A stretch of 62,337 nucleotides of DNA from a virus: positions 1 through 62,337 of the IMG/VR virus record IMGVR_UViG_3300035228_001109; one strand, 5' to 3'. Position 1 is the stretch's first letter, and every line of letters starts with the position of its first letter. The translations under genes and the position numbers were made by a program. Of this stretch, positions 1 through 62,337 are shown in pieces. The notes under the pieces are model-generated. The model was not told the origin of the DNA and did no database searches. It saw only the letters and a program-made list of their open reading frames with translations.

Positions 1-219
1 AATTTTTTCATATAATTCACTCTGTTGCTTAGAGTCATGCTTCTTAGGAGTCATATCATCATTAGCAATCTCACGAAGCATCTTTTGATGCTGATCATTG
101 CCTAGATTGTCAAGAAAATCGTTCATTGTTTCACTTTTGTGGTAGTCAGTAACAAGTCTTGTGGTACCCCACATTTCTCTCATATATGTAGTATCTCTAT
201 CTACAGGTGAATTGCCCAT
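1..219 (-). CDS. Hypothetical protein, 3' end outside the window
   Basis: An open frame runs from an ATG at 219 off the left edge (73 codons visible). It starts MGNSPVDRDTTYMREMWG and is charged and helical in look, with no membrane segment. I do not recognise the family. It is the gene after the 247..870 protein in the same minus-strand run, so it may share that protein's late expression, which is inference. Confidence 0.5.
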   Translation of the reverse strand, partial: MGNSPVDRDTTYMREMWGTTRLVTDYHKSETMNDFLDNLGNDQHQKMLREIANDDMTPKKHDSKQQSELYEKI

Positions 220-246
220 TTTATCTCCTAGTTTTAATATTCGTGG

Positions 247-870
247 TTAAACACCAGTCTTTTGATTTGCTGCAGCAACTCTCTTATAGCGATCACTTTC
301 AGTAGAACTCCATTTCTTTGCAACAAAATTCTTACCAACACCAGTTCCTTGAACACCTTTCAGTTTTGAAAGAACTCTTGGTTTGACTGTTGGTTGAGTT
401 TTTACTACAGGTTGAGTTTTGACTGTTGGTTGAGTTTTGACTGTTGGTTCTGTCTTAGCAGGTTCAGTTGATTTTTTAGTAGCAGCGTTAGCAGGGGCAC
501 CACTAGTTACTGATTTTACTGCATCGATGCCCATATTAGTAACAGCATCATAGACCTGGTTTCTAGCAGGTGCAGAGTGTCTTGCAATACTTTGAAGTGT
601 AGAAGCACCTCTTGCAAGATTTCTACCTGCACCAATTGCTTGAGCACCTTTGAATGCTTGTCCACCACCAGGTAAAACACCTAAAGCATTTAATGCAGCA
701 CCTTTATAATTACCCTTCTTAAGATCTTGTGCTGCTCTATAAGCAGAATAAGCACCTAATCCCATACTCGCCAATTTAGCGACACCTAGTGCAGCAGCAG
801 TAAACGCAATCTCATTAATATTTTCTCTAGCAGAGTTAGATTCTGAAATAAATTGATTATATGTTTTCAT
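247..870 (-). CDS. Probable internal head protein with capsid-targeting leader
   Basis: 207 aa. The first 11 residues, MKTYNQFISES, closely match the capsid-targeting leader of T4 internal proteins IPI and IPIII (MKTYQEFIAEA), which is cut by the gp21 prohead protease after an I/L-x-E site; here I8-S9-E10. The body is Ala/Gly-rich, then has a repeated KTQP(T/V)VKTQP linker (about 145-165) and a C-terminal module KLKG...KKWSSTESDRYK. That end module recurs in the protein at 52145..52834. A late-type motif lies 21 nt upstream. I infer packaging into the head and possible ejection with DNA; the function inside the host is unknown. Confidence 0.7.
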   Translation of the reverse strand: MKTYNQFISESNSARENINEIAFTAAALGVAKLASMGLGAYSAYRAAQDLKKGNYKGAALNALGVLPGGGQAFKGAQAIGAGRNLARGASTLQSIARHSAPARNQVYDAVTNMGIDAVKSVTSGAPANAATKKSTEPAKTEPTVKTQPTVKTQPVVKTQPTVKPRVLSKLKGVQGTGVGKNFVAKKWSSTESDRYKRVAAANQKTGV

Positions 871-890
871 TACGTCAAGATGGTTTTAGG

Positions 891-898
891 TATTTATT
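891..898 (-). promoter_or_regulatory. T4-type late promoter motif (AATAAATA)
   Basis: The minus strand reads AATAAATA 21 nt upstream of the 870 start codon. The T4 late -10-like element is TATAAATA; cyanophages tolerate the first base. Spacing matches the copies before 52834 and 62248. Confidence 0.45.
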
Positions 899-927
899 AA
901 AAAAGAGGGGTCGTGCCCCTCAACATA

Positions 928-1077
928 TTAACCTCTGCCTTGTCCGCGATATGCTTTTTTAGCAGTGTTGCGAGACGACGCGGCGTACTTCGTGTTTTTT
1001 CCGGATCCTTGACGAGTTTTCTTCGGATTGGATTCGACGAATGTTTGCCCATTAAGACCAGTTCTAGAGCGTGCCAT
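928..1077 (-). CDS. Small very basic conserved protein
   Basis: 49 aa, starting MARSRTGLNGQTFVES and ending AKKAYRGQGRG. Rich in Arg, Lys, Ser and Gly, with no predicted fold, so it may be a disordered nucleic-acid-binding or structural peptide. I recall near-identical small proteins in other T4-like cyanophages but no assigned function. It lies 3 nt from the next gene upstream, so the two are probably co-transcribed. Confidence 0.7.
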   Translation of the reverse strand: MARSRTGLNGQTFVESNPKKTRQGSGKNTKYAASSRNTAKKAYRGQGRG

Positions 1078-1079
1078 AA

Positions 1080-1241
1080 TTAACCTGTAGTAATTTTAGT
1101 ATCAAGTTCCGAGGGATTCGGTGACCCAGTAGAGTAGAAGTCCTCTGCTAGGTCTGTAAGTTTATCAAAGTATTCAGTTTCGGTCAAGTCCTTATAAAGA
1201 ACTTCACCCCTATGGAGAATTGTATAATACTCCTGTGCCAT
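1080..1241 (-). CDS. Small conserved cyanophage protein
   Basis: 53 aa, MAQEYYTILHRGEVLYKDL..., acidic with Tyr/Phe-rich helices. The ATG at 1241 lies just downstream of the stop of the glycosyltransferase gene (1243), giving tight operon spacing. Recalled as a recurring unannotated cyanophage protein. No catalytic motif is visible. Confidence 0.7.
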   Translation of the reverse strand: MAQEYYTILHRGEVLYKDLTETEYFDKLTDLAEDFYSTGSPNPSELDTKITTG

Positions 1242-1242
1242 A

Positions 1243-2004
1243 TCAGATCACGCGAGTCTTTTCGTGACCAACTCTGACGCGAGGATCACACCAAATCTCA
1301 AATCCTGCTTCCTTTGCATCAAGACAGAATGATACATCCTCTCCACACATATCCTGTACTTCACCAGATTCAAAGACTTGCATCTTCGGTGCAAACCAAG
1401 GATACTTAATCTCTTCGTGCTCAAAGACTCCATTCTTAATCAGCAACCAACCGAATCCTGCATAGTCTACAGTGAATGGTTTCTTACGCTTGGCAATACT
1501 CTCAAGTGTTTCGTGGTTCATAACACCACCATTATTACGGAAGTCATCTTCTTCCATCCAATGTGCAACTGAGGTGGTCTGACCGTCTTCGGTACAATAC
1601 CAACCACTTGCAATATCTTGGTCCATCAATACTAACTGATAGAACTTATCAGTGTTAAACACAATATCACTATCAATCCATAACTGATAATCATACTGTA
1701 ACTTACCATCCCAAGGTTTCTGATCAGGTCCACGAAGAACATTCGCACCTAAACACTTACAACGGGCGAAGTTCACCATTGAACTATAATCCTGGGAGAT
1801 CTGAATCGATGCTCCGTTCTGTACTAGATCAAAACACAGTTGTACAAAGTTCTTCAGGTATGTGTATGATACACCGCGACCTGGTAAACAGAATACAATG
1901 GTCTTTCCTTTAATCATTTCTCTTGCTTTTGCAAAATCCCATTCTGCTTCTACGGGTTTTTTTACAACGGGTGATTTTGCTTTTACTGTAAATCCTTTTG
2001 CCAT
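1243..2004 (-). CDS. Glycosyltransferase, GT-A fold (family 2-like)
   Basis: 253 aa. A Rossmann-like start (GKTIVFCLPGRGVS, residues 33-46) is followed by the nucleotide-sugar/metal-binding DxD motif as D111-S-D113 within LWIDSDIVF, and a C-terminal CGEDVSFCLDA (220-230) with H247, typical of GT-A enzymes that transfer a sugar from a nucleotide donor. Donor and acceptor cannot be read from sequence. Cyanophages often carry such genes near structural genes, so modification of virion proteins or host surface is plausible but inferred. No membrane segment is present. Confidence 0.8.
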   Translation of the reverse strand: MAKGFTVKAKSPVVKKPVEAEWDFAKAREMIKGKTIVFCLPGRGVSYTYLKNFVQLCFDLVQNGASIQISQDYSSMVNFARCKCLGANVLRGPDQKPWDGKLQYDYQLWIDSDIVFNTDKFYQLVLMDQDIASGWYCTEDGQTTSVAHWMEEDDFRNNGGVMNHETLESIAKRKKPFTVDYAGFGWLLIKNGVFEHEEIKYPWFAPKMQVFESGEVQDMCGEDVSFCLDAKEAGFEIWCDPRVRVGHEKTRVI

Positions 2005-2067
2005 AATTATGTCAAATTAAAATGTGAATGCATTCAAATGTAATTATACTCCATTACAAGGAGTACG

Positions 2068-2262
2068 TCAATCTTTGAGTTCGGTAATCACGATAGCATC
2101 TTTATCAACCTCCAAGTTTAACTGTGTACCTTCATACCACCCAAATTCAGAGATGATCCACTCTGGTACTTGAACGACATATTCGCCTGTTATAGGATCG
2201 ACCTCTACAGTCGAAAAATTTTCACCGGAATTTTTTTGCATAAGAGGTATTTCTTTTTCCAT
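2068..2262 (-). CDS. SpoVT/AbrB-like swapped-hairpin protein
   Basis: 64 aa. Residues 25-62 follow the AbrB/MazE swapped-hairpin pattern: ITGEYVVQVPEWIISEFGW, then EGTQLNLEV and AIVITE. Such domains dimerise and bind DNA in transition-state regulators and antitoxins. No toxin is adjacent, so a small transcriptional regulator is the simpler reading. The ATG at 2262 is the only good start. Confidence 0.65.
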   Translation of the reverse strand: MEKEIPLMQKNSGENFSTVEVDPITGEYVVQVPEWIISEFGWYEGTQLNLEVDKDAIVITELKD

Positions 2263-2420
2263 TTTTGTTTTATATAGAAAAGTGTTGAGTTCTATAAAGA
2301 GGTCGCGAAAGCAAGACTTTGTAGCCTAATGGTACCTTAGCGTTTTAGCCACGCACCGGGCGGACCGCACGCGGGGGGGCGGGGGCACTGCCCAAACCCA
2401 CCCACTGTGTGCCACTTAAC

Positions 2421-2720
2421 TCACTGCCACACCCAACGGGCGATGCGCTCTCTGTTGCGTAGGGGTACCAGGCGGGTGTACTCTACCCAACGCTTGCCCA
2501 GTTCGTGACGCTTGATCAGTCCCTGCTCTGCCATCACTTTGAGTAGCATTGAAAGACCGGTCCGCGCTTCGTTAGGCAGACCCAGAGCGGCGTTAATGTC
2601 AGTGGGGCGCATTCCATCCTGAGTCATGCCATCGTCGCCGTCGTCCATAGGAAGGACTGAAAGGATCGCCCACTGATACGTGGCACCGAAGGACTGACGA
2701 CTTGTGATTGAGGTGAACAT
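2421..2720 (-). CDS. Small winged-helix-like putative DNA-binding protein
   Basis: 99 aa. The segment GMRPTDINAALGLPNEART followed by KVMAEQGLIKRHELGKRWV resembles a winged helix-turn-helix: a recognition helix and then a basic wing. GC content is clearly higher than in the structural genes, as for its neighbours to 4.9 kb. It has its own cassette-type promoter and an A/C-rich leader instead of a Shine-Dalgarno. A regulator of early transcription is possible but not shown. Confidence 0.55.
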   Translation of the reverse strand: MFTSITSRQSFGATYQWAILSVLPMDDGDDGMTQDGMRPTDINAALGLPNEARTGLSMLLKVMAEQGLIKRHELGKRWVEYTRLVPLRNRERIARWVWQ

Positions 2721-2743
2721 GGTTGGTTTGTTTGCTTGTGTTT

Positions 2744-2749
2744 ATTGTA
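2744..2749 (-). promoter_or_regulatory. -10 element TACAAT with A/C-rich leader
   Basis: The minus strand reads TACAATAAACACAAGC, then CAAACAAACCAACC, then the ATG of 2421..2720. The same leader recurs before 3969, 4527 and 4783. No clear -35 is visible; a hairpin occupies that zone. Confidence 0.5.
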
Positions 2750-2758
2750 CAGGATCAG

Positions 2759-2781
2759 AAGGGAGAATCGCTATCTCCCTT
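2759..2781 (-). terminator. Intergenic hairpin, possible terminator
   Basis: 8-bp perfect stem AAGGGAGA/TCTCCCTT with a 7-nt loop, between the stop of 2793..3005 and the promoter of 2421..2720. There is no U-tract, so it may act as a transcript end or mRNA stabiliser. Confidence 0.45.
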
Positions 2782-2792
2782 GTGCCAGTTAT

Positions 2793-3005
2793 TCAACCGA
2801 ACATCGCTTCCGCTAGTTCCTCCCATGTGTGGTACTTGGTAGCATTACCTGGATCAGGGTTCGCTTTTGGAGCATCAGACAACATGCACGCCCAAGCGTT
2901 GACGTGGTAGGTGTAAGGTTGAAACGTGTTGTCATCCTCGCAGTATGCAAGACCCTGACGGGGGATAAGATCGCCGTGATGGGATGCGTAGTTTAGGTGA
3001 TCCAT
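2793..3005 (-). CDS. Hypothetical protein
   Basis: 70 aa from the ATG at 3005 (MDHLNYASHHGDLIPR); the longer frame would need a TTG start. Rich in His, Asp and aromatic residues, it ends HTWEELAEAMFG. I do not recognise it. It sits as a single-gene cassette: promoter, leader, gene, then a TGTGCCAGTT tag and hairpin. Confidence 0.55.
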   Translation of the reverse strand: MDHLNYASHHGDLIPRQGLAYCEDDNTFQPYTYHVNAWACMLSDAPKANPDPGNATKYHTWEELAEAMFG

Positions 3006-3028
3006 TGTGTGGGGTTCCAACTGAGTTA

Positions 3029-3034
3029 ATTCTA
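3029..3034 (-). promoter_or_regulatory. -10 element TAGAAT of a cassette promoter
   Basis: The minus strand reads CCCTGTAGAATTAACTCAG, followed by a 19-nt A/C-rich leader to the ATG at 3005. The context CCCTnTAnnAT matches the other cassette promoters in 2.7-13.4 kb. Confidence 0.4.
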
Positions 3035-3041
3035 CAGGGTG

Positions 3042-3064
3042 AAGGGACCGAATCGCGATCCCTT
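3042..3064 (-). terminator. Intergenic hairpin
   Basis: Stem AAGGGA/TCCCTT around an 11-nt loop that can pair further (CGA/TCG). It directly follows the 3075..3302 gene on the minus strand and abuts the next promoter. Confidence 0.4.
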
Positions 3065-3074
3065 TACAATTGTT

Positions 3075-3302
3075 TTAGAATGCAACCAGTTGATCGATGT
3101 CCCACTGATCCACTTCGGTTGCTGTTGATTGGATCCACTGGTTGACGTGCTTCGTTGTGGTGACACTGTAGCGGGTGCTGCTGCGTATCCATCCCTTACC
3201 GGGCACCAGAGCAGCGACAGGGGTCTTGTATGAGAAGAAAACTGACGTACCGTCTGCCAGGTCAACTTGAGTTTTGTTTGCGCCGAGTGATTGAACTTGC
3301 AT
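3075..3302 (-). CDS. Conserved phage protein (DUF8033-like)
   Basis: 75 aa from the ATG at 3302 (MQVQSLGANKTQVDLADG). The core SVFFSYKTPVAA followed by STRYSVTTTKHVNQWI matches a small family I recall from many cyanophages and other phages with no known role. It is predicted mostly beta-strand with a C-terminal helix. An upstream in-frame extension to 3386 exists but lacks start support. Confidence 0.65.
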   Translation of the reverse strand: MQVQSLGANKTQVDLADGTSVFFSYKTPVAALVPGKGWIRSSTRYSVTTTKHVNQWIQSTATEVDQWDIDQLVAF

Positions 3303-3459
3303 GGTTGGTTGTTTCAACTGAGATAACAATAGGGCATCCGGTGCGTTGTGCCTATTCCATGTGCCACCTGTCAAACTGTCCACCATATTTTTTTCTCCTC
3401 CCGGCAGCGTGCTAGGATGAAGGTAGACTCTAAAATTGGTTGAGTTAGTATTAATTAAA

Positions 3460-3475
3460 GGGGAGAATCATCCCC
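3460..3475 (-). terminator. Small intergenic hairpin
   Basis: Stem GGGGA/TCCCC with a 6-nt loop just after the 3487..3969 gene. There is no U-tract. The rest of 3303..3486 holds only the leader of the 3075..3302 gene. Confidence 0.3.
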
Positions 3476-3486
3476 CCTAAGTGTTA

Positions 3487-3969
3487 TCAGAAGTTGGTGC
3501 AGAAAATATATCCGTCCTGCTCAATGTAGTCGTGGCGGAGATTATCCCATGTGTCTTCCCAATCTACAGAAACAAAGGAAGGAATGTCGAGTGAGTAACA
3601 ATCAGAGACTAACTGTTCTGCAAACTCAGCGCCTGACATTTCCCCTTGATAAGAGTCAGAAATGTCAGAGATACAATCCTCTCCAAAGTATTCAATAAAG
3701 GCGAGGATTCCATCAGCAGGATAATCCTCTAATGCCTCATTAATTGCCTCTTGATTATCATCATTCTCTGCCTTAATCGTTTCTTCTTCAATGTCATCAA
3801 CTAAAACCTCTTTTACCTCCAACAATGCCATGTAAAAATCGGTAAAGTGGATTTTAGTGTTTGAACCTTCGATGGTACAATAACCACAAGCGATGGCGAT
3901 CTCTGTGGGTTTCTTGCCTTCCGCTTGCATTGCGGCGACAGTGTTTTTCAGAGCGATTCCAGTGAGCAT
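3487..3969 (-). CDS. Fusion: cyanobacterial AbrB-type N-terminus with ArdA-like C-terminus
   Basis: 160 aa. Residues 1-55 (LTGIALKNTV..., IACGYCTIEG, FTDFYMALLEVK) follow the N-terminal pattern of cyanobacterial AbrB-like regulators (LTGxAL...ACGY...FxxFYxALLxAK). After an acidic linker, residues 90-160 follow the C-terminal region of ArdA antirestriction proteins: YQGEMSGAEFAEQLV, DIPSFVSVDWEDTW and a terminal GYIF. ArdA proteins are acidic DNA mimics that bind type I restriction enzymes. The combination suggests an anti-restriction or DNA-mimic protein adapted to cyanobacteria; the assignment is from pattern memory. Confidence 0.6.
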   Translation of the reverse strand: MLTGIALKNTVAAMQAEGKKPTEIAIACGYCTIEGSNTKIHFTDFYMALLEVKEVLVDDIEEETIKAENDDNQEAINEALEDYPADGILAFIEYFGEDCISDISDSYQGEMSGAEFAEQLVSDCYSLDIPSFVSVDWEDTWDNLRHDYIEQDGYIFCTNF

Positions 3970-4008
3970 GGTTCTGTGTGAGAGTGCGGGGTGGTCCCGC
4001 TTGTGTTT

Positions 4009-4014
4009 ATTGTA
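4009..4014 (-). promoter_or_regulatory. -10 element TACAAT of a cassette promoter
   Basis: The minus strand reads GGGTCTACAATAAACACAAGC, the same 16-nt stretch as before 2720, followed by a longer leader to the ATG at 3969. Confidence 0.45.
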
Positions 4015-4019
4015 GACCC

Positions 4020-4045
4020 TAGGGGGGAGTTTGCCAACCCCCCTA
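4020..4045 (-). terminator. Strong intergenic hairpin
   Basis: 8-bp stem TAGGGGGG/CCCCCCTA with a 10-nt loop between the stop of 4057..4263 and the next promoter. GC-rich and without a U-tract. Confidence 0.5.
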
Positions 4046-4056
4046 ATGGACGCTTA

Positions 4057-4263
4057 TCAGACCGTCACAGTCTGGAGAGTTTCACTTTGGATCTGCTGAT
4101 TCATGAACTTACCTTTGGATTCGGCAGTATTGAACCCCAGAGCGAAGCGTTGCACGTCTGCCACTGTATAGGTGTAAGCACGCCCACCGTTAAACGTAAC
4201 GGTCACGCGGTCGCCGTCAAGAGCGACTGAATCAAGAGCGGTAGAGTTGAAAGCGTTGATCAT
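4057..4263 (-). CDS. KTSC-domain-like small protein
   Basis: 68 aa from the ATG at 4263 (MINAFNSTALDSVALDGD). The order of elements, S-x-AL-x-x-V, TVTFNGGRAYTYTVADV, then a helix ending SKGKFMNQQI, matches the KTSC domain. That domain is a small beta-rich module in phages and near RNA/DNA enzymes, with no firmly known function. The longer frame to 4320 overlaps the promoter and is rejected. Confidence 0.6.
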   Translation of the reverse strand: MINAFNSTALDSVALDGDRVTVTFNGGRAYTYTVADVQRFALGFNTAESKGKFMNQQIQSETLQTVTV

Positions 4264-4319
4264 GATTTTGTAGAGTTTGTTTTGTGGAGTCTTTAGGGCG
4301 CTGCCGTTCCCGTGTTTCA

Positions 4320-4325
4320 ATTATA
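4320..4325 (-). promoter_or_regulatory. -10 element TATAAT
   Basis: The minus strand reads CCCTTATAATTGAAACACG about 57 nt upstream of the ATG at 4263, leaving a long leader. It is a consensus hexamer in the same CCCT context as the other cassettes. Confidence 0.5.
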
Positions 4326-4338
4326 AGGGATGAACGGA

Positions 4339-4527
4339 TCAGTCGCGGTCGCTGATGTTCCAGGTTCCGAACTGTCCACGAGGGCGGGAGTCGTCCCACT
4401 TTTCAAACCATTCGCGGCGTGCTGCTGCTCGCGCTTGTGCCTGTTGGCGTTCTTGCTCCAGACACTTCAGACCGATCGCAGCGAGGCGGTCATCTGATGC
4501 GAGGATCCCGTTTCCGTAGTTTTTCAT
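4339..4527 (-). CDS. Hypothetical protein, helical
   Basis: 62 aa from the ATG at 4527 (MKNYGNGILASDDRLAAIG). The central part is Gln/Ala/Arg-rich (EQERQQAQARAAARREWFEK), predicting one amphipathic helix or coiled coil, and it ends WNISDRD. No family is recognised. The start is fixed by the shared CAAACAAACCAACG leader. Confidence 0.55.
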   Translation of the reverse strand: MKNYGNGILASDDRLAAIGLKCLEQERQQAQARAAARREWFEKWDDSRPRGQFGTWNISDRD

Positions 4528-4552
4528 GGCGTTGGTTTGTTTGCTTGTGTGA

Positions 4553-4558
4553 ATCATA
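4553..4558 (-). promoter_or_regulatory. -10 element TATGAT of a cassette promoter
   Basis: The minus strand reads CCTTATGATTCACACAAGC, then CAAACAAACCAACGCC, then ATG. The leader is near-identical to that of 2421..2720. Confidence 0.45.
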
Positions 4559-4606
4559 AGGCATCGAGGAGACTAAACAACCAGGTGTGGACCAGTTCGG
4601 CAAGTG

Positions 4607-4783
4607 TCACAGGGTGTCCTCTCCGTACTCCATGTAAGTCCATCCTAACCAATCCTCAACGAAAGCATAGGATCCTGACTCATCATGCATACTGTAGCAT
4701 AGATCTGCCGCTGTTTCGGGATCGCTTACGATTTCCCGTTCACCGAGAGCAGGGCAGGCAACGAGGTATTGTCCAGTGGTCAT
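4607..4783 (-). CDS. Hypothetical small acidic protein
   Basis: 58 aa, MTTGQYLVACPALGEREIV..., acidic at the C-terminus (YMEYGEDTL). It opens directly behind the CAAACAAACCAACCG leader seen at neighbouring genes, which sets the start at 4783. The family is not recognised, and no hexamer as good as those of its neighbours is seen upstream. Between 4784 and 4978 I see no convincing gene. Confidence 0.5.
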   Translation of the reverse strand: MTTGQYLVACPALGEREIVSDPETAADLCYSMHDESGSYAFVEDWLGWTYMEYGEDTL

Positions 4784-4978
4784 CGGTTGGTTTGTTTGAC
4801 TTGTGCCAATGATGCCCCAGATTTCGACTCAGCGCAAGGGGTAAGGGACAGTTCAGAAAGTGGCACAAGGTAGCAGTTTTATTGGTGTGGAGGTGTTATC
4901 TTATAAGAAATCAGACGAGGCGGGGGGTACCGCTGTTGACGAAAATACATCGCCACTGATCCTGCCATGAAATAATCA

Positions 4979-5004
4979 TAAAAAAACCGCCCCATAAGAG
5001 CGGT
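4979..5004 (-). terminator. Rho-independent terminator
   Basis: On the minus strand the stem ACCGC/GCGGT with a 9-nt loop is followed by TTTTTTT. It lies 23 nt after the stop of 5027..5179. Confidence 0.75.
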
Positions 5005-5026
5005 GGACAGTTGGAGAACTGGCACA

Positions 5027-5179
5027 CTACCAGCAGTCGAACCGTTCTTCTGTGCTAACTTGCACCTGTTCATCACCTTCCAGACCTAGAACCTCATTCC
5101 AATCATAAGATTCTAACTCTAGGTCATCATAACACTCTATGTCAAGTGTGACTCGGACAGTTCGCTTAGTGGCATACAT
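5027..5179 (-). CDS. Small conserved cyanophage protein
   Basis: 50 aa, MYATKRTVRVTLDIECYDDL..., then an acidic helix and EERFDCW at the end. The pattern KRTVRVTLDIECYDD is one I recall in several T4-like cyanophages, unannotated. It has its own promoter (5206..5234) and terminator (4979..5004), so it is a self-contained transcription unit. Confidence 0.65.
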   Translation of the reverse strand: MYATKRTVRVTLDIECYDDLELESYDWNEVLGLEGDEQVQVSTEERFDCW

Positions 5180-5205
5180 GGCGTGTGTGGTGTGAGTGTG
5201 TGCGT

Positions 5206-5234
5206 ATTATATCATGCGTAATGCTTATACGCAA
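5206..5234 (-). promoter_or_regulatory. Sigma70-like promoter
   Basis: The minus strand has TTGCGT (5229..5234), a 17-bp spacer and TATAAT (5206..5211), with the ATG at 5179 about 27 nt downstream of the -10. Confidence 0.6.
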
Positions 5235-5412
5235 GCGCATCATAATCTTGTGTGTCGCGTGTGTATTCTTCATCTAGATCTTCATCTAGTTGTGTATGTG
5301 CATACGATTGCACACACATCTCATAAGACTCGTCGAGATCGTATTCATATGCTGGTGCATAGGTATAGTCGAGATCGTAATCGTCGTACATAATTCTCGT
5401 CGAGATTGCCAT
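5212..5412 (-). CDS. Possible Tyr/Asp-rich small protein overlapping a repeat array
   Basis: 66 aa from the ATG at 5412 (MAISTRIMYDDYDLDY). The composition is extreme (Tyr, Asp, Glu), and part of it is generated by the palindromic repeats that run through this frame. It may be a real acidic peptide or a chance frame. It ends at the promoter of 5027..5179. Confidence 0.35.
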   Translation of the reverse strand: MAISTRIMYDDYDLDYTYAPAYEYDLDESYEMCVQSYAHTQLDEDLDEEYTRDTQDYDALAYKHYA

Positions 5413-5540
5413 GTTTATTATACCGATAACTCGTCTAGATGTCAACTAGAAGGATCTAGTGCGTCTCGTCGAGATTCATAACATTTATTTATAAGGTATA
5501 GTCGAGATTGTGTAGTTATCATAACATAAGTCTCGACGAG
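5329..5540. repeat. Array of seven palindromic CTCGTCGAG sites, about 34-bp period
   Basis: Centres lie at 5333, 5369, 5400, 5434, 5469, 5502 and 5536, so the steps are 36, 31, 34, 35, 33 and 34 bp. Sites 1, 3, 5 and 7 hold the odd palindrome CTCG(T/A)CGAG. Sites 2 and 6 keep the right half (ATAGTCGAGAT), and site 4 reads CTCGTCTAGAT. The flanks AGATTG/AGATCG and GTAT are also shared. Such regular spacing suggests cooperative protein binding: an operator, iterons of an origin, or a partition-like site. That reading is inference. Confidence 0.8.
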
Positions 5541-5751
5541 TTATTGTGTCCTTCTGTGAATTTTTTCCGCCCTGTGGGTTGACAAGTCGCCCGTCTTATG
5601 ATACGCTCGCTAAACTTGCATAAAGATCTAACCTTCTTCAAGCATTATAAGCACTTAAACACCTACAAAGACACTCCCAAGACACTCCCCAGCAACCACA
5701 CAGTATCTTAGAGATAAAAAACTGTTTTATATTTATTATCATATTAAAAAC
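5413..5751. other. Non-coding stretch with repeat sites and AT-rich tail
   Basis: No convincing gene is seen. The left part carries palindromic sites 4-7 and a perfect TATAAATA on the minus strand at 5486..5493. The middle (about 5560-5610) is GC-richer and has a TTGACA/TATGAT pair on the plus strand, but with only 12 bp between. The right end (5711-5751) is very AT-rich. Origin-like features are therefore possible. Confidence 0.5.
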
Positions 5752-5970
5752 CTATTTTTTAATGTATTCGGTATCATTCGCTACACATTCATTAGAATTC
5801 CAGTGTCTCACTACCCCTGCAACAATCACAGAGTTAGTGACCATATAACTGACGAATATGATCGTTCTGATTGTTGCTATCCAGTTATCATATCTCTCAG
5901 TTTTAGTGTCAGAAAACGATCCCAAACTATACTTCCAAACTCTAAGTGCTGCGGAGAATATTTCTTTCAT
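5752..5970 (-). CDS. Single-span membrane protein, conserved in cyanophages
   Basis: 72 aa from the ATG at 5970 (MKEIFSAALRVWKYSLGSF). There is one clear hydrophobic span at about residues 34-55 (RTIIFVSYMVTNSVIVAGVV), and the N-terminus is likely cytoplasmic. The LRVWKYSLGSFSD motif recurs in recalled cyanophage proteins of unknown function. It is the first gene of a long minus-strand block. Confidence 0.65.
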   Translation of the reverse strand: MKEIFSAALRVWKYSLGSFSDTKTERYDNWIATIRTIIFVSYMVTNSVIVAGVVRHWNSNECVANDTEYIKK

Positions 5971-6016
5971 ATTCAATGATACTACAAGGTGATATAAGTC
6001 TTATATTTTTAGGGCG

Positions 6017-6304
6017 CTATCCGTCTCGGAAACGATTGTAAGTCTCCATATCCTCTAAAGTCTTACCATACTTATTCTTCCTTGTATGAACATACTCTAA
6101 GTCTTTCCAATACTGTGGATGACACAGAAGAAGTGTATGAATATATTTGTGTCTTTCATTCTTTGTATATTGACAATTGGGTTTAGGTTTAATACCTGTC
6201 TCTACTGTAATATACTGATCATCAACAAAGTACACCCATCCCTTATGAACTAAACCATTATGATGCCAGATAACATAATCATCAACTTTTGGAGTATAGT
6301 GCAT
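6017..6304 (-). CDS. Conserved cyanophage protein
   Basis: 95 aa from the ATG at 6304 (MHYTPKVDDYVIWHHNGLVH); the longer call needs a TTG. The beta-rich N-terminal half (YVIWHH...GWVYFVDDQYITVE) looks like an SH3- or Tudor-like barrel. The second half (KPKPNCQYTKNERHKYIHTL) is basic. Recalled as common in cyanophages, function unknown. It overlaps the next gene by 23 nt. Confidence 0.7.
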   Translation of the reverse strand: MHYTPKVDDYVIWHHNGLVHKGWVYFVDDQYITVETGIKPKPNCQYTKNERHKYIHTLLLCHPQYWKDLEYVHTRKNKYGKTLEDMETYNRFRDG

Positions 6305-6614
6305 ATTCAAGAGGGTTAAGATTGAGTTGCATTGCAGAGTAAGGAGTAGTATCGTTAATTGATACTTCCTTTCCTATTTTATTTGAGTTGATGGGGGCAT
6401 AGTAAGTGTACGAACTGCCTCTCTTTGCTGTTGTCTTTGTTTTACAGAATCCCCAGATACAATGAGACTCATCACCGCTATTGTAATTAAACCCAGACTC
6501 ACATACAGTCCAAATTGAAAGTACATTAGACGTTTTACGAATAACCTCGTATCGGTATCCTTTTGGTGGTTCATGAATAAAATCAGGTGGTAAGTTACAC
6601 GCTAGTGGTTCCAT
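6282..6614 (-). CDS. Conserved cyanophage protein
   Basis: 110 aa from the ATG at 6614 (MEPLACNLPPDFIHEPPKGY). The family typically begins with MEALACNLPPDF, so this start is preferred over 6656. The middle holds FNYNSGDESHCIWGFCKTK. The C-terminus ends in a basic/Tyr stretch. Function is unknown. Confidence 0.65.
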   Translation of the reverse strand: MEPLACNLPPDFIHEPPKGYRYEVIRKTSNVLSIWTVCESGFNYNSGDESHCIWGFCKTKTTAKRGSSYTYYAPINSNKIGKEVSINDTTPYSAMQLNLNPLEYALYSKS

Positions 6615-6774
6615 CGGGGATTGCACGTAATGAGTTTGGATTGTGTCCATCTTCAATCAACTGGTTTAATGTTTTTGTTGCTTCTTCTTTATTCAAATGC
6701 TGATTCTTATCATCAGTCATTTCCCAACCAGTGGTACAAAGTTCTTCGATTCGATAAGTTTTGTTGTCAGTCAT
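6595..6774 (-). CDS. Conserved cyanophage protein (GHNPNSLRA family)
   Basis: 59 aa, MTDNKTYRIEELCTTGWEMTD... with the C-terminal GHNPNSLRAIPDG that I recall as the hallmark of a widespread small cyanophage protein. It has a beta-hairpin then helix pattern. It overlaps the following gene by about 20 nt. Confidence 0.65.
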   Translation of the reverse strand: MTDNKTYRIEELCTTGWEMTDDKNQHLNKEEATKTLNQLIEDGHNPNSLRAIPDGTTSV

Positions 6775-6780
6775 TTTTGT

Positions 6781-7014
6781 TTAGGTAGTAAAGGCATCGA
6801 TGATAGAAGATTCATAATCATCAACTAAAGAGAACTTTTGTGCTTTTAGAATGTTTGGCATAATACGATCTTCATATCCAGGATGATTAAGTCCCTCTTC
6901 ATTCACACACAATTCAAATGCTTCAGTATCAGATTCTGCAATTAGATTTATCAATCCACCATATTCTGATTGTGGAAACGGAACCCAGTAATCAACAATG
7001 TAAAGTGACTTCAT
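6781..7014 (-). CDS. Conserved cyanophage protein
   Basis: 77 aa, MKSLYIVDYWVPFPQSEYGG..., then SDTEAFELCVNEE and an acidic C-terminus. The YIVDYWVPFP...EYGG start is recalled from other cyanophages; no function is assigned. It is 6 nt from the next gene. Confidence 0.65.
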   Translation of the reverse strand: MKSLYIVDYWVPFPQSEYGGLINLIAESDTEAFELCVNEEGLNHPGYEDRIMPNILKAQKFSLVDDYESSIIDAFTT

Positions 7015-7064
7015 TTGTGCCTTGTGGATTTAACCATTTTAATCGTTTTTATTCCGTTTGTCAA

Positions 7065-7277
7065 CTACAGAAACTCCTGCATATAATAATCAACTGTCAC
7101 TTCAAGTTCTGCTGCTTTACGCTCAAAGAACTTGTTTGTATAATCTTCTGCTTCCTTTCGCTTCTTATATGAATCAATCTCAGTTTCAGCGTGATTCATA
7201 AAATCATCAAATGCTTTGATGAACATATCAATATCATCATTGTTCATTTCAGAAAGAGGGTTCACAGATTGGGTCAT
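7065..7277 (-). CDS. Hypothetical helical protein
   Basis: 70 aa from the ATG at 7277, preceded by GGAG seven nt upstream, so this start is preferred over the 7310 one. Acidic N-terminal half, then a Lys/Glu-rich helix (SYKKRKEAEDYTNKFFERK). Unrecognised. It overlaps the upstream gene by 29 nt. Confidence 0.5.
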   Translation of the reverse strand: MTQSVNPLSEMNNDDIDMFIKAFDDFMNHAETEIDSYKKRKEAEDYTNKFFERKAAELEVTVDYYMQEFL

Positions 7278-7461
7278 TTTGTTCTCCGATTGTTGATTGG
7301 TCCATTCCATCGTAAATTTCTTTTAATCGATTGTAGAGTGTTGGTGCTGATCCATAATAATGTGCAATTTGCCATTCCTCTGCTACATCCAATACTTGCA
7401 ATGCAGCAAGTATAATTCCTAACTCTTGCACGTTGATTGGTATATTATGCTCAGTTTTCAT
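7249..7461 (-). CDS. Hypothetical helical protein
   Basis: 70 aa, MKTEHNIPINVQELGIILAA..., with a strong Shine-Dalgarno (AAGGAG) before the ATG. The pattern of a short strand followed by two helices (ILAALQVLDVAEEW) recurs in small cyanophage proteins. Function is unknown. Confidence 0.55.
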   Translation of the reverse strand: MKTEHNIPINVQELGIILAALQVLDVAEEWQIAHYYGSAPTLYNRLKEIYDGMDQSTIGEQNDPICEPSF

Positions 7462-7492
7462 CTTTGTCTCCTTGACTACAATCCTAATTATA

Positions 7493-7678
7493 TTACATCA
7501 ATTGTCGTAAATTGTCTACTGCTTGTATCATCGCAATACGACTATATCCTGCCGCATAAGGATAACTCCTTGCATCACCATCATTTGCACCATCACACTC
7601 AGTACATACATTGATCGCAGTCTCTAACCTTTCAATGATACTTTCGATTTCAGACTTGGTAGACTTGAGATCACACAT
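7493..7678 (-). CDS. Hypothetical small protein
   Basis: 61 aa, MCDLKSTKSEIESIIERLET..., with GGAGG upstream of the ATG. Two Cys lie in NVCTECDGAND. Helical N-terminus, unrecognised. Its first 8 nt overlap the end of the upstream gene, suggesting coupled translation. Confidence 0.55.
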   Translation of the reverse strand: MCDLKSTKSEIESIIERLETAINVCTECDGANDGDARSYPYAAGYSRIAMIQAVDNLRQLM

Positions 7679-7829
7679 CGTAAAGATCCTCCTGTTGTTG
7701 GCGAAGAAAAGAAATAGTCTGATTGATGTTCTCTACCTCTTGCAGTAGTTTTAACTTACGCTTTGACATAGCAATAATACTCTTGTCAAGTTCTCCAATG
7801 TGCATCTCACGTTGCATTGGTAGTTTCAT
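7671..7829 (-). CDS. Small coiled-coil protein
   Basis: 52 aa, MKLPMQREMHIGELDKSIIA... through KLKLLQEVENINQTI, a heptad-like amphipathic helix. The start overlaps the stop of 7829..8110 (TAATG), so translation is probably coupled. No family is recognised. Confidence 0.55.
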   Translation of the reverse strand: MKLPMQREMHIGELDKSIIAMSKRKLKLLQEVENINQTISFLRQQQEDLYDV

Positions 7830-8110
7830 TAGACTAACTCCTGCTGTTGTTGCATAACTTGCTCCTCTGTAACCTCATCCACACAGTCTTGAATCACAGT
7901 GTAGATGTAATCTATCTGCCCAACATCATCAAAGATACGTGCAACAAGTGCAGGATCTTCTACCTCAATATCATAATCAACCTCACCGTTTTCATCCTTC
8001 ATATGAATATCTTCCTTAGTGTAGATCCACGCGGCACATTCTGCATCCTCACCCTGTTGTGCGATCATACTTGATACTCGGTCTTGAAGTTGCTTGAGAG
8101 TGTAGTTCAT
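7829..8110 (-). CDS. Conserved cyanophage protein
   Basis: 93 aa, MNYTLKQLQDRVSSMIAQQG, then DAECAAWIYTKEDI and a long acidic segment. The GGDAxCAAWIYTKED pattern is one I recall in several cyanophages. Overall acidic, no enzyme motif. Confidence 0.65.
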   Translation of the reverse strand: MNYTLKQLQDRVSSMIAQQGEDAECAAWIYTKEDIHMKDENGEVDYDIEVEDPALVARIFDDVGQIDYIYTVIQDCVDEVTEEQVMQQQQELV

Positions 8111-8128
8111 GATTAGAGTGAGTGAGTG

Positions 8129-8329
8129 TTAGTTAGTGGGGAAGTTCTTGCAGACAGCATCACATAGGACGCGAATTAAATCTTCCATATCATCTTCATC
8201 AATTTTATCATTCAAATATTGTGATGTTATAATAGCATCAATGTCCTCCATTAGTTGTTCTCTTTGTGATAACATTTCGAGTTGATTGTTCATTTGAAGA
8301 GTGTGAAGATAAGTCTTAATCAGTGACAT
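8129..8329 (-). CDS. Hypothetical helical protein
   Basis: 66 aa from the ATG at 8329 (MSLIKTYLHTLQMNNQLEML); the longer call needs a TTG. All-helical and acidic, ending VCKNFPTN. Unrecognised. Confidence 0.5.
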   Translation of the reverse strand: MSLIKTYLHTLQMNNQLEMLSQREQLMEDIDAIITSQYLNDKIDEDDMEDLIRVLCDAVCKNFPTN

Positions 8330-8348
8330 AATCACCAACGAGTTTGCA

Positions 8349-8522
8349 TCAGATCAGTGCCTCCATTGTGATACCTTTGTCTGCAAATGCGTCAGAAACA
8401 ATGCCACAGAGTGCATTTTCTTCAAAGTCACTCAGTTCCCAAAGTTCAGCAGCAATGCTAATCATTTCCTGAATGTTCTCACTTAGAGTGAGCATTTCAG
8501 TCAGTTGATCTTGAGTCATCAT
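8349..8522 (-). CDS. Hypothetical small acidic protein
   Basis: 57 aa from the double ATG at 8522/8519 (MMTQDQLTEMLTLSENIQEM). The ATG overlaps the stop of 8519..8740 (TGATG). Acidic, helical, unrecognised; it looks like a member of the same short helical type as its neighbours. Confidence 0.5.
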   Translation of the reverse strand: MMTQDQLTEMLTLSENIQEMISIAAELWELSDFEENALCGIVSDAFADKGITMEALI

Positions 8523-8740
8523 TGGTCGCACTCCATTAGGTTAGGACACCAAGCAGTGTCATAGGTTTCAGATGATTTAGAAACACCATTGTAGGTGTCC
8601 AACCATTCTCCATACTCTTCATAGAGAGCACGGATGTTACCAACATCTTCGAGCAAGTCACCCTCAACGTAGGTCTCACACAATGCGATAACGTGTTCGC
8701 ATTGATCTTCAATCATTGTGATCCGTTCTTGGTCAGTCAT
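8519..8740 (-). CDS. Hypothetical small acidic protein
   Basis: 73 aa from the ATG at 8740 (MTDQERITMIEDQCEHVIAL), which has AGGGA upstream and lies beyond the end of 8775..8999. The 122-aa version would overlap that gene. Helical with TAWCPNLMECDQ at the end. Function unknown. Confidence 0.5.
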   Translation of the reverse strand: MTDQERITMIEDQCEHVIALCETYVEGDLLEDVGNIRALYEEYGEWLDTYNGVSKSSETYDTAWCPNLMECDQ

Positions 8741-8774
8741 TGAGCGATTCCCTTGAGTACCTTTGTAGTATAGG

Positions 8775-8999
8775 TTAGATTGCCGCCAGTTGGCGACGAC
8801 GGAGGACAGTTCCGTAAGTGGACGCTTGGTCATCATAGAACCCTTCCACCACAGGATCGGTTCCACGCCACAGGGAAGCAACCTCACGGCAATCCTTAGC
8901 AGCGTACATTAGTTCAGCAACAGTCATTGACTTTGCCTTGTTCTCCCAGTTCTGGAAGTCTTCAGCAGTGGCGTGACGGCGAAGAGGGCGATAGGTCAT
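8775..8999 (-). CDS. Conserved cyanophage protein
   Basis: 74 aa, MTYRPLRRHATAEDFQNWEN, then KSMTVAELMYAAKDCREVAS and FYDDQASTYG. I recall this pattern as a recurring small cyanophage protein. It is preceded by a cassette-type promoter and an A/C-rich leader rather than a Shine-Dalgarno. Confidence 0.65.
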   Translation of the reverse strand: MTYRPLRRHATAEDFQNWENKAKSMTVAELMYAAKDCREVASLWRGTDPVVEGFYDDQASTYGTVLRRRQLAAI

Positions 9000-9021
9000 T
9001 GCCTTTGTTTGAACTGAATTA

Positions 9022-9049
9022 AGTATAGGGCAGAGTGAGGCAGAGTCAG
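9022..9049 (-). promoter_or_regulatory. Sigma70-like cassette promoter
   Basis: The minus strand has CTGACT (9044..9049), 16 bp and TATACT (9022..9027), then TTAATTCAGTTCAAACAAAGGCA and ATG at 8999. The TTCAGTTCAA leader recurs before 10634. Confidence 0.45.
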
Positions 9050-9065
9050 GGGCAGAGTGTGCCAG

Positions 9066-9968
9066 TTAGTCTACTGGCATAGAAAACCTACCGTGATTGA
9101 AATTATATCTAGAGAATATCTCCCTTCTCACCAGTTTATATGAACCATAGTCATTTGTAAGCACATAACCTTCAGCACTAATAAATCGTTTGCCTAAGTA
9201 TGCAGCAGGACCACCCATTGTGGCACAAAGTGTCAATCTATCCTCCTTGATTGCCTTTACAAGTTTCCATAAACGCATTAAGTTCAAATCACACTCGGCA
9301 ATATCCGCCAGTGCCTCTGGATCAAGCACAGCATCAGTTTTAATGAAAGTATTCAGAACCTTCTCAATCTTTCGTGCTTTTGTCTTAGTTTTGGCATATT
9401 CTACTGTAGTTGACATTTGACGTGCAAAGTTTACCTTATCAATATAATCACACTCATCTTCCCATCCGTCAGGTTTAACAAACAATACATCTTTAGTGCT
9501 CTTAGGCATAAGAACCATACAAGATCCTATAGCATCACGAAGATCACTCTCAGCAACATAGATTGTATGTGGAGCAACAATGATACTCTGAATTACAAGA
9601 TCAGGGAAAACATAAGTGATTGCATTAGGTGTGTAAGTGTCATCACCACCAAACCCAATAAAGTCACCCTGAAAAATACAATCAGTTCGTGGCAGACAAT
9701 CAAAACAAGAGTGGAGAATGTCTGCTACTTCACCATCATAATGTAGATCAATCTCATCGTGAGAGTGTGCAATTCGCAGTTTCTTTTTGTTGAAGACTGC
9801 TTTTGTACCTACGAAAAATGTTTTTGTAGCAGGATCAGTACCCCATACAATTGCCGGAGCACCATCAATTTTCACGGAAACGTTTGCAGGTTGAGCAAAC
9901 CAATCAAGTACACTCAGATCACCCATTAGAATAGAATCTTCAGGATGTTGCAGATGGGTGTTTTGCAT
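9066..9968 (-). CDS. Nucleotidyltransferase of the ligase/capping superfamily (DUF6267-like)
   Basis: 300 aa from the ATG at 9968, just past the stop of the upstream gene. Residues 31-39 (SVKIDGAPA) carry the KxDG motif I with the nucleotidyl-lysine at K33. Further C-terminal are FQGDFIGFGG, an EGYVL (motif IV-like) and SYKLVRREIF (motif V-like), in the order seen in DNA/RNA ligases and capping enzymes. I recall DUF6267 proteins of marine T4-like phages sharing KIDGxPA. Likely reaction: ATP-dependent adenylylation or sealing of nucleic acid ends; substrate unknown. Confidence 0.65.
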   Translation of the reverse strand: MQNTHLQHPEDSILMGDLSVLDWFAQPANVSVKIDGAPAIVWGTDPATKTFFVGTKAVFNKKKLRIAHSHDEIDLHYDGEVADILHSCFDCLPRTDCIFQGDFIGFGGDDTYTPNAITYVFPDLVIQSIIVAPHTIYVAESDLRDAIGSCMVLMPKSTKDVLFVKPDGWEDECDYIDKVNFARQMSTTVEYAKTKTKARKIEKVLNTFIKTDAVLDPEALADIAECDLNLMRLWKLVKAIKEDRLTLCATMGGPAAYLGKRFISAEGYVLTNDYGSYKLVRREIFSRYNFNHGRFSMPVD

Positions 9969-9969
9969 A

Positions 9970-10206
9970 TTAGGCGCGAATAGTGAGATAAAGGTGATCT
10001 TCATCCAGTGTGGATGCTTCACCAGTCCAACCGATAGAACCGACAGAGATAAACTCATCAGATTCTGTCATCTGAATTGTAGCAGTCTGATCAAGATAAT
10101 GCTCAGGCAATTCATTAAGAATTGCTTTCAGTTCACGATAAGTGCCACGATTCCAATTATTCTCTGGAATGTAACGCTTTTTGTTGCCAAGATTGAAAAA
10201 TGCCAT
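9970..10206 (-). CDS. Conserved cyanophage protein
   Basis: 78 aa, MAFFNLGNKKRYIPENNWNR then GTYRELKAILNELPEHYLDQ. The NKKRYIP...GTYxELK pattern recurs in cyanophages, unannotated. Its ATG overlaps the stop of the upstream gene (TAATG). Confidence 0.65.
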   Translation of the reverse strand: MAFFNLGNKKRYIPENNWNRGTYRELKAILNELPEHYLDQTATIQMTESDEFISVGSIGWTGEASTLDEDHLYLTIRA

Positions 10207-10469
10207 TACTTACCAACTCCATAATCAGGGGCAGTTGCTTCCAATTCACCAATTTCTGTCAATTGTTGTGGCGTTTCAGGCATCATATCCATCCAAGTTT
10301 CTTCACCATAACAATCGGTAACTTCTTCCTTTAGATCTTCTACAGTGTAGTCTTTAAGATTCTGCTCTACCATCTCAATGGCAAACAACTCAAGGGTTTT
10401 CATATCCATACCCTCAACAATCATCTCAGCATATTCAAATTTGAGTTGGTCAAGTTGCTTTGAGTTCAT
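10206..10469 (-). CDS. Hypothetical acidic helical protein
   Basis: 87 aa, MNSKQLDQLKFEYAEMIVEG..., acidic, with a YTVEDLKEEV segment and ELEATAPDYG near the end. Helical. Coupled by overlap to the next gene. No known family. Confidence 0.55.
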   Translation of the reverse strand: MNSKQLDQLKFEYAEMIVEGMDMKTLELFAIEMVEQNLKDYTVEDLKEEVTDCYGEETWMDMMPETPQQLTEIGELEATAPDYGVGK

Positions 10470-10505
10470 AACTGAAAATAGAATGAAATGAAATGATGAA
10501 TGGAA

Positions 10506-10634
10506 TTAGTAATCGTAATCAGAGTTTAGATACTCTTCAAGATCAAACTTTTTCTCATTGTAAAGATCTTGCATTTCAGGAATGTCAAAGATCTCACCAG
10601 GAGTGTCTTGAATCTCAGTCAGGAAGTCGTTCAT
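10506..10634 (-). CDS. Small acidic protein
   Basis: 42 aa, MNDFLTEIQDTPGEIFDIPE..., ending LNSDYDY. Very acidic and Tyr-rich. The start follows the TTCAGTTCAACCAAAAGCA leader shared with 8999, which supports expression. No function is recognised. Confidence 0.5.
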   Translation of the reverse strand: MNDFLTEIQDTPGEIFDIPEMQDLYNEKKFDLEEYLNSDYDY

Positions 10635-10656
10635 TGCTTTTGGTTGAACTGAATTA

Positions 10657-10662
10657 ATCATA
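10657..10662 (-). promoter_or_regulatory. -10 element TATGAT of a cassette promoter
   Basis: The minus strand reads GCCTGTATGATTAATTCAG 22 nt before the ATG at 10634, matching the context before 8999 and 3005. It lies over the 3' end of the methyltransferase gene. Confidence 0.4.
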
Positions 10663-11227
10663 CAGGCAAGACTGCCTCACTCCGCGTCTTCTGTGCCAGT
10701 TTGCTCTTTGGCACATCCAGTTCTTCCATTATAATTTGTTTTGGTAGAAAGTCCCAGCAATAGTATGAACTACTGAACGTAATCTTATCGTTTGATCTAC
10801 CATCAGGAGAGTGGAACTTCATTCGCTTGTCAAACATCAACAGTTGCAGATCCTTATCCTTGAACAACTGCTTTGGTGCAGAATCATTCAACCAAGTGTT
10901 AGTCATAATCAACGCAAATGGTTTGTTGAATGACAATGCCCGCTCAAAGAACTTACGCTTGTTTGTGAATGGAGGATTTGATACAATTACATCAAAGTGG
11001 ACAGGTTCATAGGCAAAGAAGTCTTTACCCTCATCAATGTGAGAGTATTCAACACTATGAGTCTGGGAGATTTGCTTGACAAACTCACTCTCTGCCTTGT
11101 CAAATGGACACCATACTTTTGCATCCTTTGGAATATACTTCAGGATGGGAGTAACAGCGTAATCTGGCGTATAGCACTCATCATTGTTACCTGATGAGTA
11201 CATTAGTTCTTTAGAGTCCATAATCAT
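10658..11227 (-). CDS. Adenine-specific DNA methyltransferase-like protein
   Basis: 189 aa. The NPPF motif (N84-P-P-F87, in FDVIVSNPPF) is the catalytic motif IV of N6-adenine methyltransferases, and CYTPDYAVTPILKYI with VWCPFDKAESEFV forms the SAM-binding start in a divergent form lacking a classic FxGxG. Phage enzymes of this size methylate DNA, often against host restriction. It overlaps the nuclease-like gene 11224..11724 by 4 nt (ATGA). A second in-frame ATG at 11221 has a better spaced AGGA and may be the true start. Confidence 0.7.
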   Translation of the reverse strand: MIMDSKELMYSSGNNDECYTPDYAVTPILKYIPKDAKVWCPFDKAESEFVKQISQTHSVEYSHIDEGKDFFAYEPVHFDVIVSNPPFTNKRKFFERALSFNKPFALIMTNTWLNDSAPKQLFKDKDLQLLMFDKRMKFHSPDGRSNDKITFSSSYYCWDFLPKQIIMEELDVPKSKLAQKTRSEAVLPV

Positions 11228-11724
11228 CCTAGAATACAGGTACCAATAGCATAAATCTCTTTCTTAGAGATTGTAACACCAATACGGGGATCTTTAGCGT
11301 TACCTGCTTTCTTTTTAGGATATTGCTTCTTTGCTTTTGGAATCAAAATACACAATACATCATCACAATTAAGTTTCCATACTTCTGCAATCTTAGCACC
11401 TTCATATCGTGCATAATAGTGATTCTTATACTTACCAATCTTATCTTCTACTAAGTATCTTTCTTGCTCTTCCCAAGTGTCTTGAACACTGATACCATTA
11501 TATGTTGCATTGATATTATTTGAAATAGTTGATTTATACTCTGCGCCACCATCTTGATCGAAAGCATCAGCACCACTGTAATCATCAGCGATACGATGCC
11601 CTAGAATCCCTGCCATATAAATTTCACGCGAACGTGCATAACTGAAAGGATCTCCCCACCCTTGCTTTTCACAAAGGTAGTACATATCCTCGTAGAGTGA
11701 GCGATACTGTTCTTCAGGTGTCAT
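11224..11724 (-). CDS. PD-(D/E)XK nuclease-like protein, restriction-enzyme-like
   Basis: 166 aa. The segment ADAFDQDGGAEYKS (52-65) has an acidic residue (D53/D56) followed by E62-Y-K64, the layout of a PD-(D/E)XK active site as in type II restriction enzymes. The C-terminal half is basic and beta-rich, with KKAGNAKDPRIGVTISKKEI. I recall similar unannotated proteins in cyanophages. With the overlapping methyltransferase it could form a restriction-modification-like pair, which is inference. Confidence 0.55.
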   Translation of the reverse strand: MTPEEQYRSLYEDMYYLCEKQGWGDPFSYARSREIYMAGILGHRIADDYSGADAFDQDGGAEYKSTISNNINATYNGISVQDTWEEQERYLVEDKIGKYKNHYYARYEGAKIAEVWKLNCDDVLCILIPKAKKQYPKKKAGNAKDPRIGVTISKKEIYAIGTCILG

Positions 11725-11891
11725 CAGAAAACCTCCGTCCAGGCAAGATGTTGTGCTGTAGTGATTCTACCATCATCCAGAAGACCATCACAGACTCGAC
11801 AAAAAACTTCAAACTTTTCCATACGGTCAAGTTTGTTGTCAACTCCCATTGCGGTTTCACCCACAACTCTCAAAACTTGTTTTTTAAGCAT
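11724..11891 (-). CDS. Conserved cyanophage small protein
   Basis: 55 aa, MLKKQVLRVVGETAMGVDNK, then FEVFCRVCDGLLDDG and AQHLAWTEVF. The pattern GETAMGxD...FCRVCDGLL is recalled from other cyanophages. Two Cys form a C-x2-C (CRVC) but no second pair. Its stop overlaps the start of the nuclease-like gene (TGATG). Confidence 0.6.
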   Translation of the reverse strand: MLKKQVLRVVGETAMGVDNKLDRMEKFEVFCRVCDGLLDDGRITTAQHLAWTEVF

Positions 11892-11915
11892 TGGTCTGTT
11901 GCGATTACTCCGTAA

Positions 11916-12392
11916 TCATACAGCAGTACAGAGGCGATTGGAAAACCTCTGCGCCACTTTTCCAACTGGCACACCAAAAGTATCACTCATATACCAATCA
12001 TATAACCTTAATTCTTCTTCTCTTGCCTCAATTTCGTGTGGTTGATCTTCATAAGACCAATTTTCCACTGGTTCTGTAGAATAACACAATTTTCCCCTCC
12101 GAAAATGCAGATAACCCTCTACCCATTGCTTCAGATGCGTCAATTCGTGTAAAAGAGTCTTAATATACACTTCCTTACTCATATCAGTCTGAAGTTCGAT
12201 CATAAAATTACGGGGACGATAATTGTGACCCACAACATCACAATAACCGACAACTTGTTCACTTTTCAATCCACGATGAATAATATCAACGGAGATTTTG
12301 TGGCGTGGAAAAAAGTTATTCAGAAACCAAGAGGTAACATCCTCGCAGATGATCTTAGAATAACCGTATCCAGAATGATAGATGCTAGACAT
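11916..12392 (-). CDS. SprT-like zinc metalloprotease
   Basis: 158 aa from the ATG at 12392 (MSSIYHSGYGYSK). The zinc-binding HExxH is HELTH at 82-86 (TLLHELTHLKQW), with downstream QPHEIEAREEE able to supply the third ligand, as in SprT/WSS1-type proteases that act on DNA-bound proteins. Size fits a minimal SprT domain; no zinc ribbon is seen. A role in clearing DNA-protein crosslinks or host protein degradation is inferred. The longer frame adds 7 residues from 12413. Confidence 0.65.
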   Translation of the reverse strand: MSSIYHSGYGYSKIICEDVTSWFLNNFFPRHKISVDIIHRGLKSEQVVGYCDVVGHNYRPRNFMIELQTDMSKEVYIKTLLHELTHLKQWVEGYLHFRRGKLCYSTEPVENWSYEDQPHEIEAREEELRLYDWYMSDTFGVPVGKVAQRFSNRLCTAV

Positions 12393-12450
12393 GTGCCCCA
12401 ATGTAGAAACCAAATGAACGATGATACAAATAAAAGTTTTTCTTTACCAG

Positions 12451-12621
12451 TCATACAACTAATTCAGGTGCATATTGTCCAACTTCTTCAATCAATTCTT
12501 CATCATCAAGATCACCCAGTTCTCTATTCTGTGTGTCAATGAAGAACCTCTTCAAGTCTTCAACGGTCATCTGATTAAGATCCCATTGAATGTATCGTTC
12601 TTGGAGTTGATCGCGGTTCAT
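12451..12621 (-). CDS. Conserved acidic small protein
   Basis: 56 aa, MNRDQLQERYIQWDLNQMTV, ending EEVGQYAPELVV. Related in style to 12784..12984 (both begin with a RDQL/KDQL helix and end in a LIEE helix). I recall homologues in cyanophages. Function unknown. Confidence 0.6.
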   Translation of the reverse strand: MNRDQLQERYIQWDLNQMTVEDLKRFFIDTQNRELGDLDDEELIEEVGQYAPELVV

Positions 12622-12628
12622 AATGTTT

Positions 12629-12787
12629 CTATGCTGGTGTTACACTCCATTCATCTGTCGGAACCATTGTGTTGATAATGTACTCAACATTTTTGATTCC
12701 ATACACTACAACTTTCTGGGTTGAAGTGTAACCACTTTTCTTCTCACGTTTCCATGAGACAATCCATCGATCAGATGATGCTTTCAT
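12629..12787 (-). CDS. Hypothetical small basic protein
   Basis: 52 aa, MKASSDRWIVSWKREKKSGY, beta-rich, ending DEWSVTPA. The start overlaps the stop of 12784..12984 by 4 nt, so translation is likely coupled. Unrecognised. Confidence 0.55.
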   Translation of the reverse strand: MKASSDRWIVSWKREKKSGYTSTQKVVVYGIKNVEYIINTMVPTDEWSVTPA

Positions 12788-12984
12788 ACCCAATTCTCCA
12801 TAAACTCTTCAAGAGTGTATCCCTCTCCAGTTGATGTTTCTTCAATCAATTGTTCGATTGTAAGTTCTTCCATCTCTTTACGATATTCTTCTGGTGTTGG
12901 ATCTTGTGGATCATAATCATCGTGGCAGAGATAGTCCCACTCTGCCACAAGTGCATCAATCAGTTGATCTTTAGTATAATCCAT
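12784..12984 (-). CDS. Conserved cyanophage acidic protein
   Basis: 66 aa from the ATG at 12984 (MDYTKDQLIDALVAEWDYLC). The segment EWDYLCHDDYDPQDPTPEEY is a signature I recall from several cyanophage proteins. All-helical and acidic. The 83-aa version overlaps the upstream gene and is rejected. Confidence 0.65.
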   Translation of the reverse strand: MDYTKDQLIDALVAEWDYLCHDDYDPQDPTPEEYRKEMEELTIEQLIEETSTGEGYTLEEFMENWV

Positions 12985-12986
12985 AA

Positions 12987-13358
12987 TCAGCGAACATAAA
13001 GATAGGAACCTGCCCAATCGGCACGGGAGAAACATTCCTCACGAGATGCAATCTCCAGCAAACGATAGCGAACAATCTTAGCAGGTGCTTTGTAAGATGC
13101 TGGTTTGTAAACTTCACCAGTCTTCTTATCAATGAAAGCGTGGCAGGATTTACTACCATTACTACCAGAAACTTCCCAGATCTTGTGATACTTGCGACCA
13201 GAGGAATCCAGTAGAAAGTCCATAGAACTTTTAGGATGACGACGTGCAAAGTCTTCTGTCAACCTGTCGCATAGATCCCAGCAATGCTCAGTGATCTTCA
13301 GTTGAATGTTGTTGCGTGCCTGTTGTGTGGCAGCGAAGTCAGCGAAGGTGGTTTCCAT
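12987..13358 (-). CDS. Conserved phage/cyanobacterial protein
   Basis: 123 aa, METTFADFAATQQARNN..., then GRKYHKIWEVS and HAFIDKKTGEVYKPASYKAP. The second half has a compact beta pattern ending DWAGSYLYVR. This layout recurs in cyanophages and picocyanobacteria with no known role. It has its own cassette promoter at 13380. Confidence 0.65.
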   Translation of the reverse strand: METTFADFAATQQARNNIQLKITEHCWDLCDRLTEDFARRHPKSSMDFLLDSSGRKYHKIWEVSGSNGSKSCHAFIDKKTGEVYKPASYKAPAKIVRYRLLEIASREECFSRADWAGSYLYVR

Positions 13359-13379
13359 TGCTTGGTTGCGTATGAACGT

Positions 13380-13385
13380 ATTGTA
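13380..13385 (-). promoter_or_regulatory. -10 element TACAAT of a cassette promoter
   Basis: The minus strand reads CCCTTACAATACGTTCATACG, then CAACCAAGCA and the ATG at 13358. Confidence 0.4.
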
Positions 13386-13394
13386 AGGGCATAT

Positions 13395-13414
13395 AGGGAC
13401 GTTTTAGCGTCCCT
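13395..13414 (-). terminator. Intergenic hairpin
   Basis: 7-bp stem AGGGACG/CGTCCCT with a 6-nt loop, after the stop of 13427..13837 and a TGTGCCAGTT tag (13415..13424), immediately before the next promoter. There is no U-tract. Confidence 0.45.
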
Positions 13415-13426
13415 TGTGCCAGTTGT

Positions 13427-13837
13427 TTATCTGTCCGTGGCAGATCCTGCGGGAATCTCAGTCAGTGTTGCAGTAGTATCACGAACATCGTAACAAACCC
13501 ACTCATTCATAGAGTTAAAGATGTAAGCATACTCTTCACCATCGTTCAAATATTCAACGATGTTATCATCAACTCGTGGTTCATTCTCTTTGATGGATTC
13601 TCCACGCGAAGTGTAGTATTGGGGACCAGTTTTAGGCAGAGTTTCATTTTTCCAACCTGCATTGGTGTGGAGAGATGAAATGTTACCACCATCAATCAGA
13701 TCGCGAACTTGCTCAACGGTAGTATAATGCTCACGGAGAACACGACCATTGAAGGAAGGATAACCATCCCAGTGACAGTAGACAGACATAATGCTGTCAC
13801 CTTTGAGTTGGATACCAATGCGAGAGCGAGTGCCCAT
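13427..13837 (-). CDS. Conserved phage protein
   Basis: 136 aa from the ATG at 13837 (MGTRSRIGIQLKGDSIMSVY). The stretch CHWDGYPSFNGRVLREHY followed by LIDGGNISSL matches a small family common in unrelated phages and bacteria with unknown function. An upstream in-frame extension exists but carries no family similarity. Confidence 0.65.
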   Translation of the reverse strand: MGTRSRIGIQLKGDSIMSVYCHWDGYPSFNGRVLREHYTTVEQVRDLIDGGNISSLHTNAGWKNETLPKTGPQYYTSRGESIKENEPRVDDNIVEYLNDGEEYAYIFNSMNEWVCYDVRDTTATLTEIPAGSATDR

Positions 13838-13948
13838 TTTAAGAAAGAAAATGAATGGTGGGTGGTGACCAGCGCACCCAGTTGGTTTAGTCACTTTGAG
13901 TGAGGTCAGTGTTGTGTCAGGTCTCCCCTCCACTCATCTAATATCGCA

Positions 13949-13975
13949 TAAAAAAAGCACCCCGTCAAGGGTGCT
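13949..13975 (-). terminator. Rho-independent terminator
   Basis: On the minus strand AGCACCC/GGGTGCT (7-bp stem, 6-nt loop) is followed by TTTTTTT. It lies 25 nt after the cp12-like gene and follows a tag (13975..13984) like those at other cassette ends. Confidence 0.8.
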
Positions 13976-13999
13976 GTGCCACTTATAGGAGTGTCATAT

Positions 14000-14233
14000 T
14001 CAATCTTCATAAACCAGACATTCTGGTTCTGATGGATTGGCGTCACAGTATAGTTCTAATGGTGATGGATCGTGATGATCACCTGCTTCAATCTCTTCCT
14101 TATGATGTTCTACATACTCTTCTAGTTCGTGCAATTCTCCCTCAATGTGACGACGTTGATTAGGAGAAATCATTGGATTATCAAGGATTTCTTTATCCTT
14201 TTCTATATGTTGTTCGATGCTATCCATTAGCAT
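14000..14233 (-). CDS. cp12: CP12-like protein
   Basis: 77 aa. The C-terminus SPLELYCDANPSEPECLVYED has the CP12 hallmark: C-x8-C followed by x-V/I-Y-E/D-D, the part of CP12 that inserts into GAPDH to lock the GAPDH-PRK complex. The N-terminal two thirds (SIEQHIEKDKEILDNP... HHDP) differs from plant and bacterial CP12 but matches the form I recall as cyanophage cp12. Known role in infection: shutting the Calvin cycle so NADPH goes to nucleotide synthesis. Its own terminator follows at 13949. An ATG at 14227 is an alternative start. Confidence 0.75.
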   Translation of the reverse strand: MLMDSIEQHIEKDKEILDNPMISPNQRRHIEGELHELEEYVEHHKEEIEAGDHHDPSPLELYCDANPSEPECLVYED

Positions 14234-14252
14234 ATTTGTAAAGCGATGTTAC

Positions 14253-14260
14253 TATTTATT
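14253..14260 (-). promoter_or_regulatory. Late-type motif (AATAAATA) before cp12
   Basis: The minus strand reads AATAAATA 20 nt upstream of the 14233 start. Spacing equals that of structural genes here; no sigma70-like pair was seen in its place. Confidence 0.35.
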
Positions 14261-14280
14261 GCATTATTACACTAAGAAGT

Positions 14281-14439
14281 TCAATTTTCATTATTATTTT
14301 TTAACTTATTAACTAAATGTTCAGCAAATGCTTCCATCTTTTCTGGGTGAATTTGTTGAATTCCTGCATCTTTTATTGCACTGTTGATGCTAGAAATTTC
14401 ACTTTGGTCAAGTTTTTTACCTTTTAGGGGGAGAGTCAT
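14281..14439 (-). CDS. Hypothetical small protein
   Basis: 52 aa, MTLPLKGKKLDQSEISSINS, helical, ending Asn-rich (KLKNNNEN). Unrecognised. It starts a run of tightly packed genes ending near 20.5 kb. Confidence 0.5.
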   Translation of the reverse strand: MTLPLKGKKLDQSEISSINSAIKDAGIQQIHPEKMEAFAEHLVNKLKNNNEN

Positions 14440-14526
14440 AGGTTATTTCCTTTACTAATCTATTTTAGCATTTCAACACAAATTAGTTAGGAATTTTAGA
14501 TTTTCTTTAAGATTGGGGTATAAATC

Positions 14527-14754
14527 TTAATCACCATTAAAAAAAGGTCCAAACCTACCACTACTACCATCTTCACGATCCTGTAATAGATCCATAATTT
14601 CATCAAATTTCTTACACTGCTCCATATCCATTAGAAGTTGTGAAAGTTGTTTAACAACTAGGGGAGTTTCATTCATTGCAGCAGACTTGATTGCAGCACG
14701 AATATGTGATTCTGCTTCTAAAATATTATCTAGTGTTTGTTTAGAGAGTGCCAT
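14527..14754 (-). CDS. Hypothetical protein
   Basis: 75 aa, MALSKQTLDNILEAESHIRA, two long helices then a Gly-rich tail (REDGSSGRFGPFFNGD). A similar PLSK...LxxAExxIRxA start is recalled in cyanophages. It shares one base with the upstream gene end (TAATG). Confidence 0.55.
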   Translation of the reverse strand: MALSKQTLDNILEAESHIRAAIKSAAMNETPLVVKQLSQLLMDMEQCKKFDEIMDLLQDREDGSSGRFGPFFNGD

Positions 14755-15038
14755 TAGTCAGGAAGTTCTGTATAGTCTGGAATTGTGAATGGGTTTATAC
14801 GGTTTGGATCATTACGAGTATAGTCATAATAGTGAACAGAATAACCATCTGCTGCTACAACTTTTTTATCTGGAGATACATCTGACCAAAATTGATCCCA
14901 ATCTTTAGAAGTTGTTTTAGGTTGATTGCAACGAACAACATCAAGTTTACTTAAAAGAGTTTTTGCTTTGAAAACTTCTTTTTTATGCTCTAAAATATGA
15001 TTTTGGATCACCTCTTCGACTTTTTTATAGAGGTCCAT
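14754..15038 (-). CDS. Hypothetical protein
   Basis: 94 aa from the ATG at 15038 (MDLYKKVEEVIQNHILEHKK), with GGGAG just upstream; the longer frame would need a TTG. Basic helical N-terminus, acidic/Tyr-rich C-terminus. Unrecognised. Confidence 0.5.
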   Translation of the reverse strand: MDLYKKVEEVIQNHILEHKKEVFKAKTLLSKLDVVRCNQPKTTSKDWDQFWSDVSPDKKVVAADGYSVHYYDYTRNDPNRINPFTIPDYTELPD

Positions 15039-15216
15039 TTTCTCCCATTTTGATTGCTTGTTCAATGATACCAGTAATTTCTTTACTTGTCAATCCATTT
15101 AGAAATTTCCAAGTAGGATCATCCTTATCCCATTCAAGGGTAAATGTTCCATCTTTATTTTGTTCAACTTTGAGAGAATCACTAATTGCTAAGTTAGTAT
15201 CCATATCATTATTCAT
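15025..15216 (-). CDS. Hypothetical protein
   Basis: 63 aa from the ATG at 15216 (MNNDMDTNLAISDSLKVEQN). Contains GTFTLEWDKDDPTWKFLNG, a beta pattern recalled from small phage proteins with a WDPxDP-like turn. It overlaps the CP12-tailed gene by 8 nt. Confidence 0.5.
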   Translation of the reverse strand: MNNDMDTNLAISDSLKVEQNKDGTFTLEWDKDDPTWKFLNGLTSKEITGIIEQAIKMGENGPL

Positions 15217-15439
15217 CGAATACCTTACACATAGGGGAACCAGGGTGATCATCACAGAACTTATCTAACACCTTATCTTGGTGTCTTGACTGTGGATCAG
15301 CAATCTTACCTTCTGTCTTTGGATCCCACTCATCAGGTGAATGTGATTCATTACAGTGCAGATCTACCTTGTACTCATTCCACTTATCATTTGCATCATA
15401 AAGTGGATCGGATGGATCTTTTTGACGTGGTTGTGACAT
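15209..15439 (-). CDS. Second protein with CP12-like C-terminal tail
   Basis: 76 aa. The C-terminus VLDKFCDDHPGSPMCKVFDE repeats the CP12 pattern: C-x8-C then K/R-V-F/Y-D-E/D. The N-terminal part (KDPSDPLYDANDKWNEY..., HCNESHSPDEWDPKTEG) is unrelated to the first copy and to canonical CP12. Either it is a second GAPDH-directed effector or the tail is a convergent motif. It sits 1 kb from the cp12-like gene in the same block. Confidence 0.55.
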   Translation of the reverse strand: MSQPRQKDPSDPLYDANDKWNEYKVDLHCNESHSPDEWDPKTEGKIADPQSRHQDKVLDKFCDDHPGSPMCKVFDE

Positions 15440-15442
15440 AGT

Positions 15443-15625
15443 TTAGCAGTCCTTATCTTTTTTGAATTGTTTGCGGCACTTTTTTAGTTCTTTAAGTTCA
15501 TTTTTGATTATTTGATAGGAATCTTCAGGTGAGATTTTTCTACCCATCTCCATAGCAATTGCAAACTCAACTCTAGTGCCAAAGTGTTTGAGTGCTTCTT
15601 CAAAACAATCAAGTTCTTCATACAT
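15443..15625 (-). CDS. Hypothetical small helical protein
   Basis: 60 aa, MYEELDCFEEALKHFGTRVE, then a Lys-rich helix (ELKELKKCRKQFKKDK). Homologue-like patterns are recalled in cyanophages, unannotated. It overlaps the upstream gene by 8 nt. Confidence 0.55.
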   Translation of the reverse strand: MYEELDCFEEALKHFGTRVEFAIAMEMGRKISPEDSYQIIKNELKELKKCRKQFKKDKDC

Positions 15626-15890
15626 TACTTATAAGTTCAGTTTTCAATTTATGTATTTCATCAAAAGCAAGAATCATATTTTCCTCAAGTTTATTGAGTT
15701 TTTCGTCGTGAGACTTCAACCAATCAAAATGTAAATCATTATCAAAATTAGGATCATCATAAAGGGTATTGGCATCAACACCATACCTTTCTGCTGCCCA
15801 AGAGGGAGGAGTAGATGATTTCCAAGGATAGAGTGTATGCTCTAACTCGGCAATCATCCCCCATAACCAGATATGAATAGAACGAATCAT
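15618..15890 (-). CDS. Hypothetical protein
   Basis: 90 aa, MIRSIHIWLWGMIAELEHTL, a short hydrophobic N-terminal helix, then a Trp/Asp-rich middle and a Lys/Glu helix (EKLNKLEENMILAFDEIHKL). It may sit at the membrane through residues 5-16. Unrecognised. Confidence 0.5.
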   Translation of the reverse strand: MIRSIHIWLWGMIAELEHTLYPWKSSTPPSWAAERYGVDANTLYDDPNFDNDLHFDWLKSHDEKLNKLEENMILAFDEIHKLKTELISNV

Positions 15891-16189
15891 AACTTTCCAC
15901 TGACAACACCAGAATTTACCACACGACTATAATTTTGAAGTGTACCATCTTGAAGACATTTAAGATGCCATCTTGACATTTCGATGATACCATCCTCAGT
16001 TGCGCCAGTGAGAAAGTGTGCTCCAAGTGGTTCTTTTAGAATAGATGTAAAGAGACCGAATATACTTTTTTTAACATAGAAAGCATCGTCAATCCACACA
16101 ACATCTTCTGGGATATTTTTTTCAATAGTATTATTTGAACCCAGTGTTGATGCTAGTGTGGGTTTTTTGACTTCAGTCTCCGAGTTCAT
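15887..16189 (-). CDS. Hypothetical protein
   Basis: 100 aa from the ATG at 16189 (MNSETEVKKPTLASTLGSNN). Contains VVWIDDAFYVKKSIFGLFTS and MSRWHLKCLQDGTLQNYS. Mixed alpha/beta, unrecognised. It overlaps the upstream gene by 17 nt and the downstream one by 4. Confidence 0.5.
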   Translation of the reverse strand: MNSETEVKKPTLASTLGSNNTIEKNIPEDVVWIDDAFYVKKSIFGLFTSILKEPLGAHFLTGATEDGIIEMSRWHLKCLQDGTLQNYSRVVNSGVVSGKL

Positions 16190-16499
16190 AACATCCCCAC
16201 TTTCCAGACTCTTCATCAAAGATTGCTACTGTGTTTGGATATACATCCTCTGGTTTATCAACAAGAGGGACACCATCCTTATTAGTTTCAATCTGATCAC
16301 GAATAAAACCAAAAGGTCCAATTTTACCTTCAGATTCTAATCGTTTCTTCATAACAACAGAACCAAGAGACTCCATAATTTTCAGGATGTCTTCTGCTTT
16401 AGCACCTTCACCTAGTTGTTTTGCAACGTAAAAGTATTTGTCGAAGAATTCTCCGCTATACTTTTCGTAGTCTTCAACCGTTATTGATTTGTCTTTCAT
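16173..16499 (-). CDS. Hypothetical protein
   Basis: 108 aa, MKDKSITVEDYEKYSGEFFD, acidic; the C-terminal part reads YPNTVAIFDEESGKWGCYEL. N-terminal half helical with KAEDILKIMESLG. Unrecognised. Confidence 0.5.
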   Translation of the reverse strand: MKDKSITVEDYEKYSGEFFDKYFYVAKQLGEGAKAEDILKIMESLGSVVMKKRLESEGKIGPFGFIRDQIETNKDGVPLVDKPEDVYPNTVAIFDEESGKWGCYELGD

Positions 16500-16644
16500 G
16501 AGGTCTTTTCAGTTTAAGTTCAGCAAGTTTGTGTGCAGTGTCTAGAGAGGATGTACTCAATTTTTTTACTGCGGCAATAAGATCAGGAGTTTCTTCCCAC
16601 TCCCATATATCACCTTTGGATGATGTAAATTGTTTGATGGTCAT
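16474..16644 (-). CDS. Hypothetical small basic protein
   Basis: 56 aa, MTIKQFTSSKGDIWEWEETP, then KKLSTSSLDTAHKLAELKLK. It begins where the membrane protein gene ends (overlap 4 nt) and overlaps the next gene by 26 nt. Unrecognised. Confidence 0.5.
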   Translation of the reverse strand: MTIKQFTSSKGDIWEWEETPDLIAAVKKLSTSSLDTAHKLAELKLKRPHERQINNG

Positions 16645-16865
16645 AATGCCTCCCTAGCATTTTTAAGTGTGGTAAGCAAGTGCATATTGCCTTTCAAGTA
16701 TCCTAACACAATGATACCCAATATGGCAAGTAAAGAGATACCTAACATTATTATATTAGGTAAGGGTGTCGATAAAGTATTTACCTTTTCGGAGTTTATA
16801 TCTTTGGATGTGTTTTGTTCTGTGATCTTCACATTCAAAGTGGCAGATTCTGTTTTCTTTTCCAT
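16641..16865 (-). CDS. Small membrane protein
   Basis: 74 aa from the ATG at 16865; a shorter form could begin at the ATG at 16748, right after the upstream gene, and would be just the membrane span. One hydrophobic span (about 38-58, IIMLGISLLAILGIIVLGYL). The longer form overlaps 16756..17010 by 110 nt, which favours the short one. Function unknown. Confidence 0.5.
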   Translation of the reverse strand: MEKKTESATLNVKITEQNTSKDINSEKVNTLSTPLPNIIMLGISLLAILGIIVLGYLKGNMHLLTTLKNAREAL

Positions 16866-17010
16866 CAATATATTCTAATCTAAAGGGAAAACTTGAAAAA
16901 GGATGTCTATCCTCAATAGGAAGTTCTTTCCGTTTTGTTTTGGGTTTTGCCTTAGATTTTGCTTTAAGTTTGGGTTTAGGTGTTGTAGTGACTTTCTTTT
17001 TCACAGTCAT
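16756..17010 (-). CDS. Conserved basic protein
   Basis: 84 aa. The N-terminus is a Lys-rich tail (KPKLKAKSKAKPKTKRK), followed by a folded-looking part with FRLEYIDGKENRICHFECED and RYKLRKGKYF, a pattern I recall in cyanophages. It could bind nucleic acid through the tail; function unknown. Confidence 0.6.
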   Translation of the reverse strand: MTVKKKVTTTPKPKLKAKSKAKPKTKRKELPIEDRHPFSSFPFRLEYIDGKENRICHFECEDHRTKHIQRYKLRKGKYFIDTLT

Positions 17011-17231
17011 TTGAAACCTTTAATTTCATTTTGAATCTTCCTATCAAGAACTTCAATGTGTGAAATAAATTTTCCACGCCCACGAGTCCACCAAATTTCT
17101 TGTGCTAGCATATAGTCGTCAACTACAATACTTTCACCAGTTTTTGAAACAACTTTGTATTGATGACGACCATAATCTCCATCAGATGTCTCGGTGAAGT
17201 ATTGAGGGTCTTCAGGTTGGATCAGTTCCAT
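17007..17231 (-). CDS. Conserved cyanophage protein
   Basis: 74 aa, MELIQPEDPQYFTETSDGDY, then GRHQYKVVSKTGESIVVDDY and EIWWTRG. Beta-rich; the MELIQ-DP-FTE...YGRH pattern is recalled from cyanophages. It overlaps its neighbours by 4 and 20 nt. Confidence 0.65.
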   Translation of the reverse strand: MELIQPEDPQYFTETSDGDYGRHQYKVVSKTGESIVVDDYMLAQEIWWTRGRGKFISHIEVLDRKIQNEIKGFK

Positions 17232-17385
17232 CGGTTGCTTTTCGGTGATTGTATTCTATCACATATTTTTCACAAACGGTGGTGTCATCTGTTACCACAT
17301 AATGTTTTAAGATGTAGTGTGGATCCAGTTTTTGCCCTATGGAGTGGAGTTGCCATAGCATTTCATTTTTATCTCTGCCATTCAT
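17212..17385 (-). CDS. Hypothetical small protein
   Basis: 57 aa, MNGRDKNEMLWQLHSIGQKL, then YVVTDDTTVCEKYVIEY. One helix followed by a hairpin. It overlaps the downstream gene by 20 nt. Unrecognised. Confidence 0.5.
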   Translation of the reverse strand: MNGRDKNEMLWQLHSIGQKLDPHYILKHYVVTDDTTVCEKYVIEYNHRKATDGTDPT

Positions 17386-17386
17386 T

Positions 17387-17554
17387 TTATGCCTTTTTCT
17401 TAGACTTTTTTACTGTCATCATAAAAATAGCAAGAACAGACAAAGTAATTGCTGAAAAGGAAACTAACCCAAAAACAGGATCATAAGGATTGGTACTTAC
17501 ACTTTCCCAAGTTCCTGGTAAAAAATAAACTGATGGGGTTGAAAGAAAAATCAT
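17387..17554 (-). CDS. Small single-span membrane protein
   Basis: 55 aa, MIFLSTPSVYFLPGTWESVS, a hydrophobic span at about 28-46 (FGLVSFSAITLSVLAIFMM), then a basic tail (KKSKKKA) that predicts a cytoplasmic C-terminus. Unrecognised. Confidence 0.5.
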   Translation of the reverse strand: MIFLSTPSVYFLPGTWESVSTNPYDPVFGLVSFSAITLSVLAIFMMTVKKSKKKA

Positions 17555-17591
17555 TCTACTATCTTATTTTAACTATCTATTAAATTTTAGA

Positions 17592-17786
17592 CTAATCATT
17601 CAAAGATTGTGCCAATTTGTTTACACGATTATACTCCTCATATGCTTCACTTGCACGAGAATGGAGAATATCATAGATGTCTTCACGAATGATTTCAACA
17701 TCTACATAATCATCAAAATACTTATCTAACGCCTCTTTAAGGTACCTCTTACGGTGCCATTCAGTTGAATAGGGTTTATAATCCAT
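17592..17786 (-). CDS. Conserved cyanophage protein
   Basis: 64 aa, MDYKPYSTEWHRKRYLKEAL, a pattern I recall nearly unchanged in other cyanophages. Helical and charged. It has a strong own promoter (17809..17837), so it is probably highly transcribed early. Confidence 0.65.
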   Translation of the reverse strand: MDYKPYSTEWHRKRYLKEALDKYFDDYVDVEIIREDIYDILHSRASEAYEEYNRVNKLAQSLND

Positions 17787-17808
17787 AATGTGAGGTTCTT
17801 ATAGAGGT

Positions 17809-17837
17809 ATTATAGCACTATCTATTGTTAGGGTCAA
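17809..17837 (-). promoter_or_regulatory. Sigma70-type promoter
   Basis: The minus strand has TTGACC (17832..17837), a 17-bp spacer and TATAAT (17809..17814) with an extended TGC. The -35 lies inside the 3' end of 17818..17982. Confidence 0.7.
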
Positions 17838-17982
17838 GACCCTGTTCCTTAAGATATTCTATCCACCAGTCTGGATCTCGCTTACACTTCCAATCAGGAA
17901 CTGGTAAGTTATGAAGCGAATACCACTCATTAATCGCTTCATCGATAGTCTGTGCGATCTGTAAACTCTTCTTCCTCTTCAT
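17818..17982 (-). CDS. Conserved cyanophage protein
   Basis: 54 aa from the ATG at 17982 (MKRKKSLQIAQTIDEAINEW), then YSLHNLPVPDWKCKRDPDWW and EQGLDPNNR. The NEWYxLHNLPVPxW...WWIxYLxEQGL signature is recalled from cyanophages. The 88-aa version overlaps the membrane gene 17939..18148 too far. Confidence 0.6.
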   Translation of the reverse strand: MKRKKSLQIAQTIDEAINEWYSLHNLPVPDWKCKRDPDWWIEYLKEQGLDPNNR

Positions 17983-18148
17983 CAACGTCCGCATATGCGT
18001 CTGCCACAAATGGTCCTCGTTTTCTGAAGGATTCTTTTCCGACATAAGAGTTTTCCGTATTAACAGCAGACACCCATACAGCAAGTTTCATCACAACAAA
18101 AATAATAACCAGTGGTGTAAAGCAACCGATTAAAATTACTGGATTCAT
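17939..18148 (-). CDS. Single-span membrane protein, conserved in cyanophages
   Basis: 69 aa, N-terminal span MNPVILIGCFTPLVIIFVVM then AVWVSAVNTENSYVGKESFR and a very acidic tail. The pattern LIGCxTPL...KLAVWVSAVNTE is recalled from other cyanophages. Orientation and function unknown. Confidence 0.65.
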   Translation of the reverse strand: MNPVILIGCFTPLVIIFVVMKLAVWVSAVNTENSYVGKESFRKRGPFVADAYADVDEEEEEFTDRTDYR

Positions 18149-18381
18149 AGCAGATTATTCTCTTGAAAATAGTGTAATGTATCTTTGAGTCCACCAATAT
18201 GCTTATATCCAATAGCAACTTGAGGATACTCTGCATTTTCACCAAACTCAGAAACAAATGCTCTTTCAGTAAAATGGTTATTTAATTTATATTCTTGTAT
18301 TTGAGTATTAAGTTTTTCTAAAAGCATTCTAGCACGTTCACATTCTTGATTTCCGTTCGTGTATAACACTATTGAGTTCAT
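18145..18381 (-). CDS. Glutaredoxin-like protein lacking the first catalytic cysteine
   Basis: 78 aa with a glutaredoxin fold pattern: YTNGNQECERARMLLE at the active-site position, cis-Pro as YPQVAIG, and GGLKDTLHYF at the glutathione site. The CPYC motif is replaced by NQEC (residues 11-14), so the nucleophilic Cys is Asn and only the resolving Cys remains. It cannot run normal dithiol chemistry; a binding or regulatory role is more likely. I recall the same NQEC in other cy­anophages, so it is probably not a sequencing error. A canonical copy is at 58113..58349. Confidence 0.7.
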   Translation of the reverse strand: MNSIVLYTNGNQECERARMLLEKLNTQIQEYKLNNHFTERAFVSEFGENAEYPQVAIGYKHIGGLKDTLHYFQENNLL

Positions 18382-18398
18382 TATTTCTCCTAAGTTGG

Positions 18399-18698
18399 TT
18401 ACAATGTTCTTTCTAATCTACTTGTTGCTTGATCGGGAAAGTCTCTAGGACGACTATCTGTTGCATTATCGGTTCTAGGCGAACCTTCATTTGCTTTCAT
18501 TGTATGTTGATAGTTTGCTCTTGGGTATCTAATGCAAAATGGATCAGGCATCCAATAGGTCACTTGCCATTCTTGATCAGGACATAACTCAAGATGTTTC
18601 TCTACTGTATGAGAGAAACTACCAAGTTGTATATATCCATCGTGACTGATACATCTGCCGTTGCCAGCATCAACCAAGAACATCATCTTGCTACTCAT
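18399..18698 (-). CDS. Hypothetical protein
   Basis: 99 aa, MSSKMMFLVDAGNGRCISHD..., middle EWQVTYWMPDPFCIRYPRAN, and a polar Arg/Thr/Asp tail that looks disordered. Unrecognised. Its start overlaps the stop of 18695..18826. Confidence 0.5.
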   Translation of the reverse strand: MSSKMMFLVDAGNGRCISHDGYIQLGSFSHTVEKHLELCPDQEWQVTYWMPDPFCIRYPRANYQHTMKANEGSPRTDNATDSRPRDFPDQATSRLERTL

Positions 18699-18826
18699 AG
18701 CACTTCTTGCTCTGGGTTGAGATTTTTTACGAATTGCACAGGATCCTTCTCAGACTTATGCACCCAATGATAACAAATACGTTGAAATTGTGGGTTCCAA
18801 GTTGATACGCAGATATAATCAGTCAC
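18695..18826 (-). CDS. Small conserved protein, probable GTG start
   Basis: 43 aa. GTG at 18826 overlaps the stop of the upstream gene (GTGACTGA), and the peptide reads VTDYICVSTWNPQFQRICYH and ends LNPEQEVL, a pattern recalled as starting MTDYICVSTWNPQ in other cyanophages. The 62-aa ATG version would overlap the upstream gene by 65 nt. Confidence 0.55.
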   Translation of the reverse strand: MTDYICVSTWNPQFQRICYHWVHKSEKDPVQFVKNLNPEQEVL

Positions 18827-19133
18827 GTTGCCTCCAATCTTCAGGTTTATCCTGCTGGAACCAATCTTTGATGTCATCAGCACTATTAAACCCCGTTTTA
18901 TGATTGGATGGATCGGGGTCTCCTAAACCCATCCTATTCAGAAAATCGTCGGTACTACCTTCTTCAATTTCTTGAGACGATTGTCTTCGTGCTTTTTGTA
19001 ACCAGTCTCTAGCAAGAGTATGACTCTTTGCCAACTTCTCTGCCCAGATCATATCATCTAATTTTACTTCTTCGCCATTTGCAATACATTTACAAATAAA
19101 CTCCAGTCTTAGACGGTATTGAGTAGATAACAT
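18819..19133 (-). CDS. Conserved cyanophage protein
   Basis: 104 aa, MLSTQYRLRLEFICKCIANG, then MIWAEKLAKSHTLARDWLQK and GLGDPDPSNHKTGFN, ending PEDWRQRD. All these blocks recur in proteins I recall from T4-like cyanophages. Helical N-terminal domain with a polar linker. Function unknown. Confidence 0.65.
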   Translation of the reverse strand: MLSTQYRLRLEFICKCIANGEEVKLDDMIWAEKLAKSHTLARDWLQKARRQSSQEIEEGSTDDFLNRMGLGDPDPSNHKTGFNSADDIKDWFQQDKPEDWRQRD

Positions 19134-19153
19134 AAAGTTACGCTTCGTTACTT

Positions 19154-19372
19154 TTATTTATTTTCTTCCATCAATCTCTTCGACAAACTAAGAGAGCGAC
19201 GGTATATCATATATTTTACCACAGGATTTCTGGGATTGTTAGTCAACCACCAAATCTGGCGTCTTATGTAAGTATTTGCTAACTTAAATCCATAATAAAA
19301 AATGGCAGCAGCACCTTCATCTGTAAGGACAAAGTATGCTACCACCACGAATAGTATGAATAATAAAGTCAC
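19154..19372 (-). CDS. Membrane-anchored small protein, GTG start
   Basis: 72 aa. GTG at 19372 overlaps the upstream stop (GTGA). An N-terminal hydrophobic helix (TLLFILFVVVAYFVLTDEGA) is followed by a basic cytoplasmic part (IRRQIWWLTNNPRNPVVKY). The TDEGAAA...NPRNPxVK pattern recurs in cyanophages. Function unknown. Confidence 0.6.
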   Translation of the reverse strand: MTLLFILFVVVAYFVLTDEGAAAIFYYGFKLANTYIRRQIWWLTNNPRNPVVKYMIYRRSLSLSKRLMEENK

Positions 19373-19551
19373 CCAGACTCCTCATAGCGTCTCTTTTCAA
19401 GATATTCAATTATCTCTTGCCTCCACTCCATCAATTCATAAAAACACTCTTGATTGTGAGCACAACCACGAAGACGACTATCAGGTTTGATTACACTTTC
19501 CAGCATTAAACCAAGCGCATCGCGTCTTTTTTGTTCTTTGGGGGAACTCAT
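19369..19551 (-). CDS. Hypothetical small protein
   Basis: 60 aa, MSSPKEQKRRDALGLMLESV, with RGCAHNQECFYELMEWRQEI. Two Cys in a C-x5-C. Highly charged, helical. It overlaps both neighbours by 4 nt. Unrecognised. Confidence 0.5.
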   Translation of the reverse strand: MSSPKEQKRRDALGLMLESVIKPDSRLRGCAHNQECFYELMEWRQEIIEYLEKRRYEESG

Positions 19552-19769
19552 CGTTTTCTTTTGATAGTTTTTAACTGATTTTTGATGAAGTCTATTGATT
19601 GTTTGTAGGTCTTCAAGGTTTTAATCGGTTCACCATTATGTATGATGATAAACTTTTTACCTAAAGGGACTGCTGCCCACATTCCGTCTTTAGTACAATA
19701 ACCTAGAGGATTTCCAGGTTTAGGATTAAGAATCCCAGGACATTCAATGTGAGGTTTAAGAAATCCCAT
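19548..19769 (-). CDS. Hypothetical small basic protein
   Basis: 73 aa, MGFLKPHIECPGILNPKPGN, then a beta-hairpin KKFIIIHNGEPIKTLKTYKQ and a Lys/Arg tail. Two Cys (CPGI, YCTK). Possibly a small nucleic-acid-binding protein. Unrecognised. Confidence 0.5.
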   Translation of the reverse strand: MGFLKPHIECPGILNPKPGNPLGYCTKDGMWAAVPLGKKFIIIHNGEPIKTLKTYKQSIDFIKNQLKTIKRKR

Positions 19770-19909
19770 TAGAAAGTAGCAGTGACACCCATAACTGTTG
19801 CATTAGGATTGCGTGCAAGTGCTACCTCGCGTGCTTCCTTGTAATCGCGTGCCTCAACCATTTCATTGAAGACTTTACCAGCGACGTAGAGTTGAACTTT
19901 GCAGCGCAT
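19769..19909 (-). CDS. Conserved small protein of cyanophages and Synechococcus
   Basis: 46 aa, MRCKVQLYVAGKVFNEMVEA, then RDYKEAREVALARNPNATVM. Predicted beta-hairpin plus helix. I recall near-identical small proteins in cyanophages and host genomes, function unknown. It has a putative promoter containing a perfect palindrome (19933..19959). Confidence 0.65.
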   Translation of the reverse strand: MRCKVQLYVAGKVFNEMVEARDYKEAREVALARNPNATVMGVTATF

Positions 19910-19932
19910 AATCAGTTTGTTTCGACGTTCTT

Positions 19933-19959
19933 AGTATAGCACATCAGATCGATCTGATG
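19933..19959 (-). promoter_or_regulatory. Extended -10 with 18-bp perfect palindrome
   Basis: The minus strand has TGCTATACT (TATACT at 19933..19938). Just upstream at 19942..19959 lies the perfect palindrome CATCAGATC|GATCTGATG, filling the spacer and touching the stop codon of 19944..20468. This is a typical place for an operator. Confidence 0.5.
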
Positions 19960-20468
19960 AAGGACAGGTCAAAATCTTCAGATTCTCTAAAGTAATCACG
20001 TACTTGCTCACGCTCCTCTAAGCAGTTATAACCAGTGAGAAAGAAGTCAGAGATTTCAGGGTCTGCAATCGCCTTTACACAAGCACCATTGTCTTTGATG
20101 TTCTTTAATTTTGACTTAGGAATACAACATCCCTTCCCCTTCTTTACATCAGTTATAATAAAATAATCGGCAAGTTTGTCCACATAATTTCCTGCCTGAC
20201 GACGATTCTTAAGAATCAATCCTCTCACCGCCATCTGTGATTTGTTCCTAAATTGAGTTACTTTTGATTCATAAGTTGTTCCATTGGGACCAATCAAATC
20301 AATGCCAGGAAGATTTACTCTAGTGAGAAGACCATTACTATACTCAGCAAGTGCTTTCTCTACAAGTTCTCCTGCTTTGGGGTACCTTAGATTGTTGTCA
20401 GTGTAATCGTGAATCGTTTCTAAAAGTTTAGATAAACGATCAAGTTGAAATGTATTAAAGTCAATCAT
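19944..20468 (-). CDS. PD-(D/E)XK nuclease-like protein paired with the SF2 helicase
   Basis: 174 aa. Residues 55-70 read PGIDLIGPNGTTYESK: D57 and E67-S-K69 give the D...ExK core of PD-(D/E)XK nucleases, followed by a helix and LADYFIITDVKKG, the typical next strand. It overlaps the helicase gene by 4 nt (ATGA), so the two are made together. I recall cyanophage homologues without annotation. A nuclease partner for the helicase in DNA repair or host DNA breakdown is inferred. Confidence 0.55.
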   Translation of the reverse strand: MIDFNTFQLDRLSKLLETIHDYTDNNLRYPKAGELVEKALAEYSNGLLTRVNLPGIDLIGPNGTTYESKVTQFRNKSQMAVRGLILKNRRQAGNYVDKLADYFIITDVKKGKGCCIPKSKLKNIKDNGACVKAIADPEISDFFLTGYNCLEEREQVRDYFRESEDFDLSFIRSI

Positions 20469-21622
20469 CGACGAATGATAGAGATAGCAGGTTCACCTTG
20501 TTCAAACACAGTGTCAACAACTGCCTGAACACTTCTAGCAGTACCTATACCCACTTTATCATAAACTGGCACACATACAAGTCCAAACGTCTTCTCAGCG
20601 CCTCCTAGACGGATCACACGACCGATTGACTGACTAATGCCGATATAGTCCATATTACGCATAAACAAAACTGCCTCAAGTCCTTTGACGTTGATACCCT
20701 CAGACAGAATAGAGTGGTGCATCACAACAAAACGAGTGTTGTCTATGCCCCATTGATTTAGAGTATTGAAGAATACCTCACGGGATACTTTCTTACCGTC
20801 AATAATGGCACCAGTCTTGCTAGTAATACACATCCAGTGATAACCACGCCTCTCAAGTTGAAGACAAAAGTCAGAATCAGAAATAAGACGTATAATCTGC
20901 TTAGTAGAACGTGCGGCAATCAGGATCTTATTGATTGCATTGTCATCGATGGTTTCCAGCAAATTCTGTGAATCTGTGAGTCTAAAGTCCCCTTGTGGCA
21001 ATTGTTTAACAACCACTTTTGGAGGAAGAATATACCCTTCATCGACAAGCAAAGGAGCAGGAACATTACATAAAACTTGACCATATACTGACCCATCATT
21101 CATCCCTGGTTTGAAAATAGTAACACTATGCTTAGGAGTAGCAGTGAAGAAGTAGCAGCGATCAGAATCAGAAGCAAAGTGCTCCGTAGCAGGGAAAAAG
21201 TTTCTCTGAACAGAATTATGCGCTTCGTCAAAGTAAATTGTATCGATCTCAATTCCTGCCTCCTGAATACGGTGCAACGAATGATATGTAGTAAAAATCA
21301 GTTGATTTCGATACGCTTGTTTACACCACCGCTCAATATATGCAGGTTTTGTGCTACTGAAGTGCTCAGTTTCTCCACTGTGAACGTGAAACACGGCAGC
21401 ATTGTCAATAACTTCCAAAAACTCTTTACAGAGTTGTGCTGCCAAAAGAATACGAGGAGCAACTACAACAATCCTTGTAGGACCATCAGAATCGAATCGT
21501 ACTTTAGCGTCTTCAATCATACAAATAGTCTTGCCACCACCAGTAGGGATGATAACCTGACCTTTAGTATGTTTCTGCATCGCTTCCAAAGCATTCTGCT
21601 GATGGGGGCGAAGGGTGATCAC
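20465..21622 (-). CDS. SF2 DEAH-type helicase (UvsW/type III restriction-like)
   Basis: 385 aa from GTG at 21622, which follows AGGA and a TGCTATAAT promoter; an upstream GTG at 21664 adds 14 residues and would overlap that promoter. In the longer numbering, motif I is TGGGKT (41-46), motif II DEAH (146-149), motif III TATP (174-177) and motif VI QSIGRVIR (345-352). It is shorter than T4 UvsW (about 500 aa), lacking its N-terminal arm. Expected activity is ATP-driven translocation or branch migration on DNA during recombination-dependent replication. Confidence 0.75.
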   Translation of the reverse strand: MITLRPHQQNALEAMQKHTKGQVIIPTGGGKTICMIEDAKVRFDSDGPTRIVVVAPRILLAAQLCKEFLEVIDNAAVFHVHSGETEHFSSTKPAYIERWCKQAYRNQLIFTTYHSLHRIQEAGIEIDTIYFDEAHNSVQRNFFPATEHFASDSDRCYFFTATPKHSVTIFKPGMNDGSVYGQVLCNVPAPLLVDEGYILPPKVVVKQLPQGDFRLTDSQNLLETIDDNAINKILIAARSTKQIIRLISDSDFCLQLERRGYHWMCITSKTGAIIDGKKVSREVFFNTLNQWGIDNTRFVVMHHSILSEGINVKGLEAVLFMRNMDYIGISQSIGRVIRLGGAEKTFGLVCVPVYDKVGIGTARSVQAVVDTVFEQGEPAISIIRR

Positions 21623-21646
21623 GGGTTTCCTGTTTGGTATGGAATT

Positions 21647-21652
21647 ATTATA
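21647..21652 (-). promoter_or_regulatory. Extended -10 promoter TGCTATAAT
   Basis: The minus strand has TATAAT preceded by TGC, 25 nt before the GTG at 21622. No good -35 is visible, as is common for extended -10 promoters. Confidence 0.5.
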
Positions 21653-21705
21653 GCAGAAGACCACCTACTAAGATACCTTGCAGACAGTCTAAGAACTGGA
21701 ACAAG

Positions 21706-22320
21706 TCAGTAAACCCTACGCTCTTCTCCATATAGTGTTACGATTGCGTTGAATGAAATTGTTATTCGTGGTTTTTCAGTTGCCTTGCCAGGTGGTACAC
21801 AATGCTGCAAATATGAAGGAAACATCAACAAATCTCCCTCTTCAATTTTTGGAACATATACCTCACCACAATTGTTTGAGTTCATCTCCAAACTCAAATA
21901 CCTCATAGATCTCAGAGGATCCCAAAATTCAGGTGGTTGGTGCTCATCTTTATCATAAGATAAAAAATGAATGAACGAGAAATGAGAATGATTTATCTTG
22001 GAGTACAGATGATCGTGAATTTCTTGGTACTCACCATCTCGATACACATTATACCAAAGATCAGTGAAGTGCAATCCATATTGATCATCAAAAAACTCGT
22101 CGATCGTATTGTGATAGATGTTCAACAAGATATCTTTATCTTTCTCGATGAAATCTTTTTCTTGATTAAAAGAAGTAAGAATTTTATTAGTAGTCCAGTC
22201 TTCAGGTATTTCTAGTTCATCTAGAGAATCTAGTATAGATTGAACTAGATTTTGTTTTAGAATCTCGTTTCCATTTACTCTAGATTGAAATATAGTTACT
22301 GGAAATACTTCCGTTTTCAT
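21706..22320 (-). CDS. 2OG-Fe(II) oxygenase (PF13759-type)
   Basis: 204 aa. The iron-binding cluster appears as EIHDHL (H102, H104), the distal His in FPSYLQHCV (H173) and the 2-oxoglutarate-binding Arg in KPRITISFNA (R185), in the order of the 2OG-FeII_Oxy_5 family. Such enzymes hydroxylate or otherwise oxidise amino acids or small molecules using O2. It shares its layout with 24003..24728 and is the last gene of the halogenase operon (4-nt overlap with 22317..23441). Confidence 0.75.
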   Translation of the reverse strand: MKTEVFPVTIFQSRVNGNEILKQNLVQSILDSLDELEIPEDWTTNKILTSFNQEKDFIEKDKDILLNIYHNTIDEFFDDQYGLHFTDLWYNVYRDGEYQEIHDHLYSKINHSHFSFIHFLSYDKDEHQPPEFWDPLRSMRYLSLEMNSNNCGEVYVPKIEEGDLLMFPSYLQHCVPPGKATEKPRITISFNAIVTLYGEERRVY

Positions 22321-23441
22321 GCACCACCAACATTATTATACCAACATTTATAACTTGGAGGTTCCCAATAAGCATACTCCAAGTCTTCTTGCTTTTCAGG
22401 ATTAAAAATATATGGGAGTTCTATACACTTTTGAATATGATCTATAAGTGCATTATTATTTGAATATGCTAAAGACTGTGCATGATTCCAGAATGGGGTA
22501 TCATAAATTGATCCATTCTTATAGTGCCACAAAATAAAATCTTGAACTTGAAGTATCTCAGTATGAACTATATTATTAACTTCTTCTCTTGATTGAGCAC
22601 CAATCATTACATCATACAAAGATTCGGATACATTATGATGAACAAGAGATGCAATCGCTTCCATTGGTTCAATGAATGAATATGAGTTGCCATTCAAAAT
22701 AGTTCTCTCACCTCTCCACATATCTTTAGCGATATAATTATCGAAAGAAAGATAACCATTAGGTTCTACATCAAATCTTTCAATAAAATCTTTCTCAGCA
22801 TCTTCTTTAGTTGTAATTGTATTATTATACAAATAACCATAAGAAACACTATCGTGATTTGGAATTACAAATACCCAACCATTTGGTGTTGCAATATGCT
22901 CTGTCCACAATAAATTTGGATCCGCACCTTCCTTTCTGGCAAGAATTACAGAATTGATAGGATTTGTTAAAATATCATAAGAATCGTCTAACTTATCGGG
23001 TCTTCCTCTACAATCCATAATGTATGTTGCATCAATTTCATTTTCTGGATCAGTGATGGTTTTTTCAACAACATTAAAAATACCAGATTCTAAAACCTGC
23101 TCAGAAAATAGTTTCGGCACATAGTGCATTGCAAATGAACCACTCCGAAAAGCGTGAAAGAAGTCATCATTATTATTTCCCCATCCCTTATATCGAATAC
23201 CTTGCTTTATTGTTGCTTTAATATTATTTTTATTTACCCAATCTAAATCAAGGACATCAAAAATAGTTTCACGAATATTTAATTGTGTTCCTTGACCAAC
23301 TTTCTCAATATTAATATTGGGATCGTGATAGATTTCAATTTCATCAATATTATGATTTTCAGTTACACTTAGATAATGAAGATTTAATGCAGAAATACAA
23401 CCTGCGTTTCCTGCACCAATGATAGCAATTTTTTCTGTCAT
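22317..23441 (-). CDS. Flavin-dependent tryptophan-halogenase-like protein
   Basis: 374 aa. FAD-binding GAGNAG (9-14). A Lys at 79 (ATIKQGIRYKGW) corresponds to the catalytic lysine of PrnA/RebH. GWVFVIP (188-194) is a variant of the family WxWxIP motif, and SFIEPMEAIAS (255-265) matches the conserved FxEPLE region that holds the catalytic Glu. Length is well short of the about 510-540 aa of studied halogenases. Known chemistry: FADH2 plus O2 plus halide give HOCl, passed to an aromatic substrate. It needs a flavin reductase, not seen here. Substrate unknown; a non-halogenating monooxygenase cannot be excluded. Confidence 0.7.
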   Translation of the reverse strand: MTEKIAIIGAGNAGCISALNLHYLSVTENHNIDEIEIYHDPNINIEKVGQGTQLNIRETIFDVLDLDWVNKNNIKATIKQGIRYKGWGNNNDDFFHAFRSGSFAMHYVPKLFSEQVLESGIFNVVEKTITDPENEIDATYIMDCRGRPDKLDDSYDILTNPINSVILARKEGADPNLLWTEHIATPNGWVFVIPNHDSVSYGYLYNNTITTKEDAEKDFIERFDVEPNGYLSFDNYIAKDMWRGERTILNGNSYSFIEPMEAIASLVHHNVSESLYDVMIGAQSREEVNNIVHTEILQVQDFILWHYKNGSIYDTPFWNHAQSLAYSNNNALIDHIQKCIELPYIFNPEKQEDLEYAYWEPPSYKCWYNNVGGA

Positions 23442-24010
23442 TCTTTTTCAGTAAAGTTGTATTTGATAGCAACAGTGAAACGATATCCATTTCGGTATGT
23501 TGTTGCTTTATGTAGGATGCTTGCGGGAAATCCAACTAATCGATTTTGAATTGGAGGAATCCCATAAAAAGAACCATCTACAAGGAATTGAGTTTCTCCA
23601 CCATTATCAATATCATATCCTGGTGTGGTGTAGAAAAGAAATGTTTTTGCATCTACACCTTCATCTTCATCAGTATGAAAATATGGATTCTCACTTGGAG
23701 CGAAACAATTAATATACAATCTTACAATATTTTTTTTATCACAATCAGAGAATTTTTCTGTAATTTTATCAGCAAATATATTATAAAATCTTTTTGTGTC
23801 TATGGTTGAATCATCAACAGCATTTTTTGGAATTCTTTCACTGGTAAGATCATCTTCCTCCATACCATCAAACCAGACATTATGAACTAATCCTGTTACT
23901 GGTGTATCAGAATTATCTGCCTCTCCATAGTAATAAGGAGCATCGACACAATACTCAACTACAAAGTCAAGTTCTTCTTGTGTTAAAAAATCATCTACAA
24001 CATCAATCAT
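23438..24010 (-). CDS. 2OG-Fe(II) oxygenase, prolyl-4-hydroxylase-like
   Basis: 190 aa. H112-x-D114 in NPYFHTDEDE, distal H167 in ASILHKATTY and R177 for 2-oxoglutarate match the double-stranded beta-helix oxygenase core. Phage homologues resemble prolyl 4-hydroxylases. It overlaps the halogenase-like gene by 4 nt and the upstream oxygenase by 8 nt, so the set is one translational unit. Confidence 0.75.
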   Translation of the reverse strand: MIDVVDDFLTQEELDFVVEYCVDAPYYYGEADNSDTPVTGLVHNVWFDGMEEDDLTSERIPKNAVDDSTIDTKRFYNIFADKITEKFSDCDKKNIVRLYINCFAPSENPYFHTDEDEGVDAKTFLFYTTPGYDIDNGGETQFLVDGSFYGIPPIQNRLVGFPASILHKATTYRNGYRFTVAIKYNFTEKE

Positions 24011-24728
24011 TATACATTTCTCCTTGATAATCTAAAACTCTAAAATTAAATGCGATTGTAATTCTTGGATAGTCTGGAGTTGGTTTTCCTGGTTTAACAG
24101 AATGAGAAAGATAAGATGGAAACATAATAAAATCTCCTTCTTTAAGTTCTGGATACCAAGTGTGTGCATAATTGTTTCTATCTAATTCAACACTCAAATT
24201 ACGAAGTTGTGAAAGTGGATCTCTAAATTCAACTGGTTGATGAATTTTTGGATCAAAAGATAAAAAATGAATGCAAGAATAATGTGAACCATGAGGACCA
24301 CCAACGTGATCATGCTCCTCTTGCCATTCACCATTCATATAAACATTATACCATATTTCATCAATATCAATCTTATATGGTGCATCAAAAATTGCATTGA
24401 TGCAAGCACCATATCTTTTTTCTAATACCTTTTGATAAGTATCATCTTCACCAAAAAATATTTCTTTCCCTCTTGGTTCTCCATCAAACGATGTCATCAA
24501 CTTATTAGTAAACCAACCGTCTGGTATCTCTAAGTTTTTTGCATCTGCTACAATCTTATCAATAAGTAAATCTTTTAATTTATCATTATCAGTCATTGAC
24601 AAATGATAATATGTAATTGGAAATACTTTACAAACAAAGTCTGCAGATTTTGATTTTTCTAATAAAGTTTTATCAGAAGTATCATTTTTTATAAAATTTA
24701 TAGGACTTTTAATATCTTTAGAGCTCAT
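24003..24728 (-). CDS. 2OG-Fe(II) oxygenase, first gene of the operon
   Basis: 241 aa. A paralogue-like copy of 21706..22320: QEEHDHVGG (H139, H141), FPSYLSHSV (H209) and PRITIAFNF (R222), with the same IWYNVY and FLSFDPKIHQPVEF blocks. It has an extra N-terminal 30 residues. It is the first gene after a strong sigma70-type promoter (24749..24777), unlike the late motifs of the adjacent fibre genes. Confidence 0.75.
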   Translation of the reverse strand: MSSKDIKSPINFIKNDTSDKTLLEKSKSADFVCKVFPITYYHLSMTDNDKLKDLLIDKIVADAKNLEIPDGWFTNKLMTSFDGEPRGKEIFFGEDDTYQKVLEKRYGACINAIFDAPYKIDIDEIWYNVYMNGEWQEEHDHVGGPHGSHYSCIHFLSFDPKIHQPVEFRDPLSQLRNLSVELDRNNYAHTWYPELKEGDFIMFPSYLSHSVKPGKPTPDYPRITIAFNFRVLDYQGEMYND

Positions 24729-24748
24729 TCTTCAAAAGCAACAAACAT

Positions 24749-24777
24749 ATTCTAATCATAATTCAGGTTATTGTCAA
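24749..24777 (-). promoter_or_regulatory. Strong sigma70-type promoter of the oxygenase/halogenase operon
   Basis: The minus strand has consensus TTGACA (24772..24777), a 17-bp spacer and TAGAAT (24749..24754), 21 nt before the ATG at 24728. Confidence 0.7.
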
Positions 24778-24798
24778 GCCCCTCTTAATATGATAAGA

Positions 24799-26937
24799 TT
24801 AGAACAATGTGAGAGATGTAGCACCAACACCGGGAACAACGAATTGAATTTCATTTCCAACTACATTCATCTTAATACCTGTTCCAATACCACTACTGAA
24901 TCCATTCAAAGCAGTCATAATTCCTGTTGTGCGAATATCTGCGCTAGGTGTCCCATCAGCAGCAGAATCGTCAAGAACACCTTCACTAACAAAAATTGGT
25001 CCTTGAATATTAAGAGCACCAGTTGTCATTTGAGTTATCCCAACACCTATCGCAAGGCGTTCAATAACAGCAGTTCCATAAACTGTGAGAGCAGTAAATT
25101 CATCTAATGCAGTGGTGCCAATTCCAACTTGACCACCGTCTAGTAGTGTAATATCACTTACAGATGTTTGATCAATAGTTCCACCAATACCAAGTTGATC
25201 CCCAGTAAATTGATCAAGAGGATGACCTATTTGTACTGCTGCAAATGGTGCTTCTGTATATGTTATTGGATTGATAGAAAGACCGCCACCAGTCAAATGA
25301 TCATCATCAATACTAAGTCTACCATCTACAAATAGATCTCCAACAGTAGAGACACCTGTGATATTAAAACTATTGAAGTTTTGTCCTGGTGCTGGAATAA
25401 TTTCTGTTCCATCAGGATTTAGAAGTCCTGCTGAACCATCTTCAATATAGATTGCTCTAGTAGTGATTGAAGAACCAGTTCCAGGTACGGAGATGTCACC
25501 ACCTACTGCAATATTTCCACCAACTTCAACACTAGTCTGTACGAATAAGTCTGATGTACTAGTAAGTCCAGTAACTTCCAATCTTGCAGTTGGATCGGTT
25601 TTACCAATACCCAGACTACCACCATAAGTGAGAGTCATAAGGTTATTCGATCCTGTATGATGCCAATGGAAATCTCCAGTTCCGACACCAGCAGTTCCTG
25701 CTTGAAGATAATAATTTACATTACCATTTCCAAAGTTGATAAGATCTAATGACTCATAAAGACTGTATGAGAATGCTGTATTTGGATTATTATATCTAAT
25801 TCCTCCACTATTTTCTGCTAAAGAAGTAGTCGAACCTAAAGAAACAAGAGATTCTAAAGTAGTTGTAGTGTTAATACCACTCGATAATTGGAGAATAGAT
25901 GGAGAGTTAAATTTTCTAATTGTGATATCTGATGTTAATTCAGAATCTGTCCCAACACCAATTAAAGTTGCGCTTAAAATATTTGAAACAGTTGCAACAC
26001 CGACTGTAAGATCGCCAATATCTACAGCAGCATCAGATGTTAAACTTCTTGCTGTTGTTGCTGTACCAGTAACATCTCCAGTGATTCCACCAATAAAACT
26101 TGAAGCAGCAACTGCGGATGCTGTCAATATACCAACAATAATGTCTGGAGTTCCAACTAATCCTTCTGCACCAGTTGCAATACCAGTAACATTACCAATG
26201 ACATCACCAGTAACATTGCCAGTTACATCTCCAGTAATATTTCCAAAGAATCCAGAACCTGATGTAATAGTTCCGCCAACGGAAATATCATTAGGAAGTT
26301 TAGAGTTTAATAGAATAGGTAATCTATCATTAGAAATAGTTCCCAATCCAATATTGTCGGCATTGAGTAGTGTTAATTCAGATCCAATACCAGTATATGA
26401 ATATGCTGTGATAATTCCAGTTGCGTAAATATCACCACTAGAATGAATACCAACACCGTGATTGAATGCTTCGGTACTAATTCCGCCAGCAACTTGTAAT
26501 GTAAATCTAGGATCATCAGTTGCAACACCAACAAAACCTCTATTGTAGATGCTGGTAAATCCCAAACCAACATCTATATCTAACCACTGCGATGTTGGCA
26601 TTCCTTGTAGGAATCTGGCATCACCATAATATGTGACAATTCCTGATGGATCTGTTGCAGTGATGAAACCAGATTGAATACTAATTCCAGCACCAATTAA
26701 AGTATTCCCTACCTCTATATTTTCAATCGTCGCAGTATCAAAGACAGATAATGTCTGACCTCTTAGTTGAGATGCAGTTAAAAATCCTGTAATTCTTGCA
26801 TTTCCGCCATTGACGTGCAAGAGTTCTGTTGGAACCGTAGTTCCAATTCCAACCAGTCCAGTAGGACTTACAACCAGATTGTCATCATCAACTTGAACGC
26901 CATTGCGAAAGTTGAATTGCTTTCTTATATTCGCCAT
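24799..26937 (-). CDS. Virion structural protein, fibre-like
   Basis: 712 aa. Starts MANIRKQFNFRNGVQVDDDN, followed by many short beta repeats (VGIGTTxP, GDVTGNVTGDV) that build elongated trimeric fibres. The N-terminal pattern is recalled in structural proteins of many cyanomyoviruses. It is Asn/Thr/Gly-rich with almost no Lys in the shaft. A late motif lies at 26958. Likely part of the tail fibre or neck appendage; exact position unknown. Confidence 0.7.
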   Translation of the reverse strand: MANIRKQFNFRNGVQVDDDNLVVSPTGLVGIGTTVPTELLHVNGGNARITGFLTASQLRGQTLSVFDTATIENIEVGNTLIGAGISIQSGFITATDPSGIVTYYGDARFLQGMPTSQWLDIDVGLGFTSIYNRGFVGVATDDPRFTLQVAGGISTEAFNHGVGIHSSGDIYATGIITAYSYTGIGSELTLLNADNIGLGTISNDRLPILLNSKLPNDISVGGTITSGSGFFGNITGDVTGNVTGDVIGNVTGIATGAEGLVGTPDIIVGILTASAVAASSFIGGITGDVTGTATTARSLTSDAAVDIGDLTVGVATVSNILSATLIGVGTDSELTSDITIRKFNSPSILQLSSGINTTTTLESLVSLGSTTSLAENSGGIRYNNPNTAFSYSLYESLDLINFGNGNVNYYLQAGTAGVGTGDFHWHHTGSNNLMTLTYGGSLGIGKTDPTARLEVTGLTSTSDLFVQTSVEVGGNIAVGGDISVPGTGSSITTRAIYIEDGSAGLLNPDGTEIIPAPGQNFNSFNITGVSTVGDLFVDGRLSIDDDHLTGGGLSINPITYTEAPFAAVQIGHPLDQFTGDQLGIGGTIDQTSVSDITLLDGGQVGIGTTALDEFTALTVYGTAVIERLAIGVGITQMTTGALNIQGPIFVSEGVLDDSAADGTPSADIRTTGIMTALNGFSSGIGTGIKMNVVGNEIQFVVPGVGATSLTLF

Positions 26938-26957
26938 CGTATATGGTGATTTTTATC

Positions 26958-26965
26958 TATTTATC
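26958..26965 (-). promoter_or_regulatory. Late promoter motif (GATAAATA)
   Basis: The minus strand reads GATAAATA 21 nt before the ATG at 26937 and overlaps the stop codon of the upstream adhesin gene. Confidence 0.5.
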
Positions 26966-27986
26966 AAAAGACTCCACCATTAAATGTTGGACCGTATATA
27001 GTCCCAGATACGACATAATTTACACTTCCACTTCCTGAGATAACAATAGATCTACCCTTGCCACCGCCACTAGTATCACCACTACTACCATTACTACCAT
27101 AACTTCCACCATTGCCGCCGCTACGAGCGCCATCGCCGCCGCCGCCACCGCCGCTTCCAGGACTGCCTTGACTACCATTACTACCATTACTACCGCCGTT
27201 GCCGCCTCCAGAACCACCTGCACCGCCTGGAAATCCTTGACCGCCGCCGCCTCCGCCGCCACCTTTTCTTCTTCTATCCTTCCTTCTATTTCTACCTCTG
27301 GAGTCACACCACCATCCACATCTCCTATAATCACGGGATCGATCGTGCTTATCCTTTCTTTTACCAGCACCACCACCGCCGCCGCCTCCGCCTCCAGCAA
27401 GGAAACCATAGTTCTCAAGATCAATAGGATATTCAACACCTAATCCAGAAGATCCCCTCTTACCATCAGTAGGACCTCCACTTCTATTTCCGCCCTTTCC
27501 ACCAGCACCAGCAGCACCAATAATTGCACCAGAACCACCAATATTAACATCAAGATTGGTATTATTATTCCAACTACCAGTTCTTAATGCACACTTTAGT
27601 CCACGAGCACCATCATACTCTGATCCAATTCTCTTATTGACGTGGATAATAACTCTAGTTCCATTAGTATTACTTGGTCTTCCCCTAAAACCACCAATTG
27701 TTTGAACTCTATTGGCACTACCATTATTATATCTGTTTCTAGCAGTAGTTCTTCTTATATTACTACCATCATAATAATTTATAACACAATTAAGTTGTTT
27801 GCTGTAAAAATTACTGATACTGATACTTCCACTCTGTGGAATACCAGTATCAAGGGGCAGATTGGACATTGACCCAAAAGTTTGACTAACTCGATATCTA
27901 CCTAAACTAACCCCACCTCCACCATCAGCGCGACCAAACTCACTAATGATATTAGAGAACCTTATTGTTCCAGAACCCTGTAACAT
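26964..27986 (-). CDS. Glycine-rich adhesin-type tail protein
   Basis: 340 aa. The N-terminal part (IRFSNIISEFGRADGGGGVS, then LPLDTGIPQSGSISISNFYS) is a virion-attachment pattern I recall from cyanophage fibre proteins. The C-terminal half is poly-Gly blocks broken by Asn/Ser, plus an unusual Arg/Lys/Asp patch (KRKDKHDRSRDYRRCGWW, about 200-220). Glycine-rich sandwiches of this kind form receptor-binding tips in T-even gp38 adhesins; a receptor role is inferred. Confidence 0.6.
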   Translation of the reverse strand: MLQGSGTIRFSNIISEFGRADGGGGVSLGRYRVSQTFGSMSNLPLDTGIPQSGSISISNFYSKQLNCVINYYDGSNIRRTTARNRYNNGSANRVQTIGGFRGRPSNTNGTRVIIHVNKRIGSEYDGARGLKCALRTGSWNNNTNLDVNIGGSGAIIGAAGAGGKGGNRSGGPTDGKRGSSGLGVEYPIDLENYGFLAGGGGGGGGGAGKRKDKHDRSRDYRRCGWWCDSRGRNRRKDRRRKGGGGGGGGQGFPGGAGGSGGGNGGSNGSNGSQGSPGSGGGGGGDGARSGGNGGSYGSNGSSGDTSGGGKGRSIVISGSGSVNYVVSGTIYGPTFNGGVF

Positions 27987-27998
27987 ATCTCTTTTTGA

Positions 27999-30900
27999 TT
28001 ATTTATTGAGTTTATCTTCAAGAGAAGAAACTTTATCGGAAAGTTCCTTGATTGCCTCAATCAAAAGTGGGACAATTTTTTCATACTGAACAGTAATGTA
28101 ATCATCATCACGAGTCTTGACTGCTTCAGGAAGAACTTTTTGAATTTCTTGTGCAGAAACACCTACGTGTCTTACATCAGTTGGGAAACCAAGTTCAGCA
28201 CCTTTTTCATTGAAGTTGTACGTAAATCCACTTAGAGAGCAAACTTTAGCGAGAGCATCATCTAGTGGTGCCTTGTCGGTCTTAACACGATCATCAGATA
28301 TGAAAGCAATAAGATCTCCCTTTAATCTTAAACTATTGCTTGATGAGTCATAGGATATTCCAGAATCAACTCTTGCCCTAGTATAATGACCTCCAGGTGC
28401 GGTTCCTTTTTGTAGTAGGAGATAATGTGGACCAGAAGAATTTCCTAAACCATCAACTCTAATATCATTTGATTGAGTTGCAGTGCCATTAAAATTGGAT
28501 GCAGTAACAGTACTACTACTAATTTGAACACTGTTGCTAGCAAAGTTTGCAGATCCAGAAACAGATAATGTACCACCGATTGTAGTATTATCTAATGTTG
28601 TGTTTCCATCGACATTGAGACCATCAAGTTCAGTAGTTCCGTCTACATCAAGGTTGCCTGCAACTGCAAGATCATCAAAAATATTTACACCAGTAGATGT
28701 TGTTTCAAGTCTCTTAGTACCATCATAATAAAGTTCTACAGATCCTGAACCTTTAGCCTTAAACAACCAGGTTTGGTCTGTCTGGTTCCACATGTTAATC
28801 TCACTATCATTGGTATGGAAAACCAGATTTCCATCACCCTGATCTGATATAACACTATTACCCTGAGTGGCGTTATAATAAATCGCTAGATCATCACCAT
28901 CACCAAGCAATATCCTGGAATTATCAGGTAGATCAATGTCTCCATCAACAGTTAATTTACTGCCAAAATCAACATCACCACAAACAAATAGTTTCTTGCC
29001 GATTGCAACACCACCTTGAACTCTCAGTGCAGCATTTGCATCTGTGCAAGAAGTTGCATCATTAGTATTTTGAAAGTCAACTCTACCAATAACTCTCAAA
29101 TCATTATTGAGAACCAGTTTCTTGTTCATTCTCACATCACCGTTGAAGGTGATAGGACCATCAAACTGTGAAAGAATTTGCTTAGACTTACCACCCTCAA
29201 CCAAGATTCTTTCTTTGACAATAACCTCATCAAATACAACAGAGAGTCTATTGGGATCTTCACCAGTTACGGTTGGTGTTGGAACATCAAATGTGGTTTG
29301 TTCACCAGACTGTGCTGAATACTTAGTGTTTCCAATGTAGAAATCACCATCACTGTCCATACCAGTGTAAAGAACAGTACCACAAGAGGTTTCTTGTGCT
29401 TGAGACAAAAACTCTTCTTTTTCACTAAGAGTCTTAACTTGGACTTGTGGAAGACCAGTAGAATAGTTACCAGGACCATATCCAAGATATTCAAAAGTAT
29501 GCCCAGAAGCACGAAGAATGGAAGGTCTACGAAGTTCAATAGGCGCTAACTTGATCTTCTTAATCTGAGCACCGTTTGTGTGTGGTTCAATGATGGTTCC
29601 CATAGAACCACGAATGACCTGAATTTCATCATTGCCACCACCAATAAGAGTTGTAGACCTGAGTCTCATAATCTCATTACCAATCTGGAGGTAAGAACCA
29701 AGTGGGAATCTTGCGATTACTTCACTTGCACCAGTTGGAAGATTGGCAATAAAGTTCTCTTCAGTTGTAATTGATTGACCCAAGAACAACACTTCATTAT
29801 CATAATTTGGAATACCTCTAGTTCCAAGATTTTCACCTAGAGAGTCGGCACTTGCATTGTTAGCAGAAAATCCGTGCTTCAGTACGTGCTTAGTAGCAGA
29901 AAGTGATGTAGTGGAGGAAACTTGGAAAGTATTGTATGTGGCATTATTGACAATAAAATCACCAACAAGACCATTTGAAGAATCAGTAAGTCTTACTTTG
30001 TTACCAACAACAAGTCCATGACCTTCAGTTGTTGCAATTTGTTCAATCCCAGTGCTAGGTGTGGTTACGCCATTAGCAGCAACGATACCAACTCTGCCAA
30101 TAACCATTGCATACTGACCTGAGATAATAACAGGATCATTTGCAGTTTTTGCAATCGTTAATTGTTTTTTGGCACTAGAATCACTAATTCTATAGTAACC
30201 ATCAGTTGCAGTACCAATACCAGTAATTTGAACATAGTCTGCTGTTGCTGTTGAAATGCCAGATAATATGGTTACAATATTTGCAGATGGTGTTCCACCA
30301 ATAGTGCTAGAATCAAAGTAAAGTGTTTCTGAAGGGGTATATCCAGATCCAGGTTCTTTAATAGTTGCAACAGTAACAGCACCACTACTAACTGTAACGT
30401 CAGCAGTTGCACCATCCCACATAGCACTGGATGGTGCGGCATTATTATTAAACAGTCTTACATTAAAATAATTTCCATCAATATGACCTGATCCACCATT
30501 TAATGTTGTGTAGGAATTCAGTCCATTCAGTTGGTGCTCGTCGTCAAATACGATTACCGCAGAAGCACCACTATCAACAACACTAGTAATCTTATTACCA
30601 AGAGAGAATGAATCGACAAACTTGTCAAGAGTTTCCCTAGTAATACTTCTCTTCAGATCATTAGTGACAACCTCACCAAGTGGATTTCTCCTAGCAAGAC
30701 TAACTGCCGATGTTGGATTATCGTCTATATTATCTCTATCTAACTGTGGGTAGAGGTTTGTGACCTTCTGACTATACTTAGAATTTACAAACTCACTTCC
30801 AACAGCATTTCCACTATTAAGAACATAAAGATAGTAAACCCCATCCTGAACATTTTGGATATATGGTTTAATAACTTCTGTACGATAAAGATAGAAGTTC

Positions 30901-33833
30901 TGATTATTATTATTTCTCTTAAATCTTGGAAGTACCTTATTTCTGATGTTGGTATCATTCAGAATATTGCCAGGATCATGAGTAATACCAGAAATATCTA
31001 CATCATTAACTGTAAATGTCTTGTCATCTACAATATCCTCAACATTGAATGTACCATTAAATCCAAAGTTTTTACTTGCTGCACCATTTGTACTACTGAC
31101 TACATCAGAAATAATAACAACATCTTCATTCTTTAGATTGTGTGGTGCATCTGCTCTAATTGTGATTAAGTTTGCACCATTATCGTAAGTGCAAGTAGTA
31201 ATAAATCTAGGATTACGATCAAAATCATAATCTGATCTACCAATATCAGTAAGATTAAAGTCAGAAGTCTCTCTTACATTGACAGTGCTTGAATCTTGTA
31301 AGATAAATCCATTGACTGGATCTCTGGTATTATCAAGTTCCTTAGGAACAACATAACGCATTCTATAGAGTTTTTCATCCAAACTTCTGTCATCTGCCTT
31401 TCTCTTGACATATGTGATTTCACTATCGTTATTGGAAAGAGTAATAATGTGTTGAAAAAGATCACTATTGTTTTCGCAATGTATAAACCATCCAGCAGTT
31501 TCATTTGTTACTACACTAGTTTCTACATTGGTGATAGATCTAGTTGCAGAATCATATTGAATTGGATGTCCAAGTTCACCTGCTGTCTTATCTGAAACTC
31601 TACTCTCTACTCTAATTTGAGATCCAAGATAAACTGGGATGTATATGGGAGTTTGCGCTTCAGCATTAGTTTTGGAAGAAGCAACCTGAAACTGAGTACC
31701 ATTGAGAGATATTCCGTCTGCTCTAGTACCATTCTTTTCAAGGGTGATCGCAAAATATACACTTTCTTCTTCTAAACCTTCAGGAAGATCGCCATTTTCA
31801 CTGAAAATACGAATCGATTCGCCATTTTTTAGATCGTGAGATGCTGTACAATTAAACACCATTTGAGTTGGTGATTGTGCAACAGGAGTTGTGATAGTTA
31901 CATCTCTATAGATCTTTGCAGAAGTATCAGTTCCAGCAATAGTATTTGTATTAAGATCTAATGGACCGTTGGTCATTAAAATCTTACCCTTATGGGTATC
32001 GTCGTCTAGGAAAACTTCATCATCGACTCTAGAACCAATCCTATAACCCTGAGAAATGATTGGAGGTGGTACATCTTCTGCAACGTATCCTAACAGATAG
32101 ATTCTATTCGCTCTGTTAATACTTTTAGTTCTACTAACATCAAACTGAACCCACTCAACCTCAACTTCTGTATCAGAGACTGATCTAGGAGCAATAATAT
32201 TAGTAATATAACCTTTATCATCTTTGGTAAATGCATCTCTCTTAAATCCTTCCGCGCCAAGAGAGAACTGACCAAAGTTAGAGTTAGAGTTAGTAATCGA
32301 TGCGTCACCACCACTATCTGCGAGGAAGTGTAAGTGGAAACCAATAGCAAAGACCGAAACAACCTGAACAACCGAATCGTTGCTCATCTTAATGTGAACT
32401 GTCTTCCAACCCTCTCTATAAACAGCGTCGGAACTTAGGTGTAAGACTTGATTTGAGTTTGAAGACTCTGCTGATAGTTCATCCCCAGATCTAGTTTTAT
32501 AGTTAATACCCTGCCACTGACGATTAGTCACATTGTACTTAACAAAAGCACGATCATCTTTCTGCAGAGATACAGCAGTAAATTGTGCAACAACCATTGA
32601 GCGGAAACCATCCGCCTTAGAACCATCAGCATGCATACCCTGCATACCATAGACAGAACGCAATGATACGTTAAAGATATATGGAGATGCACCAGAAACT
32701 GTATCAGTCTCAATAGTTACGCTGGCATTTGATCCAATACTTAATCCCGCAGGTTGACCAGCAGGAAGGTTTGCCCTTACAAATGGAAGTGCATATGTAA
32801 ATCTAGTTTCATCAAGAACTTGAACAACTTTTGTTGAAATATTATAGTCAGGTTCACTGATTCCACGAATCTTAATAGGTGTACCTGCACTCAGTTCGTG
32901 ACCAATTTGAGTTGTGACTGTAACAATAGTTCCAGGAGTTGCACCATCGCCAGAAATAATATTGGAGATCTTTACTGGGTCAGCACCAAATGCACCAACA
33001 ATTTCCCATTCTGGACGCTGCTTGGAGAAAGATTCTGCTTGTGATGGGAATTTCTGATCAATTTCTCTACCAGATGCTCTGTTGAAAGCATTACTGATCT
33101 TGCTATAGTACATATCAAGGTCAGTGAGTTGATACCCACCAACCAAGTTGACACCATCAGCATATTCAAAGCAAGTAACTTTGTGGTGTGAGAATACAGG
33201 TTTTGATCTATTGTTTTCAGAGAAATCTTTAGGATCAGTGTAAACTAAACCACTCTCATCACCATCAAAGAAAGTGAACTGCCAGAAGTAGCAAGCACCA
33301 GTAATTCTAAAGATCGCAGACTGCTTTACCGTATCGTCTGTTGGATTGGGAACATACTTAGGTCTAACTTTAGTCTTTCTTAAATCTAGACCAACGATAG
33401 AAGTACCACGAGGAATAATGATACCACCAAACACACTATTAAACTTATACAGGATATTATTTTCCTGTGTAAGGTCAAAGTTGGAGTTAAGAGTAAGAGT
33501 TAATTCTGCTTGAGCATTTGTTTGTGCTCCATTTGGTGCAACAGAAATTGCATTATTACCAATATCCTGAATTGCATATCCAGGTCTATTATCAATTAAG
33601 TGCTCACCAGGAAACACCAGAATTGTAGTCTTCTCTACAATATCATTGTCTTCACCCCTAAGATATGAAAATCTTGCCGACTCAATCAGAGCACGTTGAA
33701 TCGTTTTAAAAGGTTTTGTTAATGAATTGCCTTGGTTTTCGACACCATCAGTGGAATCAAGGTCATTAGGATTAACGTACAGAATGCGACCTTCGGCATT
33801 CTTGATAAAATTCTCAAGCTTATTAAGAGGCAT
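27999..33833 (-). CDS. Giant tail fibre/spike protein with S74 chaperone domain
   Basis: 1944 aa, the largest gene here. The N-terminus (MPLNKLENFIKNAEGRILYV then LTKPFKTIQRALIESARF) resembles pectate-lyase-like baseplate fibre starts of cyanophages. A long beta-rich shaft follows. The last 110 residues hold the intramolecular chaperone/peptidase S74 signature: SDDRVKTDKAPL with the Ser-Lys dyad region, GFTYNF, GVSAQEIQKVLPEAV and VPLLIEAIKELSDKV. S74 domains help trimerise fibres and then cut themselves off. A late motif lies 33 nt upstream. Confidence 0.75.
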   Translation of the reverse strand: MPLNKLENFIKNAEGRILYVNPNDLDSTDGVENQGNSLTKPFKTIQRALIESARFSYLRGEDNDIVEKTTILVFPGEHLIDNRPGYAIQDIGNNAISVAPNGAQTNAQAELTLTLNSNFDLTQENNILYKFNSVFGGIIIPRGTSIVGLDLRKTKVRPKYVPNPTDDTVKQSAIFRITGACYFWQFTFFDGDESGLVYTDPKDFSENNRSKPVFSHHKVTCFEYADGVNLVGGYQLTDLDMYYSKISNAFNRASGREIDQKFPSQAESFSKQRPEWEIVGAFGADPVKISNIISGDGATPGTIVTVTTQIGHELSAGTPIKIRGISEPDYNISTKVVQVLDETRFTYALPFVRANLPAGQPAGLSIGSNASVTIETDTVSGASPYIFNVSLRSVYGMQGMHADGSKADGFRSMVVAQFTAVSLQKDDRAFVKYNVTNRQWQGINYKTRSGDELSAESSNSNQVLHLSSDAVYREGWKTVHIKMSNDSVVQVVSVFAIGFHLHFLADSGGDASITNSNSNFGQFSLGAEGFKRDAFTKDDKGYITNIIAPRSVSDTEVEVEWVQFDVSRTKSINRANRIYLLGYVAEDVPPPIISQGYRIGSRVDDEVFLDDDTHKGKILMTNGPLDLNTNTIAGTDTSAKIYRDVTITTPVAQSPTQMVFNCTASHDLKNGESIRIFSENGDLPEGLEEESVYFAITLEKNGTRADGISLNGTQFQVASSKTNAEAQTPIYIPVYLGSQIRVESRVSDKTAGELGHPIQYDSATRSITNVETSVVTNETAGWFIHCENNSDLFQHIITLSNNDSEITYVKRKADDRSLDEKLYRMRYVVPKELDNTRDPVNGFILQDSSTVNVRETSDFNLTDIGRSDYDFDRNPRFITTCTYDNGANLITIRADAPHNLKNEDVVIISDVVSSTNGAASKNFGFNGTFNVEDIVDDKTFTVNDVDISGITHDPGNILNDTNIRNKVLPRFKRNNNNQNFYLYRTEVIKPYIQNVQDGVYYLYVLNSGNAVGSEFVNSKYSQKVTNLYPQLDRDNIDDNPTSAVSLARRNPLGEVVTNDLKRSITRETLDKFVDSFSLGNKITSVVDSGASAVIVFDDEHQLNGLNSYTTLNGGSGHIDGNYFNVRLFNNNAAPSSAMWDGATADVTVSSGAVTVATIKEPGSGYTPSETLYFDSSTIGGTPSANIVTILSGISTATADYVQITGIGTATDGYYRISDSSAKKQLTIAKTANDPVIISGQYAMVIGRVGIVAANGVTTPSTGIEQIATTEGHGLVVGNKVRLTDSSNGLVGDFIVNNATYNTFQVSSTTSLSATKHVLKHGFSANNASADSLGENLGTRGIPNYDNEVLFLGQSITTEENFIANLPTGASEVIARFPLGSYLQIGNEIMRLRSTTLIGGGNDEIQVIRGSMGTIIEPHTNGAQIKKIKLAPIELRRPSILRASGHTFEYLGYGPGNYSTGLPQVQVKTLSEKEEFLSQAQETSCGTVLYTGMDSDGDFYIGNTKYSAQSGEQTTFDVPTPTVTGEDPNRLSVVFDEVIVKERILVEGGKSKQILSQFDGPITFNGDVRMNKKLVLNNDLRVIGRVDFQNTNDATSCTDANAALRVQGGVAIGKKLFVCGDVDFGSKLTVDGDIDLPDNSRILLGDGDDLAIYYNATQGNSVISDQGDGNLVFHTNDSEINMWNQTDQTWLFKAKGSGSVELYYDGTKRLETTSTGVNIFDDLAVAGNLDVDGTTELDGLNVDGNTTLDNTTIGGTLSVSGSANFASNSVQISSSTVTASNFNGTATQSNDIRVDGLGNSSGPHYLLLQKGTAPGGHYTRARVDSGISYDSSSNSLRLKGDLIAFISDDRVKTDKAPLDDALAKVCSLSGFTYNFNEKGAELGFPTDVRHVGVSAQEIQKVLPEAVKTRDDDYITVQYEKIVPLLIEAIKELSDKVSSLEDKLNK
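28000..28007 (-). promoter_or_regulatory. Late promoter motif (AATAAATA)
   Basis: The minus strand reads AATAAATA 14 nt before the ATG at 27986. Confidence 0.4.
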
Positions 33834-33865
33834 CTTATTCTAACAACTATTAGATTTCTATGTTT

Positions 33866-33873
33866 TATTTATT
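33866..33873 (-). promoter_or_regulatory. Late promoter motif (AATAAATA)
   Basis: The minus strand reads AATAAATA 33 nt before the ATG at 33833, overlapping the stop of 33872..34180. Confidence 0.4.
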
Positions 33874-34180
33874 AACCCATAAAATCTTCATCATCATAGA
33901 ATGGAATTAAATCTTCAGGCAATTCTTTTGCGTTTGAAATTTTGATAGAATCAAAGCAAGGATGCATTTGCTCCATCATTAGATAATTAGATCCTTGATA
34001 AACATCTTTTATTTCATAACTCCAATGTTTATTTGCTTCTTCTACTAACTCTCTGTCCCAAAGATGACCCTCCGGCATTTCATCGAAGGTAAATGGTATT
34101 CCTCCCAAAAAATACATTTTGACAATTTCTCTCTCATCATTGTACCAACAATGCTTTGTAGTTATCTTAAATGATGACAT
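33872..34180 (-). CDS. Hypothetical protein next to the tRNA cluster
   Basis: 102 aa from the ATG at 34180 (MSSFKITTKHCWYNDEREIV); the 106-aa call needs a TTG. Contains FLGGIPFTFDEMPEGHLW and an acidic C-terminus with DDEDFMG. It has a late motif 20 nt upstream, so it may be a structural or assembly protein. Family not recognised. Confidence 0.5.
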   Translation of the reverse strand: MSSFKITTKHCWYNDEREIVKMYFLGGIPFTFDEMPEGHLWDRELVEEANKHWSYEIKDVYQGSNYLMMEQMHPCFDSIKISNAKELPEDLIPFYDDEDFMG

Positions 34181-34199
34181 AAGACTATGCAAGTGGTTT

Positions 34200-34207
34200 T
34201 ATTTATT
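34200..34207 (-). promoter_or_regulatory. Late promoter motif (AATAAATA)
   Basis: The minus strand reads AATAAATA 20 nt before the ATG at 34180 and directly after the tRNA-Leu 3' end. Confidence 0.4.
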
Positions 34208-34211
34208 TTAA

Positions 34212-34295
34212 TGCGAGAAGGGGGACTTGAACCCCCACGAGATTACTCTCAACAGATTTTAAGTCTGGTGCGTCTACCGATTCCGCCACACTCGC
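34212..34295 (-). tRNA. tRNA-Leu (anticodon TAA)
   Basis: The minus strand begins GCGAGTGTGGCGGAATCGG and ends GGGGGTTCAAGTCCCCCTTC plus TCGC and A. It folds with D-arm GCG...CGC, an anticodon loop containing TTAA (anticodon TAA), a long class II variable arm (GAGAGTAATCTC) and a perfect 5-bp T-stem. Acceptor pairing is 5 of 7 with a T-T mismatch. CCA is not encoded. It reads UUA, a frequent codon in this AT-rich genome. Confidence 0.85.
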
Positions 34296-34299
34296 TTAG

Positions 34300-34372
34300 T
34301 GCTTCCTGAGAGGATCGAACTCTCCTTAGGCAAATTATGAGTTTGCTGCATTCACCAGATTGCTAAGGAAGC
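34300..34372 (-). tRNA. tRNA-Met or tRNA-Ile2 (anticodon CAT)
   Basis: The minus strand folds as a 73-nt class I tRNA: acceptor GCTTCCT/AGGAAGC (7 bp), anticodon stem CAAAC...TTTG with loop CTCATAA (anticodon CAT) and T-arm GAGAG...CTCTC. CCA is not encoded. CAT may read AUG, or AUA if the C is modified to lysidine. Only 4 nt separate it from tRNA-Leu. Confidence 0.8.
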
Positions 34373-34375
34373 GAA

Positions 34376-34463
34376 TACTCGTGGATGGATTTGAACCATC
34401 TCAAAGCCTCTAATCTGGAGGAAAAGGTATATAAAACCTCTCTGACTACCAAGTCTCACGAGC
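34376..34463 (-). tRNA. Aberrant class II tRNA-like sequence, anticodon uncertain
   Basis: 88 nt on the minus strand. Acceptor GCTCGTG/CACGAGT and T-arm GATGG-TTCAAAT-CCATC are intact. The D-arm is shortened (GAC-TTGGTA-GTC). The best anticodon arm, GAGGT-TTTATAT-ACCTT, would give anticodon TAT (Ile AUA) with a long variable arm CCTC-CAGATTA-GAGG, an odd mix because tRNA-Ile is class I. It may be a decayed tRNA, a tRNA-like RNA, or a tRNA with altered identity. Confidence 0.5.
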
Positions 34464-34473
34464 GGATGATGAA

Positions 34474-34647
34474 CTACTGAGCTTCGTTATTGTTCTCAGT
34501 GTGTATTCGTATCAGTTCATCATCGGCAGGCATCATCACTGCTGCCTTACCATCTTCTCTCACAATACCTATAGTCTCGCCTTTTTCGACTCTTTCTAAG
34601 AGTTCGTCAAAATTATCTTCCCATTCTTTTAGAGTAAAAATTTCCAT
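34474..34647 (-). CDS. Phd/YefM-type antitoxin-like protein without a toxin
   Basis: 57 aa, MEIFTLKEWEDNFDELLERV, then KGETIGIVREDGKAAVMMPA and DELIRIHTE. The order helix-strand-strand (NFDELLExVExGExIGIVREDGxAAVMxPADD) matches the Phd/YefM antitoxin N-terminal DNA- and dimer-forming domain. The adjacent gene is not a recognisable RelE/Doc toxin. Likely roles: neutralising a host toxin during infection, or autoregulated DNA binding. Its ATG overlaps the stop of 34647..34850 (TAATG). Confidence 0.65.
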   Translation of the reverse strand: MEIFTLKEWEDNFDELLERVEKGETIGIVREDGKAAVMMPADDELIRIHTENNNEAQ

Positions 34648-34850
34648 TAAACCTTATCCCCTTTAACTGAAAGATCTGCATACTTAATTTGATCGTCATT
34701 AAGACGAGAAGTACATACTTCCATAACATTCATAAACTCTTCAGGAGTATCGCATTTAATGAAACGTTCTTCTCCCTGATCACTAATGAGAAGAAAGGAG
34801 CGAGAACAAATATCTATCACTACACCTTCAACGTATGCCTCAGTGTTCAT
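34647..34850 (-). CDS. Conserved cyanophage protein
   Basis: 67 aa, MNTEAYVEGVVIDICSRSFL, then RFIKCDTPEEFMNVMEVCTS. A beta-hairpin start and a helix; the pattern YVEGxVxD...RSFLLISDxGxERFIxCDT is recalled from cyanophages. Translationally coupled to the antitoxin-like gene and behind a clear sigma70-type promoter. Not toxin-like by sequence. Confidence 0.65.
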   Translation of the reverse strand: MNTEAYVEGVVIDICSRSFLLISDQGEERFIKCDTPEEFMNVMEVCTSRLNDDQIKYADLSVKGDKV

Positions 34851-34873
34851 AGTGGTTTTTTGATTACCTTGAT

Positions 34874-34902
34874 ATTATAGGGCATCTGAAACGTTCCGTC
34901 AA
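34874..34902 (-). promoter_or_regulatory. Sigma70-type promoter
   Basis: The minus strand has TTGACG (34897..34902), a 17-bp spacer and TATAAT (34874..34879), 24 nt before the ATG at 34850. It probably drives the two small genes and the tRNAs beyond. Confidence 0.7.
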
Positions 34903-34903
34903 G

Positions 34904-36955
34904 TCATTCAAAGGTAATAACCACCAATCCATTCTGACCACTACCACCATATCCTGCAACATAATCTACATCACCAGTGTCTCGAGCACTCCTACCTCCT
35001 CCAGTTCCTGTCTGTCCTGATTGACTTACAGTGTTAGTCCAGTTGCCAGTAATGATACCTGAACCACCACCGCCGCCCCCGCCAGTACAGTCACTATCAT
35101 ATCCACCGCCGCCACCGCCGCCATAGTATCCAGCACCACCGCCGCCACCACGTTTTCCCTGATAGGTTCCGTGACCACCAGAGTCTCCGCCATTATTGCG
35201 GTAGAAAGCATTATATCCAGAGGAACTAAAATATGTTCCAGAATCTGATGAATTTCCACTACCGGAACCTGCTCCTCCGCCACCACTTTGGCTAGCGCCA
35301 CCACCACTATTTGGTCCACCAAGACCACCTGATCCTCCACCACCAGAACCATTCCCCCCACCATATCCACCATTAGATGCCTGACCAGCACCGCCACCTC
35401 CACCAGCGATCATAAGATTAGATCCATAAACGATACCTGCAAATCCGCCACCGTCACCAGCACCAGAACTTGCCATACTATTTGGTTGCGAACCTGTTCC
35501 CGATCCACCAACCCACACAACTACCTGACTGCCACCTGTTACGGGTATTGTTCCTTCAACGTGACCACCTGAACCACCACTAAAGTTTCCACCATCAAGA
35601 CCAGTTCCAGAGGCAGGACATTCTCCAACGCCTGCTCCACCAGCACCCCATAACTTTGCTGTCATTGTTGTTGAATTAGCAGGCACATTAACTGAATATG
35701 TTTCATTGCCAGAACCAAGGTAATTGAAAGTAAAAATACCTTCAAATACTACCTTTGCATTTTGTCCTGCTTCTCCAGCGTTTCCTCTATCTGGATAATT
35801 CTGACCATTGGAAAACCCACCAGTAAATCCATTAATGATAGAAGAATGAACATATCCTGATCCACCTCCGCCACCAGAAGCATTGCGGGTGGTATTTCCA
35901 TTATCATTACCACCACCACCGCCGCCACCGCCATAGTATCCAGCACCGCCGCCGCCACCGCCTCCAGCGTTTGGATGACCATTTGTCTGACCATTGCCAC
36001 CAGTTCCACCCTGTAAAGCACTACCACTATTTCCACCAGCACCACCACCTGATCCACCAGAACTTTGTGATCCTCCTCCACCACCAGTAGAACCAACTTC
36101 GGTATCAGGAGAATTAGTACCTGCACCACCAGAAGGACCGCCACCAGGACCGCCAGGAGATGATCCATGACCCAATCCACCACCTCCTCCACCACCAGCA
36201 ATTAATCTTGCGTTAGATTGATTGATCGTTGATGATGAAAAAATACCTGCAAGTCCGCCACCATTTTCTCTTCCAACCCAACCAGAACTTGCTCCTGCAG
36301 ATCCCGAACCATAGTTTAATCGTATATGAAGCACTTCATTTGCAAGTAAATTGAAAGTTCCATATGAATATCCACCTTGACCACCCAATGAACCTTGACC
36401 ACCTTGACCCCAAAGATATGCTTTTAACCTTACATTTGTAGCAGCAGTATATGTGAATGAAGTTGAAGTATCTGCGTCAAAAACAAGATTACCATCACCA
36501 CCAAAATCGTGAAATGATCCTCCACCACCTTGTCCGTCATCAACTCCACCAACACCTGTAGACTGAGAACCCTGAATATAAACTGACTGTGTTGTTTCTA
36601 GTAATTGACCACTATGAGAATTTGATCTAATATCAATAACAAATCCTTCACCTTCTTCTATAACACCATCAGAAGCAATTGCTTTAGTGAAAGAACCACT
36701 ATCACTATTGATAGTAAATGTTCCTGTTAATGAATTATCTGCAAAATCCGATGCTGTTATTGTACCTAAAGTGCCTCTAATAGTATAATAAAGAGTAGTT
36801 CCATCTTCAATATCATCTGAAGTAACAGTAACTGTAATTACATTACCTTCTGTTAGGTTTCTTGGTGCAACAGAAGATTGCACAGTCTTAATTGGCGCAC
36901 CAAGAAAACCATATCCACCAGCGTTAATTGATGAATTTGTTCCAAATATAGGCAT
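34904..36955 (-). CDS. Large glycine-rich adhesin with Calx-beta-like domain
   Basis: 683 aa. Residues 25-130 show a Calx-beta-like sandwich (NLTEGNVITVTVTSDDIEDG ... GVIEEGEGFVIDIRSN). After it come two tandem glycine-rich modules (about 150-405 and 410-683), each ending in repeats such as GAGYYGGGGGGG and closing with xVVxxE/xVVITFE. Paired Gly-rich modules look like a duplicated receptor-binding tip. It lies between tail-fibre genes; host range function is inferred. Confidence 0.6.
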   Translation of the reverse strand: MPIFGTNSSINAGGYGFLGAPIKTVQSSVAPRNLTEGNVITVTVTSDDIEDGTTLYYTIRGTLGTITASDFADNSLTGTFTINSDSGSFTKAIASDGVIEEGEGFVIDIRSNSHSGQLLETTQSVYIQGSQSTGVGGVDDGQGGGGSFHDFGGDGNLVFDADTSTSFTYTAATNVRLKAYLWGQGGQGSLGGQGGYSYGTFNLLANEVLHIRLNYGSGSAGASSGWVGRENGGGLAGIFSSSTINQSNARLIAGGGGGGGLGHGSSPGGPGGGPSGGAGTNSPDTEVGSTGGGGGSQSSGGSGGGAGGNSGSALQGGTGGNGQTNGHPNAGGGGGGGAGYYGGGGGGGGNDNGNTTRNASGGGGGSGYVHSSIINGFTGGFSNGQNYPDRGNAGEAGQNAKVVFEGIFTFNYLGSGNETYSVNVPANSTTMTAKLWGAGGAGVGECPASGTGLDGGNFSGGSGGHVEGTIPVTGGSQVVVWVGGSGTGSQPNSMASSGAGDGGGFAGIVYGSNLMIAGGGGGAGQASNGGYGGGNGSGGGGSGGLGGPNSGGGASQSGGGGAGSGSGNSSDSGTYFSSSGYNAFYRNNGGDSGGHGTYQGKRGGGGGAGYYGGGGGGGYDSDCTGGGGGGGSGIITGNWTNTVSQSGQTGTGGGRSARDTGDVDYVAGYGGSGQNGLVVITFE

Positions 36956-37446
36956 TATCCACCACCAAAACTACTCAAAGTCCCTAAAACTGTGTAACTT
37001 AATATATCGTTTTTAATAATTGCAAATGTGTATACGTTTATTGCGTTTGTAAATCCAGATGTTGGTGATGTTGAGTTTATCCACTTGACTGCAACTACTT
37101 CACCATCAATTTTAAATCCAGTTGTTGTTGGGTTTGACATAACATATGCACTGCTGCCCATATTGATGAGTGCAGTAACTACTATACTTTTTTCTTTTGG
37201 TATACCTCTAAGACCTGTTATATTAAAGGTAAAATTTCCAGTAGATTGTTCATTATAATTGTGGAGAGATCCCTTTCCTAAATCAATTACAAGTTCATTG
37301 TATGCCGTATCTTTATATACACAAACTTTTTCAAAAATTTCTTGTACATTTGCAGTTGACTCTAGATTTAATCCGCCAGAAAATTTTGCATTAGAGAGAA
37401 AATCTGAGTTTCCTGCAAAAATAGACTCAAAATTGTATTGTGTCAT
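36955..37446 (-). CDS. Fibre-associated beta protein
   Basis: 163 aa. After a short N-terminal anchor (MTQYNFESIFAGNSDFLSNA) comes a beta-domain with FTFNITGLRGIPKEKSIVV, FKIDGEVVAVKWINS and INVYTFAIIKNDILSYTVLG. The same domain plan ends the fibre protein 61322..62248. It overlaps the adhesin gene by 1 nt (TAATG), so it may be its adaptor or chaperone. Confidence 0.5.
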   Translation of the reverse strand: MTQYNFESIFAGNSDFLSNAKFSGGLNLESTANVQEIFEKVCVYKDTAYNELVIDLGKGSLHNYNEQSTGNFTFNITGLRGIPKEKSIVVTALINMGSSAYVMSNPTTTGFKIDGEVVAVKWINSTSPTSGFTNAINVYTFAIIKNDILSYTVLGTLSSFGGG

Positions 37447-37448
37447 AG

Positions 37449-38051
37449 TTATCCTAATGCCTTAATTGCCTTACTTGCAACGCTTACTGCCATTCCCGCA
37501 CCAGGTCCACCCGCTGCAGTTGCTGCTGCTCTTGCAATACTCTCAGCATTTAACCCAGAATATACTTGATTTAACATACTATTTGCATTATCTTCCGTTG
37601 CAATACAATCTGGTCCATATGAATGTGGTGCCTCACAATATGCTTCTTTTGCAAAGATATCAAATCTATTACCACAATCCAACTTCATATTACCACCACT
37701 CTTGAAAGTCATTTCACCTTTTGACTCTACGGTGACTTTTGCACCCTTAATTAAAATTTCACCATTTTCTTGAGCAGTAATAAGAATACTACCCTTCATT
37801 CCAGTGATACAAATATCTACACCACCACGTTCACTATTCTGTCCCCCAATAATTTCTATGGTTTTATCGTTATAAAGACGATAGATACCACCTTGAGTCA
37901 TACCAGCAAGTGATACGTCACCGTCATCATTGAATCCATAAAGATCATAGATTCCTGGACCATTGAATCCAACCTGTGGATTATTTACTTCAATCCTAAA
38001 ATTAGGTGAAAATGAAGTAAATGCGTGTCCTTGTGGATTTTGATTTGACAT
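37449..38051 (-). CDS. Baseplate spike-like beta-helix protein
   Basis: 200 aa. Repeating short strands (GGIYRLYNDKTIEIIGGQN, VDICITGMKGSILITAQENG, ILIKGAKVTVESKGEMTFKS) look like the triple-stranded beta-helix of gp5/VgrG spikes, where the lysozyme-bearing gp5 ends. The C-terminal 45 residues are Ala/Gly-rich. It lies next to the gp5-like hub gene, so it may be the separate spike part of the puncturing device (inference). Confidence 0.55.
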   Translation of the reverse strand: MSNQNPQGHAFTSFSPNFRIEVNNPQVGFNGPGIYDLYGFNDDGDVSLAGMTQGGIYRLYNDKTIEIIGGQNSERGGVDICITGMKGSILITAQENGEILIKGAKVTVESKGEMTFKSGGNMKLDCGNRFDIFAKEAYCEAPHSYGPDCIATEDNANSMLNQVYSGLNAESIARAAATAAGGPGAGMAVSVASKAIKALG

Positions 38052-38075
38052 TTATATTATTCTCCGTTCAAATAT

Positions 38076-40649
38076 TTAGTATCCACCCCCATATCCACCT
38101 CCACCTTGATTTGGTGGTGGTGTTGGAGGAGATGGTGTTGGAGATGGTGTAGGCGAAGACGATCCTCCTCCCCCTCCACTACCAGACGTGCTACTCTGTA
38201 TGTTTGTTATTGGTGTTGGTGCAGGAGTTGGTTCTTGCACTGATGCTTGCTCAACTCCTACAGTAGTTGTTGATGTTTGCCTGTTTATTTGAGTTGTAGT
38301 GCTTATATTTGAAGGTAAAGATCCAAGACTTTCTGATTGAGTGTCGTAAATGTATTGATGTGGTGCTTTTCTATGCGTTGCACCAACCATTTTTCTTCCA
38401 TTTGTTGGATGAATATGGAATGGTCCATAATAAGGTTCGCCATTTACATATCCTACAAGATCATCTTCTTTAGAAATACAGTCAATAACTTGCTTAACTT
38501 CACCCTGGAATTCTGTAGGTCTCTTAATAAGTCTTGGTCTCAGTCTTAAACCAGCACCAGTGGCAGAAACTGCATTGTATTCTACAGTATTTTCTACTGA
38601 CTTATAAGTTAATGTGCCAGTACCAGTACCAGTACCAGTATCATCAACTTCACTAGTAGTACGAATTACATTGTAAACTCTACCTGAAGTGTCAACTTGG
38701 ACTGAATATTCATTTCCTTCACTATCACGGACAACATCATCTGGATTATATCCACTACCAGATCTGACAATAACCGGACCTTTCTGATCATCTGGAATGT
38801 AATCCTCAACCTCACCACCAATCGTATAGTTTTCTCCTTCGGTTACAACGTAAATATCAGTAATATTTTGGAAGGTTGGAGAATCTGGATCATAATCAAT
38901 AATTGCTCTTGCAGATGCGCCATATCCCCTATCACATTCATCAACAATCTCAACAAATGGTGGGAATGTATATCCACCACCACCATTTACAAGGTCTACA
39001 CCAAGAAGACTACCAGTCAATCCTCTATCAGCATTAGCAAGAGCCTTAATTCCACCAAAGATTGCGTTTGCAGTTCCACCTTCACCATTTCCACCAAAGA
39101 TCTTGATTTTTGTTCCACCACATCCACCAAGTTCTGGAAGACCTGTATAACAACTGCCAAGAGCACTCTTGAATCCTGGAACAGAAACACTTGGATTCAT
39201 AAAGTCGAATACACCTAAAGCACTTTCGGCAGCTCCAGCAATATCTTGAACGGCGTCTAATGCTGCTGTACCAATACTAAGTGCCTGGTTTGCTGTTTCT
39301 AAGATATCACTAACAGGTCTTCCTACTTTATCACTAGATCCTTTTCCAATAATCCATTCATTAGAAGCAAGATTGAATTCTGGGGCAATTGCATTGCAAC
39401 TGAGAGAGTCTGCAATACCAAGAATTGCATCAGCAGTACTTTTTAAGAAGTTGAGAGGACTAAATCCCATCAAAATCTTATCAATACCACCAAGTAATGG
39501 TTGAATAAATTTAGTTACTCCACCTATAATATGATTGATAATGGAACCGACTACTTGATCTGCAATACAGGATGCAAAGTTTGTTACGTTATCTACTACA
39601 TTCTTAAGAACTCCATCAATCATACCAGAGAGTCCATTAATTACATTATTTGCAATACAGGGTATTGCATCAGATAATTTTTTAACTGGACCAATTAATA
39701 GTGCCTGTGCAATAGTTCCTGCTTTTGTTGCAGCAGAATCGCTTGCTGTTGCAGCAAAAACTGTAGCATATACACCATCATATAAGACTTGCAATCCACC
39801 ATTCAATACTGGAACCATAGCATCACTAAGGTTCTTTGTCATATCTTGAACCATACGAGTAGCACCCTTTTGGATACTCGCAGTCATATTACTAATTTCT
39901 CGATATAGATCTTGCTTTACATTCCCAATTGCTTGATCAACATCACTCATAAATCCAGTTACACCGTCAGTGATATCCTGAATCTTCTTTACAAAGTTAT
40001 CAACATCATTTTTAATAGTCTTAACTGCACTATCTTTTCCACTGTCAGCAGCAGTTACTTTTTGACCAATAGCACTAGATGCTGATATTTCTGCATTTGG
40101 ATTTGCAGGATCTCCTCCAGTTCCATTTGATTTATTTAACTTCTTAGCGGTAGCAGTATCTATAGATCGTACATGCTTTTGCGAAGTAGTATTAGACTCA
40201 TTCGATTCATTTCTTGGAATATTTGCGCCATCATTCTTAACAGCACCAGTATATCCAGTAAATGCTTCAAAAGGTCCTTTATAATCGGTTGATGGAACCA
40301 TATTGGTTCTACCAAATATACCGATAATTACAGGTTGTTGAGCATTATCACCATCAAGAAAGAATCCAAAAACAGAATCACCAGGAGAAATCTTTACCGA
40401 TGTTGCTCTATTCTGAGCACCAGAACCATCAGTACAACCTAGAAGTGCTTGTGCCCAAGGAAGTTTATCATCAGGGAGATCGATTACACTATATGGATGG
40501 TATCCAAGAATGCGAACTCTGAATCGATTACCCCATCCACCACCATTGATCTGTTTGCCCTGTGATATCTCCGGAGCAATCTGACCAATCCACCAACGGA
40601 ATCCGTCTCTTCCTATAAAATTTGTTTTAAGTAAAGACTCCTCTAACAT
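38076..40649 (-). CDS. gp5-like baseplate hub protein without lysozyme domain
   Basis: 857 aa. The N-terminal 115 residues (FIGRDGFRWWIGQIAPEISQ ... ISPGDSVFGFFLDGDNAQQP ... GIFGRT) follow the OB-fold of T4 gp5. T4 gp5 then has a lysozyme domain; here the middle (150-450) is helical and hydrophobic-patterned, followed by a beta-rich part and the motif HIHPTNGRKMVGATHRKAPH (about 755-775), common in cyanophage structural proteins. The tail is Gly/Ser/Pro-rich. A (TACCAG)n tract encodes TGTGTGTG near 600-610 aa. Lytic activity has apparently moved to 41953..43944. Confidence 0.65.
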   Translation of the reverse strand: MLEESLLKTNFIGRDGFRWWIGQIAPEISQGKQINGGGWGNRFRVRILGYHPYSVIDLPDDKLPWAQALLGCTDGSGAQNRATSVKISPGDSVFGFFLDGDNAQQPVIIGIFGRTNMVPSTDYKGPFEAFTGYTGAVKNDGANIPRNESNESNTTSQKHVRSIDTATAKKLNKSNGTGGDPANPNAEISASSAIGQKVTAADSGKDSAVKTIKNDVDNFVKKIQDITDGVTGFMSDVDQAIGNVKQDLYREISNMTASIQKGATRMVQDMTKNLSDAMVPVLNGGLQVLYDGVYATVFAATASDSAATKAGTIAQALLIGPVKKLSDAIPCIANNVINGLSGMIDGVLKNVVDNVTNFASCIADQVVGSIINHIIGGVTKFIQPLLGGIDKILMGFSPLNFLKSTADAILGIADSLSCNAIAPEFNLASNEWIIGKGSSDKVGRPVSDILETANQALSIGTAALDAVQDIAGAAESALGVFDFMNPSVSVPGFKSALGSCYTGLPELGGCGGTKIKIFGGNGEGGTANAIFGGIKALANADRGLTGSLLGVDLVNGGGGYTFPPFVEIVDECDRGYGASARAIIDYDPDSPTFQNITDIYVVTEGENYTIGGEVEDYIPDDQKGPVIVRSGSGYNPDDVVRDSEGNEYSVQVDTSGRVYNVIRTTSEVDDTGTGTGTGTLTYKSVENTVEYNAVSATGAGLRLRPRLIKRPTEFQGEVKQVIDCISKEDDLVGYVNGEPYYGPFHIHPTNGRKMVGATHRKAPHQYIYDTQSESLGSLPSNISTTTQINRQTSTTTVGVEQASVQEPTPAPTPITNIQSSTSGSGGGGGSSSPTPSPTPSPPTPPPNQGGGGYGGGY

Positions 40650-40654
40650 TTGTA

Positions 40655-41953
40655 TTACTTGTTATTTTTTCCGTATTGACCAAAAGTGTCTCTGATCAAT
40701 TTTAATGAAGTATATGATCCTTCAGCATCAAAGTGATGGCAAAGTTCCTTTATCATATATAGACCACTAATTTCAGTATCGAATTCTCCACCTTTTGAAA
40801 CTGTCGTAGATGGGAAAAGACATTGAATAAGATTTCCTGCTCTCAAATTTGTATTAGATGGAATAGTTATGGTCATTGCTTGAGTGAACATAAGATTATA
40901 TCTCATAATTGATTGCGACTGATACTTAAAAGCATCCGCATTTTCTTCATAAGATACGCCATCTTCAAGTGTTCCAATATCTACAATTCCAGTAACCAAT
41001 CTACTTGGAATATCTGCAAGAGTAGTTTCAGATCCTTCATTTATTGGTGGCATTCCAAATGATCTGCCAAGATTTTTAGACTTACCTGCATAATCTTCTA
41101 ATTTGAATAGTCCTTTTTCTGGTCGAGTGTAATCAAACGTAAGGGGATTGAAATAACTTCTCTGTGTGGAAAACTGACCTAAACGAAGTTTTTCTAGAAG
41201 ATTATTATTTCTAGTTGTTACATGATTAAGAATTTGGAAGTCTTGCTTATTGTTAGGATCGGAAATCTCAGCAGCATTATAAACTTCAGAAACCTCTTGA
41301 GAGATTAAACCGTCAACAGACTTGAAACAATACCCATCTTGTGTTTCATAGAAAAAATATCCAGCAGTTCCATCTCCACCAGATTCTGGTACACCTTTTG
41401 ATGCTAACCAAGTGAGTAAAGTAAATGGTTTTTTCATATTACCAATAAAACCATACTTATTTGATGTCTGATCAATAAAGAGTTCTTTACTTGTTACCAA
41501 ATATTTTTTTATAATTTCTTCTGCTGATACTGATATTGGAGATGATGTTGGAAATCTTATAGGAACTCTGGAAGTTTCATTAGTAATTGCTTCTCTTGAG
41601 CATAGATTTAATACAAAAGTTTCCTGCTTGCTATCACGAATGACATTGGTGATACCAGAAACATAAAGAGAATTATCATCAGAAAAATTTAATCCTGGAT
41701 TATTATCAGTGTTCCCTTCAATCTTCATTGATAATCTTTCACCACCTCTTAGAGGCAATCCCAAATATACACCAGTATTATCAATAACATCACCAGTTGT
41801 AGTTACTAGAATCTTAGCAGTAATAGTTGGAGAAAAAAGATCTTCATAATAATCTATAGACTGAACACCTGGTCTTAGATCTACAGTTCTATCCTTATCT
41901 GTAGTAGATTCTATAAGTATCTCTTCATATTGTGAACTATCTTTTGCTGACAT
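40655..41953 (-). CDS. gp27-like baseplate hub protein
   Basis: 432 aa. The N-terminal tube-like domain (VDLRPGVQSIDYYEDLFSPT ... ITAKILV) and the later two beta-barrels with NLRAGNLIQCLFPS and GLYMIKELCHHFDAEGSYTS match the general layout of T4 gp27 (about 390 aa) and VgrG N-domains. It lies directly beside the gp5-like gene, as expected because gp27 and gp5 form the trimeric hub. Confidence 0.6.
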   Translation of the reverse strand: MSAKDSSQYEEILIESTTDKDRTVDLRPGVQSIDYYEDLFSPTITAKILVTTTGDVIDNTGVYLGLPLRGGERLSMKIEGNTDNNPGLNFSDDNSLYVSGITNVIRDSKQETFVLNLCSREAITNETSRVPIRFPTSSPISVSAEEIIKKYLVTSKELFIDQTSNKYGFIGNMKKPFTLLTWLASKGVPESGGDGTAGYFFYETQDGYCFKSVDGLISQEVSEVYNAAEISDPNNKQDFQILNHVTTRNNNLLEKLRLGQFSTQRSYFNPLTFDYTRPEKGLFKLEDYAGKSKNLGRSFGMPPINEGSETTLADIPSRLVTGIVDIGTLEDGVSYEENADAFKYQSQSIMRYNLMFTQAMTITIPSNTNLRAGNLIQCLFPSTTVSKGGEFDTEISGLYMIKELCHHFDAEGSYTSLKLIRDTFGQYGKNNK

Positions 41954-43944
41954 TATGTATTTCCTAGTTCTGTTAACAATAACGTAGTCATAAATCTATT
42001 TAACGGATCAGATGATGAAATATTCATAGGTTTACTTGCTGGCGGACCGCCACCTGTTGGTTGTTGAGATCCAGCAGGTGGTGGTGCTGCTGGATTTATT
42101 GGAACTGTAATATTCCTAGATTTATTTACAGGTGCTAAGTTTGTTGGTGTTGATGTATTAGAAGATGTATTATTTGCTGGTGAAGATACTTTTGCTGGTG
42201 GTACTGGTGGTTCCGTGCCAGTAATTTGTACACTCGTAAGTTGAATCAAAGAAACATATGGATCTGGTGAAGTATTACTTCCATACGTTGTACTACCCTT
42301 GTTTGTATTTGCTTCAAAGTGAATATGTGATCCTGCAGGACCTGCAGGTTGGACAGTTCCAGAATATCCAGTGACTGTGAATGATGTTCCTGCAGGTATT
42401 TTACCAGAAGTAATAATATGTCTGGTGCTATGTGCAAATCTAAGTTGAACACCTAAAGATTCTACCCAAACATCAATAACTTCACCATATCCCCCACCTC
42501 TTGCGCTACCAACAACTTCACAATCGACTTTCAAAGAAACAAATAATCCAGGATCGCAACCGATATCAATACCACCGTGTGGTCCATGCTTTCTAGGTGC
42601 TCCTAAAAGACTGGTAATAGATGCATTTTTCCCAAGAACACTGGTTACATTCTGACCTTTAGTATATCTTTTACCCGAATCTATCGTAGGTGGGGGTGTT
42701 GTTTGTGCTGGTGATGGCGACTGTGGTTCTTGATAGTTTTTGAACTTCTCAAATGCCGCTTCGACTTTATCTGGAGTAATCGTTGCTGCATTTCCATTAA
42801 ACCCTTCATAATAACTTTGTCCCCTCTTAATTGGACCTTCTTTTCCCTGAGTGTCTTCTAATACAGGAACACCAGCAAATTCCATTGCAAGTCTTTTTGC
42901 AGCTTCATTTGGATTATTGATAATCATATCCGCAGTGATACCACGGTTTTTAATCAATGCTATAGCAATCTTATCCTGATTTTCTGGACTAAAAAGATCT
43001 TTATTAACATCAAGACCTGCCAGTTCTGCTTGTGTTAATGGACTTGTTAATTGATATCTACCAATCGCACCCTTTCCACCTTTGACTCCAACCGATTTAT
43101 TTGCCTCAGCGATTGTCATAGATGTAAGATTTGGATTTTCATCGTTTGGTGCGATAGATGTATATCCACCCTCAGCACTTCCAATCAAATCTAATACTGG
43201 AGAAAGTCTACCAGCATTTGCTCCTCCGCCAGATGATGTTCCTGGTCCTGGTGCTGGTCCTGATGGATCTGTGCCTGGTTTTTTTCCAAATGATTTGATA
43301 TAGTCATTAAACCATGTACGAAGATCAAAATCTTGAAATGATTTGACCATTTCAACAATATCATCTTCAAGTGATATAATACCTTTGCGTAGTTTTCTAT
43401 CATTTTCGTCTGCTTCCCTGGTTTGATCTGGTTTTATGATACCAGTTATTCTTCCTAAAATTCCATCGAGTGCTGAAGTAAAATCTTGAAAAAATTCAAT
43501 CGTATTATCAATCCAAGATTGTAAGATTTTTCTTGCTTCCCGTATTCTCTCAATAAGAGATTGAACTGCCTTAATAATTCCAGGTAAATTTGTCAGTAAC
43601 CATCCAAGCATAACGGTACCAACAAAATCCATAATCCTTCCAAGGAATCCCTTGGTGCTTCCGGATATAGTTCTTCGTGCGCTAGAAATAATATTTGGAA
43701 GTTTTCCCGATTCAATTACACTCTCTCTTTCTTTTCTCTGTACTGCCTCTCTTCTTGTTCTGAATATTTCAGATTTTTTTAGAATTGCTCTCTGTTTTTC
43801 TCTATTGTTTACATTAAGACCTTTTTGAATACCAATACTAGTGGAGTTTGCAGTTTTTAAACCCTCACCAAAAGATAGTAGAGAACTTCTAATGTTCCCT
43901 AAACTATCACTATTTTTTAGAAGAGATTTTTGTGCTTCTGCCAT
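41953..43944 (-). CDS. Tail lysin: muramidase-like plus M23 endopeptidase domains
   Basis: 663 aa. A charged coiled start is followed by a hydrophobic span (about 107-127, FVGTVMLGWLLTNLPGIIKA). Residues about 250-350 resemble a phage muramidase/transglycosylase (LDLIGSAEGGY, GAIGRYQLTSPLTQAE, FSPENQDKIAIALIKNRG). Residues about 455-570 are an M23 peptidase with zinc ligands in HGGIDIG and SHIHFEA. The rest is Pro/Thr/Ser linker. The two activities would cut glycan and peptide bonds of the host wall during DNA entry. Its 1-nt overlap with both neighbours puts it in the hub operon. Confidence 0.7.
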   Translation of the reverse strand: MAEAQKSLLKNSDSLGNIRSSLLSFGEGLKTANSTSIGIQKGLNVNNREKQRAILKKSEIFRTRREAVQRKERESVIESGKLPNIISSARRTISGSTKGFLGRIMDFVGTVMLGWLLTNLPGIIKAVQSLIERIREARKILQSWIDNTIEFFQDFTSALDGILGRITGIIKPDQTREADENDRKLRKGIISLEDDIVEMVKSFQDFDLRTWFNDYIKSFGKKPGTDPSGPAPGPGTSSGGGANAGRLSPVLDLIGSAEGGYTSIAPNDENPNLTSMTIAEANKSVGVKGGKGAIGRYQLTSPLTQAELAGLDVNKDLFSPENQDKIAIALIKNRGITADMIINNPNEAAKRLAMEFAGVPVLEDTQGKEGPIKRGQSYYEGFNGNAATITPDKVEAAFEKFKNYQEPQSPSPAQTTPPPTIDSGKRYTKGQNVTSVLGKNASITSLLGAPRKHGPHGGIDIGCDPGLFVSLKVDCEVVGSARGGGYGEVIDVWVESLGVQLRFAHSTRHIITSGKIPAGTSFTVTGYSGTVQPAGPAGSHIHFEANTNKGSTTYGSNTSPDPYVSLIQLTSVQITGTEPPVPPAKVSSPANNTSSNTSTPTNLAPVNKSRNITVPINPAAPPPAGSQQPTGGGPPASKPMNISSSDPLNRFMTTLLLTELGNT

Positions 43945-45512
43945 TATACTGAAGGTACGTTAAATGCAGAGACAGCTGCTAATCTGTACATATTATCGGA
44001 ATCACTAGTTGCATACAATGGGACATTTCCAACAGGACCAGATGCAGAAGGTGCAGATGCAGGTGCAGGTGCCTGTTGACTAGGAGCAGGTGGAATTGGC
44101 ATTGGAATAACGTTTATTGGTTGCTCTGCTGGTGGTTGAGAAACTTTATCCGCAACTGTTTTTGCCTTTTGAATTGGCGTAAACATATTTGGTGGGAGTT
44201 TTCCGTTTTTGCCAATGTAATTCTCTTGGTCAATATATCCTTGAACTTCTTTTGTACTAAATCCCATATCAGCAAGTGTCGTATCACCAGGAGTTATTTG
44301 TCCAGGTTCCAATCCTTGTGATGGATCTCCTGCAAGGGGAACATTTGCAGGTTCTGTTTTAGAATTGTCTGAAGCAGGAGTTGGTTCTAATTTTGCATCT
44401 AGTTGATCTTTATGACCTCCTTTCTCTGCATCATCAAGTTTCTCACCAGATACATTCTCCATTGGTTGCACTTGAGCAGCAGAAGAACTAATGTCTGGTG
44501 CGTTTGTTGCAAACAATGATTCACCAGCACGTATAGATTCCATAAAATCTAGACCATAATTACTAACTACATTATCTGGCATAACAAATTCCCCATCAGT
44601 CAACATTTTAGCAATTTGATCAATGCCGGATGTTCCCTCTACTAAACCACCTTTGTTCATTCCTGGTGGTTTGGAAGGATCTATTTCGGTTTTTGTTTCT
44701 GGTTCTGCTCCTGGTTCTACTCCTGGTTCTGGTGGTTTGGTAGGTTCTATTTCTTTCTTTTTTTCATTTTCACCAGTAGGAATTTGCAGGCGAGGACCAA
44801 TTCCTGGAATTTTACTTATGTTGCGATTATAAAGATCTATAACAGCATCTTTTATTACTCCTATAAAATCTCGTCCTGGTTGCGTAAATAATCCGGCAGC
44901 AGCAACGCCAGCAAGTAGGATAGCAATTCTGCCAAAACTGCCAGTTAAAAGAGTAAGTGCTAAGTTAGACGCAACAAAAACACCAGTTATGATACCAAGA
45001 CCAGTTATAACCTCCAATTTTATTTCATTAAGTTTTTTCGTATTTCCTTCAGACCTAGCTTGAAGAGCTTCAACTAGGTTACTTCCCAACCATCCACCAA
45101 TAAGTGTAAGGAAGAATGTTCCCAACTTACCTAAACTAAATGATGCTCTATTTGCTAGTTTCTGTGCAGGTGCAATAGCAGCAGCTTCAATTTTTTTCTC
45201 TATGACACTTTCTTTACCTTCACGCAATTGTTGTTGCGCTAATTTTGATTCTAATAATTGTTCTTGTTGTTCTTTCTGTCTTTCTAATGCTTGAGAAGTT
45301 GCTAAACTATTACTAATTACTTGTAGTGATGTATTGAGAGAAACAACATCTCTATTGAGACTGTTTATCTGTGATGCAACCAATCCAAGTTGCAATGAGT
45401 TTTGGTTGAGTAACTTATTAGTTACAGGATCTGGTTGAGCAGGTTCTGCCGTTCTTCCTGCAAATGCAAGGGGTGATATCAGTGATCTTCTACTTCCAGG
45501 AGTACTAACCAT
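43944..45512 (-). CDS. Tape-measure-like tail protein
   Basis: 522 aa. A coiled-coil N-terminus (60-115) precedes hydrophobic segments (about 130-150, 165-215) and a Pro/Glu linker. Then the motif MNKGGLVEGTSGIDQIAKML, GEFVMPDNVVSNYGLDFMES is seen in many phage tape-measure proteins. T4 gp29 has 590 aa for a tail of similar length. It directly follows the gp26/frameshift pair, which is the gene order of lambda-type tail chaperones and tape measure. The assignment to gp29 function is inference. Confidence 0.55.
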   Translation of the reverse strand: MVSTPGSRRSLISPLAFAGRTAEPAQPDPVTNKLLNQNSLQLGLVASQINSLNRDVVSLNTSLQVISNSLATSQALERQKEQQEQLLESKLAQQQLREGKESVIEKKIEAAAIAPAQKLANRASFSLGKLGTFFLTLIGGWLGSNLVEALQARSEGNTKKLNEIKLEVITGLGIITGVFVASNLALTLLTGSFGRIAILLAGVAAAGLFTQPGRDFIGVIKDAVIDLYNRNISKIPGIGPRLQIPTGENEKKKEIEPTKPPEPGVEPGAEPETKTEIDPSKPPGMNKGGLVEGTSGIDQIAKMLTDGEFVMPDNVVSNYGLDFMESIRAGESLFATNAPDISSSAAQVQPMENVSGEKLDDAEKGGHKDQLDAKLEPTPASDNSKTEPANVPLAGDPSQGLEPGQITPGDTTLADMGFSTKEVQGYIDQENYIGKNGKLPPNMFTPIQKAKTVADKVSQPPAEQPINVIPMPIPPAPSQQAPAPASAPSASGPVGNVPLYATSDSDNMYRLAAVSAFNVPSV

Positions 45513-45681
45513 TCATTTGTTGCGCTTTTAGATTTTCTTCTTCAATGTATTGTTGGAGGAAAGCAAGATAAATTTCTTTCTCCCAAGGTATCATATTTTC
45601 CAATTCTGTTAATGAGTATTTATGATGTTGCATCAAAGCAAAATTAATTCTAAAGTATGACTCAATATTAGTATGAGCCAT
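45505..45681 (-). CDS. gp51-like small tail-assembly protein, likely fused to gp26 by frameshift
   Basis: 58 aa, MAHTNIESYFRINFALMQHH, then YSLTELENMIPWEKEIYLAF and QQMNG. The family is recalled as a tiny hub-assembly protein in cyanophages. The ATG lies 3 nt after the gp26 stop and in the -1 frame relative to gp26. A -1 slip at 45690..45696 would join them without a stop (gp26 to F237, then R-V-S, then this peptide: 298 aa). It overlaps the tape-measure-like gene by 8 nt. Confidence 0.65.
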   Translation of the reverse strand: MAHTNIESYFRINFALMQHHKYSLTELENMIPWEKEIYLAFLQQYIEEENLKAQQMNG

Positions 45682-45683
45682 AC

Positions 45684-46400
45684 TTACCCGAAAAAACTTG
45701 CTAATCCCTCCAAAACAACCTCATTATCCACTTCAGTGTTTGGATTTGTCACTGTCATAGTATGGGACAATTTGGGCATTGTCAGATAAAAGTTCTCAAT
45801 TTCTTTAAACTGCTTGGAACTTAGTTGCTCCACAAATTCACGAAGTTCTTTCTTAGTACAATCTTTAGTGGACCAAGATTCTTCTTCACTGTAAATCTGC
45901 TCAATGGATGACATAATGATATTGAAAGTTTCATCAAGATTGATTTCACTAACCACAAAGTTATTCTTGACAAATTCTTCCATTGATGGATATTTCATTC
46001 TTAATGTCAAACTATCATCAAGTTTAATATCTTTAGAATGAGTATCATCAAACTGTACTTCAATCTCATCAAGACTAATAAGTACAGGAACTTTTGTTAC
46101 GCCATCATCTGGACAGGTAACCAAAACTTCAACTTCTTCACCAACAGACTTGCCACGAATGTTGAGGAACAAATATTCAATATCAAATGTAGAAAGTTCT
46201 TCTACTTTTACACCTCTTGTTAGAATACAAGATTTAATTACATCTTTAATCGCATTGACAATTTGAGAAAGATCTTCACTCTCCATTGCAATAACAAGAA
46301 CTTTTTCTTCTTTAACTAGAAATGGTCTATACCTGATCTTTTTTCCAGTAGAAGGGATTGCCAACTCATAAGTTGGCGTAGAAATTTTTGGTAAAGGCAT
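45684..46400 (-). CDS. 26: Baseplate hub/tail assembly protein gp26
   Basis: 238 aa, MPLPKISTPTYELAIPSTGK, then RYRPFLVKEEKVLVIAMES, a pattern that matches T4 gp26 (208 aa) and its cyanophage relatives. The middle has FDIEYLFLNIRGKSVGEEVE. It ends ...GLASFFG with the last codons forming a -1 slippery site. Role: hub assembly; by position and frameshift it looks like the G part of a G/GT tail chaperone. Confidence 0.75.
   Translation of the reverse strand: MPLPKISTPTYELAIPSTGKKIRYRPFLVKEEKVLVIAMESEDLSQIVNAIKDVIKSCILTRGVKVEELSTFDIEYLFLNIRGKSVGEEVEVLVTCPDDGVTKVPVLISLDEIEVQFDDTHSKDIKLDDSLTLRMKYPSMEEFVKNNFVVSEINLDETFNIIMSSIEQIYSEEESWSTKDCTKKELREFVEQLSSKQFKEIENFYLTMPKLSHTMTVTNPNTEVDNEVVLEGLASFFG
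45690..45696 (-). promoter_or_regulatory. Programmed -1 frameshift site T_TTT_TTC
   Basis: In the gp26 frame the minus strand reads AGT TTT TTC GGG TAA. The heptamer T TTT TTC fits X_XXY_YYZ in phase. A Shine-Dalgarno-like GGAGGG (45706..45711) lies 9 nt upstream, the position that stimulates -1 slipping in dnaX. After the slip the frame continues CGG GTA AGT ATG GCT into 45505..45681. Confidence 0.7.
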
Positions 46401-46440
46401 TACAATTCATGCACGTCAGTAAAATTATTTAGAGGGGTTA

Positions 46441-47328
46441 TCAGAAGAACTTAAATTCTGAAGACCAGGAAGCATTGATGATATCATCGTTCAATACACT
46501 ACTACCTGATTTGAAGAATTCTCCACTATTGCTCAATCCTGTATATCTGGGAATAGCAGCATCAGATAAAAATTCAGCACCTGATGAAAAATTACTATTG
46601 GAATTATTATTAAAACCGTTTGCTAATTTCTGTTGCGCTCGTTGCGACTGATTACCAGTTCCAGTTCCAGACTCAAGTCCATCTTTATTACTAGTTGTCC
46701 CTAAGAAACTTGCAAGAGAACTTGATTGTCCAGAGACATATCTATCATATTGAAATGTTACCGAAGCCTTCAAGATATTAGAACCTTCATATGAAACTGT
46801 AGTAGAATCTAAAGAAAGTGGATACAGACCATAAAATCTATATTCAATATACCTCTTATAATCTTTTTCAAATTTTGTAATTACAGTTTGATCACATTTA
46901 TATTGTTTCGGATAATTCATTCTATAGTAATATCCTGGCGTTAAATTACTTACTCCATCAGTAAATTCAGTTCCTGAAGCGATAAACTCCATCCAATGCT
47001 CAATAAACTTCAAAGATCTATATGAATTATCAACATAAAACTCCATAGTCATTGGAGTGAATATTCTGGTATGTGCAAACTTCTCTGCAACACCCATAAA
47101 ATTTCCCACAACATCTGCTGTAGCAAATCCACTACCAGGTAGGATTGCTCTACTACATAAAAGTCCAATTGTTTCGGTAATATACCTACTATCAATACCC
47201 CTCTGACCTAGGTATTTCCTTAAAGTGCCAGCAAGACCACCAAACTGCACCATATAATGTGAGGTTAGTGCAACATTCCCTATGACTGGTTTTATTTGAG
47301 ATATTTTTTTCGGTAATGGTCTAGGCAC
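46441..47328 (-). CDS. Tail-tube-fold baseplate protein (gp54-like)
   Basis: 295 aa with a GTG start at 47328. The central region (TRIFTPMTMEFYVDNSYRSL, FIEHWMEFIASG, YYYRMNYPKQYKCDQ, FYGLYPLSLDSTTVSYEGSN, KASVTFQYDRY) follows the tube fold shared by T4 gp19, gp48 and gp54; it best fits the tube initiator gp54. The C-terminal part is Ser/Asn/Gly-rich. It neighbours gp26 and, on the other strand, gp4 and gp48. Confidence 0.55.
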   Translation of the reverse strand: MPRPLPKKISQIKPVIGNVALTSHYMVQFGGLAGTLRKYLGQRGIDSRYITETIGLLCSRAILPGSGFATADVVGNFMGVAEKFAHTRIFTPMTMEFYVDNSYRSLKFIEHWMEFIASGTEFTDGVSNLTPGYYYRMNYPKQYKCDQTVITKFEKDYKRYIEYRFYGLYPLSLDSTTVSYEGSNILKASVTFQYDRYVSGQSSSLASFLGTTSNKDGLESGTGTGNQSQRAQQKLANGFNNNSNSNFSSGAEFLSDAAIPRYTGLSNSGEFFKSGSSVLNDDIINASWSSEFKFF

Positions 47329-47364
47329 TCTAAATATATTATAGGTGATTGTTTAGTTATTTAG

Positions 47365-47802
47365 ATGTCATATAAGGGAAAATACAGACCCTCATATCCA
47401 AAGAAATATAAGGGAGATCCGACTAATATTGTATATCGCTCTCTTTGGGAACGTAAGTTTATGGTTTACTGTGACAATAATACAAATATTATAGAGTGGC
47501 AGTCAGAAGAATTTTGTATTCCATACCGATCTCCTATTGATAATCGAGTTCATAGATATTTTCCAGACTTCTTTATCAAGTATAAAGATGTGAACGGTAA
47601 AATCAGATCATCTCTTATTGAAGTAAAACCTTTGAGGCAATGTTCACCTCCACCTAAACCAAAAAGACAGACGAAGAAATATTTGAATGAGGCATTTGAA
47701 TATGTCAAAAATCAAGCAAAGTGGGAAGCAGCACAAGAATACTGCAAAGATAGAATGTGGGACTTCAAAGTTATGACAGAAAAAGAACTTGGTATCAAGT
47801 AA
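47365..47802 (+). CDS. 4: Head completion protein gp4
   Basis: 145 aa, MSYKGKYRPSYPKKYKGDPT then NIVYRSLWERKFMVYCD, EFCIPYRSPIDNRVHRYFPD and SLIEVKPLRQC, all matching T4 gp4 almost element by element. The fold is TnsA/PD-(D/E)XK-like (E...PDF...EVK). gp4 completes filled heads before tail joining. It opens the plus-strand island. Confidence 0.9.
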   Translation: MSYKGKYRPSYPKKYKGDPTNIVYRSLWERKFMVYCDNNTNIIEWQSEEFCIPYRSPIDNRVHRYFPDFFIKYKDVNGKIRSSLIEVKPLRQCSPPPKPKRQTKKYLNEAFEYVKNQAKWEAAQEYCKDRMWDFKVMTEKELGIK

Positions 47803-48278
47803 TGGCAATCAAAAAGAGGGAAACACTCTTACAGTCACAACGAAGGAAACTTGCTGAACAAAGGGCAGCAAGAGCAGCGGCAGAGGCATCTCAGAGACCT
47901 ACAGACACTGATGAAAATCGTAATAGGATTCGTGCTGTAACAAATAATGTAATAGGTGTCAGAGACCCAGATATCGTTATGAATCAACTACTTGAAGTCC
48001 TTGAAAAGGCGGATGCGCCAGTTCCAGGAAAGTTATACGTCTACAAATATGTTGCAATCACTCCAGGTATCAGATACGATAGGAACCCTGTGGTGCAGAT
48101 AAGAAACGTATCGGATAGAGGTTGGATAGGTCAGAACTTTCATTGGTTAGGAAAAGGTCAATCAATAAGAAATTATCTTGCAAGTGAAGTTATATCTGAT
48201 GGCATTTATGAAATTTATCCATCAGAACTTAGAGACGTTATGATGCTACCTATTAGAGATTTCAAAGTTGGCGGCTAA
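47802..48278 (+). CDS. Conserved structural-region protein
   Basis: 158 aa from the ATG at 47802, overlapping the gp4 stop (TAATG). A basic Ala/Arg coiled N-terminus (QRRKLAEQRAARAAAEASQR) is followed by KLYVYKYVAITPGIRYDRNP, GWIGQNFHWLGKGQSIRNYL and VMMLPIRDFKVGG. It lies between gp4 and gp48 in cyanophages I recall, without a function. Confidence 0.6.
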   Translation: MAIKKRETLLQSQRRKLAEQRAARAAAEASQRPTDTDENRNRIRAVTNNVIGVRDPDIVMNQLLEVLEKADAPVPGKLYVYKYVAITPGIRYDRNPVVQIRNVSDRGWIGQNFHWLGKGQSIRNYLASEVISDGIYEIYPSELRDVMMLPIRDFKVGG

Positions 48279-48285
48279 ATAAATA
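48278..48285 (+). promoter_or_regulatory. Late promoter motif (AATAAATA) for gp48
   Basis: The plus strand reads CTAAATAAATAAAAACC; AATAAATA ends 13 nt before the gp48 ATG at 48298 and overlaps the upstream stop codon. Confidence 0.45.
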
Positions 48286-48297
48286 AAAACCATTTAA

Positions 48298-49446
48298 ATG
48301 GCAGATATTAGAGATAGAGATGTTAGTGCAAGGGGAGGTTATGATCCCAGATTTGATGGTAGGGTGAGACCTTCAGCGCGGAAGGCGCAAGATGCTGCCA
48401 AATCTCAAGAGAAGTCTGGTGGTAATACCAAAAATAATCCTAACAATGCAGATACTGGACCAGAGGTCTATCGATATCCAAGAGAAGCGTTATCAAATAC
48501 CACAGATGCTTTGTACATATCAATATTTGATCAATTTAGAACCAGTGATACTGGTGCTTCTAATCTTTTTAATCTTGATGGTCTTTTAACAAAAAATCCA
48601 AAAGGAGAAATTGCAGGCGTAAATCTTGAAAAATTAAACGTTAAGGCAGCTTCTGACTTTTTTCAAAGAAATCCAGATAAGGTAAAGAAAAAAAATACAA
48701 AATACATATATCTACCAATTCCACAACAAATCAGTGATGCGTTAGCAGTATCTTATTCTGAAGATTCATTAAATCCACTACAAGCTATTGGATTGCAAGG
48801 CGCTACAGCAGTTGCGGAGGGTGGTCCTCAATCCGTTCTTCCACTTATAGAAGGACTAACCAAAGGTGAATTTAAAGGACTAGACAAAGGTACTATAAGC
48901 ACAATACAATCAGGTCTTGCTGGGAAAGCACTCAATACTTTAGGTGCTAACGTGAGTCCTAACTCAGTAATTTCTAGGGCAACTGGACAAATCCTACAAT
49001 CAAATCTTGAACTTTTGTTTAGTGGCGTAACTCTTAGAACATTTCCGTTTACATTTGATTTTACACCAAGAGATCAAGTTGAAGCAAGAGAAGTAATGGC
49101 AATTATTAGATGTCTAAAATCGTCGATGGTGCCAAAAAAAGGAAGTAATCCCTCACTGTTTATTGGTTCACCTAAAGTATTTCAATTGGAATATGTGACT
49201 GGACAAAAAGCACATCCATTCTTAAATAGATTCAAAATATGTTCTTTATCACAACTGAGTGTTAACTACACAGCATCTGGAACCTATGCAACTTATTCAG
49301 ATGGTACACCAGTTCATATTCAAGTCTTATGTGAGTTCAAAGAAATTAATCCAATCTATGCAGAGGATTATGAAGAACAAGGTTTGAATGGTCCATATGC
49401 TGATGTAGATGAAGCATTGAACGTAGTAGGAGGTGTAGGTTACTAA
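48298..49446 (+). CDS. 48: Baseplate tail tube cap gp48
   Basis: 382 aa (T4 gp48 has 364). The N-terminal 55 residues are charged and disordered; then YRYPREALSNTTDALYISIF and, late in the protein, LRTFPFTFDFTPRDQVEARE, FIGSPKVFQLEYVT and FKICSLSQLSVNYTASGTYA fit the T4 gp48 tube-cap domain (KVFTWDLTPRS...). It tops the central baseplate and starts tube polymerisation. Overlaps gp53 by 1 nt. Confidence 0.8.
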   Translation: MADIRDRDVSARGGYDPRFDGRVRPSARKAQDAAKSQEKSGGNTKNNPNNADTGPEVYRYPREALSNTTDALYISIFDQFRTSDTGASNLFNLDGLLTKNPKGEIAGVNLEKLNVKAASDFFQRNPDKVKKKNTKYIYLPIPQQISDALAVSYSEDSLNPLQAIGLQGATAVAEGGPQSVLPLIEGLTKGEFKGLDKGTISTIQSGLAGKALNTLGANVSPNSVISRATGQILQSNLELLFSGVTLRTFPFTFDFTPRDQVEAREVMAIIRCLKSSMVPKKGSNPSLFIGSPKVFQLEYVTGQKAHPFLNRFKICSLSQLSVNYTASGTYATYSDGTPVHIQVLCEFKEINPIYAEDYEEQGLNGPYADVDEALNVVGGVGY

Positions 49447-50162
49447 TGTCTTATTTCAGAGAACTACCAAATCTTTTATATCAGTCAACTCTTTTAGACA
49501 AAGTTTCTTCTAGAGACTATGTACTAATTAAAAACTTATTCCGTAGAGTCAAACTTCAAGACTATATTGAGGATAAAGTTGCTTTTTTTGATAAGTATAC
49601 AATCTTAGATATACAGAGACCAGATAATGTCGCAGAGATCTTTTATGGTAAAGCAGACCTAGATTGGGTTGTAATCCTGACTGCAGGTATTACTAATATT
49701 AAAGATGAATGGCCACTTTCTAACTATGATCTCTACAGATATGTTGAAAATAAATATGGTCTCACAGAGATGAATGATGTTCACCACTATGAGACCATTG
49801 AAGTTAGAGATAAAATTGGTCGATTAATTTTACCAGCAGGGCAAATTGTAGATCAAACTTTTACTATTCCAACTCCTTATGATGCTTCTACTAATGGAAA
49901 CTTTTATGTTGGTGTAAGACCAGAATCAACAAATATTGATTATAAAGCAGTTAGTGCAAATATTAGTCCAGTAACAGGAGTTAATAACTATGAATATGAA
50001 ACGATAGAGAATGAAAAGAAAAGAAAGATTCAATTAATGAAACCATCATATCTACAAATATTTTTGAATGATATGAGAAACATTATGCATTATGAAGATA
50101 GTAGTCATACAATTAATTCAAGATTATCAGTTACTGATAATACTAGACTACTAGGTCCATAA
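49446..50162 (+). CDS. 53: Baseplate wedge protein gp53
   Basis: 238 aa (T4: 196). Blocks YIEDKVAFFDKYTILDIQRP, DNVAEIFYGKADLDWVVILT and YETIENEKKRKIQLMKPSYL, FLNDMRNIMH follow the T4 gp53 order (GSPRPEELANAIYGNPQLYWV ... NEKLRQIKI). The extra length is a beta insert at about 110-180. gp53 links wedges into the baseplate ring. It is the last gene of the plus-strand island. Confidence 0.85.
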   Translation: MSYFRELPNLLYQSTLLDKVSSRDYVLIKNLFRRVKLQDYIEDKVAFFDKYTILDIQRPDNVAEIFYGKADLDWVVILTAGITNIKDEWPLSNYDLYRYVENKYGLTEMNDVHHYETIEVRDKIGRLILPAGQIVDQTFTIPTPYDASTNGNFYVGVRPESTNIDYKAVSANISPVTGVNNYEYETIENEKKRKIQLMKPSYLQIFLNDMRNIMHYEDSSHTINSRLSVTDNTRLLGP

Positions 50163-50178
50163 GAGATCTAGAATGAAA

Positions 50179-50198
50179 CCGCAGAAGTAACTCTGCGG
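50179..50198. terminator. Hairpin between convergent genes
   Basis: 7-bp stem CCGCAGA/TCTGCGG with a 6-nt loop, between the ends of gp53 (plus) and gp32 (minus). The placement suggests a two-way terminator, though U-tracts are absent. Confidence 0.5.
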
Positions 50199-50219
50199 CA
50201 TCACTATGGTAATCAGACT

Positions 50220-51152
50220 TTACTCCTCAGCAAGTTTAGCAAAGTATGCCATTGCGTCATCTTCTTCACCACTAGAAGAACTAGAACTCACGATGTCCTC
50301 TGCATTAAAGTCACCAGGAGTAGAAGTTATTGCAGGTGCAACACCACGACGCTCGTCATTGAACTGGCGTTCTTCCTGAATAGATTCTTCATCTTGGAAA
50401 CGAGGGGTGCCCTTGTTACCCAAAACATAATCTAGACGCTTCTTGAGAGCATCATACTCTTTAAACTGATCGGGAGCAGTGAACTCAGCGAGAGAGTTTT
50501 CTTTCTTCCAGATTGCTTCCATTGCGTCATCGTCGTCCAAGAGTGCGCCTTGTGCTGCAAACTCAGAAGAATCGTAGTTGCGATAACCAGCAACGTTCTT
50601 TGCCTTCAGTTTGAAGTTAGCACCTTGCCAGAAGTCGAACGGATCGATTGCTTCCTCATCCTCAAACTCAGGTTGCATTGCAGCAGTCAGTTTGTCAAAG
50701 ATCTTCTTACCATACTTGTACAGCATGACCTTACCTTCATTGGAAGGATTGGCAGGATCCTTTACAACATAAATGTTGCTGATGTAAGTAAGTTTACGCT
50801 TCTGCTTACGTGCAGCATCTTTACCTGCATCAGTGCCGTTGTTCCACAGCATTGAGTTATACTCAGATACAGGATCTTTCTGACCCAAACTAGTCAGAGA
50901 GTTTTCAATGTACCAACCACCTGGACCTTGGAAGGCGTGAGAGTACAGTTTCACAAACGGCAGATCTTCGCCGTTAGGAGCGGGGAGGAAACGGATAACG
51001 GCATAACCATTGCCGCTCTTATCACATTCCAGTTTCCAGAGACGGTCATCAGAAGAACTGCCGCCATTGTTATTCATTTTTTCGACTTCCTTGACAAGTT
51101 TTTGAGTCAGGGAACCCAGTTTTGATTGCTTTTTAAGGTCTGCGAAAGACAT
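50220..51152 (-). CDS. 32: Single-stranded DNA-binding protein gp32
   Basis: 310 aa. MSFADLKKQSKLGSLTQKLV is the basic N-terminal cooperativity arm. The OB-fold core has NGYAVIRFLPAPNGEDLPFV, WYIENSLTSLGQKDPVSEYN and FKLKAKNVAGYRNYDSSEF. The C-terminus is the acidic tail (SSSSSSGEEDDAMAYF) that recruits gp59 and other partners. T4 gp32 binds zinc through His64, Cys77, Cys87 and Cys90; here the Cys positions are not Cys, so no zinc is expected, as I recall for other cyanophages. It has its own strong promoter. Confidence 0.9.
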   Translation of the reverse strand: MSFADLKKQSKLGSLTQKLVKEVEKMNNNGGSSSDDRLWKLECDKSGNGYAVIRFLPAPNGEDLPFVKLYSHAFQGPGGWYIENSLTSLGQKDPVSEYNSMLWNNGTDAGKDAARKQKRKLTYISNIYVVKDPANPSNEGKVMLYKYGKKIFDKLTAAMQPEFEDEEAIDPFDFWQGANFKLKAKNVAGYRNYDSSEFAAQGALLDDDDAMEAIWKKENSLAEFTAPDQFKEYDALKKRLDYVLGNKGTPRFQDEESIQEERQFNDERRGVAPAITSTPGDFNAEDIVSSSSSSGEEDDAMAYFAKLAEE

Positions 51153-51195
51153 TTAGATACCTCGGATAGGTTAGATTGTTTGGATTTGCTTAGAT

Positions 51196-51224
51196 AGTAT
51201 AACAAAGAATCCATCAGGTGTCAA
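51196..51224 (-). promoter_or_regulatory. Strong sigma70-type promoter of gene 32
   Basis: The minus strand has consensus TTGACA (51219..51224), a 17-bp spacer and TATACT (51196..51201), 44 nt before the ATG at 51152. The -35 lies in the end of the upstream DUF1825 gene. Confidence 0.7.
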
Positions 51225-51546
51225 CGTGTTTTTTGAGTGCCTCGATGGTTGCATTCATACTACTGAACAACATAGTCATATCAGTCTCAGGTGGGAAACC
51301 CATCATTGCGACTGACTTACGAAGATTCTCTTTCATTTCGACCGCTTTAGGATCGTCTGAAAGAGATAATCTAGTATACATCACTCTTTGCTTTTCTAGC
51401 AAGTTTGTGAGTATATTGATATGTTCTAGTTGGTCTTCTTTGGACATCATACTAAAACTGAAGAGAGAACCATAGATTTTCTCTTGAAGATTATTAATTT
51501 CAGTTAGTTCTTCCTGAATAATTTCAGAGTCGAAAAATTCACCCAT
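51214..51546 (-). CDS. DUF1825 family protein, cyanobacterial type
   Basis: 110 aa, MGEFFDSEIIQEELTEINNL, then MSKEDQLEHINILTNLLEKQ, MYTRLSLSDDPKAVEM and a helical end. Length and the MGxFxSEIxQEE...RxxLSDDP pattern match the DUF1825 family that is otherwise cyanobacterial. Host origin by transfer is likely. Function unknown; it sits among replication genes, overlapping gp59 by 8 nt. Confidence 0.75.
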   Translation of the reverse strand: MGEFFDSEIIQEELTEINNLQEKIYGSLFSFSMMSKEDQLEHINILTNLLEKQRVMYTRLSLSDDPKAVEMKENLRKSVAMMGFPPETDMTMLFSSMNATIEALKKHVDT

Positions 51547-52129
51547 TTACTATTGACCGCAGAAGTTTTTTGTAATTGAATACATCAATATTTATGAAGG
51601 GACTATACTTTTTTAATTTCAAACTGACAGTTTCCCACACAGGATCATCTAATTTATTATCGAAATTTTTTGAAAAATGGAAAATTTTTTCGTAAATCAC
51701 GAAGTTTTCTAGAGATAGTCTCCCGCTCAAATATCTTTTCAGAAGGATGGGATGTCCTTTGGAACAATCGAACAGTTTCTTGAATTCGTTTTCCAAGAAC
51801 AACTCGTTGCTTTGTTCTTTGAACAAGTAAGTCGAACTCTGTCTTCGTTTTTTCCATTCGGTATAAGTCCTTTCGCCAGAATTGATAATTTCTCCAATCC
51901 ATAGGTTTTGTGGGTTATCGGCAGCAGAAAAATTAGATACTAAAAAATTAACGACCTCTTCATCAGAATACTTACGAGAAGTCTTCTCAAACCAGTACTT
52001 GTCTTTCCTCTTATTAAAGGAGGATACACTAGCACGGGTCTTCGCTCCGTATTTGAAGAAGTCGTATTTGGGATTTGTGAAATGGTTTTTTAGTGAAAGG
52101 TAATGTTGATAAGTTTCAAAAGGTGACAT
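51539..52129 (-). CDS. 59: Loader of DNA helicase, gp59
   Basis: 196 aa from the ATG at 52129 (MSPFETYQHYLSLKNHF); the longer call uses a TTG. KYDFFKYGAKTRASVSSFNK, RRDKYWF-like KRKDKYWFEKTSRKYSDEE, NLWIGEI and LKKYSPFINIDVFNYKKLL follow T4 gp59 (217 aa) throughout. gp59 binds fork DNA and gp32 and loads the gp41 helicase. Confidence 0.85.
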   Translation of the reverse strand: MSPFETYQHYLSLKNHFTNPKYDFFKYGAKTRASVSSFNKRKDKYWFEKTSRKYSDEEVVNFLVSNFSAADNPQNLWIGEIINSGERTYTEWKKRRQSSTYLFKEQSNELFLENEFKKLFDCSKGHPILLKRYLSGRLSLENFVIYEKIFHFSKNFDNKLDDPVWETVSLKLKKYSPFINIDVFNYKKLLRSIVNG

Positions 52130-52144
52130 AATAAATTTCAAGAA

Positions 52145-52834
52145 TCACTTTCCTCCATATTTTTTGTATCTACCACCTTCGGTAGAAGACCAATCTCTTT
52201 TAGTGAATTTACCGGTAGATTTATTCAATTCACCAGTTTTTCCTTTAAGTTTAGCAAGAACTCTCACTGGTGATGGAGCGTTGAGGGCACCTTTCTTACT
52301 TGGTTTCATTGGTTTTGGCAATGTTTGTTTCATATTAAGTGGTTGACCACCATAAGTACTTGCAATACTGGCAACTGTTGTTGCATAATTGCGATCAGTT
52401 GCATAAGCACCATGACTTACTTCTTTAGAACCAGGAATTTTTCCCCCACCAGGAATTTGAAGTCTTTGAGCAGCCTGAAGAACACTCTCAGAACCTTTGG
52501 TTTTATAGTTCCATTTTCTCATTCTATCTGCAATAGAAGCATCTAAACTATCATAGTTTTTGAATGGTTGATTCATCATTACACTGCGACCATTCACAAC
52601 TTCTCTTGTTCTCATTGAACTGGTATTTTCGCGACTGGTTCCTTTCTGACCAAAATAGTTAAAAGAACCACTCGGATATTTGCCATATCCAGTTTCTAAT
52701 GCTGCCTGAGAAGCAATAGTATCTGCCTCTATAGCACTAGCACCTTGAGAAATTGCCCTTCTCTTTATATCGCTATAAAATTTTTGATTTCTATCCTCTT
52801 GCAAAATTTGACAAAAATCAGAAAAGGTTCTCAT
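52145..52834 (-). CDS. Capsid-targeted GH73-like glucosaminidase
   Basis: 229 aa. N-terminus MRTFSDFCQILQED resembles the T4 capsid-targeting leader and has an L-x-E prohead protease site (L11-Q-E13). Residues 20-165 follow the GH73/FlgJ fold, with the catalytic Glu at E47 in ASQAALETGYGK, then FNYFGQKG, DRMRKWNYKT and YATDRNYATTVASI. The C-terminal module (KLKGKTG...RDWSSTEGGRYK) is shared with 247..870. A late motif lies 22 nt upstream. I infer a peptidoglycan hydrolase stored in the capsid and ejected with DNA. Confidence 0.65.
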   Translation of the reverse strand: MRTFSDFCQILQEDRNQKFYSDIKRRAISQGASAIEADTIASQAALETGYGKYPSGSFNYFGQKGTSRENTSSMRTREVVNGRSVMMNQPFKNYDSLDASIADRMRKWNYKTKGSESVLQAAQRLQIPGGGKIPGSKEVSHGAYATDRNYATTVASIASTYGGQPLNMKQTLPKPMKPSKKGALNAPSPVRVLAKLKGKTGELNKSTGKFTKRDWSSTEGGRYKKYGGK

Positions 52835-52855
52835 TTTTTTTATCTTGTATGGGAA

Positions 52856-52863
52856 TATTTATC
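52856..52863 (-). promoter_or_regulatory. Late promoter motif (GATAAATA)
   Basis: The minus strand reads GATAAATA 22 nt before the ATG at 52834, touching the gp33 stop codon. Confidence 0.5.
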
Positions 52864-53123
52864 TAGATGGGCAGTTTTGCTCTTGAAGTTCTCTTCATAA
52901 AGTTGAGACGTGTCGCATCCCACTTAAGTTTCTCTTTTAGAGGTTTTGAAACGAGTTTAGTAATTGAGTCTACCTCAAGTTCATTGATTTCGCAATAGTG
53001 TACGATAGCATCAATGTAATTAAATTTTTCTTCGGAAGCAATTTTTTCAATTTCCAAGGCAAATTTGGAAGGAGTTAAAAATTTACTTTCGATTGCTTTC
53101 TCTAGTTCTTTATTAGGTTCCAT
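52863..53123 (-). CDS. 33: Late-transcription coactivator gp33
   Basis: 86 aa from the ATG at 53123 (MEPNKELEKAIESKFLTPSK); the longer frame overlaps the exonuclease gene. The helical core KFNYIDAIVHYCEINELEVD, then KLVSKPLKEKLKWDATRLNF, and the TSRAKLPI tail match cyanophage gp33. T4 gp33 (112 aa) bridges RNA polymerase and the gp45 clamp at TATAAATA promoters, which fits the many such motifs in this window. Confidence 0.75.
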   Translation of the reverse strand: MEPNKELEKAIESKFLTPSKFALEIEKIASEEKFNYIDAIVHYCEINELEVDSITKLVSKPLKEKLKWDATRLNFMKRTSRAKLPI

Positions 53124-53790
53124 AGAGCTCCAGTTTATCTCTAACAAACTTTCCAATGTATTCTGTAAGAAGTTTGATGTATTTTGATTTGTTTCGTTCT
53201 TCATAGACGACGCATTCTCCATTTTCACAAGCCATAATAATTACAAGTTTTTGGACTGATATTCCAGTCAATTCATACAGCATACAACCATATGCCATGC
53301 ACTGTACAAAGTAGTGATCGATCCATTCCCGTGGTTTGGGTTTGGCAGATGTTTTGAAGTCGATTATAGCTAACTCGCCGTCATATTCAGCGATACAGTC
53401 TACAGTCCCTGCTACACCTAATTGTTTGCTATACAGAGACCCTTCAAGGGCGTAAATATTATTTATAAGATTTAGTTTTTCTTTAGAGATCTTAAAAAGA
53501 AATTTAGAGATAGGAGGAACATCTGGTAGTTCTTCATTTTTCATAAAGTATTCAACCAATGTGTGCATATCTGTACCACGTCTCGTAGAACGTTTAGTGA
53601 TACGATCTGCTTCCTCATTACCAACTCTTTTGCGCCATTTGACAAAGATTTCCTTATTGAAATGACTGGTCACCGAAGTAATGGAGACCAGTCTAAGGAG
53701 TTCTTCTTCATCAGGCACTTTATAATAACGGACCCCATCAATAGTTTCTCTTTCTAAAGATGGAAGATCCACATCAACGTGATTGAACAT
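53113..53790 (-). CDS. RecB-family PD-(D/E)XK exonuclease
   Basis: 225 aa. Motif order as in RecB/Cas4 nucleases: an RRGTDMH helix (H76), GVAGTVDCIAEY with D131, LAIIDFKTS with D144-x-K146, then Q-x3-Y in VQCMAYGC. No iron-sulphur Cys cluster is present. Known in cyanophages as exonuclease, placed with gp33 and phoH. Likely acts on DNA ends in recombination or host DNA degradation. Confidence 0.8.
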   Translation of the reverse strand: MFNHVDVDLPSLERETIDGVRYYKVPDEEELLRLVSITSVTSHFNKEIFVKWRKRVGNEEADRITKRSTRRGTDMHTLVEYFMKNEELPDVPPISKFLFKISKEKLNLINNIYALEGSLYSKQLGVAGTVDCIAEYDGELAIIDFKTSAKPKPREWIDHYFVQCMAYGCMLYELTGISVQKLVIIMACENGECVVYEERNKSKYIKLLTEYIGKFVRDKLELYGT

Positions 53791-54548
53791 TAAAATCCAG
53801 ATTCCATTTTTGCGACGATGTATTCTTTGACAAGTCCAGAACGAACAATATCATCTACACCAAATTCAATTATATCAAATGATTCCATTTTACGCAAGAT
53901 GCTTAAGAAATCAACGATACCATTCTTTTCGTTTGACTTTGTTAGATCAGACTGACGTGCATCACCACAGAAACAAATTCTAGTATTTTCACCAACACGA
54001 GTGATAATAGAATCTAGTTCGTGAAAGTTAAGGTTTTGGAATTCATCAACAATTATAATAGCATTATCAAGTGTAGTTCCACGTAAGAATGAAGTAGACC
54101 AAAACTTAATAGATTCCTGAGACTTCAGGTTTCCATACAACATTTCAAAGTCTGCGTCACTAGGCATCTGGAACATATACTTAACCATATTCTTATATGG
54201 AATCTGGTAGATGTCTGCTTTATCATCATGGTCTCCTGGAAGAAAACCAATCTCTCTAGTTGCTACAAGAGAGCGTACAAGGTAGATACGTTCGTAAGGG
54301 GTATTTTCATTCAACACATCTTTAAGTGCGTTGAAGAGCGTTATAAACGTCTTTCCTGTGCCAGCCGCACCGTAAGCAACTATGTGCTTCCCCTCAGTAT
54401 AAGAATCAAATAAACGTTTTTGATTCTCTGTAAGAGGTTCGATATCGACCAAATATTCTTGACTGAGCGGTTTCTTTCGCTTCATCTGCTTGGTTGTAAG
54501 ACCAACTCCAATGGGTTGTTCTGCAGATGCTCTCTTTCTTCTAGCCAT
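53790..54548 (-). CDS. phoH: PhoH-like P-loop ATPase
   Basis: 252 aa. Walker A GAAGTGKT (60-67), Walker B IIIVDEFQN and sensor CFCGDARQSDLT are the PhoH signature. The N-terminus is basic (MARRKRASAEQ). PhoH is nearly universal in marine myophages; proposed roles are RNA-linked ATPase/helicase functions, and the phosphate link is weak. Overlaps the exonuclease gene by 1 nt. Confidence 0.9.
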   Translation of the reverse strand: MARRKRASAEQPIGVGLTTKQMKRKKPLSQEYLVDIEPLTENQKRLFDSYTEGKHIVAYGAAGTGKTFITLFNALKDVLNENTPYERIYLVRSLVATREIGFLPGDHDDKADIYQIPYKNMVKYMFQMPSDADFEMLYGNLKSQESIKFWSTSFLRGTTLDNAIIIVDEFQNLNFHELDSIITRVGENTRICFCGDARQSDLTKSNEKNGIVDFLSILRKMESFDIIEFGVDDIVRSGLVKEYIVAKMESGF

Positions 54549-54549
54549 A

Positions 54550-54792
54550 CTAAATCTTCCTTACTCTCGAACCAGGTGCTTTCGATGCTTTTGCAAGAAC
54601 CTCATTCCATCCAGGATTTTTAGCAACTAATTTATCTTTCCATTCACCCACTTCCTGTGCAGAGGCACATCCTTTACTCCAATCTTTGTCCCAATCAGGA
54701 TTATCATTACGCCATTGCTCATAGTTTGCAATGGTCATATTCAATTCCTTTTCCTCTCCAGTTTTGCTGTTCTTTACAGGATATGATGGCAT
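54550..54792 (-). CDS. Conserved cyanophage protein
   Basis: 80 aa, MPSYPVKNSKTGEEKELNMT, then YEQWRNDNPDWDKDWSKGCA and WKDKLVAKNPGWNEVLAKAS. The start resembles FmdB-like zinc-ribbon proteins but the Cys pairs are absent. The NPDWxKDWxxGCASxxEVGEW block is recalled from cyanophages. Function unknown. Confidence 0.65.
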   Translation of the reverse strand: MPSYPVKNSKTGEEKELNMTIANYEQWRNDNPDWDKDWSKGCASAQEVGEWKDKLVAKNPGWNEVLAKASKAPGSRVRKI

Positions 54793-54816
54793 AGTATTAA
54801 TTCCAAGATATTTTAT

Positions 54817-55452
54817 TTAGATCCACTCAAGTGCTTCTGCACAGGTGGGAAATTGTTCAATAAAGATCTTTTTACAACCTTCTGCAAGATCCATATGTTC
54901 CTTCTGAGTACCGTTAGCAGTTCTCAGATTTATGTAATGTGCCCATGAACGAACTGAGCCACTCATATAGATTTTTGTGGGTGTGGCGAGTGGGAGCACA
55001 AAACGAGCACACTCCTTTGCAATACCTGCTCCTAACATTTCCTGATACAGTTTCATTGCACTATCAAAATGCCGCTGAACCTTTAACTCAAAGTCTTGAC
55101 GCATATGTGGATCAATATCATCAATAGAATTTTGACGATTCTTAGTGTCTTGGCGGCGAAGATCAAACAAAGGAATTGTTTCTGCAAGCATAGATGAATC
55201 TGCATACCGTTGAGAAAACTCTTGATATGTAAATGATCTATGCCTCAGAACTTGAGCTGCCACACCTCTAGTGGTTTCAAGTTCCAGAGTCATAAATGCC
55301 TGCTCAAACACTGACCAGTGGTTGTGCTTGATGCAGTACCCCAATAGTTTAGCGTAGTTTGGATTCTCTTGATTGTTAGGGTTTGACACACGAGCAACGT
55401 ATGCCATCATTTTCTCCGCATCGGGAGTTACACTAATCAGTTTTACACTCAT
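54817..55452 (-). CDS. thyX: Flavin-dependent thymidylate synthase ThyX
   Basis: 211 aa. The ThyX motif appears as RHRSFTYQEFSQRYAD (70-85), an RHRxxTxxExSxR form, and WAHYINLR near 175 with further Arg/His for FAD and dUMP. ThyX makes dTMP from dUMP using CH2-THF, NADPH and FAD, supplying thymidine for phage DNA. The gene overlaps its upstream neighbour by 4 nt. Confidence 0.9.
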   Translation of the reverse strand: MSVKLISVTPDAEKMMAYVARVSNPNNQENPNYAKLLGYCIKHNHWSVFEQAFMTLELETTRGVAAQVLRHRSFTYQEFSQRYADSSMLAETIPLFDLRRQDTKNRQNSIDDIDPHMRQDFELKVQRHFDSAMKLYQEMLGAGIAKECARFVLPLATPTKIYMSGSVRSWAHYINLRTANGTQKEHMDLAEGCKKIFIEQFPTCAEALEWI

Positions 55453-55619
55453 TTAAATCCTTTTGATACTTTTTTCTCTAATACTGCCAATTCTTCCTCA
55501 AGATCTCGCAGTTGTTTCTTCATCTCAATCAGTTTTTCTTCTGTATAAAGATGCTCTTGCTTCACTAGTCTGCGAAGCAGTTTCATATACTTTCTTGCCC
55601 TATCAGTCGGGATACCCAT
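55449..55619 (-). CDS. Small helical protein
   Basis: 56 aa from the ATG at 55619 (MGIPTDRARKYMKLLRRLVK). The longer frame extends through the upstream gene and is rejected. Coiled-coil pattern (EKLIEMKKQLRDLEEELAVL). Similar small proteins are recalled next to cyanophage thyX. Confidence 0.6.
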   Translation of the reverse strand: MGIPTDRARKYMKLLRRLVKQEHLYTEEKLIEMKKQLRDLEEELAVLEKKVSKGFK

Positions 55620-55782
55620 CGTCATCGTTAAAAACCTCGTCGTAATCGCCGTAATGTGCAGGATCATCGAAATTCTCTCGCTTATCTGTATAAGCATTCG
55701 GATCCGAATACACCTCTGCCTTTAACCCATCAACCAAGAGTTCCAAGTTACGGACGATGAGTTTCAATCGTTCTTTGTCCAT
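55603..55782 (-). CDS. Conserved small acidic protein
   Basis: 59 aa from the ATG at 55782 (MDKERLKLIVRNLELLVDGL), ending in a very acidic tail (DYDEVFNDDDGYPD). The MDKERLKxLVRxxELLVxxLKxEV start is recalled from cyanophages. First gene after the promoter at 55804, followed by the coupled helical protein and thyX. Confidence 0.6.
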   Translation of the reverse strand: MDKERLKLIVRNLELLVDGLKAEVYSDPNAYTDKRENFDDPAHYGDYDEVFNDDDGYPD

Positions 55783-55803
55783 AATAGTGTGTACACTGTA
55801 GGT

Positions 55804-55809
55804 ATTATA
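55804..55809 (-). promoter_or_regulatory. Extended -10 promoter TGCTATAAT of the thyX operon
   Basis: The minus strand has TATAAT with upstream TGC, 22 nt before the ATG at 55782, immediately after a terminator. No -35 is evident. Confidence 0.55.
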
Positions 55810-55813
55810 GCAC

Positions 55814-55836
55814 AAAAAAAGGGGGAGGTTTCCCCC
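55814..55836 (-). terminator. Rho-independent terminator
   Basis: On the minus strand GGGGGA/TCCCCC (6 bp, 4-nt loop) is followed by TTTTTTT, 13 nt after the stop of 55849..56022. Confidence 0.8.
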
Positions 55837-55848
55837 CCCGATTTTAAA

Positions 55849-56022
55849 TTAATTTGCTAGTAGAATTTTACAAATTCTTTTACATGTTCCTTGGTCCTCT
55901 TCGCATTCGATTAAACAATCAAAGTAGTCATTTACTAAATCCAATTCTTCGTTAGATTTGGAAAGTACATTTTCAATATGCACCCATTCTGCCAATTGAT
56001 TACGGGAAATGCGATTATGCAT
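55849..56022 (-). CDS. Conserved small Cys-containing protein
   Basis: 57 aa from the ATG at 56022 (MHNRISRNQLAEWVHIENVL), chosen because GGAGGTGA lies 4 nt upstream. Four Cys near the end (FDCLIECEEDQGTCKRICKI: C-x4-C-x6-C-x3-C) could bind a metal or form disulphides. The pattern WxxxENVLSKSNEELDLxNDYxxCLIECE is recalled from cyanophages. Own promoter and terminator. Confidence 0.65.
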   Translation of the reverse strand: MHNRISRNQLAEWVHIENVLSKSNEELDLVNDYFDCLIECEEDQGTCKRICKILLAN

Positions 56023-56081
56023 TTTCACCTCCATAGATTTTAATACCATAAGAAGGAATTACTTCATAGGCTAGCCTTAAT

Positions 56082-56110
56082 TCTATACTATGTAGACTAC
56101 TTTGTGTTAA
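56082..56110 (-). promoter_or_regulatory. Sigma70-like promoter
   Basis: The minus strand has TTAACA (56105..56110), a 17-bp spacer and TATAGA (56082..56087), about 60 nt before the ATG at 56022. Confidence 0.45.
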
Positions 56111-56144
56111 TTCACTAACATTTGTTAATTCTTTACTTAAAGAC

Positions 56145-56173
56145 AAAAAAAGAGAGGGATTATGTCCCTCTCT
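56145..56173 (-). terminator. Rho-independent terminator
   Basis: On the minus strand AGAGAGGGA/TCCCTCTCT (9-bp stem, 5-nt loop) followed by TTTTTTT, 18 nt after the DUF4278-like gene. Confidence 0.85.
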
Positions 56174-56191
56174 GCAATGTAAGTTAATGAA

Positions 56192-56359
56192 TCACTTAGT
56201 ATAAGTACGACCACGATAGCAGAATGTACCGTGTGACTCTTTGTTTTCTACACAACGAGTAGAATACTCAACACCACGATATGAGGTGTGAAGAATTTGT
56301 GCGTTGTGAATAGCAGATGCTTTGTTGATCTGCTGCTTTACCATTTGAAGGGTGTTCAT
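56192..56359 (-). CDS. DUF4278-like protein
   Basis: 55 aa, MNTLQMVKQQINKASAIHNA, then ILHTSYRGVEYSTRC and GTFCYRGRTYTK. The repeated YRGxxY strands are the DUF4278 hallmark, a small family almost confined to cyanobacteria and their phages. GGAG lies 8 nt upstream. Function unknown; probably acquired from the host. Confidence 0.7.
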   Translation of the reverse strand: MNTLQMVKQQINKASAIHNAQILHTSYRGVEYSTRCVENKESHGTFCYRGRTYTK

Positions 56360-56390
56360 TGTAGTTACTCCTAAAGTAGTTGGATTTTTA

Positions 56391-56420
56391 GGTCCGTTCC
56401 TTTAGTCGTTTGCGTCCCAA
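56391..56420. repeat. Direct repeat copy A, 3' end of 56402..56563
   Basis: The sequence CCGTTCC-(7-8 nt)-TTTGCGTCCCA spans the last codons of 56402..56563 (WDAND) and the bases after the stop. A second copy lies at 56573..56604, so the gene is flanked by the repeat. Confidence 0.6.
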
Positions 56421-56563
56421 TAGCACTCAGGTGTAGATTCCTTAATGGCCTCTACCAACTCAATCTTAACTTGATTGTTAACATTTTCGTTGTTCAACAT
56501 CCGTAGCATAATGCTATCGGCGTCTTGACAACTGAGTGATGAATATAAAAGTAATTCAATCAT
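56402..56563 (-). CDS. Small conserved protein flanked by direct repeats
   Basis: 53 aa, MIELLLYSSLSCQDADSIML, ending STPECYWDAND. The pattern MIELLLYSSLSC...ESTPECxWDA is recalled as recurring in marine cyanophages. It has a strong promoter and is bracketed by a 30-bp direct repeat, suggesting duplication or exchange as a unit. Function unknown. Confidence 0.65.
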   Translation of the reverse strand: MIELLLYSSLSCQDADSIMLRMLNNENVNNQVKIELVEAIKESTPECYWDAND

Positions 56564-56572
56564 GGGATGAAC

Positions 56573-56604
56573 GGCTCCGTTCCGCGACTTACTTGCGTCC
56601 CACC
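56573..56604. repeat. Direct repeat copy B, in the leader of 56402..56563
   Basis: Non-coding copy of the repeat at 56391..56420; read on the minus strand it still encodes W-D-A-S-K-S-R-N-G, matching W-D-A-N-D-stop-R-N-G of copy A. It looks like the 3' end of a lost paralogue. Confidence 0.55.
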
Positions 56605-56630
56605 CAAGAGTGGGATGAACGTCAGGTCTT

Positions 56631-56659
56631 ATTATAGACCTTATGCATTATTTAGTCAA
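56631..56659 (-). promoter_or_regulatory. Sigma70-type promoter
   Basis: The minus strand has TTGACT (56654..56659), a 17-bp spacer and TATAAT (56631..56636). The leader to the ATG at 56563 is about 60 nt and contains repeat copy B. Confidence 0.7.
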
Positions 56660-56705
56660 GTGTCTCAGTATCAACACAAACATTTTATTTAAAATCCTCA
56701 CAGAC

Positions 56706-56733
56706 AAAAAAAATGCCGGAAAAATTTACCGAC
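56706..56733 (-). terminator. Probable rho-independent terminator
   Basis: On the minus strand GTCGG/CCGGC (5 bp with one G-U pair, 9-nt loop) followed by ATTTTTTTT, just after the stop of 56744..57112. Confidence 0.55.
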
Positions 56734-56743
56734 AATTTTAAAA

Positions 56744-57112
56744 TTATTTTTTCTTTTTGATTTTAGGGGGCGGTGCTCCCCATAACTTAGGATTATGTGT
56801 GCCCAGACCGTAATCAATACCCTTCAACCCATCACGAAACTTATCCCAGTACATATTAAAAATACTTACTGCTTTTGCACCTCGTGTAAGATCATATCGC
56901 ACTTGACCATCAACAGTATATGTAACAATATTAGCGTCATTTGGGCAATCCTTTGTTCTCACTTGCTCCAAAGTACCATTGTCAATCATAATTTCCACTC
57001 CATACTTTTTTTTGGAGTTTTCTTTTTCTGATTGTGTCCAAGAATTCATAGGTTTCTTTTCGTTATCGGTATCGGTATCTGTTGACACCTCTGCTGCTAA
57101 TTCTTTTATCAT
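56744..57112 (-). CDS. Conserved protein linked to DUF6433
   Basis: 122 aa from the ATG at 57112 (MIKELAAEVSTDTDTDN), whose first base overlaps the stop of the upstream gene (TAATG). The C-terminal half (GQVRYDLTRGAKAVSIFNMY, FRDGLKGIDYGLGTHNPKLW) is a pattern recalled in cyanophages; the end is a Lys run. Function unknown. Confidence 0.6.
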   Translation of the reverse strand: MIKELAAEVSTDTDTDNEKKPMNSWTQSEKENSKKKYGVEIMIDNGTLEQVRTKDCPNDANIVTYTVDGQVRYDLTRGAKAVSIFNMYWDKFRDGLKGIDYGLGTHNPKLWGAPPPKIKKKK

Positions 57113-57723
57113 TATGAGCGATTTCCCCAATTAATATCAGGATATGCTTCAGATACAATGTCTTTTGGAATCTTATATTTTGTTTCAAGTTGTTTATCTT
57201 TGATTAGACAAACAATCTGTGCTTCTAATGGATGAAGACCAGAGAGAATATTAATAAACATAGTTTCTCTACGAAGGTTACTTAAACCATCGTTGCCACC
57301 TTTTACAAAATTATAAAACTTTTGATATTCTTTTCTGAGTGAGGTTTGACCTTGATCCTGAGATCCAAGAGATTTGGATCCAAGTTCACCCATTTTAGAT
57401 ACAGCATCATCAATCTTTTCAGTGAGAGTTCCACGAAACCCATCTTCACCATCAAGTGCTGCATAAGGAACATCACCTGGAGGTAATACAGATTGAACTG
57501 TATCATCAAAGTTCCAAATAAAAATTGTTTTTAAGGATGGATGTGCATATTTTTGAAGCACTTCCACTTTCTTTGCTTTACTGCGTTGTTTTCCACAGAG
57601 TTCAAAGATCTCAAAAATAAATGGATTTGCTGGAAGGTTGGGAATAGATTGTGGTTCCTTCACAACCTTCAGTGTTGCGGGTTTTTTAGTCGTCGCTGTC
57701 GTCGCTTTCTTCGTTGTCGTCAT
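57112..57723 (-). CDS. DUF6433 family protein
   Basis: 203 aa from the ATG at 57723 (MTTTKKATTATTKKPATLKV). A Thr/Lys-rich tail precedes FIFEIFELCGKQRSKAKKVE, LKTIFIWNFDDTVQSVLPPG, YNFVKGGNDGLSNLRRETMF and LHPLEAQIVCLIKDKQLETK, the DUF6433 pattern of T4-like phages. Possibly DNA-associated through the basic tail; no proven role. It overlaps the upstream membrane gene by 38 nt. Confidence 0.7.
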   Translation of the reverse strand: MTTTKKATTATTKKPATLKVVKEPQSIPNLPANPFIFEIFELCGKQRSKAKKVEVLQKYAHPSLKTIFIWNFDDTVQSVLPPGDVPYAALDGEDGFRGTLTEKIDDAVSKMGELGSKSLGSQDQGQTSLRKEYQKFYNFVKGGNDGLSNLRRETMFINILSGLHPLEAQIVCLIKDKQLETKYKIPKDIVSEAYPDINWGNRS

Positions 57724-57916
57724 GATAGTTTTCAAAATTAAATGCAATTACCTCATCAGGAATTAAGTTTCCTTGATTATCAAACATTTCGGGATGGGGT
57801 CTAGGTACTTCCCGATAGTTCATCATATATTCTCTAGCAGTCCAACCTCCAATTAGTCCCACTAAAAGAAACAAGATGGTTAAGAATGAACCTAAGACTA
57901 AACTTACTGCTAACAT
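57686..57916 (-). CDS. Membrane protein with acidic tail
   Basis: 76 aa. N-terminal span (VSLVLGSFLTILFLLVGLIG), then HPEMFDNQGNLIPDEVIAFN, a block recalled in cyanophages, and a Asp/Glu/Ser tail (DDNEESDDSDD). Function unknown. Confidence 0.65.
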   Translation of the reverse strand: MLAVSLVLGSFLTILFLLVGLIGGWTAREYMMNYREVPRPHPEMFDNQGNLIPDEVIAFNFENYHDDNEESDDSDD

Positions 57917-57934
57917 TGTTCTTACCTCTGGGAA

Positions 57935-58150
57935 CTAATTTTTCTTCCTTGCCTTTAAGGAAAACTCAAAGTAGATAGTTACTTCCCTATTGAAGAAGGA
58001 AACCATCTGATCAAATATAATATGAAATGGTTTTTTCTGCTTCTTCCCCCCGTTAAGAATAAGTTCAACTCCGCGATTCACTTCACGGATGGTAGTTTTA
58101 TTTATGTCTCGATTAGATAACTTTTTCTTCTCTGAGAAACTGAATGGTGT
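57935..58150 (-). CDS. Conserved small basic protein, start uncertain
   Basis: About 71 aa if GTG at 58150 is used; an ATG start would lie deep inside the glutaredoxin gene. The core SNRDINKTTIREVNRGVELI, GGKKQKKPFHIIFDQMVSFF, NREVTIYFEF is recalled from cyanophages. Basic and beta-rich. Function unknown. Confidence 0.5.
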   Translation of the reverse strand, partial: TPFSFSEKKKLSNRDINKTTIREVNRGVELILNGGKKQKKPFHIIFDQMVSFFNREVTIYFEFSLKARKKN

Positions 58151-58349
58151 CACTACATCCTCCCAACTTTTGATCATCACAAAGAACTTGTGGAAAGGTT
58201 GAACCATTTCCAAACTTATCATAGAATTCTTCCCGTGTAAAGTCTCTGTCAAGTTTATACTCAACAAATCTCTTACCAGTCATCTCTAGGACTGTCATTA
58301 TTTTAGTGCAGAAGGGGCAACCTGCTTTTGAATATACTAAAAAATTCAT
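58113..58349 (-). CDS. nrdC: Glutaredoxin
   Basis: 78 aa with the canonical active site C-P-F-C (CPFC, residues 11-14 region, YSKAGCPFCTKIM), cis-Pro FPQVLCDD and glutathione motif LGGCSDTIQFL. It should reduce ribonucleotide reductase or other disulphides with glutathione. The T4 counterpart is NrdC; RNR genes are not in this window. Confidence 0.85.
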   Translation of the reverse strand: MNFLVYSKAGCPFCTKIMTVLEMTGKRFVEYKLDRDFTREEFYDKFGNGSTFPQVLCDDQKLGGCSDTIQFLREEKVI

Positions 58350-58371
58350 ATCAAATTAGTTACACTCAATT

Positions 58372-58377
58372 ATTATA
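58372..58377 (-). promoter_or_regulatory. Extended -10 promoter TGCTATAAT
   Basis: The minus strand has TATAAT with TGC upstream, 22 nt before the glutaredoxin ATG at 58349. No clear -35. Confidence 0.5.
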
Positions 58378-58401
58378 GCATATTTTAAGATGAAGAGTTA
58401 A

Positions 58402-59511
58402 TTATCCACTTATATACTTGATAATACAAACTCCTGCACCACCTCTTCCACCAAGAGAAGGTGTTTGTCCTGATCCTCCACCACCGCCACCTCTTCCTTC
58501 GACTCCTGGATCTCCCACTTGAGTATTTCCAAGACCACCAAGACCACCAGTACGGTTAAGAGAACCACCACCCATAGGGTCTCCAACGTCTGGATGATTT
58601 GTATATCCAGGCCATCCTGGATTATAAATTCCCCATGGACTATGAGATCCTCCAGCACCACCACCACCAAATGCTCTTTTATATGACTCTGGTTGAGAAA
58701 CGGGAACTCCTAAAAGTATTGTCGGAGTTCCTAATGCAGCAGCAATTTCTGGCATTACGGGAGTTGGAATAGAGCTAAAGAGATAATCATCACCACCTCT
58801 TGATTCAGGAGCTTGTAAACCAGGTCCAGGAGGAGCTGTGGTTCCAGCACCACCAGCACCACCGCCACCGCCACCAATACCACCAGCACTGTGGGCATAA
58901 TATGGAGCACCAGCTCCACCAGCATGTGCTTTTAGGAATGGTGATGATGTTGGCACATTTGGTGGAGCAAGAACTGCACCACCGGGAGTTGGAGAAGATG
59001 GGTTTGTGGCATCCATACCTCCACCACCACCAGATCCACCACCAGATCCAGCATTAATCATTTGACCACCTCTTCCACCACCACTCATGGTGACATCATT
59101 AAATACGCTAGGATTACCCTCAGACATTGACGCGCCACCGGCACCAATATTGACAGTATATGATCCTACAGCAATTACATATGCTGGATTATGATACACA
59201 GCGCCAGCACCGCCTCCACCACCGTGTTGGATTCCACCTCCACCACCACCAGCTACAAGAAGAACTTCAAGACCAGTAGATTCACCAGGGGACGCTGATA
59301 CGACAAAATTGTCTGTATTTCCTTTTTGGAAGATATGATAAGTATATCCATCAGAACCAAGTACCTTTGTTCCACCAGAGGCTGTATAAGTATTTGCTCT
59401 ACTAGTTCTTTCTGGACTATTAAGTGCTGTAGGTCCAACAGCATCTCTACTTCTAAAAGTTTTTAAAAACTGACCTACAGAAATTGATTGTGTTGATTTA
59501 ATTGGAGCCAT
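58402..59511 (-). CDS. Glycine-rich tail adhesin
   Basis: 369 aa. N-terminal anchor (STQSISVGQFLKTFRSRDAV) and a beta part with YTYHIFQKGNTDNFVVSA, then Gly-rich repeats (GGGGGG blocks with Asn, Pro, His) to the end, which closes with GGAGVCIIKYISG. The same plan as 26964..27986 and the modules of 34904..36955. Probable receptor-binding tip. Confidence 0.6.
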   Translation of the reverse strand: MAPIKSTQSISVGQFLKTFRSRDAVGPTALNSPERTSRANTYTASGGTKVLGSDGYTYHIFQKGNTDNFVVSASPGESTGLEVLLVAGGGGGGIQHGGGGGAGAVYHNPAYVIAVGSYTVNIGAGGASMSEGNPSVFNDVTMSGGGRGGQMINAGSGGGSGGGGGMDATNPSSPTPGGAVLAPPNVPTSSPFLKAHAGGAGAPYYAHSAGGIGGGGGGAGGAGTTAPPGPGLQAPESRGGDDYLFSSIPTPVMPEIAAALGTPTILLGVPVSQPESYKRAFGGGGAGGSHSPWGIYNPGWPGYTNHPDVGDPMGGGSLNRTGGLGGLGNTQVGDPGVEGRGGGGGGSGQTPSLGGRGGAGVCIIKYISG

Positions 59512-59514
59512 GAA

Positions 59515-59853
59515 TCAGACCTCCTTATCACCAGTGATTATGAAATTGATTGTAGATGTTCCTGCTCCAACTCTTAAACTTTCACCAGTTGTATCTAATA
59601 CAAGAGGATATGATGGTTCTAACAATACTGTTTCTCCCGCATTGACATTAACATCAAATATTTTATTTGCTATTCCCGGAGTTCCACCATTAGGAACAAA
59701 AAATACTTGTGCAGTTGCAGCATCTGTTGTTGGTTGATGGCAAATAACTGATCTAATATAAACTTTCTTAGAAGAAGCACATGTAATAATGCTCGCAGTT
59801 GTACCTGCAGCAACCTGTACCACATCACTCAATTTTCCCCTTTCCAGTGCCAT
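59515..59853 (-). CDS. Conserved virion-associated protein
   Basis: 112 aa, MALERGKLSDVVQVAAGTTA, then KKVYIRSVICHQPTTDAATA and GETVLLEPSYPLVLDTTGES. A small beta-sandwich recalled in many cyanophage and pelagiphage fibre clusters. It may be a joint between fibre and baseplate. 3 nt from the adhesin gene. Confidence 0.6.
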   Translation of the reverse strand: MALERGKLSDVVQVAAGTTASIITCASSKKVYIRSVICHQPTTDAATAQVFFVPNGGTPGIANKIFDVNVNAGETVLLEPSYPLVLDTTGESLRVGAGTSTINFIITGDKEV

Positions 59854-59880
59854 GACTTCTCTTTTTAGTTATTTAGTAAA

Positions 59881-60402
59881 TTAACCGCCACCGTATAACC
59901 AGGTATCTAATGTTCCATCAATACCTGATAAATTTGATCCATCACCATTAAAAGAGTTGGCAGTTATATTACCAGTAACTGTCAGAGCACCACCAACAGT
60001 AGCGTCTCCATCGATTGCTAAACTATCAACTGCAGTTACCGCTGTGTCAATAGTGGTTGTTGTTCCGTTTACAGTTAAGTTTCCTTGAACTATAGCATTA
60101 CCACTGAACGTACCATCAACTGCAGTTACATTTCCTGTTGCAGATACATCAACTGCAGTTACATTTCCTGATGCAGCAACGTTACCAGTAACATTAGCAC
60201 CAGTAGAAGTTGCTTGAACTTTTGTATCACTACCTGATTTAAGAGTAGCAGCATCAATTCCACTAAGTTGAGAACCATCTCCTCTAAATGATGTGGCAGT
60301 TACAATACCAGAAACAGAGAATCCATCGGCAACACCATTAGGAAACTTAGGTCCACCAGACCCTACTCTGTTGACTAATTTATCAGCTCTTATTCTGGAC
60401 AT
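59881..60402 (-). CDS. Fibre-like repeat protein
   Basis: 173 aa. MSRIRADKLVNRVGSGGPKF then repeated VTAVDxSATGNVTAV and LTVNGTTTTIDTAVTAVDSL blocks. The start and the TTTIDTAVT block are shared with 61322..62248, so the two are paralogues. Shaft segment of a tail fibre. Confidence 0.65.
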   Translation of the reverse strand: MSRIRADKLVNRVGSGGPKFPNGVADGFSVSGIVTATSFRGDGSQLSGIDAATLKSGSDTKVQATSTGANVTGNVAASGNVTAVDVSATGNVTAVDGTFSGNAIVQGNLTVNGTTTTIDTAVTAVDSLAIDGDATVGGALTVTGNITANSFNGDGSNLSGIDGTLDTWLYGGG

Positions 60403-60427
60403 CGATTATCTTATGCCTTTATGAAAG

Positions 60428-60435
60428 TATTTATG
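60428..60435 (-). promoter_or_regulatory. Late promoter motif (CATAAATA)
   Basis: The minus strand reads CATAAATA 26 nt before the ATG at 60402. Confidence 0.45.
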
Positions 60436-60463
60436 AATCTAACTCAAGCAGAAATTTTTTTAT

Positions 60464-60469
60464 ATTATA
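60464..60469 (-). promoter_or_regulatory. Extended -10 promoter TGCTATAAT
   Basis: The minus strand has TATAAT with TGC upstream, 62 nt before the ATG at 60402, so this fibre gene may have both an early-type and a late-type start signal. Confidence 0.4.
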
Positions 60470-60481
60470 GCATGTTATTCT

Positions 60482-61309
60482 CTATCGTATCAAGAATATG
60501 GATGGAACATTAGAATTATTTGCTGTACCACAATCATCATCTAGGTTTTCCCGGAATAACCACTCATTACTGGTAGTATAATCATCAGGAAGGTAGTGAT
60601 AGTCATTGTTACCATCATTACCTGATCTACCAGAATTGTAATTAACGAAAGATCCACCGATAGAAGTTTGTGTTTTCCACCAAGTGCCACTATTCTGACT
60701 TGTATCAATTACATGTTTTGATTGCCATTGATTATTCATACTTCCACTGGCATAAACAAGTCTCCAAGCATCATGACTGGAAGTTCTATTACCAGTATTT
60801 GCTTGATATTCAACTATGATTGTTCCAGCAGAAATACTACTACATACCGTTAACATCTGATAATCGGTGTATGTTGTAGATGTTGTGCTATTATTTTGAT
60901 GATATAATTTATTACAAAAATCTTTTGGTAAGAGTTTTGGACCACCAGTAATAGTACTAGGACGAGTGGTACTATAGTCCTTCACATCAGATGGGTTTTT
61001 TCCGTTAGTGGCAAAATTTCTCATCTCAAAACCACTTTCAGACGCAAATACTCCACAGAGAACCCATCCACCACCAGCAACATCCATATCTACATAGCAT
61101 TGTATAGCAGTTCCAGTATAACCATTCGGTTTAATATAATAATTTCCTGAAGCAGTTACTCCTGCATTTTTAAGATGTTTACCAGAATATGCTGGATTGT
61201 TGGGTTCATCACCTAAAGGATTAATACCACCTGCTAGATAACCAAGACCTCCACCAGAACCTTGTAGTCCTAAGAGAGGACTCATTTTAATAGTTGGGTA
61301 TATTAACAT
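60482..61309 (-). CDS. Fibrinogen-like domain fibre tip protein
   Basis: 275 aa; the ATG at 61309 has AGGAGA 5 nt upstream. After a Gly-rich lead (about 12-35), residues 50-90 read GVTASGNYYIKPNGYTGTAI then QCYVDMDVAGGGWVLCGVFA, the start of a fibrinogen-related domain (SGxYxIxPxG...CDMxxxGGGW). The end DDDCGTANNSNVPSIFLIR supplies the partner Cys and closing strand. Such domains bind sugars or acetyl groups in animal lectins; here a host-receptor role is inferred. Confidence 0.65.
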   Translation of the reverse strand: MLIYPTIKMSPLLGLQGSGGGLGYLAGGINPLGDEPNNPAYSGKHLKNAGVTASGNYYIKPNGYTGTAIQCYVDMDVAGGGWVLCGVFASESGFEMRNFATNGKNPSDVKDYSTTRPSTITGGPKLLPKDFCNKLYHQNNSTTSTTYTDYQMLTVCSSISAGTIIVEYQANTGNRTSSHDAWRLVYASGSMNNQWQSKHVIDTSQNSGTWWKTQTSIGGSFVNYNSGRSGNDGNNDYHYLPDDYTTSNEWLFRENLDDDCGTANNSNVPSIFLIR

Positions 61310-61321
61310 TATATTCTCCTA

Positions 61322-62248
61322 TTAATCGTAGTTGGTTGCAGCACCATAAACTACATAATTATTTGCTGCAGTACCATATTTTTGAAGAGCGAAAGTATAA
61401 ACATCATAACCAGATGCTCCCGCAGAAGGTGCTGAACCACCTGACCATTTCAATCCACCTGCTGGGGATTGACCATCTATCTGAACTGTTGTAATTTTAC
61501 CAGCTCCGCCAGGATCAAGTATGACTGTGAAAGAACAAAACTCATGTTGACTTAATGTTGCATGAACATCAGTAAAGTTGATTGTGAGAGAGGTGCCTGT
61601 ATCACCAACTGCAAAGGCAATAACGTTTCCATTAAATATTGAATGATTTGTATTACTTGCAAGATTTCCCGAAATAGAATTATATTTTTCAGCAAGTCCA
61701 CCCTTGAAGATTGCTGCACCACCAGAAGTTATGTGAAGACTCACTGGTGCTCCACTACCAGTTCTACCACCTACAAACCTTAACTCTCCCTCAGAATCAA
61801 TTGACCAACCATTACTATCATTATAAAAACGTAATTTTCCAGTTGCATTACTAGTTTCAAAAAAGACTGGAGTTTGACCATCGCCATTTTTAAAGACGTG
61901 AAGTGCGTTACCTGCGGTGGCAGTTCCAACACCCAAATTACCAAGAGCAGTAACGTTACCATCAACCGCTAAACTATCAACCGATGTAACAGCAGTGTCG
62001 ATAGTTGTAGTGGTTCCGTTTACTGTTAGGTTACCACTAAAAGTAGCATCAGTAGCAGAAATATTACCACTAGAAGTTACGTTACCACATCCTACAGTTC
62101 CAACAGTAATGTTTGGAGTACCAGTAATTCCTTGTGCATTAGTAGCAGTGGTTGCCGTACCAGTTATATTGCCAGTAAGACCATTAGGAAAGTCAGGAGC
62201 ACCCGTGCCCGCTCTATCACGAATACTATCAGCTCTAAGTATCGACAT
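61322..62248 (-). CDS. Tail fibre protein
   Basis: 308 aa. MSILRADSIRDRAGTGAPDF, then TGN/TGT beta repeats, a GIGT-like block (LGVGTATAGNALHVFKNGDG) and a C-terminal domain (INFTDVHATLSQHEFCSFTV, VQIDGQ, YDVYTFALQKYGTA) similar to the end of 36955..37446. Shared N-terminus with 59881..60402. Behind a perfect late promoter motif. Confidence 0.7.
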   Translation of the reverse strand: MSILRADSIRDRAGTGAPDFPNGLTGNITGTATTATNAQGITGTPNITVGTVGCGNVTSSGNISATDATFSGNLTVNGTTTTIDTAVTSVDSLAVDGNVTALGNLGVGTATAGNALHVFKNGDGQTPVFFETSNATGKLRFYNDSNGWSIDSEGELRFVGGRTGSGAPVSLHITSGGAAIFKGGLAEKYNSISGNLASNTNHSIFNGNVIAFAVGDTGTSLTINFTDVHATLSQHEFCSFTVILDPGGAGKITTVQIDGQSPAGGLKWSGGSAPSAGASGYDVYTFALQKYGTAANNYVVYGAATNYD

Positions 62249-62270
62249 TAACTACGACCAACTTTAATTA

Positions 62271-62278
62271 TATTTATA
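62271..62278 (-). promoter_or_regulatory. Perfect T4 late promoter motif TATAAATA
   Basis: The minus strand reads GATATAAATATAATT; TATAAATA ends 23 nt before the ATG at 62248. Confidence 0.6.
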
Positions 62279-62292
62279 TCTGAAGTGTGTTG

Positions 62293-62337
62293 ATGACTAA
62301 TTCACAATCAGAACCAAGTATCAAACTCTTAGTAGCA
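62293..62337 (+). CDS. Possible gene start running off the right edge
   Basis: ATG at 62293 opens 15 plus-strand codons (MTNSQSEPSIKLLVA) to the window end. On the opposite strand an open frame ends at 62274 (…SLILGSDCELVINTLQI), which is an equally possible gene end. The window is too short to decide. Confidence 0.25.
   Translation, partial: MTNSQSEPSIKLLVA

Follow-up and report, generated by a model that had tools for sequence, protein, structure and literature searches.

A GH73 glucosaminidase behind a capsid-targeting-like leader in an uncultured T4-like cyanophage: a candidate for packaging in the phage head

The stretch of DNA analysed here (hereafter the window; 62,337 nt) comes from an uncultured T4-like virus whose hosts are marine cyanobacteria. 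It is a 62 kb fragment containing gp32, gp59, gp33, an exonuclease gene, PhoH and a tail cluster; head genes are absent from the fragment. The nearest isolate judged by the region of the gene under study is S-SKS1, with approximately 79% identity over the aligned parts. The gene is an ORF of 229 aa on the minus strand, with its ATG at 52834 and its stop at 52145, and the features in and around it are as follows.

51539..52141, minus strand: gp59 helicase loader, 3' neighbour of the cassette (Pfam/PHROG matches, synteny)
52145..52834, minus strand: GH73 glucosaminidase with a capsid-targeting-like leader (ORF, PF01832, PDB FlgJ/AtlA, pI)
52148..52294, minus strand: C-terminal basic tail RVLAKLKGKTGELNKSTGKFTKRDWSSTEGGRYKKYGGK, common to other leader-bearing proteins (tail HMM; 13 K+R vs 3 D+E)
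52352..52738, minus strand: GH73 catalytic domain, residues 33-161, with catalytic Glu E47 (Pfam; FlgJ 2zyc alignment)
52796..52834, minus strand: leader MRTFSDFCQILQE, residues 1-13, with F4 and F7, L-Q-E at 11-13 and predicted new N-terminus D14 (sequence, homologues, T4 internal proteins, PMC9026906)
52856..52862, minus strand: T4-type late promoter element ATAAATA, 21 nt upstream of the ATG (motif match; upstream of homologues too)
52863..53228, minus strand: gp33 late-transcription coactivator, 5' neighbour, whose true start is probably further in (matches, synteny)

The first-pass annotation had given the range 52145-52863; the ORF in it is real, but the gene itself ends at 52834, the longer range having arisen because the promoter was counted in. 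Its assignment to the GH73-type glucosaminidases is well founded, since PF01832 was matched at residues 33-161 with E=6e-13, above the Pfam cut-off, the catalytic Glu is present, and both sequence and fold match FlgJ and AtlA. When a profile of eleven homologues was compared with PDB sequences, FlgJ, AtlA and related GH73 enzymes were matched, and E47 was aligned (FlgJ 2zyc) with the Glu in AQAALETGWGK, the common motif being ALETG(Y/W)G. The best fold matches in a structure search were AtlA 7qfu and FlgJ 5dn5, obtained with an AlphaFold model of fair quality only (pLDDT 67). The active-site motif and its surroundings are almost invariant across homologues, which argues for selection on catalysis. 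By domain match and catalytic Glu, the window protein is thus a GH73 glucosaminidase for which peptidoglycan hydrolysis is predicted; its computed pI is 10.07, and the predicted mature protein of approximately 23.6 kDa is likewise basic, with a pI of about 10.

The late motif that had been noticed before the gene was examined across the whole window, where ATAAATA shows no overall enrichment (18 found vs 19.5 expected), yet for 11 of the 18 copies an ORF starts 8-45 nt further downstream, compared with 0.73 expected and a maximum of 5 in 2000 randomisations. Because the element was also present upstream of every homologous gene inspected, its position and conservation bear out the motif and point to late transcription of the GH73 gene. 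At all loci with identified neighbours, the GH73 gene is located between gp33 and gp59. It looks inserted there, because gp59 and gp33 are adjacent in S-SKS1 and a Pfam GH73 match is absent from the whole S-SKS1 genome. Separately, the gp33-gp59 junction can be viewed as an insertion site that holds the GH73 gene (window), an SGNH-like gene or possibly a carbon-nitrogen hydrolase gene (P-SSM2); the different gene found beside gp59 in P-SSM2 (1-957) gives a weak carbon-nitrogen-hydrolase match and has no leader.

We next describe the leader. gp21 cleaves after L/I-x-E. Dissection of the capsid-targeting sequence (CTS) of T4 IPIII has assigned positions 4 and 7 to targeting, and positions 8 and 10 to processing (PMC9026906). 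In the window leader (MRTFSDFCQILQE|D), Phe occupies positions 4 and 7 and is followed by a displaced L-Q-E at 11-13, not at 8-10; this leader is atypical in C8 and I10, in the shifted L-Q-E and in D at P1'. Among the T4 leaders taken from NC_000866, those of ipII and ipIII are MKTYQEFIAE|A and that of ipI is MKTFKEFTSTTTPVSTITE|A; as the ipI site is also displaced, the displaced L-Q-E of the window leader has a precedent. Homologues at the gp33-gp59 locus of uncultured phages carry the leaders MKSFSEFLSE|A, MKPYSQFVSE|A, MKLFSQFVTE|A and MKTFNQFILE|S, and MKTFNQFLGE|A was found on three contigs (L089, L090 and L093) whose neighbour genes were unmatched. The leader is kept in homologues of 56-97% identity, most of them demonstrably at the same locus: F/Y4 and F7 are present in all full-length homologues inspected, and L/I-x-E at 8-10 followed by A/S is present in many, one variant (L096) being without the site. 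With F4/F7 matching T4, L-Q-E present and textbook forms on homologues, the earlier description of a T4-like capsid-targeting leader with an L-x-E site holds. The gp23 proteins of S-SCSM1, S-SZBM1 and S-CREM2 have L-x-E|A near residue 50-60, consistent with the same cleavage specificity. A side observation on T4 is that ipII, ipIII and lysozyme gene e are adjacent (65416-66997), an arrangement suggestive for the origin of leader-lysin fusions.

Two trivial origins of the leader were rejected. Among internal Met codons, 2 in 4207 open a match to M[KR].[FY]..F, and for [KR].[FY]..F the frequency in the ORFs of cyanophages is 4.5e-4 per position; on account of this background rate (~5e-4 per start) and of the conservation among homologues, a chance resemblance was rejected. 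The leader is also not a piece of the GH73 fold, since phage GH73-type proteins without it were found (S-SCSM1 ORF213, L097 and L099).

The same type of leader recurs on virion enzymes of cultured cyanophages. We compared S-SCSM1, S-SZBM1 and S-CREM2, T4-like isolates with published lists of virion proteins; as far as found, no phage with a virion proteome bears the cassette. The NMNAT of S-SCSM1, detected in the virion by mass spectrometry (MS), starts with MKSFLQFLKE|A (PMC9602691), and the MS-detected cytidylyltransferase of S-SZBM1, the sole enzyme besides structural proteins on the virion list of that phage, starts with MRFRQFIIE|A (PMC9146016). The S-CREM2 virion enzymes listed in Table 3 of PMC10665884 include a SAM hydrolase (MKDFDSFLEE), a kinase (VKRFDAFLTE) and a cytidylyltransferase (MKNFSSFLTE|A), and the virion protein annotated as 'Cas9' has RFASFMAE|A at residues 18-26; this annotation is uncertain, since the protein (7704-10313) gave no Pfam match at E 0.1. 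On these proteome lists, 5 of the 8 proteins with the strict leader in the three genomes are virion proteins, compared with 122 of 711 other proteins (p=0.006). In S-CREM2 alone, 6/52 virion proteins have the tight motif within the first 30 residues, as do 3/167 of the others (p=0.006), both comparisons being of small numbers with modest p-values and an exact motif tuned while looking. The three leader proteins undetected by MS in those lists have 105, 106 and 165 aa. A loose pattern (any gap, first 30 residues) had little predictive value in the same S-CREM2 list (7/52 vs 13/167, p=0.17), so that the tight pattern alone was used. The baseplate-hub lysins listed in these virions have no leader (S-CREM2 endolysins 208/209 and lysozymes 169/170; S-SCSM1 hub lysozyme 213), as expected for tail proteins. 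The consulted parts of the source papers leave both packaging and contamination possible for virion enzymes and do not mention the leader (PMC9602691, PMC9146016, PMC10665884). The leader is likely to be the reason why non-structural enzymes occur in cyanophage virions.

Across nine complete cyanophage genomes, the tight pattern gave 18 matches: 7 of the 9 genomes have it on an NMNAT-like protein or cytidylyltransferase, and the rest are a small conserved protein encoded close to the head genes, plus a few further proteins. A search of S-PM2 did not find the strict leader, and the NMNAT of S-CBWM1, a phage outside the Kyanoviridae listing, is reported in virions and has an annotated start without the leader. 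The small conserved protein (MKSFKQFxSESVNIxGDFxGN; S-SKS1 112701, S-SCSM1 44215, S-SZBM1 122311, S-RIM2 100850, DSL-LC03 118339 and contig G008 4542) has a textbook leader and lies among or near head genes in several genomes; it is a candidate core or internal protein, unnamed in annotations. Several other observations were made on cargo proteins. A second short domain (GLxSDGHGxW...VAKT), possibly a packaging or adaptor module, is shared behind the leader by several of them (S-SCSM1 88819-90048; S-CREM2 10579-12846 and 7704-10313; S-SKS1 72899-73234). Leader-like C-termini (KKRTFKEFLEYIE and EPKTFRDFLN) occur on two virion proteins, S-SCSM1 ORF93 (91626-91835) and the S-CREM2 'Cas9', and an NMNAT-like cargo protein of S-SKS1 (72006-73234) is apparently split into a leader ORF and an enzyme ORF.

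The first-pass annotation had proposed to look for the same leader elsewhere in the genome, and it is indeed present on a second protein near the start of the window.

247..870, minus strand: second leader-bearing protein, 207 aa, MKTYNQFISE|S..., pI 10.4, with a related tail (tail HMM)
280..381, minus strand: tail motif of the second protein, residues 164-197 (tail HMM)
841..870, minus strand: textbook leader MKTYNQFISE of the second protein (compare T4 ipIII MKTYQEFIAE)
891..897, minus strand: ATAAATA late element before the second protein (motif match)

The C-terminal ~50 residues of the GH73 proteins have the consensus VLAKLKGKTGELNKSTGKFTKRxWSSTEGxRYKKYGGK. Searches with an HMM of this tail found it on other proteins, every tail-carrying family found having the leader, and an HMM built without the 247-870 protein retrieved that protein with E=5.8e-6. 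The L096 protein, between gp33 and gp59, starts with MKSFAQFLTA, a leader that keeps both Phe and has no Glu, and ends with the tail; the body between them (GDSIAVG ... DGVHPRSY) gave no Pfam match and reads as SGNH-like. In DSL-LC03 and S-PRM1, a protein beside gp23 has a leader (MKSFNQFCKDANIQE; VKTFNQFREECGLEE) with the tail motif close behind. A BLAST search of phages with the tail motif gave mostly chance matches to Streptomyces helicases and a weak match to DSL-LC03 (E=0.1), which looks real because it falls in the leader protein by gp23. As judged from these sequences, the GH73 gene appears to be a swappable cassette with a constant leader, a constant basic tail and a variable enzyme body. 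We also noted that the annotated start of the DSL-LC03 protein (130424-131107) is probably too far upstream, the leader beginning from codon 40, and that several IMG/VR loci (L023/L050, L024 and L025) have arrays of unrelated small leader-first proteins beside relatives of the 247-870 protein.

No gene for gp21 was seen within the 62 kb window, a fragment that lacks the head cluster. Contig G008 (65.8 kb) has gp21 and a textbook-leader GH73 gene together, and S-SKS1 also has gp21. The tail cluster of the window includes two further proteins of relevance.

38076..40649, minus strand: gp5-like baseplate hub protein (phrog 'hub subunit and tail lysozyme')
41953..43944, minus strand: separate tail-hub lysin candidate, 663 aa (phrog_90 and phrog_3572 endolysin matches; weak M23-like match)

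The hub lysin candidate agrees with the earlier proposal of a tail lysin separate from the GH73 protein, which would then be a second muralytic enzyme.

The explanation that we prefer, and that we regard as reasonably probable when taken as a whole, is that the GH73 protein is late head cargo. Its gene would be transcribed from the T4-type late promoter; the leader would dock the protein into the prohead core via F4 and F7, and would be removed by gp21 after L-Q-E13 during head maturation; and the basic mature protein would remain with the packaged DNA. At infection, it would exit through the tail with the DNA and, acting from the periplasm, cleave glycan strands in the peptidoglycan of the cyanobacterium, so complementing the tail-hub lysin. 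Packaging in the phage head is well supported because four lines of evidence point to it, namely the leaders of homologues, the MS-detected virion enzymes, the co-occurrence with gp21 and the swappable leader/tail cassette. Cleavage of the leader by gp21 is probable, and cleavage exactly before D14 plausible. That the enzyme is then ejected and acts on the wall during entry seems to us about as likely true as false. Internal proteins of T4 reach the cytoplasm (PMC9026906). No peptidoglycan is present there, so that the GH73 protein would need to be released in the periplasm. Such a periplasmic release is known for the ejection proteins of podoviruses. The case for a wall-cutting enzyme ejected from the head is therefore uneven: its packaging part is supported by leaders on homologues and on MS-detected enzymes, and is stronger than first stated because the leader recurs on the latter, while action at entry is a step that we infer.

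The main rival holds that the GH73 protein is the endolysin of lysis, acting late with a holin, the leader being incidental or marking a minor packaged fraction. All PHROG matches of the protein are called endolysin, lysis late in infection would agree with the late promoter, the window proteins that were scanned include no second recognisable stand-alone lysin, and the T4 lysozyme gene e adjoins ipIII; however, the leader is conserved while the body is exchangeable for an SGNH-like enzyme, the tail is common to non-lysins, related lysozymes of isolates have no leader, and because the genome is incomplete a separate endolysin may lie outside the window. We consider this reading unlikely, and a mixed role in head cargo and lysis possible. 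Another reading accepts packaging in the head, with wall cutting at entry as a secondary role: the protein would be chiefly a basic one associated with the core or the DNA, or would have another target once ejected. The pI of 10 and the Lys-rich tail, the presence of this tail on proteins without a recognised enzyme domain (window 247-870, DSL-LC03 and S-PRM1), and the basic, DNA-contacting nature of T4 internal proteins (PMC3012670) favour it, whereas the near-invariant GH73 active site argues for selected catalysis; it appears to us somewhat unlikely.

Two further readings have much lower probability. A tail-associated lysin in the baseplate with a CTS resemblance by chance is very improbable: large GH73-type proteins of cyanophages (S-RIM2 and S-SCSM1 ORF213) do lie in the hub cluster, and ORF213 is among the virion proteins, but such hub proteins are large, leaderless and located by gp51, whereas the window protein is small (229 aa), lies between gp33 and gp59, and has a conserved leader with a chance of ~5e-4 per start. 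Least probable of all, to the point of being nearly negligible, is an export signal carrying the enzyme to the periplasm. The N-terminus of the L096 protein is somewhat hydrophobic and ends in a V-F-A-like site, but a hydrophobic core is absent from the N-termini of the GH73 versions (maximum 11-residue Kyte-Doolittle values of 0.48 and 0.05), which keep L/I/V-x-E, and a signal peptide on these versions was thus ruled out.

If head packaging by the leader is general, T4-like cyanophages would run a protein-delivery system that loads exchangeable enzymes into the head, a view for which the arguments on the two sides seem to us of equal weight. Its payloads would include NAD-metabolism enzymes, a SAM hydrolase, kinases, a Cas9-like protein and wall enzymes (GH73 or SGNH-like), and one lineage would use the leader plus a conserved basic tail. 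Metabolic enzymes have repeatedly been found in purified virions by cyanophage proteomics, where the choice between packaged protein and contaminant was undecided, and a recognisable leader makes virion packaging testable as a prediction from sequence. This view points to enzymes that alter the host and are delivered into ocean cyanobacteria just as they are infected. With a wall hydrolase among the payloads, phages that have a tail lysin would possess a second muralytic enzyme, stored in the head. For a phage with a contractile tail, such a head-stored enzyme matured by gp21 would amount to a new way of entry through the envelope. The literature searched, which covered few subscription papers, contained nothing on a CTS in cyanophages or on a muralytic enzyme in a T4-like head.

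The known kind to which this system belongs is the internal proteins of T4, and the new element is a wall enzyme with a CTS tag. IPI, IPII and IPIII share with the window protein the aromatics at positions 4 and 7, the L/I-x-E site, a basic mature protein, a late gene and exchangeable bodies behind a conserved leader. They differ in that the cut site of the window leader is shifted by three residues, and in that the T4 payload is an anti-restriction protein or Alt, not a peptidoglycan hydrolase. We know of no shared C-terminal tail like that of the cassette in T4. The virion enzymes of S-SCSM1, S-SZBM1 and S-CREM2 have the same leader type, but their payloads are metabolic or counter-defence enzymes. 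FlgJ and AtlA share the catalytic fold and the Glu, and are cellular enzymes without the leader or the tail. The GH73 tail-hub lysins of cyanophages (S-RIM2 and S-SCSM1 ORF213) are virion-associated enzymes of the same type, but, unlike the window protein, they are much larger, leaderless and encoded in the baseplate-hub cluster. Wall-cutting enzymes that are stored in the head, ejected and active in the periplasm are also known from podoviruses, namely T7 gp16 and further ejection proteins that have a muralytic domain; unlike the window protein, they belong to another protein family, have no capsid-targeting leader, and form part of a trans-envelope channel in short-tailed phages.
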